A stretch of 50,160 nucleotides of DNA, taken from a virus. The translations under genes were made by a program, and so were the position numbers. This document shows positions 1 to 50,160 of the stretch, piece after piece. Numbering within the stretch: position 1 is the first letter of the stretch; the number at the start of each line of letters is the position of its first letter. Under the pieces are notes generated by a model. It did no database searches. It was not told where the DNA came from and saw nothing but the letters and a program-made list of their open reading frames with translations. Where the stretch lies: positions 1-50,160 of the IMG/VR virus record IMGVR_UViG_3300030099_003747; one strand, 5' to 3'.

Positions 1-123
1 GCACCATCCACAAGCTGACGGACAGACGTGTCAATGCGTTGCTTACGAAGCTTGCGGGCACGCTTTTTGAGTTCTTGCTTTTGTAGCGTCTGATCAACCC
101 TACGAGACCCAAGCCTTTTTTGG
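1..123. repeat. Terminal redundancy, left copy
   Basis: Bases 1-123 match 50038-50160 except at two positions: g54 is a at 50091 and g69 is t at 50106. Both lie inside the giant virion gene in the same frame (the offset of 50037 is divisible by 3) and both are synonymous, CGC/CGT for Arg and CTC/CTA for Leu. This is how a circular or permuted phage genome looks when a contig closes on itself. The mismatches suggest a mixed population rather than exact packaged terminal repeats. Confidence 0.93.
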
Positions 124-3100
124 ATTCCTGTGAGTTGCTCGAATCTATCAGCAACAGAAGCATCCATGTTTCTAATGGAAATGAAATCATCTTTCAGCTT
201 GTCGATCTCATCAACAGACCAGTCCTCCAAACCCAATGCATCAAGCTTCTCATTACGCCATTCTGCCGTTGTTCTGGCCTTCTTTGCAGCCGTATCAACA
301 GGAACGCCAAGAGGATAGTCAGACTCAATCCATCCAACCAAGTCTTGCACAAAGTCCTGAGCATCATCTGGGATCTCATTAAGGTCTTCATAGTTAAACT
401 TGCGGAACAGGGTCTCTTCGATTCGCCGCTTAGCAGCGACCTTCTCTACGAGTATCTTTCTTCCAATGTCATGTGAGTTGAATACAAAGTCTTCTGGCTT
501 TGTAATACCAAGACGGAAGTTTCTGATCTCTTCTAGGGCCGCTTTTGTCTCGACCTTTTTGTCTTCGATTGACGAGCGGAGCCTTCTTTTGAGGAGGCTT
601 CTTTCAGACTTAAAAGAATCTTCTTGTTGAAGTCTGCGTACCGGTCCCGACGACGAATATCTGCCTGGAGCAACTGTTCGATAAGGTCTTGTTCCAAAGG
701 TATCCTCCAACTCATCCAAGATTTTATTGTTTAGAAGCTCTTGTGCTTTGCTTAGAACAAACTGAGCACCGCTTTCCTTTGTCCGTTTCAGAAGCTGATC
801 ATACCTCTTTTTGTCTATCGCACCACTGCTTAGCGCATCTTTGAGGTCTGATATTTGGCCTTCAAACCACCTAATGGTGGGCTGCATTTCAAAGTATGTC
901 TCACTCAAAACCTTTTCATCAAGCTTTTCAAGGTAAAGATGGAGGCCGCTATCAATGGTCAGGTGTCGGAGTCTCTCTTGGTACTTTGTAAGTTCCGGGG
1001 GAACCGTATCAATCCACCCATTTGCTGGTCTTTCAAGCACCCACAATGAACCATCCGGGTTTACGACAATCATCTTCTGCTCATTCAGAGCAATGCCTGC
1101 AACCAAATCCTTGAAGCTAAAGACGCCATGTGTCTTGCTTTCGTGGTGGAAATAGTTTGCAGAGTCAAGAACGTCGTCACCAATGGTTTCGAGGTACTCT
1201 CCAGAGAATATTGATGTGCTGGGGTGGTTGTGTACGGAGACTGCCGTACCCTTTGAAACAAGCTCATCAAGAAAATCTTTATTGATGTTCTTGTGGATGT
1301 TTACGCCATCCTTGGTTCCCTTTGCTGAAGCAACCTGGAGGCCGTTTTCAGCATCATATACAGCACCATATTCTATGGGCTGATTCTTCGATACAGATAC
1401 AAACTCTTCTATGGTCAAATCAGGTGGGACAATGTCTATTTCTGGGTGCTTCTCCCAGCGCCTTGGGTGAGCCCCTCCCTGGTGAATCATCTTCAGGTCA
1501 TCAGCACTAAGAATAGACGGAGAAGAGCCTGCTTGTTCTGCAACCCGCTTGAGGTCACCGCTAACGTCCATTGCAAAGAGCCTAAGTGCCTCTTCTGGCG
1601 TTCCTCCGTATGCTCCTGCGGCATACATCAGAAGCTCATCTGCAATGTCCTCGTCGCCGTCTACGGCCTTCAGAACAGCATTGTAAATAGCTTGGGCCCT
1701 TTCTTCTCCAAAGGGCATCTTCTCATCAATATCAAGCGTTCTATATACAATCTCAGTAAGCTTGTTTGGGTCTAGCTCATTGAGAAGCTCATCCATGCTA
1801 GTAAGCTTGATTTTTCTTGCAGCATTAATGAGTTCAATGTTTGAACGAACTTGCTGTTCTGGCTTTACACCTCGCGTTGTTTGGTCAAGAACCAACATCC
1901 GCCTTGCTGTTGCCGCTGCGGCCTCTTCATTTCCAGAAAAGAACCGAAGCATTGCGACGAGGGCTTGGTCTACTTCATCAGCAGTTTTCCCAGTTGAAGA
2001 AACAATCTCATCTCGAACAGATGCCCACTTTTCAATAGCTGGCTTAAGCCATGGGTTCTCTTGAATCTTGCCTGCACCAGTTTCAACGGCGTGTGCAGCT
2101 TCATTTACAAAGTCAATGACTGTGTAGTCATCAGAAAGAACCTGTTGCCTTTCCTCAAGAACAGATCTCTTGTATCGAAGCTCTCTCTTCATTGCCCTGA
2201 TTTGAGACGGATCTGACGACTTAGAGATGTCTTGGACTAGGGCAGAGATTTCCTGTTCAAGTAGCGGTATTTCTCGTGTTTCAATGGAGTTCTTCCACTC
2301 AGCAAGTGCGCCACCCTTGCCATCTTTACCGCCAGCAAGCTTGTATAGAACGCCTATTTCCCTTCTGGCAAATGTATGAAGTGCGGCGATTTGCTTTGCG
2401 TGATTCTCTACTGAGTTTTGGTAGTTCTCCCAAAGCTCTGGTCGAAGCCTTTGAATGCGCACCAAGTTGCTATTTGTTGCCGACAATCCAACGCTATACG
2501 CACCCTGTGTGCCGTAGTAGCTCATGTTGTCTTTGATGTGCTGAGACGCAAAGTATGGCTGTAGACGACGTGTTCCTAGAATCTTGGCGAAACTATCGTA
2601 GATAAAACGGGGAACTTGCCCAACCGCGTTTCCTGTGTCGTACAACAACTTAAAAAGTTGCTGACCTTCCGAAAGTGCCTCTTTAGAATCAACACCCAAT
2701 GCCCGCGCAGCGTTAAGTGTTGATGAGATTGTAGACGGACTCATGTCATCAGCAAAAGTTTTGATGTCTCCTACTTTTGAAATGATGATGCTATCGTCGC
2801 CCAGAAGCTGGTTGATCTTCTTGCCGACCTGTTCAATCTGAGAGCCAGTACCAAAGGTGTACGTCTGGTCTGAGAAGTTGATTGTTCCAAAGATTGGAAT
2901 CTTACTCTTCTCTACAACGCCAAGTTTCTTGGGGTTTGTAATGCCAACAAGGTCAACAAACTCTCTAAGAGTAGACTCGGCACCCTTGTGTGCTGAAGCC
3001 GTGTTCAAATAATGGGCCTCTTTCGTGGCCAACATCTTGCTAAGCTTAGCTTGGTCTGGAACAGAAGAGAGAAGATCTATGTCTTTCTTTACTGCATTTA

Positions 3101-4505
3101 TAGTGTTTGTAATCTTTGCGTAGTCGGCTTTTGCATGGAACCCAGCAGCCGGGTCAGAGTACTTTTGTGACAACTTTAGAAGCTCTTCGACCTCATCATT
3201 AAGCTGCTTCCTCAAAACTGAAACTGCATCTTGTGCAGATTTGCCAGCATCTACAAGCTTCTTCATGCTTGCAAACTTCTGAGCCTTGTTCTGTGATGCG
3301 ATGGCTTCCATTGCGGCATTGTCTGCCACTTCAAGCATGTCTGCACGAACCTTGATGGCTTCATCAGCGTCACCGATAATCGCTTTTACAACACGCTTTT
3401 GTTGCAGCACACCGCTGCCAGTAACGCCCGAGTACCGCTCAAGAACAGAAGCAGCACGCTGTCCCTTAGATCCAAGGTTGTATGTCTTGTTCCCGACAGA
3501 AACAAGCTGTGTTGCCTTTGCTGGACCAACAAACCAAAGTGGGTCAGCGACAACCTCCATGGCCAAACCAAAGCCAGCCCTAGAGATTGGGTTTGCAAGT
3601 ACATCAACAACGTAAGAAGTTGACGTTGGCTTAAGCTTCCTTGGAGCGTTGTTCTTCAAACGCTTCATGGTGTCGATAGGGAAGGCAATGTTTACTAGAT
3701 CTTCTCCAGTCGCATTACCACCGCTTAGTGGTCCATAATCTGGTCGGTCAATAAAGTAGCCCTTGGTGTCTAGGGCCTTCTTGAGAAGCTTTTCATCAGC
3801 AAAAGCTGAGTAGATGTTCTTTCCAAGATCCTCAAGGTCTTTATAGTACTGGTCTTTTGACTCCTCAGACTCAAACTTTGAACCCTCAAAGATGTCCTTT
3901 ACGAGCCTGTACCCACTCAGTCCCTTTCCGGTCAGGTCAGCGAGGATGTCTCCATAGAATGTTCCTGTATCAGGAAGCTTTGCAGAGCCCTTATATATAT
4001 TAATCCAGGCTTCGCTTCTTGGTACGTCACCATACTCAAGGCCACCCAGCACCATCCCGCCAGCCTTTACGGTCTTATCAATGGTGTAGTCTAGGATGCC
4101 CTGCTCTTTGATTGGTACAAGGCCGCTCTCTTCTTCTACACCCTCAATATCTACAGGCTTTGTGCTGTATGTGTCGGCTGCCAAAACCTGTGCAGCAATG
4201 GGATCCCTAGCCTTCTTTGAATGACGCCAAGCGGTCTTAAACTGCTCTTGTGACGGAAGCTGCCTTGCCCGTTCAAGCTGCTTTTCTACTTCGTTTTCGT
4301 CATCATCATCGAACAATGACCCAAACCAGCTATCGTCATCTTTTGCTGGTTCAGGCTCAGCGCTCAAATCAAGTTCAGGAGTAGGCGGTGGTGCGCTAAC
4401 GGATAGCTCAAAACCACCAAAGTCTACAACGTCTTGTTTTGCAGATGCTTCTGTCGCCGGGGCAGACTCTGTTGAGAGCGCCATTGAGTCAGGTTGTTTG
4501 GCCAT
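1..4505 (-). CDS. Giant internal/ejection-type virion protein, N-terminal part (gene crosses the window ends)
   Basis: The frame opens at ATG 4505 and is open to base 1. After the 123-base redundancy it continues in the same frame from 50037 to the stop at 46611. The joined gene encodes about 2643 aa, and this part holds residues 1-1501. The N-terminus (about 1-100) is acidic and low-complexity with a run of Asp; the rest is long helical, Lys/Glu-rich sequence with short hydrophobic stretches. Around residues 1085-1105 (HNHP codons at 1221-1232) there is a JAMM/JAB-like motif, HNHPSTSIFSGEY, in which Tyr stands where the family normally has the metal-binding Asp. Size and position after two smaller Ala/Lys-rich genes match the largest internal or ejection protein of podoviruses, which enters the host envelope with the DNA. 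No lytic transglycosylase motif was seen. The role is inferred from context. Confidence 0.85.
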   Translation of the reverse strand, partial: MAKQPDSMALSTESAPATEASAKQDVVDFGGFELSVSAPPPTPELDLSAEPEPAKDDDSWFGSLFDDDDENEVEKQLERARQLPSQEQFKTAWRHSKKARDPIAAQVLAADTYSTKPVDIEGVEEESGLVPIKEQGILDYTIDKTVKAGGMVLGGLEYGDVPRSEAWINIYKGSAKLPDTGTFYGDILADLTGKGLSGYRLVKDIFEGSKFESEESKDQYYKDLEDLGKNIYSAFADEKLLKKALDTKGYFIDRPDYGPLSGGNATGEDLVNIAFPIDTMKRLKNNAPRKLKPTSTSYVVDVLANPISRAGFGLAMEVVADPLWFVGPAKATQLVSVGNKTYNLGSKGQRAASVLERYSGVTGSGVLQQKRVVKAIIGDADEAIKVRADMLEVADNAAMEAIASQNKAQKFASMKKLVDAGKSAQDAVSVLRKQLNDEVEELLKLSQKYSDPAAGFHAKADYAKITNTINAVKKDIDLLSSVPDQAKLSKMLATKEAHYLNTASAHKGAESTLREFVDLVGITNPKKLGVVEKSKIPIFGTINFSDQTYTFGTGSQIEQVGKKINQLLGDDSIIISKVGDIKTFADDMSPSTISSTLNAARALGVDSKEALSEGQQLFKLLYDTGNAVGQVPRFIYDSFAKILGTRRLQPYFASQHIKDNMSYYGTQGAYSVGLSATNSNLVRIQRLRPELWENYQNSVENHAKQIAALHTFARREIGVLYKLAGGKDGKGGALAEWKNSIETREIPLLEQEISALVQDISKSSDPSQIRAMKRELRYKRSVLEERQQVLSDDYTVIDFVNEAAHAVETGAGKIQENPWLKPAIEKWASVRDEIVSSTGKTADEVDQALVAMLRFFSGNEEAAAATARRMLVLDQTTRGVKPEQQVRSNIELINAARKIKLTSMDELLNELDPNKLTEIVYRTLDIDEKMPFGEERAQAIYNAVLKAVDGDEDIADELLMYAAGAYGGTPEEALRLFAMDVSGDLKRVAEQAGSSPSILSADDLKMIHQGGAHPRRWEKHPEIDIVPPDLTIEEFVSVSKNQPIEYGAVYDAENGLQVASAKGTKDGVNIHKNINKDFLDELVSKGTAVSVHNHPSTSIFSGEYLETIGDDVLDSANYFHHESKTHGVFSFKDLVAGIALNEQKMIVVNPDGSLWVLERPANGWIDTVPPELTKYQERLRHLTIDSGLHLYLEKLDEKVLSETYFEMQPTIRWFEGQISDLKDALSSGAIDKKRYDQLLKRTKESGAQFVLSKAQELLNNKILDELEDTFGTRPYRTVAPGRYSSSGPVRRLQQEDSFKSERSLLKRRLRSSIEDKKVETKAALEEIRNFRLGITKPEDFVFNSHDIGRKILVEKVAAKRRIEETLFRKFNYEDLNEIPDDAQDFVQDLVGWIESDYPLGVPVDTAAKKARTTAEWRNEKLDALGLEDWSVDEIDKLKDDFISIRNMDASVADRFEQLTGIQKRLGSRRVDQTLQKQELKKRARKLRKQRIDTSVRQLVDG

Positions 4506-4524
4506 CAGTATTTACGCTCTATCC

Positions 4525-6615
4525 CTAGTTACCAATCATGTTTTTAAATCTTTTTGCGGCTGTATCATCGCCTTTATCTGCAATGGCTCGATTTCTAGGG
4601 TCTGGTATTGGCCGTCCTTGCGCATCGTATGTTCCTGGTGGAGAACCTTCAGGAGGTAAACTCATAGAAGGCTTAGGCCCTGGTGTAGTTCTTTGTTGAA
4701 CCACTGTTCGTGCAGGTGGTTGTTGGGCGCTCATAGCGGCAGCATCAGCGGCTTCCCTTTCTCTTCGCGCTTCCTCAAGGTTCCTTTGGTACAAATCTGG
4801 GTCGCCACCAAACCCAATGCCCCTACCGGTAAATCTTTGCGCAGCCGTTGGTGCGGCAACAGGCTCTGGTTCTTCTTCGACGGCAAGCTTTGGTGGGAGT
4901 GGCTCAAACCCAGGAAGAGCGTAGATGCCCTCTTTTTCTTTTTCACCGGGCTTCAGTCGTTCTTCACCAGTAATGCGCTCAAGGTACCTTTCAGCAGCGG
5001 AGATAACCTTTTGCCTGCGCTCCTTTGGAACACTTGCAGCAAAGGTGTCGAATGCTGTTCTTTCCTTCGGAGTAAGGTCTTCGTCAGACTCAACTGCGAT
5101 GCTTTCAATGGCCTCACGATCAGCATCATCAAGAGTTTGCTCAAACTCTCGAACACCAATAGCTCGAAGAGACTCTATTGCATTTTCAAGCTGATCTACG
5201 GTGTTGTTTCCACTGAAGTACCTTGCGGCAGGTGGGCGGTTAATCGCCACACCAAACAGACGCTCTAGTGGTCGTGTAAGGTTTGTTGTTCTAAGAAGAG
5301 AATCTTTTTCTGATGAACCAGCCACTCGAAGACGCTCTTGAATGGCTTGTGGTCTGTCTAGTTGATCGTCTTGACCTGAGTCGTAAAGGCTCTTTACTAG
5401 CTTTACATACTCCATCCGCTCACTTGGATGGTCCATCATGTACCTGACGGCCTTATATGGGCTCTTAAAGCCCATTGCTGCCATGTAGGTATCGAATCGG
5501 GGGATTGCTGCTGCGTATCTTGCAACGGCTTGTGACAAGGGGTCTGTCGGATTGTCTAGCTGCTCAAGCTGGTTTTCAAGACGTTGCTTTGTCATCTGCA
5601 CCGACAACGGTGCTGGCATCTCTTGAAGAGACTTAGCGAACTCTTCTGGACCCTTTGCTGAAAGCTCAGCAGACATGCTTGCGAGTCTAGTGAAGTTTTG
5701 TGCAATCTCTTTTGGTATGCCTACAGACATACCTAGAATCGTTTTTTCCAGTGCTCTTTTTCTGTCTGAGCCTTGTATCCGAATGCGCTCAGCAGCATCT
5801 AGTTCCGCAGAAGTGGTTTCAAAATCTCGATACTCTCTGTCCCTGATTCCATTTAAGGCTGATTGTCCTACAATCCCGGTCTTTAGTGATGGGTCAGAAA
5901 GTCGAGCGCGAAGCTTTTGATCCCAATTACCTGTAGGGTCAAGGCCCCTAATAGCGATATCATATGCATTAGACAGGGCGTCTAGTTGAGCGCCGCGAGC
6001 AAGCTTTTTGGTGTCAACTAGGGTCACAACATCTGCGCCCATTGACTGAAGCTCTCTTAGTTTTGGTCCAACTACATTTGAGTACCCATCCTGCGAGACT
6101 TTAGCCATCTGCTGCTGAATAGCCGCAGCAACTTGGTCAGGAGGAGTTCCTCGTTCCCTTAGCTCATTAATCGTATTGGTTATTGCAGTTACGGCCTGTT
6201 CTTCAAGAGAGAATCCTTGCTGCTTAATGAATGCAGACGACTTGGCTTCATACCTTGGAGAAAACTCATCTATGATGCCTTGCTTTACTCCATTGATTGC
6301 CAGCAATGCTTGACTGACCATTTGATTATTCATCTGCCCAGTACGAGCAAGATTCGCTACTGCTGATACAGCTTGAGCGGCGGCTTGCTGTGCAGACGTA
6401 ATAATATTTGCGTAGCTAGTTACTGACTGAATCGCGAGTTCCTGCTCAAGCTTTGCGATTGCTGCCAGTTGTCTAAGGTACGCTTCCTTGAGCATCTGCT
6501 CAGCTTCTGGAGAAAGACCGGTGCCTTCTGGTGTTCTAAATCCAGCAATGCCAGCACCTAGAATGTTTGCGCCAGTGTATGGCTCACGCCCCTGTGATGG
6601 TCGAATCTCAGCCAT
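4525..6615 (-). CDS. Internal virion / ejection-type protein, 696 aa
   Basis: It encodes a 696-aa, mostly helical protein rich in Ala, Gln and Glu. The N-terminal quarter (about 40-110) has long Ala/Gln amphipathic helices; the C-terminal 150 residues are Pro/Gly-rich and probably disordered, ending in a basic tail. The start ATG overlaps the stop of the upstream 201-aa gene (TAATG at 6615), and the giant virion gene follows 19 bases after its stop. Small, medium and giant Ala/Lys-rich proteins in a row are what podoviruses such as T7 show for their internal core or ejectosome genes. I see no enzymatic motif. The function is inferred from order, size and composition, not from recognised homology. 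Confidence 0.72.
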   Translation of the reverse strand: MAEIRPSQGREPYTGANILGAGIAGFRTPEGTGLSPEAEQMLKEAYLRQLAAIAKLEQELAIQSVTSYANIITSAQQAAAQAVSAVANLARTGQMNNQMVSQALLAINGVKQGIIDEFSPRYEAKSSAFIKQQGFSLEEQAVTAITNTINELRERGTPPDQVAAAIQQQMAKVSQDGYSNVVGPKLRELQSMGADVVTLVDTKKLARGAQLDALSNAYDIAIRGLDPTGNWDQKLRARLSDPSLKTGIVGQSALNGIRDREYRDFETTSAELDAAERIRIQGSDRKRALEKTILGMSVGIPKEIAQNFTRLASMSAELSAKGPEEFAKSLQEMPAPLSVQMTKQRLENQLEQLDNPTDPLSQAVARYAAAIPRFDTYMAAMGFKSPYKAVRYMMDHPSERMEYVKLVKSLYDSGQDDQLDRPQAIQERLRVAGSSEKDSLLRTTNLTRPLERLFGVAINRPPAARYFSGNNTVDQLENAIESLRAIGVREFEQTLDDADREAIESIAVESDEDLTPKERTAFDTFAASVPKERRQKVISAAERYLERITGEERLKPGEKEKEGIYALPGFEPLPPKLAVEEEPEPVAAPTAAQRFTGRGIGFGGDPDLYQRNLEEARREREAADAAAMSAQQPPARTVVQQRTTPGPKPSMSLPPEGSPPGTYDAQGRPIPDPRNRAIADKGDDTAAKRFKNMIGN

Positions 6616-7220
6616 TATGCGTCTCCCATTACGCCAAGAGTTCCACTCTCTGCGATAGTTGCTGCTTGTTCAATCTCTTTGGTCTTCTTTGGACGCTTAC
6701 GCTTTCCGGCCTCACCAAGCATTTTAATGGTGTCCTCATCTGACAGAATCTTAGATGCATCCTGGATAAGGCCCATGTCGCGGGCAAGTCGGGTTTGGCT
6801 CAACTGTTCCGCAGCCTTAGCGGCACCCTCAGCAATCTGCTTCCTTTGACCAAGGACTCCCGCTTGGCGGGCAGTCAATCGCTGTGCTGTCTTCTTCAAA
6901 GCAAAGTCTCGTGCAGCCTTCATTCGGTCAGCATCAACACCAGACTGACCACCACCTCTTGCTTGCTTGGCCTTTTCTTGGCGCACAATCGCGTCTTCAG
7001 CGGCCTTGGCTTCAGCAAGAGCCTTGTCTGTAAGCACCGGTGCTCGCAATGCAGCACGATCTGCCTCTAAGCGCTTCTGCAAACGCTTGGCTTCACGGTG
7101 TCTTACCAGAGCCTTTAGGCCAGCGAGCGCAGATTGTGTCCCAATCTTTAGTGCAGCGGCAGTCTTTTGACCGCCAGAAAGTACATCTGCTGCCTCTGCT
7201 TTCTTTTTTTCGTCAGCCAT
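6615..7220 (-). CDS. Small Ala/Lys-rich internal virion-type protein
   Basis: It encodes 201 aa, very rich in Ala, Lys, Arg and Gln, predicted almost wholly helical and coiled-coil (residues 20-160), with no Cys. The ATG at 7220 is preferred to the GTG one codon upstream because AGGTGA lies 4 bases before it. The stop overlaps the start of the 696-aa gene (TAATG). It is the first of three genes of rising size ending in the giant protein, so the likely role is the smallest core or ejection component. A scaffold-like or DNA-binding role is also possible given the basic charge. It is not recognised as a named family. Confidence 0.7.
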   Translation of the reverse strand: MADEKKKAEAADVLSGGQKTAAALKIGTQSALAGLKALVRHREAKRLQKRLEADRAALRAPVLTDKALAEAKAAEDAIVRQEKAKQARGGGQSGVDADRMKAARDFALKKTAQRLTARQAGVLGQRKQIAEGAAKAAEQLSQTRLARDMGLIQDASKILSDEDTIKMLGEAGKRKRPKKTKEIEQAATIAESGTLGVMGDA

Positions 7221-7228
7221 CACATCAC

Positions 7229-8062
7229 CTAAAAAAGTTCAAAGTGTACAAGGTCGTCTGTTTTGACACCATACCACTCGTCGATTCCAAAGTTTTTTTC
7301 TGCTCCAGACTTTATGGCAACAATGTTTAGTCCACCACAAAGAGCAGCAATCTTTCTAGAAAAGTCTGGTTTTGCGCCATGATCTTGAAGCAGAAGATAG
7401 ATCATTACTTCAAAGTTGTGGTAACCACGGCCAACATGTACGACCTTTGTCTTAGAGTGCCACCTGTTTGCGGTTTCTGATGGTTGTGCGTCATCTCTTG
7501 AGGGTGGACATTTTGTTTCTGTCCCCTCTTGGTAAACGCCATCAACGTACAATCGATGATGAGACATGTCGCCAATAAGCTCCCAGTCTTCGCCAAGAGT
7601 GTTTATGTTGTCCTCTTGAAACAAAGTCGGGTCAAAAAATGCGTGGTAATTGATGTATACAACCGCGTCCCAGGGGATAAATAGGTTCGCGCACATTCCA
7701 TACGACTGCGTAAACAGCTTATCTTTTGGCCTGTTTATTAGTCCTCTATTTTGAGGGCTGTATAGGACATCAAAAGAATCTGTATCAACAGTAAACTGTG
7801 CTTCGTTGTAACGCTCTGGAAACGTAAATCCATAGTGGTACCCTCTAGCAAATGTGCCACTGCGAAAATGCTCTGACTTTACTGAGCCAGCTATTGATGA
7901 TGTATTTTCTCCAGTCAGGCCACCATTCAAAGCTTCAAATGTGTGCTCTGTAGCCCCAGTGTCATCAATAAACTTGGTCGGACTATACAGACAAAAATCA
8001 TAGATCTCATCTACGTCTACATCGCTGCTAGAAGGCGTAAATGTTCTTTGAAACCGAGCCAT
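7229..8062 (-). CDS. Unknown virion-region protein, 277 aa, aromatic-rich
   Basis: It encodes 277 aa rich in Tyr, Phe, His and Asp with little predicted helix, so a beta-rich fold is likely. It has no signal peptide or membrane segment. It is the last of three similar-sized beta-type genes lying between the nozzle-like gene and the internal proteins, with gaps of 2-5 bases, so it is co-transcribed with the tail genes. The position suits a tail or head appendage, tail needle or stopper, but no motif identifies it. The start ATG at 8062 gives MARFQR and lies 4 bases after the preceding stop. Confidence 0.72.
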   Translation of the reverse strand: MARFQRTFTPSSSDVDVDEIYDFCLYSPTKFIDDTGATEHTFEALNGGLTGENTSSIAGSVKSEHFRSGTFARGYHYGFTFPERYNEAQFTVDTDSFDVLYSPQNRGLINRPKDKLFTQSYGMCANLFIPWDAVVYINYHAFFDPTLFQEDNINTLGEDWELIGDMSHHRLYVDGVYQEGTETKCPPSRDDAQPSETANRWHSKTKVVHVGRGYHNFEVMIYLLLQDHGAKPDFSRKIAALCGGLNIVAIKSGAEKNFGIDEWYGVKTDDLVHFELF

Positions 8063-8066
8063 ATTG

Positions 8067-9161
8067 CTACTCTGTAAAGTGGTTGTCTAAGCTTTTGGTA
8101 TCATTCAGCCTATCTTTGAACGCAATGAAGGACGAGTTTCCACCAAAAATCTGGACACGCTGTCCTTTGTTTGGGTGTGGGTCTTCACCAAAGTCAAAGT
8201 TTTCTACATACCTGCTTTCAGGAACAGCTAGTGTTCCGGTTGATAGGGCATCTACACGATCCCATCTATCGATGCCCCCAACCATTCCCCATCCAAACGA
8301 CGAATAGCCGTCAAGCTTCATGTTTCTGGCTGTGTAGTCAATGCCCTGGGCTTTGCACAGCCTTTGGATAAAGATGTCATTGATTGAAACCAAATCAGTG
8401 TAAGAGTGCGTAATGTTTATAGCCCTCTTGGTTTGATTAATCTTGTCTGACTTTACCCGTGCAGATGCACCAAGCATGTGCCCAGGTGACCAGCAGAGGA
8501 CTCTTTTAGAGTTTTTGTTTGGTAGCAAGAAATACACAACGCTTGTCCAAAAGCGACTTCCTGAGTGCCAGGAAACAATGTCGCACTTGTCTGGACTTTT
8601 ATTTGTAGTGCAATGCCCAACAGACACATCAGCACTAAACAAAATATTGTATCCATTGCCATTGTTTGGAATCTTAAAAAGATACTGGCCAAACTTTTTG
8701 TACAAGGCTTCTACGCCTTCTTCGTAGTACTCTCCAGACCCACCCCAATCATATGCGCCAGATGCAGAGATATCAACTTTGTGGGTAACCGCATCACTTG
8801 AGGCCAAAGCAAACTGCTTGCTTGAGCAGCTTTTAATAAGATCCCAGTTTCTTCTGTTTTCTCTGTGCCAAATAGAATCGTGTGACTCAGTTACGCCATC
8901 TGTAGATGCTGGATCTGAACCCCAGTAACCTCCGGGCTTTGTTTCTGGAAAAGGAAGATACTTAGACAGGAACTCACCTTCTACCGTTTCGTTTGTAGAG
9001 CAACTTCTAGAGCAATAAATAATAGAATCATTAATCGTATCGCCAGTAAATGCGCTTCTGCTCAACTGCTTTCTTTCTAGTATTGTTGCAGACTGCACCT
9101 CTGACTGCATTCTAGAAATACTATTTTGAGTTGTTTCCTCTGTTGATTTTGGCTTGTCCAT
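8067..9161 (-). CDS. Unknown virion-region protein, 364 aa, Cys-containing
   Basis: It encodes 364 aa. The first 50 residues are polar and Ser/Thr-rich, followed by a globular, Gly- and aromatic-rich body. At least seven Cys are scattered through it (CSRSC, CSSK, HCTT, DKCD, LCWS, LCKA), unusual for a cytoplasmically assembled virion protein. The start ATG 9161 follows a good ribosome site (GGGAG) inside the end of the 296-aa gene. It is packed with its neighbours in the tail region of the late operon. It is probably a structural appendage component; I do not recognise the family. Confidence 0.7.
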   Translation of the reverse strand: MDKPKSTEETTQNSISRMQSEVQSATILERKQLSRSAFTGDTINDSIIYCSRSCSTNETVEGEFLSKYLPFPETKPGGYWGSDPASTDGVTESHDSIWHRENRRNWDLIKSCSSKQFALASSDAVTHKVDISASGAYDWGGSGEYYEEGVEALYKKFGQYLFKIPNNGNGYNILFSADVSVGHCTTNKSPDKCDIVSWHSGSRFWTSVVYFLLPNKNSKRVLCWSPGHMLGASARVKSDKINQTKRAINITHSYTDLVSINDIFIQRLCKAQGIDYTARNMKLDGYSSFGWGMVGGIDRWDRVDALSTGTLAVPESRYVENFDFGEDPHPNKGQRVQIFGGNSSFIAFKDRLNDTKSLDNHFTE

Positions 9162-9163
9162 TA

Positions 9164-10054
9164 CTATGCTCCCAGCATCTTTCCGCGTGGAAAGCGCACC
9201 ACAAATACTCTGGCATTTAAGATGGCGACCCCGTAGTTTGGTGTAGAGTCACCGTAGTCATCCAAGTAGTACTTCATGTCTACACCTTCGTAGTAATCAG
9301 AGTTGCTCGTTTTGCTCGCCGGTCCTTGTCCAGCAACTATAGATACACGATGTGTTCCTGCTCTGAGTATCTGAGTAGACGTACTTGATGTGACGATTCC
9401 TTTCTCTCTTGAGCCTGCACCAACTACGCTTTCTGGGCCATTGGTGGCTACGTTTGTTCCTGGGCCAGAGCCATCGACAACCGCTCCGTCAACCATCATT
9501 CCAATCTGTGTTCTTACATGAACACCTGCTGGAAAATAGAATCCACGGTCCACTCCGTCGTCTCCAAGACCATACGTTACGAACTTTAGGGTCGCGTCTG
9601 GGTCTCTTTCTGAGTAGTACCCAAGGTTGTTGTCTCTTTCGTCTTTTGAAGACAATCTGTACGCCCAACACGAGTACCCAATAAGAACAAGCTCTGGTGT
9701 GTCCGAGGTCCACTCGATAGCAAGGTCTCCGTCCCAGACCTCCTTAAAGCCCCTCATGTAGGGTATTAACCAAGCTGACCCTTCTTTTTTTAGGTTTACT
9801 CCGTCCATATTGTGAACGTCATCAACCATGGATGTTCCAGCACCAGCAAAGCCATACCTTTGTTTTTGGTGTGTGCGAACGCCTGCGCCGTTTTCAGCAA
9901 GGCTTGAATATGTAAGTCCGCTTACAGGATTAGAGTTGAACTGCCACGAACCAGCAGAATCAACGACTTTCTTTGCTTGCTTCCACTCATCAGAAAGTTT
10001 TTCTGGATCGATTACTTCATTTGCGAAGTTCCCAAACGGCTTAAACAAAGGCAT
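9164..10054 (-). CDS. Unknown virion-region protein, 296 aa
   Basis: It encodes 296 aa with Gly/Asp/Tyr-rich, beta-type composition and no membrane segment. The C-terminus (about 260-296) is more basic and hydrophobic and ends RGKMLGA. It lies directly after the stop of the 772-aa nozzle-like gene (TAAATG), so translation is probably coupled. Position and composition suggest a tail accessory, fibre or head-tail appendage protein. No known motif was found. Confidence 0.7.
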   Translation of the reverse strand: MPLFKPFGNFANEVIDPEKLSDEWKQAKKVVDSAGSWQFNSNPVSGLTYSSLAENGAGVRTHQKQRYGFAGAGTSMVDDVHNMDGVNLKKEGSAWLIPYMRGFKEVWDGDLAIEWTSDTPELVLIGYSCWAYRLSSKDERDNNLGYYSERDPDATLKFVTYGLGDDGVDRGFYFPAGVHVRTQIGMMVDGAVVDGSGPGTNVATNGPESVVGAGSREKGIVTSSTSTQILRAGTHRVSIVAGQGPASKTSNSDYYEGVDMKYYLDDYGDSTPNYGVAILNARVFVVRFPRGKMLGA

Positions 10055-12373
10055 TTACTTCTCGTATAGTGCTGGTGATCTAGACGCTGCTGCGCTGCTA
10101 ATGGGGCCAAACGCATCAATACTAATGATCGCCATCGGGTCATCAATGCATGAAGCGTTTAGAGACAAACTAAATACAGTGCATGATGGAATATCAATGG
10201 GAAGCCTGTGGGTATACGTTCTGGTGTCCCTATAAAGACTTGTCTCAGAAGTGTATGACCCTTGGACTCCGTTACTTGTCTCAATCTCAGCGGTGCTCAG
10301 TGAACTTCCGTATACAGAGATGTCATCGTTTTCTGGGTGAACTAGAGACACTTCAAGGTCTGAAGCCACTGCATTATCAAAGTTCCAATCAGCAAATGTT
10401 TTTACTGTCGCTATACGAGCAGAGCGTTCTTGCATCGTAAATACAGAGTCCGCTGCACGCTGAGAAAGGTGGAACGATGGTCCGAAGTCAGAAAAGCTCA
10501 TCCAGCCGCTTGTATACGTGCAAGAGAGGTCTGACCCTGGGTCATAGAGTGGAGACCCTCTACGGTACACCCAGACTGTTTTAAGAGACAAGAACCCAGC
10601 GTCCTTGTCTCTTGCTACTGGTCCATCTGCTTTTCGACCTTTCCAAGAACCCGCAATAAGGGTCATGTCGTCGATCTGCTCAGCAGCAACAACCTTAAGG
10701 TCTTTACGCATACGCCAACCCTTGTTGACGTAGTCCCATACAAACTGAAGATCAGGGGTAGTGCTATCTTCAGATGGAAGACAAAAGACCATTTCTTTTG
10801 TTTCCTTGTCTACCCAAGAGCAACCAAACCGAGCGTAGTTGTCATTTACTTCGGACAGCTTTTTACGAATAGTTGCGCCAATATCTAAAACGCCACCATC
10901 TTTAGATGTGTTGAGCATCCAGAACGTTCCGTTTCCATACCAAACGATCTGACCATTAGGAGATGCTTGGCTTAGGCTTGGACCAGAGCAACCAGCAATA
11001 GTGCTTATTGTTCCGAACTTCCAGCCCTCTGTCCCTGGCTCAGCGTAAACGCCACCGACAAAATGAGTCGCGTTTTCCTTAAAAATCAACATTGACTGGC
11101 TTCCGCCAATGCTAATCGGAAGAGCACCAGTGATGGCTCCTGTCTCTGGAAACACGTCTCTCCAGTGCCCAACATGGAAGCTTTCTGGAATCGAACCGTC
11201 TGGCCCTTGCTCGCTCCACCAAACGCGAGAAGGGTAGTCATCTGTACGCAATAAGAACATTGAGCCATTAAAAGGCTTCATGAAGTAGAACCCGACAGGA
11301 ACATTTCGACGACTGTTCCACTCTGAACCAAGCTCTGAGTCTGGAATGTCATCGATGTATTGAGTTGTCAGGTTGTTTGGTATGCGATGCAAAAACCTAA
11401 GATTGCCAACCTCTCCAGGAGGAAGCGATGCAAGGTTCATGGTTCTCAAAAGTATTCGAGCTTTAGTTCCGTCAGGGCCTTTTGGTATGTCGTTCAGGAA
11501 GAACCTTCTGCGAAACTTTTCAACGTCTGCTGGCTCTTTACCTACGTGAAACTGAATGGTTACTCGACTGCTTTTTTGAGATGTCTCTGAATAAGCGCCC
11601 TCTTCATTTTCATAGACAAGGGCATAGTAGTACAAGCCAGCCTCAATACCGCCTGTCGTGACAACGTTGTCTGAGATTACATTTGTCAGGTTGTAGTTCA
11701 GCGTCCCAATACGACCTGGGTCAGAAAAACCAGAGCCGTTTGACCATCCACCCTTTACTCCACTGTTGTCTGGCCTAGGGCCAATCGCGCTGATTGTAGA
11801 TGGTGTAGTTGAGTAACCAAAGCTTTTTACTCGGATTCCGTCCCACACATAAGCGCCACCACCATCACAGAATGTAAAGTAGATCCTGTTTCCAATGGTT
11901 TCCATTTGTGGTGGAAACATTATTTCTGATTGCGGTTTTACCGATACCTTTATGTTTTCTGATGTGTAGTAAAACTGCTCAAGCAGTCCATTTGATGAAT
12001 CATCATCATAAAAACTAGAGCCGTATGACATTCCGCCAGTTCTGTTTGCTGGACTAAACCTAAAGGCCCCATCGCTGGTCAGAAACAAAAGCTCTGGAAC
12101 CTCTCCTTCCCACTCTGCGTACTTCATTCCAAGTACGTTTCTAAGCTCACTAGGCTGTTTTGCTGTGTCGAAAGTACCAGCTTCCGTCTTTTCAGAATCA
12201 GTGTTCCACTCATCAGGAATCAAAGGCAAGATTTTAAACTTGTTCTCAAGGAACCCTGCTTTGGTTCCATGAAAGTTCATAATTTCATAGGCTACACTGC
12301 CATCAGATACGGGCAACTGGCCCATTACCTTAGCAAAACCAATGGTTTTACCTTTGTATTCAGGCCATGACAT
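10055..12373 (-). CDS. Nozzle / tail tubular protein B-like structural protein
   Basis: It encodes 772 aa. The sequence is built of recurring short beta segments ending in aromatic/Gly turns. These include a segment near the middle in which a self-made measurement-like strand (LIFKENATHF) is followed by Gly-Trp and a segment FVWDYVNKGW. This is typical of the beta-propeller nozzle proteins that form the distal tail tube of podoviruses (T7 gp12 is about 790 aa). It lies immediately after the adaptor-like gene, sharing one base (TAATG at 12373), in the order adaptor then nozzle seen in such phages. It acts in the virion tail. The assignment rests on length, composition and order; sequence identity to T7 is not visible. 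Confidence 0.6.
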   Translation of the reverse strand: MSWPEYKGKTIGFAKVMGQLPVSDGSVAYEIMNFHGTKAGFLENKFKILPLIPDEWNTDSEKTEAGTFDTAKQPSELRNVLGMKYAEWEGEVPELLFLTSDGAFRFSPANRTGGMSYGSSFYDDDSSNGLLEQFYYTSENIKVSVKPQSEIMFPPQMETIGNRIYFTFCDGGGAYVWDGIRVKSFGYSTTPSTISAIGPRPDNSGVKGGWSNGSGFSDPGRIGTLNYNLTNVISDNVVTTGGIEAGLYYYALVYENEEGAYSETSQKSSRVTIQFHVGKEPADVEKFRRRFFLNDIPKGPDGTKARILLRTMNLASLPPGEVGNLRFLHRIPNNLTTQYIDDIPDSELGSEWNSRRNVPVGFYFMKPFNGSMFLLRTDDYPSRVWWSEQGPDGSIPESFHVGHWRDVFPETGAITGALPISIGGSQSMLIFKENATHFVGGVYAEPGTEGWKFGTISTIAGCSGPSLSQASPNGQIVWYGNGTFWMLNTSKDGGVLDIGATIRKKLSEVNDNYARFGCSWVDKETKEMVFCLPSEDSTTPDLQFVWDYVNKGWRMRKDLKVVAAEQIDDMTLIAGSWKGRKADGPVARDKDAGFLSLKTVWVYRRGSPLYDPGSDLSCTYTSGWMSFSDFGPSFHLSQRAADSVFTMQERSARIATVKTFADWNFDNAVASDLEVSLVHPENDDISVYGSSLSTAEIETSNGVQGSYTSETSLYRDTRTYTHRLPIDIPSCTVFSLSLNASCIDDPMAIISIDAFGPISSAAASRSPALYEK

Positions 12374-13914
12374 TAGGTGGTCTCCGTTACGGGGTAGTCT
12401 CCAGTCCTAAAGTAACTAGTTGTTTTGATGCCATTTCCAAAAGTTGGCCTTTCATGACCAGAGAATGTGTACATTCTCTTAAGCTTTTGAAGCTCAATCA
12501 GGTGGGCATCGTAGTACATGCTCTTACGCTTAATGTCCCCGTCTCGATCACCAACAAGGTATGAGCAGGCAAGTTCAATAATGCAGGCATAGCACTCTGG
12601 CGGAAGGTTTGGACTGTCTGTATCGTAGCCAAGCGTTGGTGGCCGCTTGATGCATGACATCAGAATCTGATCCTTGGCCGTTGGCCGCTTATCAAAACGA
12701 ATGTGGTAGTGGCCCATGAAATCTTTCAACTGATACTTACGAGCAACTGGGTCAAAGTCTCCCCGGTCCACAACTTCTTTTGTCGATCCGTCCACTACTT
12801 GCCACAAGTAGTACACACCATCGTCTTCCATTTCACCTTTGTAAAGGCTTCCGCTTCCTTCTGCATCCAGAAGGCTTGTGCTGTGCCGCGCCCGAAAGAT
12901 CCACTTTTCTACACCAGATCTACCAGATGACCTAAGATCTGCATCCTGACCAAACCCATAGATGTAATCAATGTCAGGAGTGACTAGCTTGATTGCAGGC
13001 TCACCCCAGTTGCATGAGACTTTGTCTGATGGCTTTGATGGAGACGAAATATAAAACGGGTACGCAATGTCTGGGCCAAAAGAAGACGCGCCAACAGTAG
13101 AGACGGCTCCATCGATTTGCCCCATTGTTGGTGGAAGCCGTCCCCATACATGGCAAACACGGTAGCTAAACTCTCCAGCAGGACCAAACTCTCTGTTTTC
13201 TGCTCCTGTTGTGCCGTCAAAACCCCACTGATCTTTATCTGCCTGATGGCCGGAAAGTCGTGACGCTTGAGGCTTATAGTGCGGAGCCTCTTGTTGATAA
13301 AAGTCTCCACGAGAGAAGTATTGAATATCGCCTTGAGACTGCCAACCGGTTCCAATCTTGGCTCCAGTCATTTCTGCGCCGATAACAGAAAGCGGCACAT
13401 CTCTAGGATTAGTCTCTGGATTCTTTACAATACGACGGATTGATTGAATGTCTGCGTCATACGGGTACTCATATGTATAGATGTACGCAGTCATTGCAGT
13501 AGATGTGCTGGCGATTTCTGTTGGCACTGGTTCAGTTACCGCGACAACACGCTTTGCATCATCAAGATCAATGAATACCTCTGAGATTCGTCGCTGATAC
13601 CACTTGCCGTTGTACTGCCACTCGAACCAACGACCAGACAAGATCTTCTGGCTAATCTCACTAGTGCTAAATGGCGTCTCACCAGTAGAAACAACAAACG
13701 ATTTCTTATCTGTTGAGTCCAAGACAACCGTAAACTTGCGTGGAGGCTCAAGCTCAAGGCGCTCTTCTGTACGCAACAACACTTCAGGAATCTCTCCCCA
13801 AAGAGTTCGGAGTGATTGATTAATCACGTTGTTTAGGCGTCTAGATCCAGTTTCACCACGCTCGGGGTACCCAGTCTTTACGCGGATGGCTTCTCTAAGG
13901 TCAGACAAGTTCAT
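12373..13914 (-). CDS. Adaptor / tail tubular protein A-like head-tail connector
   Basis: It encodes 513 aa. The N-terminal 60 residues (MNLSDLREAIRVKTG, followed by NNVINQSLRTLWGE) form a short helical bundle of the sort seen in phage adaptor or head-completion proteins that dock under the portal. The rest is beta-rich with many Trp/Tyr. Near the C-terminus is a helical block with PPECYACIIELACSYL. It is much longer than T7 gp11 (about 196 aa), so extra domains are present. It sits just downstream of the capsid-gene terminator and just upstream of the nozzle-like gene, which supports a connector role. It could instead be an unrelated tail protein. Confidence 0.55.
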   Translation of the reverse strand: MNLSDLREAIRVKTGYPERGETGSRRLNNVINQSLRTLWGEIPEVLLRTEERLELEPPRKFTVVLDSTDKKSFVVSTGETPFSTSEISQKILSGRWFEWQYNGKWYQRRISEVFIDLDDAKRVVAVTEPVPTEIASTSTAMTAYIYTYEYPYDADIQSIRRIVKNPETNPRDVPLSVIGAEMTGAKIGTGWQSQGDIQYFSRGDFYQQEAPHYKPQASRLSGHQADKDQWGFDGTTGAENREFGPAGEFSYRVCHVWGRLPPTMGQIDGAVSTVGASSFGPDIAYPFYISSPSKPSDKVSCNWGEPAIKLVTPDIDYIYGFGQDADLRSSGRSGVEKWIFRARHSTSLLDAEGSGSLYKGEMEDDGVYYLWQVVDGSTKEVVDRGDFDPVARKYQLKDFMGHYHIRFDKRPTAKDQILMSCIKRPPTLGYDTDSPNLPPECYACIIELACSYLVGDRDGDIKRKSMYYDAHLIELQKLKRMYTFSGHERPTFGNGIKTTSYFRTGDYPVTETT

Positions 13915-13924
13915 AACAACACCT

Positions 13925-13965
13925 ATAAAAAAGAATCCCCCAAGAGCATACCACTCTTAGGGGAT
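13925..13965 (-). terminator. Terminator-like hairpin after the capsid genes
   Basis: Read on the minus strand, ATCCCCTAAGAG pairs with CTCTTGGGGGAT (one mismatch, 7-nt loop) and is followed by TCTTTTTTATA. It lies between the decoration-like gene (stop 13987) and the adaptor-like gene (start 13914). It would partly stop late transcripts after the capsid genes and so raise capsid mRNA over tail mRNA. Confidence 0.8.
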
Positions 13966-13986
13966 ATTGGCAGTCTACAAGTAGAC

Positions 13987-14472
13987 TTACATCAAGCCAG
14001 AAAGCCGAATGATTCCGGTAGGCTCAACAGAAATGTCGATAATGTTCGGTCCAACACCGATAACAGCAGCAGCCTTGGCTACTGATGAAATCGCCGGGTC
14101 ATCAACCTTTCCGGCTGACCCAGTAGCTACAAGAGAAGCATTTGCAGCAGTATCAGCAGCCGCTGTTACCTTGCAGTCGCCACCACAACAAACCCAGCCG
14201 AAGCTACCGTTTGGAATAATGTTTTGAGTAACTCCAGCAACAGTATGGCTGGGAGCATCTCCAGCAGAAAGCGCAACGTTTACGCTAGAGCCAGAAGCAA
14301 ATACGACAACAAGATTTGCAGCAATATCAGAACCACTAGTGTTCTTCACCATCCGGTAGTACTGCTTTCCGTATGTTGGGTGGATGTGCTCTCGGATCTC
14401 ACCGGTAACGCCAATGGCGCTAGTGTAAGTATCCGAAGGAGTTGAGAGATAAACCTTATCAGGTACGGGCAT
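13987..14472 (-). CDS. Head decoration-like protein
   Basis: It encodes 161 aa, rich in Ala, Gly, Val and Ser, with many short beta strands and a hydrophobic, Ala-rich C-terminal half. It carries a CCGGDC cluster near residue 96. The start ATG 14472 has GAGG 6 bases upstream. It follows the major capsid gene by 41 bases and lies between two hairpins, so it is probably made at capsid-like levels. Small Ala/Gly-rich proteins in this place are commonly capsid decoration or stabilising proteins. I infer that role from place and composition. Confidence 0.6.
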   Translation of the reverse strand: MPVPDKVYLSTPSDTYTSAIGVTGEIREHIHPTYGKQYYRMVKNTSGSDIAANLVVVFASGSSVNVALSAGDAPSHTVAGVTQNIIPNGSFGWVCCGGDCKVTAAADTAANASLVATGSAGKVDDPAISSVAKAAAVIGVGPNIIDISVEPTGIIRLSGLM

Positions 14473-14482
14473 GATAAACCTC

Positions 14483-14507
14483 GAAAAGAACGCCCCCCGA
14501 AGGGGGC
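14483..14507 (-). terminator. UUCG-loop hairpin between capsid and decoration-like genes
   Basis: On the minus strand GCCCCC-TTCG-GGGGGC forms a perfect 6-bp stem with a UUCG tetraloop, followed by GTTCTTTTC. It lies just after the capsid stop codon (14514). It may be a weak terminator or a 3' stabilising hairpin for capsid mRNA. Confidence 0.7.
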
Positions 14508-14513
14508 TATGAT

Positions 14514-15614
14514 TTAAGCAGTAGTTGAACTAACAGCAGAAGCAGCGATTGCGCCGTTTGCCATTGGGTTTGTCACAGCCAACTGAATCTCAAGTATGAT
14601 GTAACCAACGTCAGCATCAACATTTGAAGTCTCAAGGTGATCAGAGAACTTGGTCACCCGGAAGTCGTTGTTTGCGTTGACCCAGTACTGGATGGTGTTG
14701 GGGTTCATCAGGTACACAGGGTTTTGTACCGTTGCTCCACCAGAACCAACAACAGAGTTAGCCGTCATCCAACGGTTAGCGTGGTACTGAACGCCGTTTA
14801 CAATGTGAACAGTTGGGTTTGCCTTACCAGAGGTAATGTCACCAACCGTGTACATAAGCTGAGGACCACTTGTGACACCAGTTGTGCGAACCTCATCGCC
14901 AACCAGAACGTGATCTGCAATACCAAGAACAGCAAGGGAGATTCCCTCTTCGTCCTCTGCGTATGTATCAGCAGTAATCTTGAGTCGCTCAGCGGCTGAC
15001 AGGAAGTCAGTACCCATTGTGCATGTCTCAAACTGGTTGAACCAGTTGTCAACGAAGTTTGTAGTATCTTCGACGCGAGTTTCGTTCAGGTACGTAAGAC
15101 CCTCAGTTGCCTGGGCAAGGGGGCTTTGGAACTGAAGAGCACCGTTGGTGAAACCAGAAGCCGTACCGGAAACGCGAGCACCGTTCAGAGTTGCAAGACC
15201 AAGAAGGTTTGAAACATTACCAAGGTAAATCTGACGAGTGACATCGTTGCGAAGAGCCTGCATTGCTGCGTTTGACTCATCTTGAACGAAACGCTTGACC
15301 TCTTCCTTGCTGCTCATGCGATCACGATCGATGTGCGGAAGGATGATGGGCTTGATGTACTTTGCCCAGTCACCAGTCATGGCGCTAAGAGTCTCGCGCT
15401 TGGCCAGTGGCACAGAGAGGTTGGTCTCGTTGATCTCAACGACATCCGAGTGGCCAGACTTCACGCGAACAACGCGAACTTGAGAACCACCGGAACGCTT
15501 GACCTGCATACGAGACTGAAGGGCCTTGAGCAGCGGATCACGGTTGTAGAAGGAAATCACAGACTTCTTTACGACGTCTGGGACTGTCAGGGTTGCGTAC
15601 TCCAAAAGAGCCAT
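14514..15614 (-). CDS. Major capsid protein
   Basis: It encodes 366 aa. It starts with an N-terminal segment of the type MALLEYATLTVPDVVKK; a basic strand region follows (residues 40-55), then the helical stretch around RFVQDESNAAMQALRNDV (about 107-125) that resembles the spine helix of HK97-fold coat proteins, and a beta-rich C-terminal half. The start has a strong ribosome site, AGGAG 6 bases before ATG 15614. Order is diagnostic: terminase, portal and scaffold-like genes upstream, a decoration-like gene and terminator hairpins downstream. The length is normal for the family, and no separate protease was found. Confidence 0.85.
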   Translation of the reverse strand: MALLEYATLTVPDVVKKSVISFYNRDPLLKALQSRMQVKRSGGSQVRVVRVKSGHSDVVEINETNLSVPLAKRETLSAMTGDWAKYIKPIILPHIDRDRMSSKEEVKRFVQDESNAAMQALRNDVTRQIYLGNVSNLLGLATLNGARVSGTASGFTNGALQFQSPLAQATEGLTYLNETRVEDTTNFVDNWFNQFETCTMGTDFLSAAERLKITADTYAEDEEGISLAVLGIADHVLVGDEVRTTGVTSGPQLMYTVGDITSGKANPTVHIVNGVQYHANRWMTANSVVGSGGATVQNPVYLMNPNTIQYWVNANNDFRVTKFSDHLETSNVDADVGYIILEIQLAVTNPMANGAIAASAVSSTTA

Positions 15615-15635
15615 TTTGTTCTCCTAAGAGAGGGG

Positions 15636-16559
15636 TTATCTGTCCAAAAGGTGTGCGTGTCGGTCTAAAACTTCAGACCAATCAAGTTCGTTGACGCTTC
15701 GAACCGGAGCACTTGTTGCAATCCGTCCGTCAGCGATGAGGGCTTGTTTGCTTGCAGATTCATCTGAAGTCTTCGTTTGTTTAGGTTGTTCATTTTGTTT
15801 AGGTTGAACATTACCATACTTCTGACTCTTCAGGCTGTTTTTGTCAATACCTGTTTTCCACAAAGAATATGAATACGCATCATTCATTCGATCAAGGACA
15901 GTGTTGCCATCGTACTTTTCGTACAAGGACTCAAGCTCCTTGGCGAACAAATCACGAGCATTGTCTGGAATGTTTTCGTATTCAGGATTTGTCGCAGTAA
16001 ACGCCTGCCATGCAGTATCAATCATGTCTGAAGACATTGAGTTGATGAAATCATTTTGCTCATCAATGCGAAGCTGTAGTGGCTTTACTTCGTAGCCAGA
16101 AGACTCCATTGCATCGATGAGGTCAACAAACTCTTTTCGTGCGCTTTCAAAAGACTCTTTCTCTGCCTTCATTGTTGCCACTTCTTGAGCAACAAGACTC
16201 ATGATTGGCTTTACGTATGCTTGAACCTGCTCAGGCATAGAGGCGACATTAATGTCATTAAAGCTATCAAAGCTTACTTGTGGAGTCTCTTGAGATACAT
16301 TCTCATTTGAGCCATGTTGCTCATCTTGAGCATCCGGCGTTCCCTCTTGGGGACTAGTGAGAAGTTCTGGGTCTTGTTCTGCCGACCCAAGTACAGCGTT
16401 TTCAGGCGACTCTTCTGTACCTGTAACCTGGGTTGAGTCTTCGCCAGAGCTACCATCAGAACTAAAGTCCTGGGATTGGGGGGGCTGCTGGTCCAGGGAT
16501 GCTTGGCCCTGCACTTGAGCCTGCTGTTCCGATAGGGATGATTCCGGTTGCAATTCCAT
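15636..16559 (-). CDS. Capsid assembly scaffold-like protein
   Basis: It encodes 307 aa. The first 100 residues are Gln/Glu/Ser-rich and disordered. Residues 105-165 form a helical, coiled-coil-like segment (SLVAQEVATMKAEKESF), and the C-terminus is basic and Ser-rich. Disordered acidic N-terminus, central helix and basic tail directly upstream of the capsid gene are the standard features of a scaffold. The start ATG 16559 has GGAG 7 bases upstream even though it lies inside the preceding gene, giving a 98-base out-of-frame overlap. That supports the overlap as real rather than a wrong start. Confidence 0.78.
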   Translation of the reverse strand: MELQPESSLSEQQAQVQGQASLDQQPPQSQDFSSDGSSGEDSTQVTGTEESPENAVLGSAEQDPELLTSPQEGTPDAQDEQHGSNENVSQETPQVSFDSFNDINVASMPEQVQAYVKPIMSLVAQEVATMKAEKESFESARKEFVDLIDAMESSGYEVKPLQLRIDEQNDFINSMSSDMIDTAWQAFTATNPEYENIPDNARDLFAKELESLYEKYDGNTVLDRMNDAYSYSLWKTGIDKNSLKSQKYGNVQPKQNEQPKQTKTSDESASKQALIADGRIATSAPVRSVNELDWSEVLDRHAHLLDR

Positions 16560-16980
16560 TGACGAACTCCATCAAATCTGCGTCATTGTTTAGGTTGTAG
16601 ATTCCGGGTGACTGCATATCAGCCACACCTTGTAGTACCTGAATAAGATCAGGAGACATTTGGTTTGTCGCTCGATCCATCAATCCAGCCTCAACCAAGG
16701 CGGTTGTTGCTGCTTGAATGAGATCAGGGGACAACATATCCAGAGGAACTTCTGGGTCCATCACCGCAGATACCGCAACATCTCCAACCTCTTCTTCCAT
16801 TTCTGTGGCTGGTGCTGGTGCCATCATTGACTCTTCTGAAATGGGAGCAGCGGGAAGCGTTTCTGCCATCCCATCTCCAGCAAGAAGACGCTCAAGATTT
16901 GCTGACTCTTGCATTACAAGCGCTTCAAGATCTTCAAGAGGCATGGCTGCGAGTTGCTCAGATGTGTATTGTGCGGGCAT
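16462..16980 (-). CDS. Acidic assembly-region protein overlapping the scaffold gene
   Basis: It encodes 172 aa, strongly acidic, rich in Met, Ala and Pro. The N-terminus (MPAQYTSEQLAAMPLEDLEAL) is helical and the last 30 residues are Gly/Pro/Ile-rich (PGPAAPPIPGL). The start ATG 16980 has GGAA close upstream and lies 5 bases after the previous stop. The final 98 bases overlap the scaffold-like gene in another frame. It is probably a head-assembly accessory protein; the family is not recognised. Confidence 0.72.
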   Translation of the reverse strand: MPAQYTSEQLAAMPLEDLEALVMQESANLERLLAGDGMAETLPAAPISEESMMAPAPATEMEEEVGDVAVSAVMDPEVPLDMLSPDLIQAATTALVEAGLMDRATNQMSPDLIQVLQGVADMQSPGIYNLNNDADLMEFVNGIATGIIPIGTAGSSAGPSIPGPAAPPIPGL

Positions 16981-16985
16981 ATTTC

Positions 16986-17498
16986 CTACTTTGCGGCTGG
17001 CCTAGCAGTCGCTTTTTGTGAGATGTCCACCTTCCCAGATCGTGCATCGTTTTCAGCTTGATCTGATGCGGCTTTCCATTTGTGATATTTAGTTTCTGAC
17101 CAACCGGTTGAATCCAGCATTTCTTTCTTATGAATATGGTTTGCAAGGCCAACGTGGCTTCCCTCGTTGTACGCCTCGCCCATTTCAAACATCTCTTGCT
17201 TGCTTGAATAGATGTAGTCTTTGTGTGCCTGTGAACCCGGCTCAACCCGACTCCACTGGTTCTCATCTTCGATCTTTTTGATGTCCTTGTACGACTTGAC
17301 CTCTTTGCCAAAGGCAACAGAGTAGTCATGCAATCCTTCAAATACTGGACCGACATGAGTAAATCTTTGAACGCCACACTTGTCTGCCGTAGCATCACAA
17401 AAGTGGCAATCAGCTTTAGAAGTATCTGCTCCTGGAGAAAGGAATAGTTCTTCAAACTTGTTTCCGCACGACCTGCACTCGTACATAAACATTGGCAT
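16986..17498 (-). CDS. Zinc-ribbon protein (FmdB-type N-terminus)
   Basis: It encodes 170 aa. The N-terminus MPMFMYECRSCG, followed by CHFC near residue 33, is a four-Cys zinc ribbon of the FmdB regulatory type. The remainder is charged and helical with Lys/Ala-rich C-terminus. I choose the ATG at 17498 because FmdB-type proteins begin at this point and the upstream gene stops at 17500, one base before. The gene lies between the portal and scaffold regions of the late operon, so it may be a small virion or assembly factor rather than a transcription factor. Confidence 0.75.
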   Translation of the reverse strand: MPMFMYECRSCGNKFEELFLSPGADTSKADCHFCDATADKCGVQRFTHVGPVFEGLHDYSVAFGKEVKSYKDIKKIEDENQWSRVEPGSQAHKDYIYSSKQEMFEMGEAYNEGSHVGLANHIHKKEMLDSTGWSETKYHKWKAASDQAENDARSGKVDISQKATARPAAK

Positions 17499-17499
17499 A

Positions 17500-17895
17500 T
17501 CAGTATTCGCTACGTTCTGATTTTTTTGAATCAGAATCACCGTACATTTCTTTGCACATCTCCATAAGCTTATCGGCCAGCTTCATGTGATGCTTTGAAG
17601 CCTTGTACATTTCTGCTGCCATTTGCTTCATTGTTGCGTGGTGATCGTCTGGATAATCATCTGAAGAGTGCTCGTGCTTTTCTTCATTTTCGTATGCATT
17701 GTATGAGTCCTTAGAGAAGTGGTCCATGCCACCCATCTTTTCTGCCATTGACTCATCGGAAGCAAGCATCTCTGCAAATTCTTCTGGAGACTTTGCCCCC
17801 ATCATTCCGCTTGGAGCCTCAATAATAAGAAGACTCATGGCTTCTTTATCTCCGCCATGCGCTTTCTTGGCCATATCGTGAAAGTTCATCTTCAT
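17500..17895 (-). CDS. Small Met/His/Asp-rich protein downstream of portal
   Basis: It encodes 131 aa with many Met, Lys, Asp and His, including a central acidic His-rich stretch (KHEHSSDDYPDDHHA, about 73-87) followed by a Met-rich helix. AGGAG lies 5 bases before ATG 17895. It has no membrane segment or known motif. Its place between portal and assembly genes suggests a head-assembly role; metal binding is possible from the His/Asp cluster but unproven. Confidence 0.72.
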   Translation of the reverse strand: MKMNFHDMAKKAHGGDKEAMSLLIIEAPSGMMGAKSPEEFAEMLASDESMAEKMGGMDHFSKDSYNAYENEEKHEHSSDDYPDDHHATMKQMAAEMYKASKHHMKLADKLMEMCKEMYGDSDSKKSERSEY

Positions 17896-17903
17896 TGTGT
17901 CTC

Positions 17904-19673
17904 CTAAGACTCGCCCATTCCAGGCATATTGGGGATTACAGGCATACCTGGCATTGGTGCGCCAATTGCTGCTATATCTTCAATAGCTGACGCAGAGTCA
18001 ACCTCTGCACCTTCTTGTAACGACTCTACTTCTACTGCGTCACCTTTTACAAGCGACGGCCTAAATCCGAAGGAGTCAACAATCTCTCTAACAAGCTCTT
18101 CTTGGTCTATTGCTTCTGACATGGGACCACCAGAAGACAGCGGCATAAGTAGATCGACCAAGTGTGCTCTTCGCGCAATCTTGTCTTCCATGAGTGGACT
18201 GAATGGCAAAAGTCTAAACTTTGGAGACTTTTCTACAATCTCTTGCTTGAATGTAGAAGGCTCTACATCGTACTGAACAAAATCTGAAATACGATCAAAG
18301 TTGATTCCAGATACATCTTCATGAACGATTGCCCACTTCAGTGAATCAAGCGCCTTCCTGAACATAGTTGTCACAACCCGAACAACCTTTCGCGACCGAA
18401 TAGACAAGCGACCCTCGATAGCTGCTCGAATCATGTTTGCTTCAGCAGCGGTGCGAATGTTCCTTACTTGTCCTTGTTGGTAGTCGCCCATGCCAGGAAG
18501 CCAGCGAATAGAATCAACCGACTGTGCCAGATGTTGGTTGAAGTCAAATGTCGTTGGCATTTCTGGGCTAACAAAAATGTGCTGATCAATCGTTCCGTCT
18601 GGTGGGCCTTGGACCAGAGTAGGCTCCCAAGTCTTTGCGTTCTTGAATCGCTCAAACTCATCATCAGACCTAAACAGCTTTGAATCAATCAACATGCGGC
18701 GAGGCAGTCTTGCGACCACTTCTCGTCTCGCACTTACAAGTTCATTGATGTCTCTTTGTACAGGAGCAACCAGACTAACATCAGAGATCCCACGAATGCG
18801 GCCAATCCCAGGATGAAATACCAAGACTTCGTAGGGTCTTCCATAAGGAATCTTAGACTCCATCAAGATTTGGCTTGTGTCTGGGTGAAGGTGGTACAAC
18901 CTATTGTGCTTGAAGTCCCAAAACTCAACAAGTGAAACGTACTCTTTAAGTCCAGCATCACGAAGCTTAATCTCTGCTTCGTCTTTCATTTGGTTGTAGA
19001 CCAAGCTTCTAGGGTACGTGTCGCCTTTGATTGTCTTTTCTGGCTTAGAGTAAATACCCTTTTCAATGCGAGACTTAAGGTCTTCCATGTGAATAACAAA
19101 ACGCTCAAAGCACCACATTGCGTCTTCAGGGCGCTTGGCGTTGGGGTCAAAGTGAACTTCCCATGGAAGCTTTGTGCGCCAGATTGGACGACCAAGGTCG
19201 GAAGACCACATGACCTTGATTACACTCATATCAAAAATGAGTGCGTGCAGAATAAGCTCGCGAAGGCTCTCATCTAGAGAGTCTTCTTCTGCAAAGTAGT
19301 TTAGTGCAGCCGCAATACGCTTTCCGGCAAAAGTCGAATCTTGGGCCCGTGATGGTGTTTTGTACGAGTTTTCCCTTTGATCAATCGCTTCAACTTGCGG
19401 AAGATCCATTGCCAAAGAAGACGCAATCGTATCAACAATCGGAAAGACTTCATTTTGAACCGCCGAGTAATGCCGTGCAGTATCCTGCGCAGTGCCCACT
19501 GAGTAGCCGTCTCCAGACCAAAACTCACCACGGTAGTAAGCTAGGTTGCGAATAAGCTCTTCTGCTCGGTACTTTTTAAAGTTGTCTTCAGTCTGAGAAA
19601 TAAGAGTAGTAAGCTTACGTACCCTCTTTTCTTCTTTAGACATCTGTTTGGTGTCTTCGTAATCGTAGCTCAT
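17904..19673 (-). CDS. Portal protein
   Basis: It encodes 589 aa. Residues 20-60 are helical (EELIRNLAYYRGEFW), then an alpha/beta body with the region LRELILHALIFDMSVIKVMW and a conserved-looking Pro-Trp-Glu-Val-His-Phe-Asp-Pro turn. A long helix near 320-345 (DVSLVAPVQRDINELVSARR) resembles the portal crown/stem helix, and the C-terminal 60 residues are acidic and Pro/Met-rich. It makes the dodecameric DNA entry ring at one capsid vertex. The start overlaps the terminase stop (ATGA, 19670-19673). Size and position right after TerL support the call. Confidence 0.85.
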   Translation of the reverse strand: MSYDYEDTKQMSKEEKRVRKLTTLISQTEDNFKKYRAEELIRNLAYYRGEFWSGDGYSVGTAQDTARHYSAVQNEVFPIVDTIASSLAMDLPQVEAIDQRENSYKTPSRAQDSTFAGKRIAAALNYFAEEDSLDESLRELILHALIFDMSVIKVMWSSDLGRPIWRTKLPWEVHFDPNAKRPEDAMWCFERFVIHMEDLKSRIEKGIYSKPEKTIKGDTYPRSLVYNQMKDEAEIKLRDAGLKEYVSLVEFWDFKHNRLYHLHPDTSQILMESKIPYGRPYEVLVFHPGIGRIRGISDVSLVAPVQRDINELVSARREVVARLPRRMLIDSKLFRSDDEFERFKNAKTWEPTLVQGPPDGTIDQHIFVSPEMPTTFDFNQHLAQSVDSIRWLPGMGDYQQGQVRNIRTAAEANMIRAAIEGRLSIRSRKVVRVVTTMFRKALDSLKWAIVHEDVSGINFDRISDFVQYDVEPSTFKQEIVEKSPKFRLLPFSPLMEDKIARRAHLVDLLMPLSSGGPMSEAIDQEELVREIVDSFGFRPSLVKGDAVEVESLQEGAEVDSASAIEDIAAIGAPMPGMPVIPNMPGMGES

Positions 19674-21289
19674 CTATGGGTACCCCAAGGGCTATTAGAA
19701 GACATTGTAGAGGCTTTGTCGATTTTCCTCATCAATCTTCTCCAGTTTTTATTAGCTATCTCTTTATCTGATAGCTTGCGATTTTCCCACTTAGCACCGA
19801 TTTCAATACGCCATGCCCAAGCTGCCCCAGCCATTGCTGCTGCAAGGTCATAGTGACCGCCCTGACTATCTCTAGAGAGCTTGTCCCATTGACCTCGATA
19901 GTTGATAAGCTGACGGATTCCCCTGACAGAATGCATAGTCAATGAACCATCATCAATAATCTCTTGAAGAAACGAGATTGCTTGTGCTTTGCTTTTTGCT
20001 GTTGAGTACCAACCAGGGACTCTAGAGCTTGAACCTTTATACGATGAGCTTGCCTTCCTATGGTACAAGTGCCGGAAGCCAGCAGCCATCAAGTGTGAAA
20101 TAAGGGCCTCACCAACACCGTTTGCCTCAACATATACACGAGCATTGTTGTATTCAGCCGACCACTTCATAATCATGTCGGACATCTTAAATGCTTCACT
20201 GTGTCCCAGAAACTCTGCAACTTGCTCACAGTTATCAATGTCAATAATCTGAACACCAAACATATCTCTTGAAGACCATGAGCCAGCAGGGTCGCAGAAT
20301 ATTAAATACCTATTGCTGTCTTTAGGCTCAGAAAACTGTACATACGGTTCTGCTTCTACGTTTAAGCCGGTACCTCGATCGACTAGATCCATCATCTCCA
20401 TCAATCTTTTTGTATTAAAGATTGACTCTCCAGCCATGACCCAACAGTCAAGCTCATTGACTGGGTACTCTGCTCGGAACTTATCTAAGTTGTTTCGGCA
20501 CTTTTGAAGTCCTTCTGTTTGCATCCAGAAGGCTTGTGCTGCTGTAAGTCCATTTGCGTCAGCATAATCTCTAATCAGCGCATCCGGCTTCCACATTGGC
20601 GGTGGAGTCACAGAGTACTCATTAATCATGGTCCAAGGAATGAAAACCTTCATCCACTTGCTGTGTGGGTTTTCCGAGTCCATGCATATTTCGTGTAGTT
20701 GGTCGCCGTGGTACCTCGGAGTAGACTCTGCAATAACGAACCCACCATTGCTTGGTACAGCGTTTAGTGCAGATGTCCATGCATCTGGACCAGCTACTTC
20801 AGACCACGCAGAAATCTCAGTGGCCATAAGAACCTGAACAGTTTCACCACGTAGAGGTTCTTCGTCGTTTACTGATGCCACGACCATTCTGCTATCGAGT
20901 TCTGGAAACTCTAGTGTTCTTTTTAGGCCAGTAGTCTTTTTGGGCTTGAGCGTATCAGGCATGTGCCGGTGAAAACGAACAGCCATCTCGGAAAGGTTCT
21001 TGGCCATTTGCTTTTTGTGAGCCAACAATCCAACGCGGCAACCACGTCTGAACATTGCGTGCTGAGTAGCAACACAAGTAAAGAAGGTGCTGCTTCCCTC
21101 CTGTCGCGGCTTTACATGCACCAACCATTTATTGTCCGCGTAGCATTGGTTTACCGCTGCTGCGAGAAGTCTCTGATGGTCCCAAAGCTTAAATGGCACC
21201 AGCGCGCCGCTCTTGGCCCTTACTTTGTTTAAGTGGCAGTACTGTTCTGGATCCCAAAAACCATCTTGGTTTGGCAATAATACGCTCAC
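19670..21289 (-). CDS. terL: Terminase large subunit
   Basis: It encodes 539 aa and is the packaging motor and headful or site-specific nuclease. The Walker A-like motif is VKPRQEGSST (59-68) and the Walker B strand with its Glu is VLMATE (153-158). The C-terminal RNase H-like nuclease is marked by IFCDPAG (Asp333), VYVEANGVG (about 386-394) and a late HYDLAAA segment with a third acidic residue. The start is GTG at 21289, overlapping the upstream gene's stop (GTGA). It lies immediately upstream of portal, as usual. Length is normal for the family. Confidence 0.93.
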   Translation of the reverse strand: MSVLLPNQDGFWDPEQYCHLNKVRAKSGALVPFKLWDHQRLLAAAVNQCYADNKWLVHVKPRQEGSSTFFTCVATQHAMFRRGCRVGLLAHKKQMAKNLSEMAVRFHRHMPDTLKPKKTTGLKRTLEFPELDSRMVVASVNDEEPLRGETVQVLMATEISAWSEVAGPDAWTSALNAVPSNGGFVIAESTPRYHGDQLHEICMDSENPHSKWMKVFIPWTMINEYSVTPPPMWKPDALIRDYADANGLTAAQAFWMQTEGLQKCRNNLDKFRAEYPVNELDCWVMAGESIFNTKRLMEMMDLVDRGTGLNVEAEPYVQFSEPKDSNRYLIFCDPAGSWSSRDMFGVQIIDIDNCEQVAEFLGHSEAFKMSDMIMKWSAEYNNARVYVEANGVGEALISHLMAAGFRHLYHRKASSSYKGSSSRVPGWYSTAKSKAQAISFLQEIIDDGSLTMHSVRGIRQLINYRGQWDKLSRDSQGGHYDLAAAMAGAAWAWRIEIGAKWENRKLSDKEIANKNWRRLMRKIDKASTMSSNSPWGTHR

Positions 21290-21570
21290 TGAACCCCACG
21301 ATTAGTTACAATATTGAAGGGACCGGTAGACGTAAGCATAGTGCTTACATTTTCTACTTCTTCAACAGCAGGGTTCTTTGGCCTATCCCACTTCTTTTTG
21401 TCTGAAAGCGTTTGTCGAGACACAGTCACAATGCTCATCATTGCGCTAACGTCGCCCTTTTCAATGATTCCACTTCGGAAGTTCTTCAAGATGTCTTCGC
21501 ACACATGCAAGATTCCGTCGTAGCTTTGAAGCGAAAACCGTGGATCGATCGTCTTCTTTTCTTCTTCCAT
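21286..21570 (-). CDS. Candidate terminase small subunit / first gene of the late operon
   Basis: It encodes 94 aa, charged and mostly helical (SYDGILHVCEDILKNF and GDVSAMMSIVTVSRQTL). I choose ATG 21570 because GGAG lies 6 bases upstream. Its stop overlaps the GTG start of terL, so translation is coupled. Position before terL suggests the DNA-recognition subunit, but the protein is short and shows no clear helix-turn-helix, so this is inferred from context only. Confidence 0.6.
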   Translation of the reverse strand: MEEEKKTIDPRFSLQSYDGILHVCEDILKNFRSGIIEKGDVSAMMSIVTVSRQTLSDKKKWDRPKNPAVEEVENVSTMLTSTGPFNIVTNRGVQ

Positions 21571-21588
21571 CTTCAACTCCAGTCATCT

Positions 21589-21605
21589 TGTAACTTACTG
21601 TTACA
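21589..21605. promoter_or_regulatory. Inverted repeat TGTAAC-N5-GTTACA, candidate operator
   Basis: A perfect 6-5-6 inverted repeat lies just upstream of the late operon start. It shares GTAAC-N5-GTTAC with the inverted repeat at 24971-24987, so the two may bind the same protein. It sits within the 103-base divergent intergenic region, where it could control either direction. Confidence 0.55.
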
Positions 21606-21622
21606 GCGAGTATAAGTACTAC

Positions 21623-21648
21623 ACAAATAAATATCATGGTTTATTTGT
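21623..21648. promoter_or_regulatory. Nine-base inverted repeat in the divergent promoter region
   Basis: ACAAATAAA and TTTATTTGT form a perfect 9-bp inverted repeat around an 8-base spacer, in AT-rich sequence between the late minus genes and the plus-strand basic-protein cluster. It is a candidate operator or leader hairpin for the gene starting at 21674, whose ribosome site AGAGG follows. Confidence 0.5.
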
Positions 21649-21673
21649 TGAATAAAACACACAAGAGGTAGAT

Positions 21674-21985
21674 ATGCCACGTGCAAAAAAGACAGCAACC
21701 GTTTCAGTCAAGGCTGAAGAAGTAAAGGATTCAACACCCGAGAAGGCCGCACCAAAGCCTACTCGTGGTCGCCCCCCTGCCGCAAAAACCTTCGACTTGT
21801 TTATTGCTACTCCTTCTGGAAACGTACAACTACAGTTTAAGAATGAGCGTCAGATTGACCATGCATTCAAGCAACTGACTCTCAAGTGTGCTTCTGGTCG
21901 TCCAGCAAATATTATTTGTGATGGTAAAGAATATGGTTTTTGCAATATCAGCTATGTGATCCGAGATGAACCGGTACAACAATAG
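21674..21985 (+). CDS. Small AT-hook-like basic protein
   Basis: It encodes 103 aa. The N-terminal 35 residues are Lys/Ala/Pro-rich and contain TRGRPPAAK, a typical AT-hook core (RGRP) that binds the minor groove of AT-rich DNA. Residues 38-100 look like a compact alpha/beta domain. AGAGG lies 7 bases before the ATG. It is the first gene of the plus-strand cluster and divergent from the terminase genes, so it might regulate or bind the AT-rich control DNA next to it. No homology is claimed. Confidence 0.72.
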   Translation: MPRAKKTATVSVKAEEVKDSTPEKAAPKPTRGRPPAAKTFDLFIATPSGNVQLQFKNERQIDHAFKQLTLKCASGRPANIICDGKEYGFCNISYVIRDEPVQQ

Positions 21986-22307
21986 CTCTACGTCCCGACA
22001 AGAGTTCGGTCGCGCAATGTCTGCTCAGGTGCGAAAGCCTGGGCAGGTAGCGCGAATGATTGACAAGAAAAAGAAGGCCGAGGGTAAAGCCAAGGGTTTT
22101 GGTATTTTGTCGGGCGCATTGAAAGCTATTGGCGCTGGTCTTGGCGCAATGGTTGGTGGTCCTGTTGGTGCCGCCGCCGTTAGTGCTGGCACTGGCCTTG
22201 CCAGTGATCTGGCTGCAATGAAGGCAGGTTCAGAAGCTTCTAGGGCTGCTGGCATTGGTACTGCTCTTGCAACACCACCAAATCCTGTAGGTAGAAAAGA
22301 TTACTGA
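21966..22307 (+). CDS. Small glycine-rich hydrophobic protein
   Basis: It encodes 113 aa from ATG 21966, overlapping the previous gene by 20 bases; ATG 22017 is an alternative start. The N-terminus is basic (KPGQVARMIDKKKKAEGKAKG). Residues 45-90 are Gly/Ala-rich and hydrophobic (AIGAGLGAMVGGPVGAAAV), resembling the Gly-zipper segments of phage membrane-interacting or tail-tip proteins. The stop is shared with the next start (ATG at 22307, base overlap). The role is unknown; holin, ejection or virion-membrane functions are possible. Confidence 0.7.
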   Translation: MNRYNNSSTSRQEFGRAMSAQVRKPGQVARMIDKKKKAEGKAKGFGILSGALKAIGAGLGAMVGGPVGAAAVSAGTGLASDLAAMKAGSEASRAAGIGTALATPPNPVGRKDY

Positions 22308-22621
22308 TGGCTTCAAGTTGTGGAAAAAACTTCTCCAAGAAGGTCGCGTCTCGCGTAAAGGCTGCTGGCGTCAAGGGCGTCAACAAGCCAAAGCGGACAC
22401 CAAACCATCCGAAGAAGAGTCATATTGTCGTCGCCAAGAAGGGTTGCAAAGTAAAAACAATCCGTTTTGGCGAGCAAGGCGCGAAGACGGCTGGCAAGCC
22501 AAAATCCGGCGAATCTGACCGCATGAGGAAGAAGCGTAAGAGCTTCAAGGCGCGTCACCGCAAGAACATTGCCAAGGGCGTGATGAGTGCCGCATACTGG
22601 GCAAACAAGGTAAAATGGTAA
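22307..22621 (+). CDS. Highly basic small phage protein (MSAAYWA family)
   Basis: It encodes 104 aa with a very high Lys/Arg content. The C-terminal half reads IRFGEQGAKTAGKP, then RKSFKARHRKNIAKG and MSAAYWANKVKW. I recall this pattern from many marine phages, where it has no firm function and may be virion-associated or DNA-binding. A Cys near residue 5 and a second in KKGCK are present. The stop overlaps the next start as TAATG at 22619-22623. Calls of DNA condensation would be inference from charge. Confidence 0.85.
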   Translation: MASSCGKNFSKKVASRVKAAGVKGVNKPKRTPNHPKKSHIVVAKKGCKVKTIRFGEQGAKTAGKPKSGESDRMRKKRKSFKARHRKNIAKGVMSAAYWANKVKW

Positions 22622-22803
22622 TGGCCGAGAAATCTGAAAGCAAAGTCAACGAAGCTGGCAACTACACAAAGCCCGCGCTCAGGAAGGGCATCTTCAAGCG
22701 TCTTCTTGCTGGCAGTAAGTACGGAAGAAAGGGCAAGTGGTCAGCCCGAAAGGCACAAGCTCTTGCAAGAGAATACAAGGCAAAGGGCGGAGGTTACACA
22801 TGA
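22621..22803 (+). CDS. Small basic phage protein (WSARKAQ family)
   Basis: It encodes 60 aa, highly basic, with GKWSARKAQALAREYKAKGGG at the C-terminus, a pattern common in small marine phage proteins of unknown function. ATG 22621 is chosen over ATG 22615 because it forms the TAATG overlap used throughout this genome. It is part of a run of basic proteins with overlapping ends. Confidence 0.82.
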   Translation: MAEKSESKVNEAGNYTKPALRKGIFKRLLAGSKYGRKGKWSARKAQALAREYKAKGGGYT

Positions 22804-23036
22804 ACCTTAAAAAAACACAAGAGTCTTTGGTTAAATGGACCAAGGGTAACTGGCGCACTCGATCTGGTAAGCCCAGCACTCAAGGGCCAGACGCTACTGG
22901 CGAGGTTCTCTTGCCTGACGCACAGCACAAAAAGATTAGTTCTGCTCAATACGCGGCAGGCACAGCCAAGAAACGAAAGGGCCTTGAAAAAGGTGAAACA
23001 TCAACCAGCCACGGATTAACGAAAGGTATCGCATGA
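22800..23036 (+). CDS. Small basic phage protein (TGEVLLPDAQ type)
   Basis: It encodes 78 aa from ATG 22800, which overlaps the preceding stop (ATGA). The sequence contains NWRTRSGKPSTQGPDATGE, then LLPDAQHKKISSAQYAA, matching a small phage protein type I recall as co-occurring with the MSAAYWA and WSARKAQ types. A longer upstream start at 22737 would overlap the previous gene extensively and lacks support. The function is unknown. Confidence 0.8.
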   Translation: MNLKKTQESLVKWTKGNWRTRSGKPSTQGPDATGEVLLPDAQHKKISSAQYAAGTAKKRKGLEKGETSTSHGLTKGIA

Positions 23037-23128
23037 AGTACGGAAGCGACAAAAAGAAGATGACCAAGGGCCTCGCAGACAAGGCGCGCAAGGGTTCATA
23101 CTCAAAGCCTAAGAAGAAGGGCTATTGA
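23033..23128 (+). CDS. 31-aa basic mini-protein
   Basis: An open frame from ATG 23033 (ATGA overlap with the previous stop) encodes 31 aa. It is dominated by Lys, Gly, Asp and Tyr: MKYGSDKKKMTKGLADK, then ARKGSYSKPKKKGY. It is too short for routine calling, but overlap, codon pattern and like composition of the neighbours support it. Confidence 0.7.
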   Translation: MKYGSDKKKMTKGLADKARKGSYSKPKKKGY

Positions 23129-23129
23129 T

Positions 23130-23273
23130 GTGGCAAAGTCCGACAAGAAAGCATTGTCGATGAAGATTGCCAAGCTGGTCCGTGAGGGTAAGCCCAAGGA
23201 CCAAGCCGTTGCTATTGCTTACTCAATGAAGGAAAAGGGTAAGCTTGGCCCAAAGGGCGGCTACAAAAACTAA
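23130..23273 (+). CDS. 47-aa basic protein (REGKPKDQAVAIA family)
   Basis: GTG 23130 opens 47 codons: a Lys-rich start, then KLVREGKPKDQAVAIAYSM and KEKGKLGPKGGY. This pattern is common in small phage proteins of unknown function. The GTG lies one base after the previous TGA, keeping the tight spacing of the cluster. The TAA overlaps the stop of the convergent gene 23270-24394 by 3 bases. Confidence 0.82.
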   Translation: MAKSDKKALSMKIAKLVREGKPKDQAVAIAYSMKEKGKLGPKGGYKN

Positions 23274-24394
23274 CGATTTGCCTTGTCGGAAGATGTAAGC
23301 TTATCAAACTCTTTGTCGTAAGATTCGACAAGGCGCTTTCTTAGCTCGACACCTTCTCGACCACCACCCATGCGTCCCCCAGAGATTACAGAAGTAAACT
23401 TCTTAGCTTTCTCTGACGACCCACTAGCTCTCTTTCTCATCTCAAAGAGTAGTTGCTCTTTGATGGCTTTAGATTTGGCAAGAGCATCATTTTTGTAGAT
23501 GTTTTCTGGGTCTTTAGAGGACCGCTTAATGATCTTTTCGCCGTTAAGAATCTCACTGTATGCTTTTGCAATAGCGTCATCTGACATTCCTTTGAGGGTA
23601 TCGTCTACTCCAGAAATGCCAAGAAGACCAATGTAGTCGTAGTGATCCATACGTTGTTTATCTGTTGGGATCATATCGATTAGTTTGGTTGCTTCTACAT
23701 TCTTGATTGCAGCTTTTAGCATTCCCGAAGAAACAACTGGCAGTGCTGCGGCAGCGACAGAAACAGCAGCGCCAGAGTAGTCTCCTTCAGCGGCATCCAT
23801 AGCGGCAACACCCAAATCAGCAGCAGCTTGCTGAGGACCAACCATAGACCCAACATTGAGGCCAAAATAGCCGATATCCTTAATGGCTTCCATGTCTCCT
23901 TCTGTGGCGCGGCGAATCAAGTCTTTTACTTGATCTTGTGGGCTGGCGGACTCAATACGCTCACGAAGACGATCTTCTTTTTCAAGAAGGCGGTCATCTA
24001 CACCCTCCTTCCATGCCTTCATCTGCTCATCACTCATGCCAGCAGGGGCACGGAAGCCCTTGTACTCCTCACGACCCATAAACTCCTTTGATGGTCCTGG
24101 CTCTTTAGGAGGAGCAATACCAGGGATTGGGTCGAACCCTTCAGACTCTGAGCGGTCTTTCTTCAACTCGCTCATTGGCTTTGTCTCAAAAGAGTCCTCT
24201 GGACCCTCATAGCCAGTAGGCGTCATACCAGGAATAGGCTCGTAAGAGCTAAACCTGTCTTCCTTCTCAAGAGAACGCTCAGCCTCGCGCTTTGCTTTTT
24301 TCTTCACGTCTTCTGGCAAAGCATCAAGTCCAGCTTGACCCTGGCGCAAAGCCTTAGTGAACTGCTCGTAAGCCTCTTGATCCGGTGTAGCCAT
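23270..24394 (-). CDS. Unknown 374-aa protein with a central hydrophobic region
   Basis: It encodes 374 aa. Residues 1-50 are helical and charged (AYEQFTKALRQGQAGLDALPEDVKK) and resemble the adjacent 70-aa protein. Residues 50-130 are Pro/Gly/Glu-rich with repeated IPGM/IPGI turns. Residues 170-230 are Ala/Gly-rich and hydrophobic (AAVSVAAAALPVVSSGM), and the C-terminus is basic. It could be a virion or membrane-interacting protein. The start shares a base with the upstream gene's stop (TAATG at 24394). No named family. Confidence 0.72.
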   Translation of the reverse strand: MATPDQEAYEQFTKALRQGQAGLDALPEDVKKKAKREAERSLEKEDRFSSYEPIPGMTPTGYEGPEDSFETKPMSELKKDRSESEGFDPIPGIAPPKEPGPSKEFMGREEYKGFRAPAGMSDEQMKAWKEGVDDRLLEKEDRLRERIESASPQDQVKDLIRRATEGDMEAIKDIGYFGLNVGSMVGPQQAAADLGVAAMDAAEGDYSGAAVSVAAAALPVVSSGMLKAAIKNVEATKLIDMIPTDKQRMDHYDYIGLLGISGVDDTLKGMSDDAIAKAYSEILNGEKIIKRSSKDPENIYKNDALAKSKAIKEQLLFEMRKRASGSSEKAKKFTSVISGGRMGGGREGVELRKRLVESYDKEFDKLTSSDKANR

Positions 24395-24606
24395 TACATA
24401 CCTCCGTAAGCATCAAAGTCTGTTTTGACCAAGTCACCCTCTGAGTACTCCTGAGCCATCTTCTTAATGTTCTTTGGCACAGCATCAAGTGCCTCTTGGC
24501 CTTTCTTCATTGCAGCCTGCACAGTCTTGTACGCATCTTCAGGCGTCATAGTGTCGTACTGGATGTCTTCTGTAGTAATCGCAATGGCGTCAGAGGTTCC
24601 TGGCAT
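24394..24606 (-). CDS. 70-aa helical protein related to the N-terminus of its neighbour
   Basis: It encodes 70 aa from ATG 24606, which has GGGAA upstream and overlaps the previous gene by 17 bases. Longer upstream starts would run deep into that gene. Residues 21-50 (PEDAYKTVQAAMKKGQEALD, then AVPKNIKKMAQ) align with residues 4-36 of the 374-aa product (PDQEAYEQFTKALRQGQAGL, then DALPEDVKKKA), implying duplication of a short helical domain. The function is unknown. Confidence 0.7.
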   Translation of the reverse strand: MPGTSDAIAITTEDIQYDTMTPEDAYKTVQAAMKKGQEALDAVPKNIKKMAQEYSEGDLVKTDFDAYGGM

Positions 24607-24967
24607 CGGTGTTCCCTTCCTTGAGCTTTGAAGCGAGTGTATCAGCAAAAGCATTACCCGCGCCAGTGGCATCTTTAAGAAGTGTTGCAACACGATTCTG
24701 CTCAAGCACACATGCTGCGAACAGGTGCTCTACATTCATCAACATCAAAGCCGGAGTCTCCATCTTGAACACCCGAGCAACGTGAATCCACTCGTCATCA
24801 AGACTCTCACGATATTGGATCTGCTTGACCCGAGGACTCCAACGGAACCAAACACCGTCAACTTCGTAAGTCGCCTCACAGTAAAAGTTCATCTCGTAGA
24901 AGTACTTCTCAAACAATGAGACTAAACGCAAAGCTTCGCGAGCCTCAAGAGCGTAATCAAGATTCAT
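24590..24967 (-). CDS. Unknown 125-aa protein
   Basis: It encodes 125 aa: a helical N-terminus (ALEAREALRLVSLFEKYFYEM), a beta hairpin-like region with paired Trp residues (VDGVWFRWSPRV), then a Met/Leu-rich helix. It is the first gene of a three-gene minus-strand group reading toward the basic-protein cluster. Its ribosome site GGAGG lies in the loop of a hairpin 3 bases before the ATG (see 24971-24987), suggesting control at translation. No family recognised. Confidence 0.75.
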   Translation of the reverse strand: MNLDYALEAREALRLVSLFEKYFYEMNFYCEATYEVDGVWFRWSPRVKQIQYRESLDDEWIHVARVFKMETPALMLMNVEHLFAACVLEQNRVATLLKDATGAGNAFADTLASKLKEGNTDARNL

Positions 24968-24970
24968 GGC

Positions 24971-24987
24971 GGTAACCTCCAGTTACC
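24971..24987 (-). promoter_or_regulatory. Hairpin carrying the ribosome site; GTAAC-N5-GTTAC inverted repeat
   Basis: On the minus strand GGTAAC-TGGAG-GTTACC forms a perfect 6-bp stem. GGAGG, the Shine-Dalgarno core of the 125-aa gene, spans loop and stem 3 bases before its ATG. The same GTAAC-N5-GTTAC arrangement occurs at 21589. Either an RNA hairpin that controls translation or a DNA operator would fit. Confidence 0.6.
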
Positions 24988-25025
24988 ACACTAACTACTG
25001 GTCACCGAAGCAACAACTCTAAATA

Positions 25026-25171
25026 AGTACTCTAGATTACACTAATCTTAGTACTACTCTAATAAGTACCTATTTATCTTCTCTAATCTATAAGTACTTA
25101 CTAGTACTAACTATACTAATACTAAGTACTATCTATTCCCGACCACCACCCCTAGTGTAATTAAGAGTACT
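25026..25171. repeat. AGTACT palindrome array
   Basis: AGTACT occurs at 25026, 25050, 25093, 25103, 25125 and 25166, with AGTACC at 25065. Several copies are preceded by CTAAT or CTAATA. G+C is 15 of 60 in 25021-25080 and 17 of 60 in 25081-25140, far below the rest of the genome. The array could be iteron-like protein sites at an origin or a set of operators. Confidence 0.6.
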
Positions 25172-25636
25172 AATTAGGGCAACCCGGCAAACGAAAAACT
25201 TTTTGTAGATGGGGTACAGGGTCAGATTGGAAATCAGGAAATTTTTTTTCAGGGGGGTATTCTTATAGTAATAGATGCCTACGGGGGGGAGCCCACCCCC
25301 AGGGGGCCACATGCTTGCGCGCACACCCACACATGCGCGATTGCAATCCCACGAGTACAGTCCCCTGGACTGCCATGCTTAGCAATACCCGCTATTGCAA
25401 TCACACATTGCTGAGGAAGTTTGTAATGTCCAAACTGTTTACTCTCTGAGTAAGGACACTATCCCCCTCTCCATCCATCACCCATCTCACAATCCCACTA
25501 TCCACCTTTGGTGAACTGTTTAGCCTAAACTGGCTCAGAATCGCTGCTGTTGCGCGCTACGTGATCGCATAGCCCCTGCATAGCCCTCGCGTCGTCCGAG
25601 CGCTTGTAGGCATCATGCGAGGCATTTTCAACTTTC

Positions 25637-25663
25637 TGAAGAGTCCCCTACGGGGACTACTTC
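25637..25663 (+). promoter_or_regulatory. Strong hairpin in the leader of the 25787 operon
   Basis: TGAAG-AGTCCCC-TAC-GGGGACT-A-CTTCA makes a 12-bp stem with a 3-base loop and one bulged A. It is followed by AGGGGTC rather than a T run, so it does not look like a simple terminator. It may be a leader or attenuator structure, or a DNA cruciform. Confidence 0.5.
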
Positions 25664-25786
25664 AAGGGGTCATTTCGACGGTTTTTATTTGCGGTTTTGG
25701 CGGTATCGTGTTCCATTGATTGGGCTGGTCAACGGTTGACCGGCACTCACAAATCAGGCTCCAAAGCGAGTCCACAGGAGGCCCAC

Positions 25787-26638
25787 ATGGCCACAAACAC
25801 ACAAAGCAAGTCCGTCAACGTCGTCACCAACACCATTCACTGTGTGAAAACAGGTATTGCAATTGCGACAATGCCGATGGACCTCAACAAACTCAATGCA
25901 CGTCTGTCCTCTGGACAGTGTGTAGCCGGGGTTGCAATCGGACACGTGAAGTACTCACCGGAGGTGATTGCAGCATTCAAGGCCAAGGTTGGCAATGTAC
26001 CCAACTACCGTTGGGCTGCACGGTCTCGGGACGGCCAATGGAAGCAATACGACGGGTACAGAATCGGCGAGCATAATGCACAGGTTCTGGCTTCGTTCGG
26101 TCTCAATGCTGACCCAGCTACGCTGTCCAAGGGCAAGACCAGCGGTCGTCAGTACGGCACACAATACGAGGCGCCTAAGCCGAAGGCTCCGAAGGCTGCT
26201 CCGGTTAGCGTAGCTATGGAAGACGTAATGGCACTGTTGGGTGATGACGTAGTCATCTCTGACAAGTCGTCTGACGAGTTGTTGCAAGCTGAGCTTGGGC
26301 ACACACAATGTCCCCTGCCTACACAATCGCAAATGCAAGGCAAGGGTGCATACCCCAAGTGGCTTAGCGAAGCTAAGTCAATGGGCTTTGACCGCTCCGA
26401 AGCAAACATTGCATGGAAGGCTGCAAAGCAGGGTATCAGCAAGGCCCCACCCGTGGCTAAGCCGGAGGCTCCTCCGGTGTCTGAGGTGACCATTGCGAAG
26501 CGCAATCCCAAGCTTGCATCCACACCCAACACAATCCAATGCACCCCTGACGCATTGCAAGCTACGCTTGCTGCTCTTGATGGTGCTACCATCGGTGGCT
26601 TCGAGAACGGTCTGTTCACGGTCACCTACGGTGCTTGA
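25787..26638 (+). CDS. Unknown 283-aa protein, first gene of an accessory operon
   Basis: It encodes 283 aa from ATG 25787, which is preceded by AGGAGG at ideal spacing; the frame extends further upstream but only from a weak TTG. The first 110 residues look like a compact alpha/beta domain (KVGNVPNYRWAARSRDGQW). A Pro/Lys/Ala linker follows (about 131-145), then an acidic helix, a second linker, and a small C-terminal domain ending in a beta strand. Repeated Pro-Lys-Ala linkers suggest a modular scaffolding or DNA-associated protein. No homology recognised. Confidence 0.75.
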   Translation: MATNTQSKSVNVVTNTIHCVKTGIAIATMPMDLNKLNARLSSGQCVAGVAIGHVKYSPEVIAAFKAKVGNVPNYRWAARSRDGQWKQYDGYRIGEHNAQVLASFGLNADPATLSKGKTSGRQYGTQYEAPKPKAPKAAPVSVAMEDVMALLGDDVVISDKSSDELLQAELGHTQCPLPTQSQMQGKGAYPKWLSEAKSMGFDRSEANIAWKAAKQGISKAPPVAKPEAPPVSEVTIAKRNPKLASTPNTIQCTPDALQATLAALDGATIGGFENGLFTVTYGA

Positions 26639-26723
26639 CCTAATCGTAATCACATGGAACATGATTGTGGTGGGTGCATTCATTGTGTTTGCACTCATCA
26701 CAATCTTCCTGGACCTGGAATAG
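26631..26723 (+). CDS. 30-aa single-span membrane protein
   Basis: GTG 26631 overlaps the end of the previous gene and opens 30 codons, MLDLIVITWNMIVV, then GAFIVFALITIFLDLE. Almost the whole peptide is a hydrophobic transmembrane helix ended by acidic residues. It is too short for routine calling. The tight overlap and clear hydrophobic segment support it. It may be a small toxin-like, holin-like or membrane-protein regulator. Confidence 0.5.
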   Translation: MLDLIVITWNMIVVGAFIVFALITIFLDLE

Positions 26724-26746
26724 TGCGCAACAAAGGAGCACGTACA

Positions 26747-27094
26747 ATGTACACAAAGGAAATAATAGCTATTGAGCGTATGCTTGAGAAGCACAATGAG
26801 GAGTGCAAAAAGATGCACGATGAGATTGTGCGACTGCGTAAACAGATTGAAGCGGGCAACAAGCTGGTCGCAATAGAACGCGAAAAGCTATTGGACCTGA
26901 AGGCCAACACGGTCCACAGCAGATTAGGCAAGCTTGCCATGCTACCCCTTGGGGACTTGTTTGCATTGGAGCGCAGGGCATACGAGCAGAGGGCACGCTA
27001 TAGCGATGCCGACGACGAGCAAGGGCGGCAACAATACGACCACTGGTGTCGCGTCTACAATGAGATTGGAGAGGCTATCCGCCACTGCAAGTGA
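26747..27094 (+). CDS. Coiled-coil protein, 115 aa
   Basis: It encodes 115 aa from ATG 26747, which has AAAGGAG 9 bases upstream; the longer frame upstream lacks a site. Residues 3-60 form a clear heptad-type charged helix (MLEKHNEECKKMHDEIVRL), and a second helix is rich in Arg and Tyr. It is the third gene of the accessory operon. The function is unknown. Confidence 0.75.
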   Translation: MYTKEIIAIERMLEKHNEECKKMHDEIVRLRKQIEAGNKLVAIEREKLLDLKANTVHSRLGKLAMLPLGDLFALERRAYEQRARYSDADDEQGRQQYDHWCRVYNEIGEAIRHCK

Positions 27095-27187
27095 TTGTAT
27101 TGGATTCATACCGGGCATATGTCCGGTGTGTTTCTTGCACAATCAAGTGCAATACAGAGCACAACGATGCTCCAAAGGACAGACGAT

Positions 27188-27556
27188 ATGCGTATCAATG
27201 ACTGCAAAATCATAAGCGAGACAATCTATCCCGAGAAGATGCACTCGGGCCGCGATTACTATGTGGACATAGAGAGCTTGGGCAATGACAATACAAGCGA
27301 GATTGTGGACGCCGTTAGCCGTCGCGTAGAGACAATGCGTAGCATCCAAGCCACACGGGACTCACTACCCACAATGGGCGATGCAATGAGGGATTACACG
27401 CTCTTTGCATGGGTCTCCAGAAACGCATGGACCGGTATCACTTGGTACCTTGAGCTTGGCAATGACGGGCGCTATTACATTGACCCCCACATGTTCAATG
27501 ATGAGGAGCCATGGTGCATACGAGGGCGGGACACTGGGGAAGTGTATTGTGCATAG
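27188..27556 (+). CDS. Unknown 122-aa protein ending the accessory operon
   Basis: It encodes 122 aa from ATG 27188 (AAAGGA 9 bases upstream). The N-terminal half is charged; the C-terminal half is rich in Trp and Tyr (FAWVSRNAWTGITWYLEL), suggesting a compact beta domain. A strong terminator follows 28 bases after the stop. No recognised family. Confidence 0.72.
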   Translation: MRINDCKIISETIYPEKMHSGRDYYVDIESLGNDNTSEIVDAVSRRVETMRSIQATRDSLPTMGDAMRDYTLFAWVSRNAWTGITWYLELGNDGRYYIDPHMFNDEEPWCIRGRDTGEVYCA

Positions 27557-27584
27557 CACAATAAACAGACATTGCAGATAAAAG

Positions 27585-27621
27585 AAAAGCCCCTTGGGAT
27601 TGCTCCCTCGGGGCTTTTTTT
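27585..27621. terminator. Bidirectional Rho-independent terminator
   Basis: AAAAGCCCC pairs with GGGGCTTTT and an inner GGGA/TCCC stem closes around a short loop, followed by a run of seven T. An A run before the stem makes it work on both strands. It separates the plus-strand accessory operon from the convergent minus-strand genes ending at 27639. Confidence 0.93.
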
Positions 27622-27638
27622 GTGTCTGTATTCGCGCG

Positions 27639-27983
27639 CTATTGCTTAGGTATCTCACCCTCTTGCATTAGGCGGACAGCCTCTTTCAATACGCATACGC
27701 GGTACGATAGCGTGTCAGGTCCGCGCCTGCCTGGACCCCGCTTGTAATCGCCCCAACACATATTGCCGAGCCGGTCCCATGCTTCGACACTTAGGCCGCT
27801 CTGATACCTGCCATGGAGTGTATCGTTCAATGCGAAGTCAATATGTTTCCATCCCCGAATGGTATCGATGACCCTCTCATAATCAGGGTCATTGCAAAGC
27901 ATGTCTTTGAACTTCTTACGATGTTCATTGAGTGAATGCTCGTCGAGCTTCTTTCGCCATGGCATTTGGTATGTCTCAGACAT
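27639..27983 (-). CDS. Unknown 114-aa protein
   Basis: It encodes 114 aa from ATG 27983, preceded by AAAGGAA 6 bases upstream; a longer hydrophobic extension has no site. The sequence is charged and aromatic with Trp residues at WRKK, GWKH, WDRL and CWGD, and a basic Gly/Arg turn (RGPGRRGP). Its start overlaps the stop of the 72-aa gene. It is the last gene before the bidirectional terminator. No family recognised. Confidence 0.7.
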   Translation of the reverse strand: MSETYQMPWRKKLDEHSLNEHRKKFKDMLCNDPDYERVIDTIRGWKHIDFALNDTLHGRYQSGLSVEAWDRLGNMCWGDYKRGPGRRGPDTLSYRVCVLKEAVRLMQEGEIPKQ

Positions 27984-28194
27984 TGCTATTCCTTTCGTAT
28001 ACAGGGACACAGGCACCGGACGGCAATACGTGGTCAACACGGCCATTGAAAGCGTAGCCGCGAGACACGTCCCAATCAACAGACTCAACCGCGTCAATCA
28101 ATCCAGAGCGTCCATAGTTAGACCACGAAACATATTCTGGAGGACCGCCAGTGTTTACTTTTAATGTGACAATATATTGTACAACTGTTTTCAT
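27976..28194 (-). CDS. Unknown 72-aa protein
   Basis: It encodes 72 aa from ATG 28194. The N-terminus MKTVVQYIVTLKVN is a beta strand-like sequence, followed by Pro/Gly and Trp residues. It overlaps the next gene by 8 bases. No strong Shine-Dalgarno is visible, so the exact start is uncertain. The function is unknown. Confidence 0.6.
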   Translation of the reverse strand: MKTVVQYIVTLKVNTGGPPEYVSWSNYGRSGLIDAVESVDWDVSRGYAFNGRVDHVLPSGACVPVYERNSNV

Positions 28195-28232
28195 TTTATA
28201 AACTAACTTTGTAGTTTGATTATGAAGAGACA

Positions 28233-28252
28233 CCGGCCCCCGAAGGGGCCGG
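28233..28252 (-). terminator. GC-rich UUCG-loop hairpin after the DUF932-like gene
   Basis: On the minus strand CCGGCCCC-TTCG-GGGGCCGG makes a perfect 8-bp stem with a very stable UUCG tetraloop, 11 bases after the stop at 28264. Only a weak T-rich tract follows (TGTCTCTT), so it may act as a partial terminator or 3' stabiliser. Confidence 0.7.
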
Positions 28253-28263
28253 CATTTGTATGA

Positions 28264-30078
28264 TTATGCTTGTGCAACAAGAGCAGGAACAAGCAAGCCA
28301 GCTTCGCGCTCCAATACATCACGAGCACAATCATCAACGAGGTGCTGATGGGCCATGCGTGTGATTGCATTGATTACATCCTGGACACTATCGCCACCGC
28401 CCTGGTCTGCATATGAATCGAACATCATTTGCACAGCAGCATCACGACCAATGCCGGATGCAACCTTGCCTTCGGCAACGAGCTTCTTGATAAGGACTTG
28501 CGATGCATTGTCACTACCAGTTGCGTAGTCATCGGTGTCCTTCGCACTGATTACATCCATTGATGCAGTCTGTCCGAGGATGCCCCAGTCCTGAGCGAAT
28601 CGCTCCATTGCAGGGCGTGCATCTTGCATACCCTTGCGGATGGCCTCCATCTTCTGTTGCATATTGCCCTTGTGGATTGCACGCATGATCTCATTCTTCT
28701 TGGAATGCAGAATGATCATGTTGAGACACTCGTTCCAGAATGCAATGGCGCTACCGTTGATTGAGCCGCCCCCACGGTCGTTCGCCTTGAACCGGAACCC
28801 AACCTCATACAAGTCACCTGCACTGAAGTCCGTCAGGTCTGCCGGAGCATGCATTGTCAGGTCCATTGTGAAGTTTGTAGTCTCCGAGTTGTATTGAATC
28901 TCTGCCTTGTATGGCATGTCATCAACAGCAAGCTGAATCATGTTTGCAACCTTGTCTGCATCGTACTCTTGGTAGCCAGTACCAACGACGCCGAAGATGC
29001 TACGAGCACCGTCGTTCAATCGAGTGCGGAACTTCATGACCTTGTCGTGACTACAATGACGTCGCATGTGCTCATTGAAAACATATGCTCGGACATCTGG
29101 GTCAAGTGACTTCATTGTATGAAAGCCGCGAGGAAACAATGCATCAGCGGAAGACATGTCCTCACCAACACCAAAGCGTGATGCTGCAAGCAGTTGCTTT
29201 AGACCATGCTCCTCCAATCGGAAGCTACCCTGGCTGGTCAACAGCATTCCATCGTCACGCATTTGCAATCCAGACAGCGGAAGGTCAACGCTCATCCGGT
29301 CTTCGCTTTCAATAATGCTCATGAACTGCCTTGCAGCAGTGTATGCATCAGGCTTCTCATCCCAAACAGCACGAGCAGCAGAAAGGTTATCGTAACCAAG
29401 GTCAACCACAGTAGTGCCGCGCTTGTACCCAGCTTTTGTGATTGAGATGTTCTTGGTAGGACGTGACAGACCAAGGTCTGCAAGCCATGCATCATGCTTT
29501 TGCTGACGCTCGACTGCAACCTCACTGACCTCGATTGCATTAACAGTACGCTTATCGCCATGATTGCTTACGCCGTTAGCACCAGAGCCCCAACCGCCTT
29601 GGAATACTGGAGTATCCTCACGAACTTGAGGGTCTTCAGACATTGCAATCTCAAGACGTGACGTGGTTGCATTAGCAATGTCGATGCTGTTCATGTCTTC
29701 AGATAATGAATCCATTGCATCATTTGTCTGCTCATACTGTGACTCCATGTCATCAACGACTTGCTCTGTAACGGGAGGGTCGTCATTGCATACAGCATCC
29801 ATGAAGTCATCGACTGAACTGGTATCAAGCAATGCATCGATGTCATCCATAGACATTGTGCTTACGTCATCTTGCTTTGGCTCATCCTTTGGAATGTGGA
29901 TGGTCTCACTCTTAGCGACCGCCTCTGTAATACATCCATCTGTGCGCAAGCCTTGCCAAAGGCCAGCCCTGTAATCAGTGAAGAATGCAAGCTGCGCTTG
30001 GTCCCTGGCGTCTTCCTTTGTAACGCCGTTGAAGGTTTGTTGAGTGCCGTCGGGTTGTGTGTAGATGAATGAATGCAT
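28264..30078 (-). CDS. DUF932-like protein, 604 aa
   Basis: It encodes 604 aa from ATG 30078 (AGGAAA upstream). The N-terminal 200 residues are acidic and low in structure; the rest resembles the DUF932/phage-plasmid-type family, with a segment RSIFGVVGTGYQEYDADKV (about 390-410) like that family's ... G-x-Y-x-x-x-x core, and later the motif DRGGGSINGSAIAFWNECLN. DUF932 proteins are widespread in phages and plasmids and have no settled function. It lies downstream of a leader hairpin shared with the gene at 33152. It is the largest non-structural gene. Confidence 0.72.
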   Translation of the reverse strand: MHSFIYTQPDGTQQTFNGVTKEDARDQAQLAFFTDYRAGLWQGLRTDGCITEAVAKSETIHIPKDEPKQDDVSTMSMDDIDALLDTSSVDDFMDAVCNDDPPVTEQVVDDMESQYEQTNDAMDSLSEDMNSIDIANATTSRLEIAMSEDPQVREDTPVFQGGWGSGANGVSNHGDKRTVNAIEVSEVAVERQQKHDAWLADLGLSRPTKNISITKAGYKRGTTVVDLGYDNLSAARAVWDEKPDAYTAARQFMSIIESEDRMSVDLPLSGLQMRDDGMLLTSQGSFRLEEHGLKQLLAASRFGVGEDMSSADALFPRGFHTMKSLDPDVRAYVFNEHMRRHCSHDKVMKFRTRLNDGARSIFGVVGTGYQEYDADKVANMIQLAVDDMPYKAEIQYNSETTNFTMDLTMHAPADLTDFSAGDLYEVGFRFKANDRGGGSINGSAIAFWNECLNMIILHSKKNEIMRAIHKGNMQQKMEAIRKGMQDARPAMERFAQDWGILGQTASMDVISAKDTDDYATGSDNASQVLIKKLVAEGKVASGIGRDAAVQMMFDSYADQGGGDSVQDVINAITRMAHQHLVDDCARDVLEREAGLLVPALVAQA

Positions 30079-30134
30079 CGTACTTTCCTGTTGAATGCCG
30101 AGCTTTGAAGACCGGCTGTTGGGTTGAGGAGGGT

Positions 30135-30179
30135 GGGATGTTCCACCTCCCTTCACTTCGTTCAGGGAGTGGAACACCC
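30135..30179 (-). ncRNA. Leader hairpin 1 (conserved 13-nt loop)
   Basis: Arms GGG, GTTCCAC and TCCC (30135-30151) pair with GGGA, GTGGAAC and CCC (30165-30179), with single-base bulges. The loop on the plus strand is TTCACTTCGTTCA. It lies 19 bases after the upstream stop and 56 bases before ATG 30078. The copy at 33201-33246 has the same loop and layout but different paired arms. It may be a cis-acting RNA or an intercistronic element; no T tract follows. Confidence 0.65.
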
Positions 30180-30198
30180 CATCTCCCCTGGTTTCGGA

Positions 30199-30555
30199 CT
30201 ACTCCTCATACGTGTTCACGTATTTAGCTGTGATTGTATTCTTCATTTGCCATAGAGGTAGCTCGACAAACGAGCCGTCTGGTCTCACTCTCCTGCCCGT
30301 GTCTTCAAAGAATCCACAATCATCAAGAGCCTGCAATAGACCGGGCGACATGTTGTACCAGTTCACAAAGAACTGATCACCATCAATATCAAGTGACGGA
30401 ATGTTCTTGGACACAACTGAGTACGGGAAGCCATCCTCGCCGTGAAGCATTACAGCAAGGCGATTGTTATCCACATATGTTCCGACAGATATAATCAAGT
30501 TCAAGTCATTGAACTGCATGTGACCAATAGGACGTGGTGAGAATCTACTTTCCAT
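30199..30555 (-). CDS. DUF4313-like protein
   Basis: It encodes 118 aa. The pattern ISVGTYVDNNRLAVMLHGED, then FPYSVVSKNIP, FFVNWYNMSPGLLQALDDCG and DTGRRVRPDGSFVELPLW matches the small DUF4313-type proteins of phages and plasmids, which have no known function. It overlaps the previous gene by 11 bases and is the last gene of the coupled run before the leader hairpin. Confidence 0.78.
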   Translation of the reverse strand: MESRFSPRPIGHMQFNDLNLIISVGTYVDNNRLAVMLHGEDGFPYSVVSKNIPSLDIDGDQFFVNWYNMSPGLLQALDDCGFFEDTGRRVRPDGSFVELPLWQMKNTITAKYVNTYEE

Positions 30556-30745
30556 CGATAAGCTCCATTGCTTTTTCTATTCTTGTAAGGGCACCATCGA
30601 TGTTGCTCCTCACTTGATACTTACGCCAGTCATCCCATCGTTCAGAGCCACATGTTTTACATGCTTTCTTTGTCACTCTGATTGAGTACTTGATGTCTGA
30701 CAACACTGCTCTTGCCATTTCAAGGTCTTCCATTGTGCTTGGCAT
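30545..30745 (-). CDS. Unknown 66-aa protein
   Basis: It encodes 66 aa from ATG 30745, which shares a base with the previous stop (TGATG) and has GGAGGTGAG as ribosome site. It is helical and charged, with a CKTCGSERWDDW segment whose two Cys could bind metal only with a partner. The function is unknown. Confidence 0.75.
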   Translation of the reverse strand: MPSTMEDLEMARAVLSDIKYSIRVTKKACKTCGSERWDDWRKYQVRSNIDGALTRIEKAMELIDGK

Positions 30746-31728
30746 CACTCACCTCCCGTCATGTCGTCTTGCCAAAACTTCAGCAGGCTTACTAAAGCAG
30801 CTTCGCGCGTTGCTTTGTCTGCCCTTGGGTAGTGCATTTCGATTACATCGAGATGCTTGTTGGCGTACTTACGATCTTCAATCTCTCTTTCCTTACGCCA
30901 CCGTTCGATTCGCTCTTCACTCTCACGCTTCAGTTGCTCTTCACGCTCAATCTCTTCTTGTGTTGGTGGCTTCGGCCCGACTGGTTTGCGCTTGGTTCGC
31001 TTGCGTTTGAAGCGTGCTTCTGCAATCCTTCGACAGTGAGGGCACACTTTGTAAGTGCCAACCTCTTCAGGCTGTCCCTGATAGGCGGCATCAATAATCA
31101 TATTCAGATCATTCTCGAAGCCCCCTGACCCATTGCCACAAAGCGATGACCAAAGCTCACATCCACCACTTGTTAGGTGTATGGTTTTTACTTTTGTATT
31201 GGAGCGATGTTCTCCAACCCCGATACCTCCGCCCTCTTCAATGTACTGCTCTAAAACTGGGCATGAAATATGAACTTCTTTCAAGGGATCTCTGCATCCC
31301 AACCAAATATCATCGCCATCTTCATTCTTTCCCCAACAGTACCTAAAATGTATAGATCTATATTGACCCTTTTCTGCTGGCGGATGCTCTTTCTCAAGTC
31401 GGGCACGACAATCCTCAAAATCAGATTCTGTCCAACTCATTCGGCTTTGTCTGTATAGTGCGCTTTCTATGCATTCTTGTCGGAACTTTTGTTGTTTGAC
31501 CAAATCCTCTTCACCATCAGACTCAAGCGAAAACCGTACAGTAGTAGCCATCTTGCCATTTACAGGTATAGGGCAAGGGTTTAGCGACATAAGAGCATCA
31601 ACGTCTTCTTGTTTATCTATGTCCTCTGCCCACAATGGGTTGTGTTTGTCCGGGTCAAATCTCGACGGTACGTGTTTCTCAATGCCAAATGCATCAAGCA
31701 CTTCACTTGCATTCGATTCGTAGGTCAT
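30745..31728 (-). CDS. Unknown 327-aa protein with a zinc-binding-type Cys pair
   Basis: It encodes 327 aa. Residues 1-110 are charged; 110-220 contain a Cys/Gly-rich domain (HFRYCWGKNEDGDDIWLGC, later GGCELWSSLCGNGSGGFEND). A CPHC motif near 235 is followed by a long Arg/Glu/Lys helix (240-290). Cys-x-x-Cys and other Cys/His residues suggest zinc binding. It lies in the run of coupled genes with the shared junction. No family recognised. Confidence 0.75.
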   Translation of the reverse strand: MTYESNASEVLDAFGIEKHVPSRFDPDKHNPLWAEDIDKQEDVDALMSLNPCPIPVNGKMATTVRFSLESDGEEDLVKQQKFRQECIESALYRQSRMSWTESDFEDCRARLEKEHPPAEKGQYRSIHFRYCWGKNEDGDDIWLGCRDPLKEVHISCPVLEQYIEEGGGIGVGEHRSNTKVKTIHLTSGGCELWSSLCGNGSGGFENDLNMIIDAAYQGQPEEVGTYKVCPHCRRIAEARFKRKRTKRKPVGPKPPTQEEIEREEQLKRESEERIERWRKEREIEDRKYANKHLDVIEMHYPRADKATREAALVSLLKFWQDDMTGGE

Positions 31729-31943
31729 CACTCACCTTCCCTTTCAAGCCATTCATTGAGGCCAACAGTACAAGCCTCCTCGTGTTCTTTGACTGTGAGT
31801 TCAACAGGACTGTCATTGAATGTGTCGATAGCCCACTCAATATCTACAAAGCCGGCGTCCTTGTCGTAGTACCCACACACATTGATTTCCATCTGCTCAT
31901 CGGTTGAATCAATGTCCCTATAGATTGTGTAATAGAAGGTCAT
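31728..31943 (-). CDS. Unknown 71-aa acidic protein
   Basis: It encodes 71 aa, acidic and aromatic: MTFYYTIYRDIDSTDEQM, then NVCGYYDKDAGFVDIEW. It looks like a single small alpha/beta domain. Start ATG 31943 and stop both lie in the shared GGAGGTGAGTGATG junctions, so translation is coupled on both sides. The function is unknown. Confidence 0.75.
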   Translation of the reverse strand: MTFYYTIYRDIDSTDEQMEINVCGYYDKDAGFVDIEWAIDTFNDSPVELTVKEHEEACTVGLNEWLEREGE

Positions 31944-32236
31944 CACTCACCTCCTTGGGCTTTGGCGATTGCTTTACGGGCACACAGTGCTGCCCACATT
32001 TCGCCGGGTTGCGAACGCTGCTCCAAATATGGGAGCAATGTTTCCAGCGCATCCAATAGGTCGGGTGCCGCCGCAATCAGTCGAGCGTTGGCCTTCACCT
32101 CCTCGACAGCCATGTCCCAATCTTCTTCTGCTCTGGATACTACGACGGAATATCCTCGACTCGGCATGTCAACGTGCCAGATGTCCGAGGGGTAGCCTTC
32201 CGACGCTTCCCAAGGTCCAACTGTATGCTTACTCAT
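31943..32236 (-). CDS. Small phage protein of the HTVGPWE/ANARLIAAAPDLL type
   Basis: It encodes 97 aa. It begins MSKHTVGPWEASEG and continues with KANARLIAAAPDLLDALETL, ending in a short Ala-rich helix. This is a common small phage and prophage protein type, often between replication and accessory genes, with unknown function. The start is at 32236, overlapping the upstream stop. Confidence 0.85.
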   Translation of the reverse strand: MSKHTVGPWEASEGYPSDIWHVDMPSRGYSVVVSRAEEDWDMAVEEVKANARLIAAAPDLLDALETLLPYLEQRSQPGEMWAALCARKAIAKAQGGE

Positions 32237-32742
32237 ACCTCACCTCCTTGCTTCCAGTCCCACCATTGCGGTGGGTCTGAGTGTTTCCACGTTGCAAAGT
32301 CACACTTCTCCATGTTGTAGAAGTATCGGTATGACTCAACTACGTTGTCTGTCTTGTACTCGTCTGGCATACAGAGAGGATGCGGAGTCTTTCTAAGGCC
32401 AGTAATGAGACTCGTTGCGTCTAATACTTTCAGGCACTCATTGATAATCGACCTGCACTTGTGGTCTTTCTTCTCTGCATTCTTCTTTTGGAATCGCAGC
32501 AAGTACTCATCGCACAGTGCAATCCCGTGGTCATACAACCAAAGCCAGTTGCCAAGCGTCTCCCCCGTCCAGATAGTACAGGGGTGATGCTTGTGGGTTG
32601 ACTTGTATGGGCCAACGCCACCATTGTTATTGATAGCGGTCGATAGCATTTGTGCTGACTCAAGAGCCATCTTTACGACATGCTGATCACAAAGCATTTG
32701 TGCTGCTTTTCGTGGGTGTTCATCAACGACAAAGATGTTCAT
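32233..32742 (-). CDS. Conserved phage protein, MNIFVVDEHPRKAA type
   Basis: It encodes 169 aa. The sequence MNIFVVDEHPRKAAQMLCDQ, then HVVKMALESAQML, followed by a middle GNWLWLYDHGIALCDEYLLR and a C-terminal MPDEYKTDNVVESYRYFY and WKHSDPPQWW, is a pattern I recall from many phage genomes without assigned function. Many conserved-looking His, Trp, Cys and Asp residues suggest an enzyme or metal site. It is in the coupled gene run. Confidence 0.8.
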   Translation of the reverse strand: MNIFVVDEHPRKAAQMLCDQHVVKMALESAQMLSTAINNNGGVGPYKSTHKHHPCTIWTGETLGNWLWLYDHGIALCDEYLLRFQKKNAEKKDHKCRSIINECLKVLDATSLITGLRKTPHPLCMPDEYKTDNVVESYRYFYNMEKCDFATWKHSDPPQWWDWKQGGEV

Positions 32743-33152
32743 CACTCACCTCCCTTTGCAGCATCTTCCTTTGCATATTGAAGGCACCTTTCTGCACGGT
32801 CAGAGATGTGCTCAATGAGACGCTTCTTGTATTGAGCATCAGTGAGGCGGGTTGCATTTGTCCACAAACCAATGTGTGCTTTCACCTCTTCGAGTGTGAT
32901 CCTTCTTGCAACCAGATGCCCCTTCTTTGGGTCAAACATTTGAGCAACAGGCTCACTGGCAAAGCGAGCCATCTCATACCGCACGTATACTTTCTCGTAG
33001 TTCTTTGCGGTGATGTCACTGATACCAATGAACCATGTTCCATTGACAAGTGCTTCAGTAGCCTCTTGCAAACGTCTCTGACCATGCTCATCCTTCTCGG
33101 TCCAGCATGCTGTTTTGTAGTTTTTTACTTTCTCAATGTTCCATCGAAACAT
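32742..33152 (-). CDS. Unknown 136-aa protein, first gene of the coupled run
   Basis: It encodes 136 aa: N-terminus MFRWNIEKVKNYKTACW, a middle beta/alpha region with WFIGISDITAKNYEKVYVR, and a C-terminal helix ending in AKEDAAKGGE. It starts 48 bases after a leader hairpin that matches the one before the DUF932-like gene, and ends in the shared junction sequence. Its ribosome site is AAGGG. No family recognised. Confidence 0.75.
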   Translation of the reverse strand: MFRWNIEKVKNYKTACWTEKDEHGQRRLQEATEALVNGTWFIGISDITAKNYEKVYVRYEMARFASEPVAQMFDPKKGHLVARRITLEEVKAHIGLWTNATRLTDAQYKKRLIEHISDRAERCLQYAKEDAAKGGE

Positions 33153-33200
33153 TTTGTTTTCCCTTGCCGGACTTTGCCGACGGTTTGGTTTTGACGAAGT

Positions 33201-33246
33201 GGGTCTCTCTATCCCCCTTCACTTCGTTCAGGGGGTAGAGAGCCCC
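33201..33246 (-). ncRNA. Leader hairpin 2 (conserved 13-nt loop)
   Basis: Arms CTCTCTA and CCCCC (33205-33217, one bulged T) pair with GGGGG and TAGAGAG (33231-33242), with an outer GGG/CCC. The loop is TTCACTTCGTTCA, identical to the copy at 30152-30164, while the stems differ in sequence but still pair. It lies 11 bases after the upstream stop and 48 bases before ATG 33152. The downstream leaders also share CAAAGYYCGGCA. Confidence 0.65.
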
Positions 33247-33257
33247 AAGTCTACGGC

Positions 33258-33914
33258 TCAGCCAGCCTGCCTTTTCCAGCCCGCGTAATCCCACCTGCGT
33301 GTAGGGACCGGCTTGATTCCAAGCTTGATACGCCTACGCCTTACAAACTCAGTAGGAACATTGATATCCATAGCAATAGAGTGGTCGCTATCTACGCCCA
33401 GGCGATCAATCACTGATGCTATTGCAGATATTCTGCGTTTGTGTTCTTGACTTTTGTGAGCTGGAATATTGTATTTCTTGCGAAGCTTAGAGATTGCAGA
33501 TGCAGATATGCCAACTGTTCTTGAAAGCTCAGCATCAGATATCTTGCCTAAGTTGTTCAGTATAAACTTAGAGTCATCATCATCCAGTCGATACAATATC
33601 CCAGAGTTTGGCTTTTCTATTTCAAGCGCTGCTCTGTATTGGCGAACACGCTCTCTGGATATTGAGTACTTGTCTGCAATCAAAGAGTCGCTTTTGTTTC
33701 CAAGCATTTCGTACATGCCTGGATACTTTTTACGAAGCGTTCTTCTGCAATGATCTTTGTTATTGCTTGGGCTGCATCGAGGAATACGCAAACGCCTTCT
33801 GATTCTTTGAATGGTGACTGCGCTTACTCCTGCAATAGACGCAAGCTCAGAGTCGTATATCTGCCCAAGCAATGCATAGTGTTCATCTGATAGAACGATT
33901 TTCTTCCTGCCCAT
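33258..33914 (-). CDS. DNA-binding protein with four helix-turn-helix repeats
   Basis: It encodes 218 aa from ATG 33914, with GAGGG upstream and a 7-base gap to the previous stop; TTG 33938 is a poorer alternative. Four units of about 31 residues at 15-45, 70-100, 121-151 and 171-201 follow the pattern Gly-x-x-(S/D)-D-x-x-hydrophobic-A ... (I/V)-x-R-x-R-x-x-L-x-I, for example SDAELSRTVGISASAISKLR. These look like tandem HTH units, spaced about 50 residues. It is basic and lies just downstream of the regulator genes. It may bind repeated sites. Function is inferred. Confidence 0.82.
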   Translation of the reverse strand: MGRKKIVLSDEHYALLGQIYDSELASIAGVSAVTIQRIRRRLRIPRCSPSNNKDHCRRTLRKKYPGMYEMLGNKSDSLIADKYSISRERVRQYRAALEIEKPNSGILYRLDDDDSKFILNNLGKISDAELSRTVGISASAISKLRKKYNIPAHKSQEHKRRISAIASVIDRLGVDSDHSIAMDINVPTEFVRRRRIKLGIKPVPTRRWDYAGWKRQAG

Positions 33915-33921
33915 AGTACCC

Positions 33922-34842
33922 TCACTCTTCATATGCAAGGTCTACTGTACTGTAAGGATCGCTATTTGTCAACCGATTAAGTGTAATACCTCCTGCGGTT
34001 TCAAACTGTATTCCAGTTTCAAAGGAGTCATTTAGCGTTCTTATGTACTGTGATCGGAACAGCCTTTCGATGTCTCCCACCAACTCCCACCGACATGTAT
34101 AGCCCTGGTTCCACCACTGGGGGCAGAGCCTGGACAACAGAGACACCGACTGCTGATAGATAGCCAGTGCTGCCTCTCTTGAAACAATCGGAACACGCAT
34201 TTCAATCATTGCAGCAAGCTCTATTAGTTGAGCAGCTTTGTTTGCTTGTAATGAAAGAACAAGTGCAGTCACTGTAGCGTGACGTATTGTTATTATCCTT
34301 GGGTACAAAAGATCTTTTGTGTCCCAGTTAGAAGAGACACCTCTTGCAAAAGTCTCTGCGGACACCTCATAGCCAAGGCTTGCCGCGTCCAGTATGCGTT
34401 CTTTTACGAGGGCAAGAACTATCTTTCTATACCTTGTGTTGGATTTCTCTATGACATCCAGTTCATTCTTTGGCGACAACCTATCTATGATTGTGCGAGA
34501 TATTGCATTCGCCCACGGGGTCAGGTCTTCTTCTGATAGCCCAAGGTTTGAAGGTACATTGTGTTCAAGCTTTGCACCATCGTACCTCCACAATCGCCCG
34601 TCTCTTCCAAGGAAGATGTCGCGCCTGCCGATACAAACACCAATATAGTAGTTGCTGATACCTACCTGTACGATTCCTACGTTAAGTATTCTCCATCGCA
34701 CACGCTTCCTTTCACGCTGGTAGTACCAACCAAGCGGAATGCCAAGCTTTCTAAGGTCTGTCCTTCCTGCAATAAGTGCCTTTGTAGGAGACACCTCACC
34801 GTTTTTTTTGTTTGACAACTCCTGCCGCCTCCAGGGTTTCAA
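33922..34842 (-). CDS. Unknown 306-aa protein next to the regulator
   Basis: It encodes up to 306 aa. The first possible start, TTG 34842, overlaps the regulator gene by 47 bases; TTG 34818 has GGAGG upstream, and GTG 34794 begins right after the regulator's stop, so the start is uncertain. An N-terminal beta region (IVQVGISNYYIGVCIGRRDIF) is followed by helical sequence with many Arg and Trp. Ala-rich helices lie at about 190-240. The function is unknown. Being coupled to a repressor gene, it may belong to the same regulatory unit. Confidence 0.68.
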   Translation of the reverse strand: MKPWRRQELSNKKNGEVSPTKALIAGRTDLRKLGIPLGWYYQRERKRVRWRILNVGIVQVGISNYYIGVCIGRRDIFLGRDGRLWRYDGAKLEHNVPSNLGLSEEDLTPWANAISRTIIDRLSPKNELDVIEKSNTRYRKIVLALVKERILDAASLGYEVSAETFARGVSSNWDTKDLLYPRIITIRHATVTALVLSLQANKAAQLIELAAMIEMRVPIVSREAALAIYQQSVSLLSRLCPQWWNQGYTCRWELVGDIERLFRSQYIRTLNDSFETGIQFETAGGITLNRLTNSDPYSTVDLAYEE

Positions 34843-35059
34843 TACAATCCCTTAATGAAAACCCAAGAACACAAATGATTTTGATAAGTACATTTAGTGA
34901 TGGTGTTCTTGATCCAGACTCGTAGTAGCACACAGCCGCTGGTGTCACGCCCAGGTGGCTCGCAAGCGTCCGCTGAGACATGCCTGCGTCACGCCTGCGT
35001 TCCCGGATTTTTCGAGAAACCACAAGGCTAAAGCCTTGTGAGACCTGGTCTTTCGACAT
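34796..35059 (-). CDS. Cro/C1-type helix-turn-helix repressor
   Basis: It encodes 87 aa from ATG 35059, with AGGAGG 8 bases upstream; a GTG at 35080 is less likely. The core SRKIRERRRDAGMSQRTLAS, then HLGVTPAAVCYYESGSRTPS is a classic XRE/Cro helix-turn-helix (helices 2 and 3 around residues 28-52). The C-terminal helix ends in a basic tail. It is divergent from the helicase operon across a 100-base intergenic region with tandem CGAAN repeats, so it probably controls that promoter. It is small and lacks a C-terminal dimerisation domain. Confidence 0.88.
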   Translation of the reverse strand: MSKDQVSQGFSLVVSRKIRERRRDAGMSQRTLASHLGVTPAAVCYYESGSRTPSLNVLIKIICVLGFSLRDCIETLEAAGVVKQKKR

Positions 35060-35116
35060 CTTGCTTGCCCTCCTGTTCACCGCGAGTTAACCTGCCCTGG
35101 CCGACAGAGCAAGCGG

Positions 35117-35137
35117 CGAATCGAAACGAACCGAAAC
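35117..35137. promoter_or_regulatory. Tandem CGAAN pentamers, candidate operator
   Basis: CGAAT-CGAAA-CGAAC-CGAAA-C is four direct tandem 5-base units. It lies between the divergent repressor (35059) and helicase (35159) genes, where an operator or iteron would be expected. The next bases to the helicase ATG contain no clear promoter boxes. Confidence 0.55.
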
Positions 35138-35158
35138 TAAGCAGTTGAATAAGGGCTG

Positions 35159-36565
35159 ATGATGAATGACAACTTAAAACCAATGCAAACCGAAAGGCAG
35201 TTACTTGGTACTCTTTTAGTATCTAATGGTTCTAAATTAGTACTAGTTGATGACATACTTAATACTGAGTGTTTCTCTAGTGAGTACCATAAGAATATAT
35301 TTAAATGGGTACAATCTAGAGTAGCTGAAAATAAGTCAGCAGATATGGTATCACTCATTGAAAGTGTAGGTAGTAATACCATTAAACAGTATGGTGGTGC
35401 TGCTTATGTATGTGGTTTGGGTGATGACACAGTAGCTGTTGATGGCATTCTTCGTAAGTATGCTGAACGCATTGAGTCTCACTCAAGACTTCGTCGATTG
35501 CAGCTTGCTGCCAAGATTATCATTGGCAATCTAGAAGAGCTTAGTATGGAGCCGTCGGACATCATAAGTTCCGCCGAGTCTTCTGTATTGGATATCAGTT
35601 CCGACTCTGGCAAAACAAAAGGCATCCTTTCAATGCAAGAGGCTGCGGCAGAGCGCAAAGCATCTTGGCGTAGGATTATGTCTGGTGAAGAGGTCGAGTA
35701 TGTTCCAACAGGGTTTGGTACATTCGACGAACATTATGTTGGGTGGCCGCGTGGTTACATGACAATCATCGGTGGTCGCCCAGAGATTGGTAAGACAATG
35801 TTCTTGGTGTCTGCTGTTCTGCGTGCAGCAATGTCTGGCATTCCACAAGGTGTTCTCTCTATTGAAATGCCAAGGTGGAAGCTTGTAGACAGGATGGCAT
35901 CTATCGTTGCTGGTGTGTCAATCTCAGCTTTGCATGAAAAGAGTGAGGCAGAGGCAGAGCTTGTATTAGATGCAGCCGAGCAACTTGCAAAGGAGCCTAT
36001 CTATATTGACGACAACTCGAATACTGCTGACTCTGTCGAGTCATCTATTCGCAGGATGGTTCGTCAACATGGGTGCAAAGTAATTTGGGTTGACTACTTG
36101 CAGTTGATAAGACCCCCGTCACATCTACCATCAAATCGTAATCGGTCTTGGGAGGTGGACGAGATTAGCGAGACGCTTCGTCGTTGTGCAAAGCAAGAGA
36201 ACGTAGCGATTGTATCTATGATGCAACTGAACCGGGGCACTGAGGAAGTGTATACAGAGGGTCGCAAAGGTGTCCCCAGTTCCCACCACTTCCGTGGTTC
36301 AGACAAGCCATTGCATGACGCTGCTCTTGCTTTTGGCGTATACAGGCAGTTTCAATACAAGAAGCCGAAGAAGCCGATGGGGGATGAGTACACAAACGAG
36401 GAGCTTGCAGCCAGAATGCAACCCTTTGAACTCATCTCACTGAAGAGCCGAGACCACTCAAAGAAGGACGTGGTCCTCTATTCACAGTTGAACGTGCAGC
36501 GTGTGTTCGATGCCTTCGACGACGGCTTTCAGAAGCCAGACTGGACACCACATTTTAGTGCTTGA
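35159..36565 (+). CDS. dnaB: Replicative DNA helicase, DnaB type
   Basis: It encodes 468 aa. Residues 1-110 correspond to the DnaB N-terminal helical domain (starting QTERQLLGTLLV). The RecA-like motor has Walker A GGRPEIGKT (205-213), Walker B VIWVDYLQL (308-316) and the sensor-like VSMMQLNRG (about 344-352), with a C-terminal helix-rich tail. It would unwind the replication fork as a hexamer, recruiting host or phage factors; no phage polymerase or primase is visible. It is the first gene of the early plus-strand operon. The first 260 bases are AT-rich compared with the rest. Confidence 0.95.
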   Translation: MMNDNLKPMQTERQLLGTLLVSNGSKLVLVDDILNTECFSSEYHKNIFKWVQSRVAENKSADMVSLIESVGSNTIKQYGGAAYVCGLGDDTVAVDGILRKYAERIESHSRLRRLQLAAKIIIGNLEELSMEPSDIISSAESSVLDISSDSGKTKGILSMQEAAAERKASWRRIMSGEEVEYVPTGFGTFDEHYVGWPRGYMTIIGGRPEIGKTMFLVSAVLRAAMSGIPQGVLSIEMPRWKLVDRMASIVAGVSISALHEKSEAEAELVLDAAEQLAKEPIYIDDNSNTADSVESSIRRMVRQHGCKVIWVDYLQLIRPPSHLPSNRNRSWEVDEISETLRRCAKQENVAIVSMMQLNRGTEEVYTEGRKGVPSSHHFRGSDKPLHDAALAFGVYRQFQYKKPKKPMGDEYTNEELAARMQPFELISLKSRDHSKKDVVLYSQLNVQRVFDAFDDGFQKPDWTPHFSA

Positions 36566-36588
36566 CTATAGGTAACAGTGGGTTAACT

Positions 36589-36891
36589 ATGGGCAGGCAG
36601 AGAAAGCGAACAGAGCTTGACGGAAAATCACTACTTCACAGGTTGAAGCTAGTAGCGGATGCAAGAGGAAAGACACTTACACAAGTCTGTAGCGAAGCAG
36701 GAATCGTAAAGGCAGACATCTACAACATCATTCGTCGGGGTCACCCCCCAACAAAGGTACTCATAGACAGGCTTGTTCGGCCCCAAAGAGTACCGTCGGC
36801 TGTGTTCCTGGGCAGCTTACAAACCTTAGCAATGTTTCTCAAAAAGGAGATCGACAATGGATTGGAACAAACTCACAAAGCCCTTCGATGA
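36589..36891 (+). CDS. Small helix-turn-helix-type protein
   Basis: It encodes 100 aa from ATG 36589. A basic N-terminus is followed by a helical region, HRLKLVADARGKTLTQVCSE, then AGIVKADIYNIIRRGHPP, typical of XRE-type HTH units, and a short C-terminal helix. GGTAACAGTGGGTTAAC (36571-36587) lies just before the start and resembles GTAAC-N5-GTTAC. It overlaps the next gene by 35 bases. It may be a regulator or helicase partner. Confidence 0.7.
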   Translation: MGRQRKRTELDGKSLLHRLKLVADARGKTLTQVCSEAGIVKADIYNIIRRGHPPTKVLIDRLVRPQRVPSAVFLGSLQTLAMFLKKEIDNGLEQTHKALR

Positions 36892-37657
36892 CAAGGACGT
36901 ATTCTGGAGGATTGACCGCGCCTACAGTAGCTGGGCTCGTGTGCTCTGCTATCTGGATGCCCGTGCTGTAATGGACCGGCTAGACGAGGCCGTAGGCCCA
37001 GAGAACTGGCAAGACAAGTACTTTGAAACCGCAAGCGGCAAGAACATGTGTGAGCTATCAATCAAGATTGATGGCGAGTGGGTCACCAAGAGTGATGGTG
37101 CAGGCAATACAAACATCGAGGGTGACAAGGGCGGCATCTCTGATGCCTTCAAGCGTGCCGCAGTTAAGTGGGGCATTGGTCGTCACTTGTACTCTCTTGG
37201 AGAAACAAAGGTAAACCTTTCTCCAGAGAAGCCTTATGTAGAAAAGCATTACCTTGTAGTGTGCGCCAAGCGTGGACAGACTACAACCTACGGCGTTGCA
37301 CCGTCTCTTCGTAAGCTTCAGCCTCATTTGTATGGTGATGCACCACCAGCAGAGAAGCCAAAGCCAGAGCAACGAAAGACCGTGGAGCTTCCATCACAAC
37401 ATGATTTGTTGTTGGATGTGAAGGAAATCCTGATAATAAACAAGATTGAAAAAGCGTTGGCCAGGGCTGCGATGGCTGCTGCAATGGCAAAGAGAAGCAA
37501 TGGTAAGTGGGTAAGCGGACCCAAACCAGAAGACATAAACCCACGGGAAATGTCTATTGAAGAGCTTGCTTCTATGGTTCAAGCAATGCGTGGCCTTGAT
37601 GAGGCCGGTATGCTCAAGAGCCTTGCCGTGGACTACCTTGTTTGGATTGGTGCTTAG
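36857..37657 (+). CDS. Rad52/Sak-like single-strand annealing protein
   Basis: It encodes 266 aa. The N-terminus (about 20-110) fits a Rad52-family annealing domain: helix with DARAVMDRLDEAVGPENWQD, strand FETASGKNMCELSIKI, then KGGISDAFKRAAVKWGIGRHLY (91-112), the family's conserved signature region. A charged and disordered C-terminal tail follows. ATG 36857 has AAGGAGA 6 bases upstream even though it lies inside the previous frame. It would anneal complementary strands for repair and recombination with the SSB and nuclease genes downstream. Confidence 0.85.
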   Translation: MDWNKLTKPFDDKDVFWRIDRAYSSWARVLCYLDARAVMDRLDEAVGPENWQDKYFETASGKNMCELSIKIDGEWVTKSDGAGNTNIEGDKGGISDAFKRAAVKWGIGRHLYSLGETKVNLSPEKPYVEKHYLVVCAKRGQTTTYGVAPSLRKLQPHLYGDAPPAEKPKPEQRKTVELPSQHDLLLDVKEILIINKIEKALARAAMAAAMAKRSNGKWVSGPKPEDINPREMSIEELASMVQAMRGLDEAGMLKSLAVDYLVWIGA

Positions 37658-37915
37658 GTGGCTGAATGTGCAGTTTGTACTGCTAATATCAAGTGGCCAG
37701 AAAAGCTCATCTACATTGTTGACCTAAACGAAAACTGGTGCAAACAGTGTGCCAGTCACGGCTTCATAGTTGGAGATCAGGAGTTCTGTAGTCCAGCGGA
37801 AATATGTAGCCTTTGCGATGAAAACTATAGCTCTAAAGCCATAGTCAAAAGAGACCTAAACACAGGACAAAGAGTGTGCCTTGCTTGCACAAAGGAGGGG
37901 AAGGATGTCCTTTAA
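37658..37915 (+). CDS. Small zinc-ribbon protein
   Basis: It encodes 85 aa from GTG 37658, right after the previous stop. Four Cys pairs (CAVC, CKQC, CSLC, CLAC) give one or two zinc ribbons, with little else but charged residues. It lies between recombination genes, so it may help bind DNA or a nucleic-acid enzyme. The function is inferred from Cys spacing only. Confidence 0.75.
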   Translation: MAECAVCTANIKWPEKLIYIVDLNENWCKQCASHGFIVGDQEFCSPAEICSLCDENYSSKAIVKRDLNTGQRVCLACTKEGKDVL

Positions 37916-38237
37916 ACATAGATTTCCAACAAGCGTTACTGCTATTGGATACATAGACGGGACTACTCGACTATCTCAGACAAAGAACTCTGGTATGAAA
38001 ATCTCAGCGAGGTTGTTCAATCCAAGCGAACACAATCCTCGATATGATTTACGAGTTCCAATCATGGCTATTGGAAAAGCCGCATCTCTTGTTGATGAGC
38101 TTTCCCGTAGTGGAGACTTGGTAACGGTGGTTGGCAGAATGGCCATGGTGCAGAGTGGGCGAGGTGTAAGCCTTTGTGTCCTTGTTGACTATATAAAATC
38201 TCTTGATGAAGAAGAGGTGTCAGATGCGGTGGACTAA
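37905..38237 (+). CDS. OB-fold protein resembling an SSB
   Basis: It encodes 110 aa from ATG 37905 (AGGGGAAGG upstream); longer starts overlap the previous gene more. The sequence VTAIGYIDGTTRLSQTKNSG, then MKISARLF, with later VVGRMAMVQSGRGVSLCVLV, has the strand order and Gly placement of an OB-fold SSB. The C-terminus is acidic (SLDEEEVSDAVD). A second SSB is encoded at 39176. This one may bind a different DNA form, or be a replication accessory protein. Confidence 0.68.
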   Translation: MSFKHRFPTSVTAIGYIDGTTRLSQTKNSGMKISARLFNPSEHNPRYDLRVPIMAIGKAASLVDELSRSGDLVTVVGRMAMVQSGRGVSLCVLVDYIKSLDEEEVSDAVD

Positions 38238-39183
38238 TATTGATAAGGACGGGCAACCGCTTTGGATGCCAGACATTGCATCTCTTGTTGCAGATAGACT
38301 TGCAAATCCAAAGAAGCTGATGAATGACCAGCACTCTGCAAAGGGTCTTGGTGATTCTATACTTAGACAATTGTATGAGAAGCGCAGTTCTACTGGATCT
38401 CTCAGGCTTTCTCAAAGCGGTGCTTGTATTCGGCAACTTGCGTATCAGTACCACCATACAGAAGAAGATGGACTTGGAATTGATGCGGCTTCAAAGCTTG
38501 CATTTATTGTAGGAGACATCACGGAAGCAATCCTTGCATCTGCTCTCATCGAGGCCCTTGAGGGAACATCTATTGGCGCTGTCCACCATGCGTTGTCAGA
38601 CCAGGAGGAGGTCTATATGGAGGTGCCTATACGACCAGGACATACCGCAAAGATAGCGGGACACCCTGACGGATACATGGTGATCATGTCCCAGGATAGT
38701 GACCCAATAAATGCAGTGCTTGAAATCAAGTCAATGTCTGAGTTCGGCTTTGGTAAGTTTCGTAAAGAAGGTCTCGGACCAAATGACTCTTACTACAGTC
38801 AGGTGCAGTCTTACATGCATTGTAAGGGGGCAGAGTGGGCGTACCTTATTGCATACAGCAAGTCTGCTGGAGCCAAGGATGCTGAGGTTTACGATGATGG
38901 TAGCTGGCTTCCAGTGTCACCACTGCACGGTCAGTGGATTAAGTACGATCCAGAACACGTACAATCCATCAAAGACAAGTTTAGACGGGTAATACAAAGC
39001 GTTGAACCAGAGGAGATAGAAAGGCCGCATGGGCCTAATAAGAAGGGCATCCTGTCCTTCCCATGCGATTATTGCAGATACTACAAACGGTGCTTCCCGT
39101 TTGCAGAGGAGCATGTACAAGAGTCACGTTGGCTCAAGAAAAACCAAAAAATCAAAGTCAGTGTAGGAGAACACAATGATTAA
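38224..39183 (+). CDS. Cas4-like PD-(D/E)XK nuclease with four Cys
   Basis: It encodes 319 aa from ATG 38224 (GAGG upstream). The RecB/Cas4-type core is marked by GHPDG (146-150, Asp149), LEIKS (166-170, Glu167 and Lys169) and SQVQSYMH (192-199). Cys68, Cys281, Cys284 and Cys290 (the last three in CDYCRYYKRC) have the spacing of the iron-sulphur cluster found in Cas4, AddB and related nucleases. It probably resects or degrades DNA ends alongside the Rad52-like and SSB proteins. It is not accompanied by cas1, cas2 or a CRISPR array. Confidence 0.9.
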   Translation: MRWTNIDKDGQPLWMPDIASLVADRLANPKKLMNDQHSAKGLGDSILRQLYEKRSSTGSLRLSQSGACIRQLAYQYHHTEEDGLGIDAASKLAFIVGDITEAILASALIEALEGTSIGAVHHALSDQEEVYMEVPIRPGHTAKIAGHPDGYMVIMSQDSDPINAVLEIKSMSEFGFGKFRKEGLGPNDSYYSQVQSYMHCKGAEWAYLIAYSKSAGAKDAEVYDDGSWLPVSPLHGQWIKYDPEHVQSIKDKFRRVIQSVEPEEIERPHGPNKKGILSFPCDYCRYYKRCFPFAEEHVQESRWLKKNQKIKVSVGEHND

Positions 39184-39589
39184 CAAGGTAATGTTGGTAG
39201 GTAAGGTGAAGAGCGACCCACAATCACGGGGGTCTGCAACCACGTTTAGGCTTGGGACATGGAAGATTATCCATGATGGCCGACGATTCGACTCCACTCA
39301 TTCTATTGAGGGCTTTGGACGTACTGGAGAGCTTATGTCCTCAATGAGGGAAGGAGAACTGATTAGTGTTGAAGGAGCTATTAAGCATTCATCGTATGAA
39401 AAAGATGGCAGAAAGGTCTGGTTTACGAGCATTACCGCCTCGTCTGTCTCTCGCCTTGGCGAGGATGTTGAGCAATCGATCGGAAGTGCTCAAGGCCAAG
39501 CGCCTTCCGAGTACCCTCCACGTTCTTCCAAGCCCAATGGTTCAGCACCTTCTAATGGAGCAGGTGGTGAAGAAGACTATGGATTCTAG
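39176..39589 (+). CDS. ssb: Single-stranded DNA-binding protein
   Basis: It encodes 137 aa. The OB-fold N-terminus starts MINKVMLVGKVKSDP and includes FRLGTWKI, and the middle strands contain GELMSSMREGELISVEGAI. The C-terminus is Ser/Pro/Gly-rich and ends in an acidic, Phe-terminal tip (EEDYGF), the docking peptide typical of bacterial-type SSBs. It overlaps the previous gene by 8 bases. It protects replication and recombination intermediates and recruits partners. Confidence 0.93.
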   Translation: MINKVMLVGKVKSDPQSRGSATTFRLGTWKIIHDGRRFDSTHSIEGFGRTGELMSSMREGELISVEGAIKHSSYEKDGRKVWFTSITASSVSRLGEDVEQSIGSAQGQAPSEYPPRSSKPNGSAPSNGAGGEEDYGF

Positions 39590-39818
39590 TTTTGATGATA
39601 CAGTCGGGCCTGTTGTTGTAGTTCCACATACTGTAGGTGCAGTCAGGTCAAGCATCTACAGGATTATTGATGACGATAGTACAGTCGTTTCTGTGGATAC
39701 AAAGGGAGAACTAATGAGTGTCATCTTTAATGATGGCGACGGCGGTCTCCTTTGGTATCGGTCAGGCAAACGAAACTCTGACTTCGGCATCACGCAGGAC
39801 GCATTGAGTGCCACGTAA
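39579..39818 (+). CDS. Unknown 79-aa protein
   Basis: It encodes 79 aa from ATG 39579; the frame continues upstream inside ssb, but the overlap would be unsupported. It has a repeated pattern of short strands, VVVVPHTVG and SVDTKGELMSVIFNDGDGG, suggesting a small beta-barrel. The function is unknown. It is coupled to ssb (11-base overlap) and to the next gene. Confidence 0.72.
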   Translation: MDSSFDDTVGPVVVVPHTVGAVRSSIYRIIDDDSTVVSVDTKGELMSVIFNDGDGGLLWYRSGKRNSDFGITQDALSAT

Positions 39819-40197
39819 TAGGAAGCTGCTCAAAGCCAGAGCAAAATCCTGGAAACATAGGAAGCGTCCTCCTACTATTGGGAGGGCGCTCCTTTTATCC
39901 AAGGTGCATAGGACTGGAACGGTCAAGCAATGCATTGAAGACATCCGGGACAAGCATGGCATTGATATAGCGGTGTCTACGTTCTGTTCTTGGCTTGATG
40001 GGTGGAGCGCGCCTTCTGGTGCAATCACCCTATCGGAGTGCGGAACGTATCTGAAGAAATCGACACGCTGTTGTATTAGCGAGTGGGCAGGCATTCAGCA
40101 TGAGTCCTGGTGGTGGAAACTGGTTGGACCCGAATGCATAGTGAGCGAAGATATTGATGACCCATTTGCCGCATTTGACTTGAGGCCACCCAAGTGA
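39808..40197 (+). CDS. Unknown 129-aa basic protein, candidate HTH
   Basis: It encodes 129 aa from GTG 39808. The N-terminal 45 residues are basic; QCIEDIRDKHGIDIAVSTFC, followed by SWLDGWSAP resembles a helix-turn-helix with a downstream hinge. The C-terminus is Trp/Cys-rich and acidic. It overlaps both neighbours. It may be a regulator. No family recognised. Confidence 0.68.
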   Translation: MPRNRKLLKARAKSWKHRKRPPTIGRALLLSKVHRTGTVKQCIEDIRDKHGIDIAVSTFCSWLDGWSAPSGAITLSECGTYLKKSTRCCISEWAGIQHESWWWKLVGPECIVSEDIDDPFAAFDLRPPK

Positions 40198-40706
40198 AAG
40201 AAGACGTTTATATTGGAATAGACCCAGGAAAAGATGGCGCAATGGTCGCAATAGACTCTTGTGGAAAAGTCATAGCCGCACACCTTACAAAGGAAGACTT
40301 CACCATAGGTGTTGGTAAAGGCTCCAAGCGAGAGTACCTCGCACCAAGGATGTCGTTCGCCATCAACTGCATAGTCAAGTCATATAATGTCCGACTTGCT
40401 GTTCTTGAAAAGCAACACGCAATGCCAGGACAAGGCGTCACATCAATGTTCAGTTGTGGGTATGGGTACGGACTGTGGGTTGGTGTGTTGGCATCACACA
40501 ACATACCCCTTGCAGAAGTCAGGGCATCGGCATGGATAAAGGATGTTCTTGCTGGAGTTCCTGGTGACGGGAAAGGGCGCTCTATCTACGCTGTAATGTC
40601 TCGAATGCCCAGCCTGGACCTGACCCCTGGGCGGCGCCGCAAACCGCACGACGGCCTAGCTGACGCCGCCTGTATGGCAATGTATGCGCACAAACTTAAA
40701 ATGTAG
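40194..40706 (+). CDS. RuvC-like Holliday junction resolvase
   Basis: It encodes 170 aa from GTG 40194. An RNase H-like fold is indicated by IGIDPGKDGAM (catalytic Asp10), LAVLEKQ (Glu72) and the C-terminal KPHDGLADAACM with His152, Asp153 and Asp157. The order and length fit the RuvC family. It would cut branched recombination intermediates before packaging. It overlaps the previous gene by 4 bases. Confidence 0.9.
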   Translation: MKEDVYIGIDPGKDGAMVAIDSCGKVIAAHLTKEDFTIGVGKGSKREYLAPRMSFAINCIVKSYNVRLAVLEKQHAMPGQGVTSMFSCGYGYGLWVGVLASHNIPLAEVRASAWIKDVLAGVPGDGKGRSIYAVMSRMPSLDLTPGRRRKPHDGLADAACMAMYAHKLKM

Positions 40707-40714
40707 AGGTAAAC

Positions 40715-41029
40715 ATGAAGAACAAAAGAAACAAAGGCTTTAGAGTTGAGCCCGAAGTAATCGTGAAACGTCGAGCGCCAAGCAAGCTGTCACGAAATAT
40801 CAAGTCAGGCTCAACAGCGTGGCACATATTGAACTACGTTTGCAGTGAACCGGATGAGTGGACAATCAAAGAGATTGCGCAGGACATGCTTGGACGTGAG
40901 AGGACATACATTCAAGAGCGTACTTCATTGAAAAGTTGCGGTTACTTGGTCAATGGAACTCGATCAGGTCAGTCGTACAAGCTTTTGCCAACGCTTGCCG
41001 GTATTTATGCTTTTGAGAGGGCAGACTAA
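40715..41029 (+). CDS. Winged-helix-type protein
   Basis: It encodes 104 aa with a strongly basic N-terminus (KNKRNKGFRVEPE). The pattern STAWHILNYVCSEPDEWTIKE, then IAQDMLGRERTYIQERTSLK, then KLLPTLAGIYAFE is that of a winged helix-turn-helix. It may regulate transcription of the early operon. A ribosome site AGAGGTAA precedes it. Confidence 0.75.
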   Translation: MKNKRNKGFRVEPEVIVKRRAPSKLSRNIKSGSTAWHILNYVCSEPDEWTIKEIAQDMLGRERTYIQERTSLKSCGYLVNGTRSGQSYKLLPTLAGIYAFERAD

Positions 41030-41030
41030 A

Positions 41031-41225
41031 ATGCCAATCTTTGAATGGAAATGTCCATCGTGTGCTGTCGAAAAGCAAACACTACAAAAACACAGCGATC
41101 CCCCGCCACAGTGCGCTCAATGCACCATGGGAATGGTAAAAAAGATTAGCCTTACGTCATTCAGCTTGAGAGGAAATGGTTGGGCAAAAGACAACTATGG
41201 CCTGAAGCGCAGTAAGAGCAACTAA
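41031..41225 (+). CDS. FmdB-type zinc-ribbon protein, 64 aa
   Basis: It encodes 64 aa from ATG 41031. It reads MPIFEWKCPSCAVEKQ, with a second pair CAQC about 23 residues on, so it is a four-Cys zinc ribbon with the start typical of FmdB-like proteins. GAGGG lies upstream. It is the second such protein in the genome, the other being in the late operon at 16986. It may be a nucleic-acid or protein-binding adaptor. Confidence 0.82.
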   Translation: MPIFEWKCPSCAVEKQTLQKHSDPPPQCAQCTMGMVKKISLTSFSLRGNGWAKDNYGLKRSKSN

Positions 41226-41241
41226 GATACAATTATTTTGA

Positions 41242-41315
41242 TGGGGTGAAGCGCCACAGGCAGGTGCATCGGGTTGTTACCCCGACCGTTGTTGGTTCGA
41301 GTCCAACCGCCCCAG
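41242..41315 (+). tRNA. tRNA-Asn (anticodon GUU)
   Basis: A 74-nt cloverleaf folds: acceptor TGGGGTG/CGCCCCA (one T-G pair), D stem GCGC/GTGC, anticodon stem TCGGG/CCCGA with loop TTGTTAC (GTT at positions 34-36), variable CCGTT, and T stem GTTGG/CCAAC with loop TTCGAGT. The discriminator is G, followed by CA rather than CCA, so the CCA end must be added. It lies between the early operon and the terminator, and is the only tRNA I find. Confidence 0.93.
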
Positions 41316-41422
41316 CATCCCCCCGTCTTCTACAATCACGTTGATGTGTTCCGAACTTGGTCATTCATTGTCACATCATCTCCTACCGATTGTAGGATTC
41401 GGGGCACACTTTGGAGAACGCA

Positions 41423-41611
41423 ATGCCCAGACAAAAGAAGCTTCACAAAATCATTGAGCCAAAGAAGCCTTGCTTCCTGCTCTTTTGGAAGAAGCCAAGA
41501 AAGGTTGAGTCAACCCTTTGCGGTCGATCAATAGAAGATGTCTTCTACACTACAGACAACATGGCTATTACTTGCAGGTCTTGTCGAAAGATAATGAGCA
41601 AGCTAGGATAA
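41423..41611 (+). CDS. Small basic Cys-containing protein
   Basis: It encodes 62 aa from ATG 41423 (GGAGA upstream). The N-terminus is Lys/Pro-rich (MPRQKKLHKIIEPKKPCF), and the last third has CGR ... CRSC, which may form a zinc site with Cys in KPCF. It lies after the tRNA gene and before the terminator. The function is unknown. Confidence 0.68.
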   Translation: MPRQKKLHKIIEPKKPCFLLFWKKPRKVESTLCGRSIEDVFYTTDNMAITCRSCRKIMSKLG

Positions 41612-41644
41612 TCACTCATCATTATGGTGAGTGGGTAATGAAGG

Positions 41645-41679
41645 CCGTCAGGGAACGTGGGGTTCTCTGGCGGTTTTTT
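41645..41679 (+). terminator. Rho-independent terminator of the early operon
   Basis: CCGTCAGGGAAC pairs with GTTCTCTGGCGG (12 bp with two G-T pairs, short loop GTGGG/G) and is followed by TTTTTT. It ends the plus-strand operon and lies at the convergence with the minus-strand lysis genes. Confidence 0.92.
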
Positions 41680-41986
41680 ATTTTAGTCTATCCAAGACTC
41701 GTTCTAGCTTGCTTACAATGTCGTTGTGGACCTTTGTTCTAGCAATAAGAAACTCTTTAGACTGGCTGTCATTGTTGTCTCGATATTCTTGAATGACTCT
41801 ATCGTACCGCTCACGCATTTTGTCTGTACGCTCATCGTAGTCTCTACGAATATCGTCTAGCTGTTCTTGGAAACCTTCTACAAGTTTATCCAATCGCTTT
41901 TGCATCGTCATAAACTGGTAGACCAGGAACGCTGCAAAGATACCGAGGTGACCATCAGCCAGCAGAGAATCAATCAGCGCTTCCAT
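41678..41986 (-). CDS. Holin-like membrane coiled-coil protein
   Basis: It encodes 102 aa: an N-terminal hydrophobic segment LGIFAAFLVYQFMTM (about residues 14-28), then a long charged coiled coil (30-100). A single N-terminal span with a cytoplasmic coiled coil is found in some small holins and holin-associated proteins. It is the last gene of the late operon, sharing TAATG with the wall hydrolase. The role in lysis is inferred from its neighbours. Confidence 0.68.
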   Translation of the reverse strand: MEALIDSLLADGHLGIFAAFLVYQFMTMQKRLDKLVEGFQEQLDDIRRDYDERTDKMRERYDRVIQEYRDNNDSQSKEFLIARTKVHNDIVSKLERVLDRLK

Positions 41987-42564
41987 TAGATAGTGCCTTG
42001 ATCAACAAGCGTGTAGCTGAACGAGTCGCCCCAAGCCTCTCGGGCTTTGTAGCAGATGCCCATAAACTCAGCAAAGTCACTGGCGTTCGCAAAGACTTGG
42101 CAACCAGCAGACCATCTGTCTATCTGCGTTGATGCTTTGCCCGCCTTGTGAATGTTGATGCCATAGAAGCCCTCAGTAATAGAGTCCACATCACAATCAA
42201 TGACGTCGTCTTTATTGCTGTCACGATAAACCTTGACCTTACCGTTCCTTTGGCAGAGCGCATCGTACTTCCCTTGATGTCGGTCGATCTTCCATACACC
42301 ACGGTATTGACCGGGTACCAGCACAGCAGTTCCGTTCACATTCGTCGGGTTCTCTAGCCAGTACTTTCCAGGCTCAGTAGTGCAGGGCCAAGACTTCTCT
42401 ACCCATTCGTCGTTCTCATCCTTGTACACACAGTAGATGACGTCATCGAATCGGTTGGCCTCATGCTCAGCAGATCGAACACCGATAATGTTTACGTTGT
42501 ACTGACCCTCTTCAAAAACAGAGTGGCCAAGGTACTCGGCATAATCGAGAATCTTGGGTCGCAT
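41986..42564 (-). CDS. Cell-wall hydrolase, L,D-transpeptidase-like (candidate endolysin)
   Basis: It encodes 192 aa. The C-terminal GINIHKAG (His139), then SAGCQVF (Ser152, Cys155) fits the active-site layout of YkuD-type L,D-transpeptidases, where His and Cys flank a Ser-x-Gly-Cys. The body contains GQYRGVWKIDRHQGKYDAL, a pattern I recall from marine phage lysis genes. It has no signal peptide, so release would need the holin-like protein. It is flanked by holin-like and spanin-like genes, so it is the likely endolysin. A true transpeptidase role is less likely in this context. Confidence 0.75.
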   Translation of the reverse strand: MRPKILDYAEYLGHSVFEEGQYNVNIIGVRSAEHEANRFDDVIYCVYKDENDEWVEKSWPCTTEPGKYWLENPTNVNGTAVLVPGQYRGVWKIDRHQGKYDALCQRNGKVKVYRDSNKDDVIDCDVDSITEGFYGINIHKAGKASTQIDRWSAGCQVFANASDFAEFMGICYKAREAWGDSFSYTLVDQGTI

Positions 42565-42875
42565 TAGTCACATCCAGCATTAGTGGCAGCGCAAATCTTT
42601 GCCTGATTGATTGCCTGCTTCTGCTGAATCTCAACCATCTTGTTCATCATCTCTTCCATCTTATCGAGGCGCTCTTCAATACCCTCAATCTTGAGGTCAA
42701 CGATCTGTTGATGACCTTCTTTGGATTCGAGATGAGTCACTCGTTTATCAAGCTTCTCATTGTCTTGAGCTACAGACTCAAGAGATGCAAAAGAGATGCC
42801 CGCAGCAAATACAATACTAATCCCCGGTACTGCTGCGTCCTTGAGTTCCACGGTAGGCTCCGTCAGTCTGTACAA
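42564..42875 (-). CDS. Spanin-like / membrane coiled-coil lysis protein
   Basis: It encodes 103 aa: N-terminal hydrophobic segment AAVPGISIVFAAGISFASL (about 13-31), then a heptad-type coiled coil from 35 to 92, and a Cys-containing tail. This is the architecture of an inner-membrane spanin (Rz) or a holin partner. It shares TAATG with the wall hydrolase and overlaps the next gene by 13 bases. Assignment by context. Confidence 0.66.
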   Translation of the reverse strand: MYRLTEPTVELKDAAVPGISIVFAAGISFASLESVAQDNEKLDKRVTHLESKEGHQQIVDLKIEGIEERLDKMEEMMNKMVEIQQKQAINQAKICAATNAGCD

Positions 42876-43261
42876 CTATATGATTCAAGAAGCCTGTCGG
42901 TCAACTTGGAGGGTTCGCATCGTTGCTTATCTGTTTCACCAGTACGAATACACAATGCCCACATACATTGAAGTGACATAGGGTCTCCGCCTACATCTGT
43001 AATGCAGGGTGGTGGAAGCTCGGTGAGCTTATCTGCAATAGCAGACTCGCGCTTGGCCTCCTCTACAGATACCTGCTGAACCTTATCGACAAGCTGTTGG
43101 TTGCCGTCATTCAGTTCTTTAATGGCCTCTGTTTGCGCTTCAATGGCTTCTGCGCCAGCATCAGGCTTCAGGCCCCAGCCAGCACCAAAGCCTACGCCCA
43201 GTGCGGCAAGAATAGCAACGCTCGTAATAGTTACTGGTTCCATATTCAAAATCTTCATCAT
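42863..43261 (-). CDS. Spanin-like membrane protein with Cys-rich C-terminus
   Basis: It encodes 132 aa. A hydrophobic segment TITSVAILAALGVGFGAGWGL (about 11-31) is followed by a Gln/Glu/Ala coiled coil (45-85) and a C-terminal region with five Cys. It looks like an envelope-spanning lysis protein of the Rz class. It is the first lysis gene read after the fibre genes and is preceded by AT-rich DNA. It may start at ATG 43258 or 43261. Confidence 0.66.
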   Translation of the reverse strand: MMKILNMEPVTITSVAILAALGVGFGAGWGLKPDAGAEAIEAQTEAIKELNDGNQQLVDKVQQVSVEEAKRESAIADKLTELPPPCITDVGGDPMSLQCMWALCIRTGETDKQRCEPSKLTDRLLESYSCTD

Positions 43262-43283
43262 ATATTTAATATATTAAAATGAC

Positions 43284-43352
43284 GGGACGGTCACCACAAA
43301 ACGAGTGGCCAGGACAGAGGGAGATACCAGCCCATCTAGCAGCAACCGTCCC
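43284..43352 (-). ncRNA. Candidate structured intergenic element before the lysis genes
   Basis: GGGACGGT (43284-43291) and ACCGTCCC (43345-43352) are perfect inverted repeats enclosing about 53 bases, in which CCAC/GTGG can form a smaller hairpin on the minus strand. It lies in a 247-base gap (43262-43508) between fibre and lysis genes, with AT-rich TATATTTAATATATT next to it at 43261-43276. It may be a cis-regulatory RNA, a terminator or a processing site. A 62-codon plus-strand frame from GTG 43305 is probably not real. Confidence 0.45.
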
Positions 43353-43508
43353 CGGCTAACAGGGTATCAACTCTTGCATCTGCTCATCGTGGCCTCGGGT
43401 GGTGCAGGAAGCTCAATCATTGATTGTACACCCAATGAAGAGCCAACCGTTGGCCTGGGGGGCAGCATCTGCTTCTACAGTCTGTACTGTTAGCCACATT
43501 CAATATGT

Positions 43509-43895
43509 TCAAGTACAAAGAATCTTAACTGGAACACTGCTTGCTGGAGGATTGGCTGCATCTGCGTCATCATTGGTCAGAGAGTATGGGCTTAGAACGC
43601 ACCAGAAACCAAGACCGACATCAAACACTACACCAGACCCAATCATGTGAGTCTGCTTAGACAAGGCAGCACACTTGATGACCATGTTTGGTTCTGTTGT
43701 TCCGGGAGTAAGAGAGCCTGCGCTATTAGATAGCTTCAAATAAACAGGCACTGCATTTGCAGTGTTGTCGATTTCTACAGCATAAATAGATGTAGCGGCA
43801 CCAGTAACGTTTGTTTCAGCAGTTGCATCAGCATCTACATCAATGACTAGTTTGGTGCCAAGCGGATCAGCAATGGTGCTAACGGTAACAGCCAT
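43509..43895 (-). CDS. Beta-rich fibre-region protein A
   Basis: It encodes 128 aa of small residues with many strands (YAVEIDNTANAVPVYLKLSN), no membrane segment and Cys only at two positions. It resembles the next gene upstream (44282) over its middle, including EVDN-type and GLxxW motifs, so the two are paralogs. Its place beside receptor-binding genes suggests a capsid or tail decoration or fibre component. AGAGG precedes the start. Confidence 0.7.
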   Translation of the reverse strand: MAVTVSTIADPLGTKLVIDVDADATAETNVTGAATSIYAVEIDNTANAVPVYLKLSNSAGSLTPGTTEPNMVIKCAALSKQTHMIGSGVVFDVGLGFWCVLSPYSLTNDDADAANPPASSVPVKILCT

Positions 43896-43904
43896 TTTAA
43901 ACCT

Positions 43905-44282
43905 CTATGAAGTGATGACTGTAACGATACAGCCATTAGTGTTTGGAGCGGTGGTGTCCTTGGCTGCTGCATTTCGAGTAGTCCAAATGTTTAGACCTGT
44001 TGTAAATGGCGCTCCACCAGGAACTTCAAATGTAGTCCTCGTTGTAGCCGGAACATAGAAAACCCAGTGACCAGCAGTTGTGCCAAGTGTTGGCGCAGAT
44101 CCGTCATACATACGAAGATAAACAGCACTTCCAGACTTGTTATCAACTTCTGCTGAATACCATCGCCCGGAGGTTCCAGTAACGTTTTCTTGAATAGCAG
44201 CAGTTGGGCTTTGCTGGTTATCAAAGTTGATAATTTTGTAGTCTAGAGCAGCACTGCTAAATCCAGAAACTTTAATGCTCAT
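43905..44282 (-). CDS. Beta-rich fibre-region protein B, paralog of A
   Basis: It encodes 125 aa with SVxENVTGTSGRWYSAEVDN, a VYLRMYDGSAP strand and GLNIWTTRNAAAKD, aligning with ETNVTG ... YAVEIDN ... GLGFWCVLSP of the 128-aa product. Both look like small beta-sandwich proteins. Duplicated in tandem, it probably forms part of the tail fibre or a capsid appendage. No enzymatic motif. Confidence 0.7.
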   Translation of the reverse strand: MSIKVSGFSSAALDYKIINFDNQQSPTAAIQENVTGTSGRWYSAEVDNKSGSAVYLRMYDGSAPTLGTTAGHWVFYVPATTRTTFEVPGGAPFTTGLNIWTTRNAAAKDTTAPNTNGCIVTVITS

Positions 44283-44312
44283 GTTTAATCCTTAGTTTTG
44301 TAGAGGTAGGTA

Positions 44313-45173
44313 TTAGCCAGTAACTGGACTGTAGGTTGGGCTGAGTTCAGTCATGGTGATTCGGTACCACGCTTTAAAAGTAGTATCAGTATTAGCATTA
44401 GAGTTGTTGTTGGAACCAACAAAACAAGGCGCAAAAAAGATATAGACCGGGTCTTCACCTTGCGTATCAGCGTTGTACTCAAATGTCTGTGTACCAGAGT
44501 TAAGATTACCAACCAGCTTATCAAACCGATCTATCATCTGTAACGACACAGACCGAGTTTGCGGATTGCCGTCGTCATCTGACCCATCGATCACTGGGCT
44601 CACCGTCAAATATGCTTTACGAAAAGTGGCAGAAGCATTGGACGTGGTGTTGGTATCGCCACCGATTAATGCTCCGGCGGAGGGTTGGTTTGGATCGGCG
44701 TTCGTTGCGTTGTAGTTGTTAAAATATAGACATCCGCCCGCCATAGCTACTTGTGATTCGCCTGTTTCAATCTCCTTATCCGCAAGCCCTATCCAAACAC
44801 CGCTTTTATCAGGCCCTCCAGTATTTGAGCCTACAGCTTCCAGAGATATTAAAATATCAAGAGTAAAGTTGTCTGCCCACGTCAGATCGCCATTCGGCCC
44901 CCTGAGCTTTGCGTAATACCGATCCGCCCTCATTGCCGAATGGTTCCACCTACACTCATTGCTTCCGTTTTTGGTGATGTCTTGCTGTATTCTAATACCA
45001 CTGGCTGAGGTGGTCAGGCTGACCAGGTTTGCCTGCGAGCTTTGGTGAAATGTCCACCCTTGACCAGCGTCAAGTGGGTTGATGGAAATCCAGTCATTGA
45101 CGCCATTCGGAAGCTTGCTGGTTCCTGTAGAAGCTTTGCCAATAGGACCAGGGACTCGATTAGTACGGGACAT
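44313..45173 (-). CDS. Receptor-binding-type protein, lectin/glucanase-like
   Basis: It encodes 286 aa. The N-terminus is short and Gly/Pro-rich; from about 30 on, the sequence is beta-rich with Asn/Ser/Thr-rich loops, WISINPLDAGQGWTFHQSS and MIDRFDKLVGNL. The loop-rich strand pattern is like concanavalin-A/laminin-G-type jelly rolls of receptor-binding proteins. It lies in the middle of the fibre gene cluster. It probably binds a host surface glycan; the fold is inferred. Confidence 0.62.
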   Translation of the reverse strand: MSRTNRVPGPIGKASTGTSKLPNGVNDWISINPLDAGQGWTFHQSSQANLVSLTTSASGIRIQQDITKNGSNECRWNHSAMRADRYYAKLRGPNGDLTWADNFTLDILISLEAVGSNTGGPDKSGVWIGLADKEIETGESQVAMAGGCLYFNNYNATNADPNQPSAGALIGGDTNTTSNASATFRKAYLTVSPVIDGSDDDGNPQTRSVSLQMIDRFDKLVGNLNSGTQTFEYNADTQGEDPVYIFFAPCFVGSNNNSNANTDTTFKAWYRITMTELSPTYSPVTG

Positions 45174-45175
45174 TA

Positions 45176-45532
45176 TTAGCCCTCGATCTTGTTGACATAG
45201 CCGAAACAGTTCGCTGAGTTAGCGGAACTCCCGCCAATGTCAATCACAAGTGCTGATGCGTTACCCTTAATCGGAATGCCAGGAAGCACCAGGAGGGTTT
45301 CTTGCGGTGGCACAATAACTTTAATCTTGCCATCGTTATTGGAACCATTGAACCGCACCGTCACTTGCTCATTGACACTGCCATTCGCATTGTTGACCCA
45401 CAGCCAGACTTCATGGAAATGGGCCGTGTTCGTTGGGCCTGTATGAACATTTTGAAAGCTGCTGTTGATTGGAACAGCAATCGGTTTGCCATCCACTGAG
45501 TGGCTGAGATGGTCTTTAGAAATAATCGCCAT
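45176..45532 (-). CDS. Small beta-rich virion-type protein
   Basis: It encodes 118 aa, rich in Asn, Val, Gly and Ile: FHEVWLWVNNANGSVNEQVT, then a KIKVIVPPQETLLVLPGIP strand set. Good ribosome site AAGGAG. It lies between the fibre repeats and the lectin-like gene. It may be a fibre trimerisation, collar or adaptor protein. The function is unknown. Confidence 0.7.
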   Translation of the reverse strand: MAIISKDHLSHSVDGKPIAVPINSSFQNVHTGPTNTAHFHEVWLWVNNANGSVNEQVTVRFNGSNNDGKIKVIVPPQETLLVLPGIPIKGNASALVIDIGGSSANSANCFGYVNKIEG

Positions 45533-45544
45533 GATGTGTGCTCC

Positions 45545-46180
45545 TTACGCGAATACTTGCATGTGAAGGATAAGGTTTTCGTCGTCGGCAGCAACACCAC
45601 CACCACCACCACCGGCAATAGCAGTGCCACTAGTAATCTGGATGTCATCGCCGGCATCGGTCGTAAAATAAAGCTCGTTTGGTGTAGCGGTCTTTACCCA
45701 TAGCTGGCCATATGCAGCAGTGTCTCCCGATGCATTAGCAGCCTCTTTGATCTTCAGACCAGTGCCATCGAACTGGAGGTTCTCTTCTCCGTTCATTGCG
45801 TCTGCGCCAGTTGCAGTAATGATTCGGTTATCTGAACCATTCGTCATGAAGTCTGAGACATCAACGCTAATAGCGTCTGCTGCTACAGCAATACCAGTAC
45901 CGGCACCAACAGCAAGAGTAAGTGCTCCTGAAGAGCCCCCACCGGTGAGACCATCTCCAGCAGTAACCGCTGTGATGTCACCAGCCGAAGCGGCTGCATA
46001 AGCAGCGACATCGGAAGCTGGAATCAGCTTAGTGGTTCCTCCATCGTTAACAATAAAGCCATCAGTATTGGTAATTGTAATGCTAGAGCCAACACTAGTA
46101 TCGCCATCAAGCAGGTTTAGTTCTGCGCTTGTAGCGGTAACGCCGGTAAGGCTGTCGTTATCAAATACTGACCCGCCCAT
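45545..46180 (-). CDS. Tail-fibre repeat protein
   Basis: It encodes 211 aa with fibre-type repeats TSAELNLLDGDTSVGSSITI and GFIVNDGGTTKLIPASDV, common in marine phage tail fibres. A Gly-rich patch near the C-terminus (GGGGGGV) may be flexible. The N-terminal part probably anchors to the tail. Its start shares TAATG with the previous gene. Confidence 0.85.
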   Translation of the reverse strand: MGGSVFDNDSLTGVTATSAELNLLDGDTSVGSSITITNTDGFIVNDGGTTKLIPASDVAAYAAASAGDITAVTAGDGLTGGGSSGALTLAVGAGTGIAVAADAISVDVSDFMTNGSDNRIITATGADAMNGEENLQFDGTGLKIKEAANASGDTAAYGQLWVKTATPNELYFTTDAGDDIQITSGTAIAGGGGGGVAADDENLILHMQVFA

Positions 46181-46614
46181 TACCCCCTCCAGTTGACGCG
46201 AATGTTTGCAGTAGGTGTGCCAGCATCAACCTTGGCTACCACATAAATCTTTTGTCGACTTGAGTTTGATACCCCAGTGTCCAATGTGTAGTCATTGTCT
46301 ACAATCAATGCAGCTCCACCCTTAGTTGCTGTTGTTGCACCAACAGTAATGCTTTGAGATGCCCCAGATGTGGTTCCTGGAGTAATTGGAACATCTCCTG
46401 CTGAGTCGCGAGCAATGTATGCCGTCACGCTGGACGCGCTCGACTTGGCCGTAAACTCAAACTCAATGGACTGGATATTACAAGTATCCGGGAAAAAGTC
46501 CGAATCTGGTGAGTTTGTGAGGTCTTGAGTTACCTCAAAAACTTGGAAGTTTCCGGTCAGTGACGCACCGTGATGGTACGAAAAGGACGCCTTGCTCCAA
46601 GAACGAATGCTCAT
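46180..46614 (-). CDS. Beta-rich virion protein following the giant protein
   Basis: It encodes 144 aa of Ser/Thr/Ala/Val-rich strands (VFEVTQDLTNSPDSDFFPDT, then SIEFEFTAKSSASSV). The start overlaps the giant gene's stop (ATGA at 46611-46614). It is the first of the fibre-region genes, so it could link the fibres to the tail. No motif identifies it. Confidence 0.7.
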   Translation of the reverse strand: MSIRSWSKASFSYHHGASLTGNFQVFEVTQDLTNSPDSDFFPDTCNIQSIEFEFTAKSSASSVTAYIARDSAGDVPITPGTTSGASQSITVGATTATKGGAALIVDNDYTLDTGVSNSSRQKIYVVAKVDAGTPTANIRVNWRG

Positions 46615-49600
46615 TGTTGTTTCCTGATGGTCTGGATTTCAAACTCGCCAGTAATACCTGCCCGCCTAAAGGCTTCTTTGTACCGCTGGTTTATTTCATA
46701 ATCAATACGCGCTTTTCGCGCCTGTGGATTGTCTGCGATGATTCTAATACCGCCCATTGCATCTGCGATTTTAAGCCAACTGGGTATTGGCTCATACTCA
46801 GATGTTGAGTACTGAAGACGCATGTCGGCAGGAAGCCTGTCCAAGTATGTCATATTGTACAGCATTGCGACACCCGCTGCGTCATTCAAAACTCTTGACC
46901 ATGGGTGATTTGATATCAAATAGTTTGCTGTTCCATTGATGTGTACGTCGTCCATGAACATGCCTTTCTTTGCATTCCATGGTTGCGTGACCGTGATTCC
47001 AGCCTCATTTACGATGTAATCAGCAACCCCCTGTCCAATAATGGGCATTCTTCTGACGCCATCAATGACCTCCATTGCTCGTCTACCGTTTGTTGCGTCA
47101 ACTATTGGCATGTCCATGAAGGTGTTGTGCTTGAGGACAGCCAACTCCATAAATGTTTTAAACATATAGTGGGTCTGTCCAAGCATACGAAGATGTTGCT
47201 TTCTGTTGTCGAACCTTTCTTCGCCAATGGGAGAACTGATTGCCTGCTGAATCATGTTCATTTGTTCAAAGAACGCTTCTTGAGGTAGCCCAAGACCTTC
47301 AACATAGTACCCAGGCTTTCCTGGCACCGGGAACCGAATCATGTTCCTGGCGTGTTCGTCTCTCAGGGCCAACTGTTGAGGCGATGAGCCGTACCTTGGC
47401 ACATACGGAATACCAAGGGTTTCAGCGTTGTACTTTTCTACAAGCTCTGGACCCTGATGGATCAACAGACGCTGCATTTGTGAGTAGAAAACAGGGTTCT
47501 CTTGCAGCATCTTTAGCTGCAAAACAACATTCTTCTGAGTCCATGTGAAGAACGGGAAGACGAGCCTCATCCAGTCCTTTTGGAATGGAGTCAGGTCGTC
47601 ATAGTCAAACAAGAACTTGTCTACTTGCTTGGCTGCTGTGTCAAAGCTTCCAGTCTTCTTCGTATTTACAATAAATGTAGCTATTCTGGCTTGGTTCTCG
47701 ATGTTTCTACCGACAACAGAGCCAAGCTTCTTGGGGATGCCAATAGGAAGAACAGAACCAGCGATAAGGTTCGGCACTCCAGTGATGACGGCGTCTTCAA
47801 ACAGGCTACCGAACTTCTTTGCCTTATCAAAAACAGCATTTTGACCAGCAGATGTGTAGATCTCGGACATCGACTGTTCAAAGGTGTTGATGTCAATGTA
47901 TTGCTGCATGCCTCCAGCAATGACACCCCTCTCCTGGAGTACCTTGATTGAATCATCGGCGGTTCTCATTACTCCATCGCCAATGTCGTACATTGAGCCT
48001 GGGCGATCGAGTTGATTGATGATGTCTAGTCCAATCTGCCTCTTCTTGTACTGAAATGCAGACTCTGCTGAGCCACGTCGCATAGACATGACCTTTTTTG
48101 CAGCCTCAATAGACCCATACCTGTCATAAACGTGGGACAAGGTAGCAAGTCGGCCAGCATCAGCGGCGACAGCCGGGCCCATTGACGCAACACCAGAATC
48201 CAACATCATTGAGAACTGGTTTGAGACGTAGTTTCTGACGTGGAATGCAGCAGCAACAATAGTTGTGCGAAGCTTCCAGAAGTTGTTGAATCTTCTCAGT
48301 GCTTGCACAGGAAGGCTCTTGGCGAACTCGCTATTTTGCCACCTTGGAGAGAAAATATCGTCCATTGACTGCTTTACAGTCGCAGGAACGTACAGCTTCC
48401 ACATTTCTGCGCCCTCTGAATAGAACGCCTTCAATGCTGCTGGGTCTTTTACGGTCAGACTGCTTTTCAACTCTGATGAACGAGCATTCATTTCCTTTGC
48501 TACTCGTGACCAAGCGGACAAAGAAAGTTTTTCAGACTCGTTGATGAGCGTGCTTGCAATATCTTCAGGACTCTTGCCTCTCTTAGAGAGCAGCAGTCCC
48601 TTTTTCAGCTTTTCTTCCTGCAAGAAAGCATTGTATGCAGTGACTGGGTCATAAAGCTCACGACCCTTATTGAAATCATCCATCTTGATTTTGCCAAGAA
48701 GAGCAATGATTTCATCTGCTGCCCTGACTGATGGCGTTTCTCGGATGTACTTCGCAAATTGGTCCTCTCTCATCTTTTGAGGGTACGAAGCAATTTCTTC
48801 AAACTGCCTGAGAATGTCTTCATCAATCATGCCAGCCCAATCACTTCGACTGCCGTTGACTATGATGTCGTTACTAAGACTCTTGACTGCCCTATCGAAC
48901 AGCGGGACGTAGCCCATTTCTGCTGCCCTCTCATAGGCTGGAATCATTGGTACGAGATCGTCAGTTACACGCTCAAGAGCAGCATCAAGCGCCTCAAGCT
49001 CACGCTTGCTTGCCTTCTCTCTTACCAAAACATCAAGAGCATTGGGAGGAATGTCCTCTAAAGGAACATCTCCGACGAGATTGTACTTTGTCGCAAGCTT
49101 TTCAAGCATATTGTCGTATACAGGCTTTGAGCTAATCGGCTTCAGCACGCCGCCTGCAATCATCGACAACATAAAGTCCTGACCAGCAATAGACTTTGCT
49201 GCACGACCGTAGTTAATCATCAAGTTTGTGGGGCTAATGCCCATTCTTGTGCTGCCACCAGACGCATTTATCTCTGCTATTGTCCCAGAAATAAGCCTTC
49301 GCTTCTTCTGTGGCATGTCTCTAGATATAGAAGACGCCAGACTCGACAGGTTCCCCATGTACTCTGTAGACAGGGGGCGCTCTCCTGGGCGCATATCTGC
49401 GGGGAGCAGCTTTTTGTGCGGAACATAGTCAATAACGCCCCAGAATCGCATCATTTCTTCGGGGCTCTTGACCAGATTCATGCCGTACTTCTCATACAAG
49501 TCTTCGTAGTGCTTTACTAGTGACTTCAAAGCATCACGAATCGGGCGAAGCTCCTCTGGAATCTCACCCAATCGTTGGCCAATAAGGCTCTTGTACCGCT

Positions 49601-50160
49601 CTTGGATTCCAATGTACTGGTCAGTCATCTTTGGAATCTTTGGAGTGTCTGCAAGGGCACCGTAGGCCACCAGAAACGCATCCTTTTCATCTAGCGTTGA
49701 AAAGACATCCTTGAACTTGTTGTAGACATCGATCTCCCAGTCCTTCAAGGCAACGCCAAGGGCTTCTTTTTTGGGGTCTACATTTGGAATCTTTAGCTTT
49801 GGAATCTCTTCCTTAAGCTGCTTGGACATTTTCTCGAACTCTTCTTCAAGCAATGTCCTGCCACGAACCTTTGCCCTCTCAGCAGCTTCACCCGTCTTGA
49901 TCTTGGTGTTGTAAGAGTTTTTTGTAAACGACTCTGCTAGATCATCCTTGAGCTTTGTGTAGATGTCTCCTGGCGGGAGGTCCATTGCCTCATCCAGCAT
50001 CTCTCGAACACGGCTTTTTGCTGTGTCAAAGTCTGGAGCACCATCCACAAGCTGACGGACAGACGTGTCAATGCGTTGCTTACGAAGCTTACGGGCACGC
50101 TTTTTTAGTTCTTGCTTTTGTAGCGTCTGATCAACCCTACGAGACCCAAGCCTTTTTTGG
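46611..50160 (-). CDS. Giant internal/ejection-type virion protein, C-terminal part
   Basis: This is the C-terminal part (residues 1499-2643) of the gene that starts at 4505; the copied bases 50038-50160 repeat its residues around 1461-1501. The region is helix-rich and mostly charged, with a hydrophobic-amphipathic stretch LRTTIVAAAFHVRNYVSNQF (about 2090-2115) and DLTPFQKDWMRLVFPFFTWT plus QKNVVLQL (about 2318-2350), a pattern I recall in giant phage internal proteins and polyvalent proteins. It ends with a basic peptide at 46611. Total length, composition and gene order suggest a protein injected with the DNA that forms a trans-envelope channel. A catalytic function is not shown. Confidence 0.87.
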   Translation of the reverse strand, partial: QKRLGSRRVDQTLQKQELKKRARKLRKQRIDTSVRQLVDGAPDFDTAKSRVREMLDEAMDLPPGDIYTKLKDDLAESFTKNSYNTKIKTGEAAERAKVRGRTLLEEEFEKMSKQLKEEIPKLKIPNVDPKKEALGVALKDWEIDVYNKFKDVFSTLDEKDAFLVAYGALADTPKIPKMTDQYIGIQERYKSLIGQRLGEIPEELRPIRDALKSLVKHYEDLYEKYGMNLVKSPEEMMRFWGVIDYVPHKKLLPADMRPGERPLSTEYMGNLSSLASSISRDMPQKKRRLISGTIAEINASGGSTRMGISPTNLMINYGRAAKSIAGQDFMLSMIAGGVLKPISSKPVYDNMLEKLATKYNLVGDVPLEDIPPNALDVLVREKASKRELEALDAALERVTDDLVPMIPAYERAAEMGYVPLFDRAVKSLSNDIIVNGSRSDWAGMIDEDILRQFEEIASYPQKMREDQFAKYIRETPSVRAADEIIALLGKIKMDDFNKGRELYDPVTAYNAFLQEEKLKKGLLLSKRGKSPEDIASTLINESEKLSLSAWSRVAKEMNARSSELKSSLTVKDPAALKAFYSEGAEMWKLYVPATVKQSMDDIFSPRWQNSEFAKSLPVQALRRFNNFWKLRTTIVAAAFHVRNYVSNQFSMMLDSGVASMGPAVAADAGRLATLSHVYDRYGSIEAAKKVMSMRRGSAESAFQYKKRQIGLDIINQLDRPGSMYDIGDGVMRTADDSIKVLQERGVIAGGMQQYIDINTFEQSMSEIYTSAGQNAVFDKAKKFGSLFEDAVITGVPNLIAGSVLPIGIPKKLGSVVGRNIENQARIATFIVNTKKTGSFDTAAKQVDKFLFDYDDLTPFQKDWMRLVFPFFTWTQKNVVLQLKMLQENPVFYSQMQRLLIHQGPELVEKYNAETLGIPYVPRYGSSPQQLALRDEHARNMIRFPVPGKPGYYVEGLGLPQEAFFEQMNMIQQAISSPIGEERFDNRKQHLRMLGQTHYMFKTFMELAVLKHNTFMDMPIVDATNGRRAMEVIDGVRRMPIIGQGVADYIVNEAGITVTQPWNAKKGMFMDDVHINGTANYLISNHPWSRVLNDAAGVAMLYNMTYLDRLPADMRLQYSTSEYEPIPSWLKIADAMGGIRIIADNPQARKARIDYEINQRYKEAFRRAGITGEFEIQTIRKQQ
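50038..50160. repeat. Terminal redundancy, right copy
   Basis: This matches bases 1-123 with two synonymous differences (a instead of g at 50091, t instead of g at 50106). The reading frame continues across the junction without change. The redundancy shows that the contig represents a circular map of about 50,037 bp. Confidence 0.93.

What the first reader, a model, noticed from the sequence alone, without database searches (positions are those of the whole stretch)
30079..30179. Leader hairpin before the DUF932-like gene, matched by another at 33201
The element at 30135-30179 and the one at 33201-33246 have the same 13-base loop (TTCACTTCGTTCA), the same layout (outer GGG/CCC, a 7-bp variable arm, one bulge, a C/G-rich inner arm) and the same place, about 50 bases before a start codon. 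Their 7-bp arms differ completely (GTTCCAC versus CTCTCTA) yet still pair, which is covariation evidence for structure. There is no T tract, so they are not ordinary terminators.
Basis: partly seen in the sequence, partly recalled or inferred. Interest (0 to 1): 0.66.

Follow-up and report, generated by a model that had tools for sequence, protein, structure and literature searches.

The report
Capped hairpins between phage operon genes
Two small RNA hairpins sit between genes of an uncultured phage and belong to a large, unnamed class of very similar hairpins that many phages place between genes of one transcript, probably to separate or stabilise stretches of messenger RNA.

Summary
In mRNA sense each is a 16-20 bp hairpin tipped by UGAACGAAGUGAA. 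This is not an open 13-base loop: it folds as a U-A pair, a tandem G·A/A·G mismatch, two pairs and a purine-N-A triloop. Orthologous junctions in related phages keep the hairpin with different arms; 10 of 20 pairs show compensatory changes. A wider search gave 62 distinct capped hairpins against 0-3 in shuffles. Of the 56 in contigs with usable gene calls, 41 lie between two co-directional genes on the mRNA strand and none lies between two opposite-strand genes. Of those 41, 33 start within 25 nt of the upstream stop codon. The next 20 nt are A+C-rich and T-poor (11% T, control 25%), so they are not ordinary intrinsic terminators. No Rfam family matches at its cut-off. One leader stays nearly identical although the gene behind it differs, which argues against gene-specific regulation. 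Best reading: intercistronic mRNA punctuation, working like T4 CUUCGG hairpins or T7 processing hairpins but with a different cap. New variant of a known kind; the mechanism is inferred. "DUF932-like" is not supported.

The parts
30131..30184 (-). Hairpin H1 (mRNA sense), 18-20 bp; variable 7-bp arm 30140-30146/30169-30175; bulged purine (G in RNA) at 30147; inner arm 30148-30151/30165-30168
30152..30164 (-). H1 cap UGAACGAAGUGAA: U-A pair, tandem G.A/A.G, A-U and C-G pairs, GAA triloop
33200..33247 (-). Hairpin H2 (mRNA sense), 16-17 bp; variable 7-bp arm 33205-33211/33236-33242; bulged purine (A in RNA) at 33212; inner arm 33213-33217/33231-33235
33218..33230 (-). H2 cap UGAACGAAGUGAA, identical to the H1 cap
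30097..30116 (-). Possible second small hairpin between H1 and the start codon (GCCG...CGGC); counterparts YCGG-CRAAGU-CCGR in relatives
   Evidence: read by eye; for relatives; this copy itself does not match the consensus
33166..33181 (-). Second small hairpin between H2 and the start codon, GUCGG-CAAAGU-CCGGC; in G001 ACCGG-CAUCGA-CCGGA
   Evidence: the full-leader fold also offers a competing pairing for this copy
30199..30555 (-). Gene upstream of H1 (118 aa, unknown); stop codon 17 nt before the hairpin
28264..30078 (-). Gene downstream of H1 (604 aa, PHROG 1362, unknown function), conserved in relatives
33258..33938 (-). Gene upstream of H2 (226 aa, weak HTH-domain matches below cut-off)
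32742..33152 (-). Gene downstream of H2 (136 aa); no homologue found in the relatives, which have the next gene here instead
32233..32745 (-). Pyrimidine dimer DNA glycosylase family gene (PF03013); its homologue directly follows the same H2 leader in phage G001

Best explanation
H1 and H2 are intercistronic mRNA hairpins. Shown: they form on the coding strand, just after a stop codon and about 50 nt before the next start codon; the arms are kept by compensatory change while an unusual tip (tandem G.A mismatch plus purine-N-A triloop) is kept; the same arrangement recurs in many unrelated uncultured phages, up to about ten times in one genome, followed by a T-poor, A/C-rich stretch and a ribosome-binding site. 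Inferred: the hairpin punctuates a polycistronic transcript. Its stable capped stem shields the 3' end of the upstream message or marks a processing point, and it keeps the A/C-rich leader of the next gene single-stranded for independent translation. It works like T4 CUUCGG hairpins or T7 processing hairpins.
For: Compensatory changes in 10 of 20 pairs across orthologous and paralogous copies. Among exact 17-mer tips in viral contigs, 34 of 110 have 8 or more further arm pairs, against a mean of 1.4 (maximum 5) when 3' flanks are permuted. 62 capped hairpins in 1.96 Mb against 0-3 in local shuffles; of 56 in contigs with usable gene calls, 41 lie between co-directional genes on the mRNA strand, with a median of 11 nt after the stop and 33 nt before the next start. 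The following 20 nt are 72% A+C and 11% T, against 52% and 25% in hairpin-free leaders. In the window the seven genes 33152 to 30199 all overlap, mostly by 4 nt, and the hairpins sit at the two non-overlapping junctions that bound them. The H2 leader is nearly identical in G001 although the flanking upstream protein is 35% identical and the next gene differs. Phage G014 has about ten copies between successive small genes, one with UACG closed by C-G in place of the triloop.
Against: No transcript, probing or expression data. The loop is more conserved than stability alone would need, which could mean recognition by a protein. Many stems are shorter than two helical turns, awkward for classical RNase III cutting. 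Some hairpins lie 90-500 nt from a called stop codon. Relatives G003 and G006 lack this hairpin before the orthologous gene, so it is not essential there.
Confidence: 0.55

Rival explanations
1. Binding site for a phage- or host-encoded RNA-binding protein or nuclease that recognises the conserved tip and coordinately controls operon segments (translational operator, antitermination site or specific cleavage site).
For: The tip is the most conserved part while arms vary freely. Both copies in G001-right carry GUA and both window copies GAA, although the arms are the same pairwise. Several copies often occur per genome.
Against: The triloop differs between copies inside single genomes: GUA, AGA and GAA in G027; GAA and GUA in L097; AAA and AUA in L190. 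The two pairs below it also change, and tetraloops replace the triloop. No common gene was sought beyond a single-subunit RNA polymerase.
Confidence: 0.22
2. Intrinsic transcription terminators or attenuators that work without a U tract.
For: Strong stem directly after stop codons.
Against: The 20 nt after the hairpin are depleted in T (11% against 25% in control leaders). The terminator scan of 27900-35300 does not list them. A gene in the same direction starts 10-60 nt further on in most cases.
Confidence: 0.1
3. A dispersed REP-like or other mobile DNA repeat that has settled in phage genomes; bacterial interspersed repeats such as TCATCCTGAACGTAGTGAAGGATC carry the same tip.
For: The bacterial repeat with the same tip is widespread. 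In G014 and G031 the copies within one genome share arm sequences.
Against: In most phages arms differ between copies yet pair. Bacterial copies have one fixed short arm and no excess of longer pairing (1 of 141 with 8 or more extra pairs). Phage copies keep a fixed position and strand relative to genes.
Confidence: 0.08

Closest known systems
T4-type CUUCGG intergenic hairpins (Tuerk et al. 1988, as cited in PMC8948821)
   Same: Very stable hairpins with variable stems and a conserved tip, mostly intergenic, in many phages; a 5' hairpin stabilises T4 gene 32 mRNA (PMC8948821).
   Different: The tip is a C(UUCG)G tetraloop, without a tandem G.A mismatch; stems quoted are 2-8 bp against 11-24 bp here.
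T7 intercistronic RNase III processing hairpins (from general knowledge)
   Same: Hairpins between genes of polycistronic phage transcripts, leaving a hairpin at a message end.
   Different: No conserved tandem-G.A/triloop tip; cleavage is proven there and untested here; many stems here are shorter.
T4 gene 43 translational operator (PMC3014915)
   Same: A hairpin about 40 nt upstream of a phage start codon with a conserved loop and less conserved stem.
   Different: Single gene-specific site that includes the ribosome-binding site; here the element recurs before unrelated genes and persists when the gene behind it differs.
Bacterial interspersed palindromes of the type GTCATCCTGARCGNAGYGAAGGATC
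   Same: Same tip: U-A, tandem G.A, two pairs, GNA triloop.
   Different: Fixed short arm (about 4-5 bp), no covarying long arms, no tie to stop codons tested.

Membership tests
T4-type CUUCGG intergenic hairpins | C(UUCG)G tetraloop at the tip | tested here: not met
   Both window tips are UGAACGAAGUGAA. One G014 copy has UACG closed by C-G.
T4-type CUUCGG intergenic hairpins | Predominantly intergenic position in phage genomes | tested here: met
   41 of 56 callable hairpins lie between co-directional genes; few lie inside genes.
T4-type CUUCGG intergenic hairpins | Stabilises mRNA or stops reverse transcriptase | not testable with these tools
   Needs RNA from infected cells.
Phage RNase III processing hairpins | Intercistronic duplex of about 20 bp or more | tested here: inconclusive
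   Stems 11-24 bp; H1 18-20 bp, H2 16-17 bp.
Phage RNase III processing hairpins | Cleaved by RNase III | not testable with these tools
   Needs enzyme or infected-cell RNA; nothing here bears on it.
Intrinsic terminators | U tract directly after the stem | tested here: not met
   T is 11% of the 20 nt downstream; not listed by the terminator scan.
Any Rfam 15 family | Score above gathering threshold | tested here: not met
   Only a tRNA in the whole window. Near H1 only weak, mostly microRNA-like stem matches far below threshold.
REP-like bacterial palindromes | Fixed arm sequence repeated across a genome | tested here: not met
   The two window arms are unrelated; 34 of 110 viral but 1 of 141 bacterial copies have long covarying arms.

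The most novel reading that the evidence does not exclude
The tip is a recognition module for a dedicated trans-acting factor, such as a host nuclease, ribosomal protein or phage protein, exploited by many unrelated phages to cut or protect operon transcripts segment by segment: a general, so far undescribed phage mRNA-punctuation system.
Probability: 0.17. Interest if true: 0.75.

Novelty: new variant of a known kind. Interest (0 to 1): 0.5.

Why it matters
If right, it names a common structural RNA of uncultured phages that is absent from Rfam, recognisable by a simple rule (stem, Y-GA-R, two pairs, purine-N-A, two pairs, Y-GA-R, stem). It gives a sequence handle on how such phages divide long transcripts into separately translated or separately decaying units. 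It would also help annotation, because the hairpins mark real gene boundaries and coding strand among small unknown genes.

Tried and rejected
Rfam at gathering and at E-value threshold: no credible family. Terminator reading: rejected on T depletion. Phage single-subunit RNA polymerase link: none found, but the control was silent too, so uninformative. Strictly concerted loop change within genomes: suggested by G001 against the window, then contradicted by mixed triloops in G027, L097, L117 and L190. Near matches in cultured phages: gene A has none; the H1 region gives only partial marginal matches; one good single hairpin in Microcystis phage Mvi-JY20; the Vibrio phage hit lies between two convergent genes or operon ends and looks like a terminator, and the Clostridioides hit is unrelated. 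First gene-calling attempts (greedy longest ORF) mis-assigned strands and were replaced by a codon-trained caller on whole contigs.

Full report
Observation. TTCACTTCGTTCA occurs exactly twice in 50,160 bases, and each copy is the tip of a hairpin that folds about five standard deviations better than its shuffles. All genes around are on the minus strand, so the transcribed form is the reverse complement...CCC-UGAACGAAGUGAA-GGG.... In that sense the tip is not an open loop. It is a U-A pair, a tandem G·A/A·G mismatch (5'-UGAA-3' facing 5'-UGAA-3'), an A-U and a C-G pair, and a GAA triloop. That tandem G·A between pyrimidine and purine neighbours, and C(GNA)G triloops, are unusually stable arrangements is established knowledge, not tested here. 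On the other strand the same place would hold U·C mismatches.

Local anatomy. H1 begins 17 nt after the stop codon at 30199 and ends 55 nt before ATG 30078. H2 begins 12 nt after the stop codon at 33258 and ends 48 nt before ATG 33152. The seven genes between the two hairpins all overlap their neighbours, five times by 4 nt and once by 11; the two genes above H2 overlap by 17 nt. The hairpins occupy the two non-overlapping junctions that bound this coupled block. Between the H2 hairpin and the start codon lies a second, small hairpin of the form YCGG-CRAAGU-CCGR. It recurs upstream of the gene-A orthologues in G002, G003, G004 and G005 and changes on both stem sides between the window and G001.

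Orthologues. Gene A (28264-30078) has relatives in nine IMG/VR loci. Five loci in four contigs carry the hairpin at the same junction: G001 twice, G002, G005 and G004. G003 and G006 do not. Across these and the H2 copies, 10 of 20 pairs show changes on both sides that keep pairing; the arms GTTCCAC, GTGCTAC, GTTTCCC and CTCTCTA are unrelated or diverged in sequence but stay paired, and the bulged base on the 3' side is always a purine. Because these contigs were fetched by protein homology, the test does not depend on the motif. At H2 the leader is nearly identical between the window and G001-right, yet the upstream protein is only 35% identical. The gene directly behind it is a 136-aa protein without relatives in the window, but the pyrimidine-dimer-glycosylase homologue in G001. 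The leader is therefore not tied to one downstream gene.

Wider family. Exact-tip scans of viral contigs brought in many unrelated phages. Among distinct 17-mer tips, 34 of 110 continue into 8 or more additional arm pairs; permuted 3' flanks give 1.4 on average and 5 at most. For 141 bacterial copies of the tip only 1 does. A covariance model built only from the gene-A/H2 set scores many of these phage hairpins, with E-values down to 3e-13; most of those contigs were chosen by the tip, so these values are not independent for the loop. Scanning all held viral sequence for the generalised cap (pyrimidine-GA, two pairs, 3-4 nt, two pairs, GA-purine, stem of 12 bp or more) gave 62 distinct hairpins against 0-3 in shuffles; in the homology-fetched genomes alone 7 against a mean of 0.35. 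With a codon-trained gene caller, 41 of 56 callable hairpins lie between two genes of the same direction, on the mRNA strand; none lies between two genes of the opposite strand. Of the 41, 33 start within 25 nt of the stop codon. The 20 nt after the hairpin are 44% A, 28% C and only 11% T; hairpin-free leaders of the same contigs have 25% T.

Variation of the tip. Triloops seen are GAA, GUA, AAA, AUA, AGA and GGA, with UCU in G011. The pairs beneath change from AC/GU to GU/AC and AU/AU. In G014 tetraloops occur, including UACG closed by C-G. Triloops differ between copies within one genome, so a strictly shared loop sequence is not required. This pattern fits selection for a stable, structured cap more easily than recognition of one exact sequence, though recognition of shape remains possible.

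Where in the genome. The best-covered phages carry copies in regions of small unknown genes or replication and recombination genes: G014, about ten copies at 20.2-25.8 kb between successive small genes; G027, copies before or near a RecE-like exonuclease; G023, before a primase/helicase. In the window too, the hairpins lie between unknown genes near a DnaB helicase, an Erf-like protein and a Cas4-type exonuclease.

Mechanism. Shown: conserved, covarying, sense-strand intercistronic hairpins with a special cap, placed right after stop codons and before unstructured-looking A/C-rich leaders. Inferred: they punctuate polycistronic mRNA, protecting the upstream message's 3' end or marking a processing point, and insulating the next gene's initiation region. 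This is what T4 CUUCGG hairpins are thought to do (PMC8948821 cites Tuerk 1988 for their abundance in phage intergenic regions and gene-32 work for mRNA stabilisation). Membership in the CUUCGG group is not claimed, because the defining tip is absent. Terminator function is disfavoured by T depletion and by the nearby downstream genes. A dedicated binding protein is the main live rival.

Limits. No transcript data. Most wider-family contigs were selected by the tip, and some are fragments. The gene caller is home-made. The papers held are only a part of the literature, so 'undescribed' means not in Rfam 15 and not found in the held papers.

Noticed in passing
L203 (G022 20-22.7 kb), L202 (G022 18-20 kb); L206/L209 (G029): Two related 64-kb viral contigs hold a cluster of about 25 perfect short hairpins within about 4.7 kb, many with TTC or C(GAA)G triloops; smaller clusters in L112 (11.4-11.8 kb) and L096 (3.1-3.5 kb).
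   Followed up: no
L215-L331, also L002, L003, L008, L012, L015: A short palindrome GTCATCCTGAACGTAGTGAAGGATC (GAGCGAAGCGA in other copies) with the same tandem-G.A/GNA tip is scattered across many bacterial phyla; a literature search for the GAGCGAAGCGA core gave nothing relevant.
   Followed up: partly
L062:6700-8493 and L064:16880-18688 (G001): One 59-kb contig carries two relatives of gene A (77% and 71% identical to the window's) with different hairpin arms and triloops, perhaps two phages joined or a duplication.
   Followed up: no
window 32742-33152: A 136-aa gene without relatives among the phages compared sits between the H2 leader and the pyrimidine dimer glycosylase gene, apparently gained or lost behind an unchanged leader.
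   Followed up: yes
L080 (G012) 6002-6051 and 7472-7520: Two further hairpins share the tip GAAACUUUAGUGA with different arms, and each is followed within about 10 nt by the same stretch CCGTCCAACATTGGACACTT.
   Followed up: no
L335:44108-44160 (PP438412.1): A cultured Microcystis phage, Mvi-JY20, has one such hairpin with two successive tandem-G.A steps between genes of the same direction.
   Followed up: partly
L097 whole: This 9.75-kb viral contig reads as an inverted duplicate: its hairpins appear mirrored on both strands, probably an assembly artefact.
   Followed up: no
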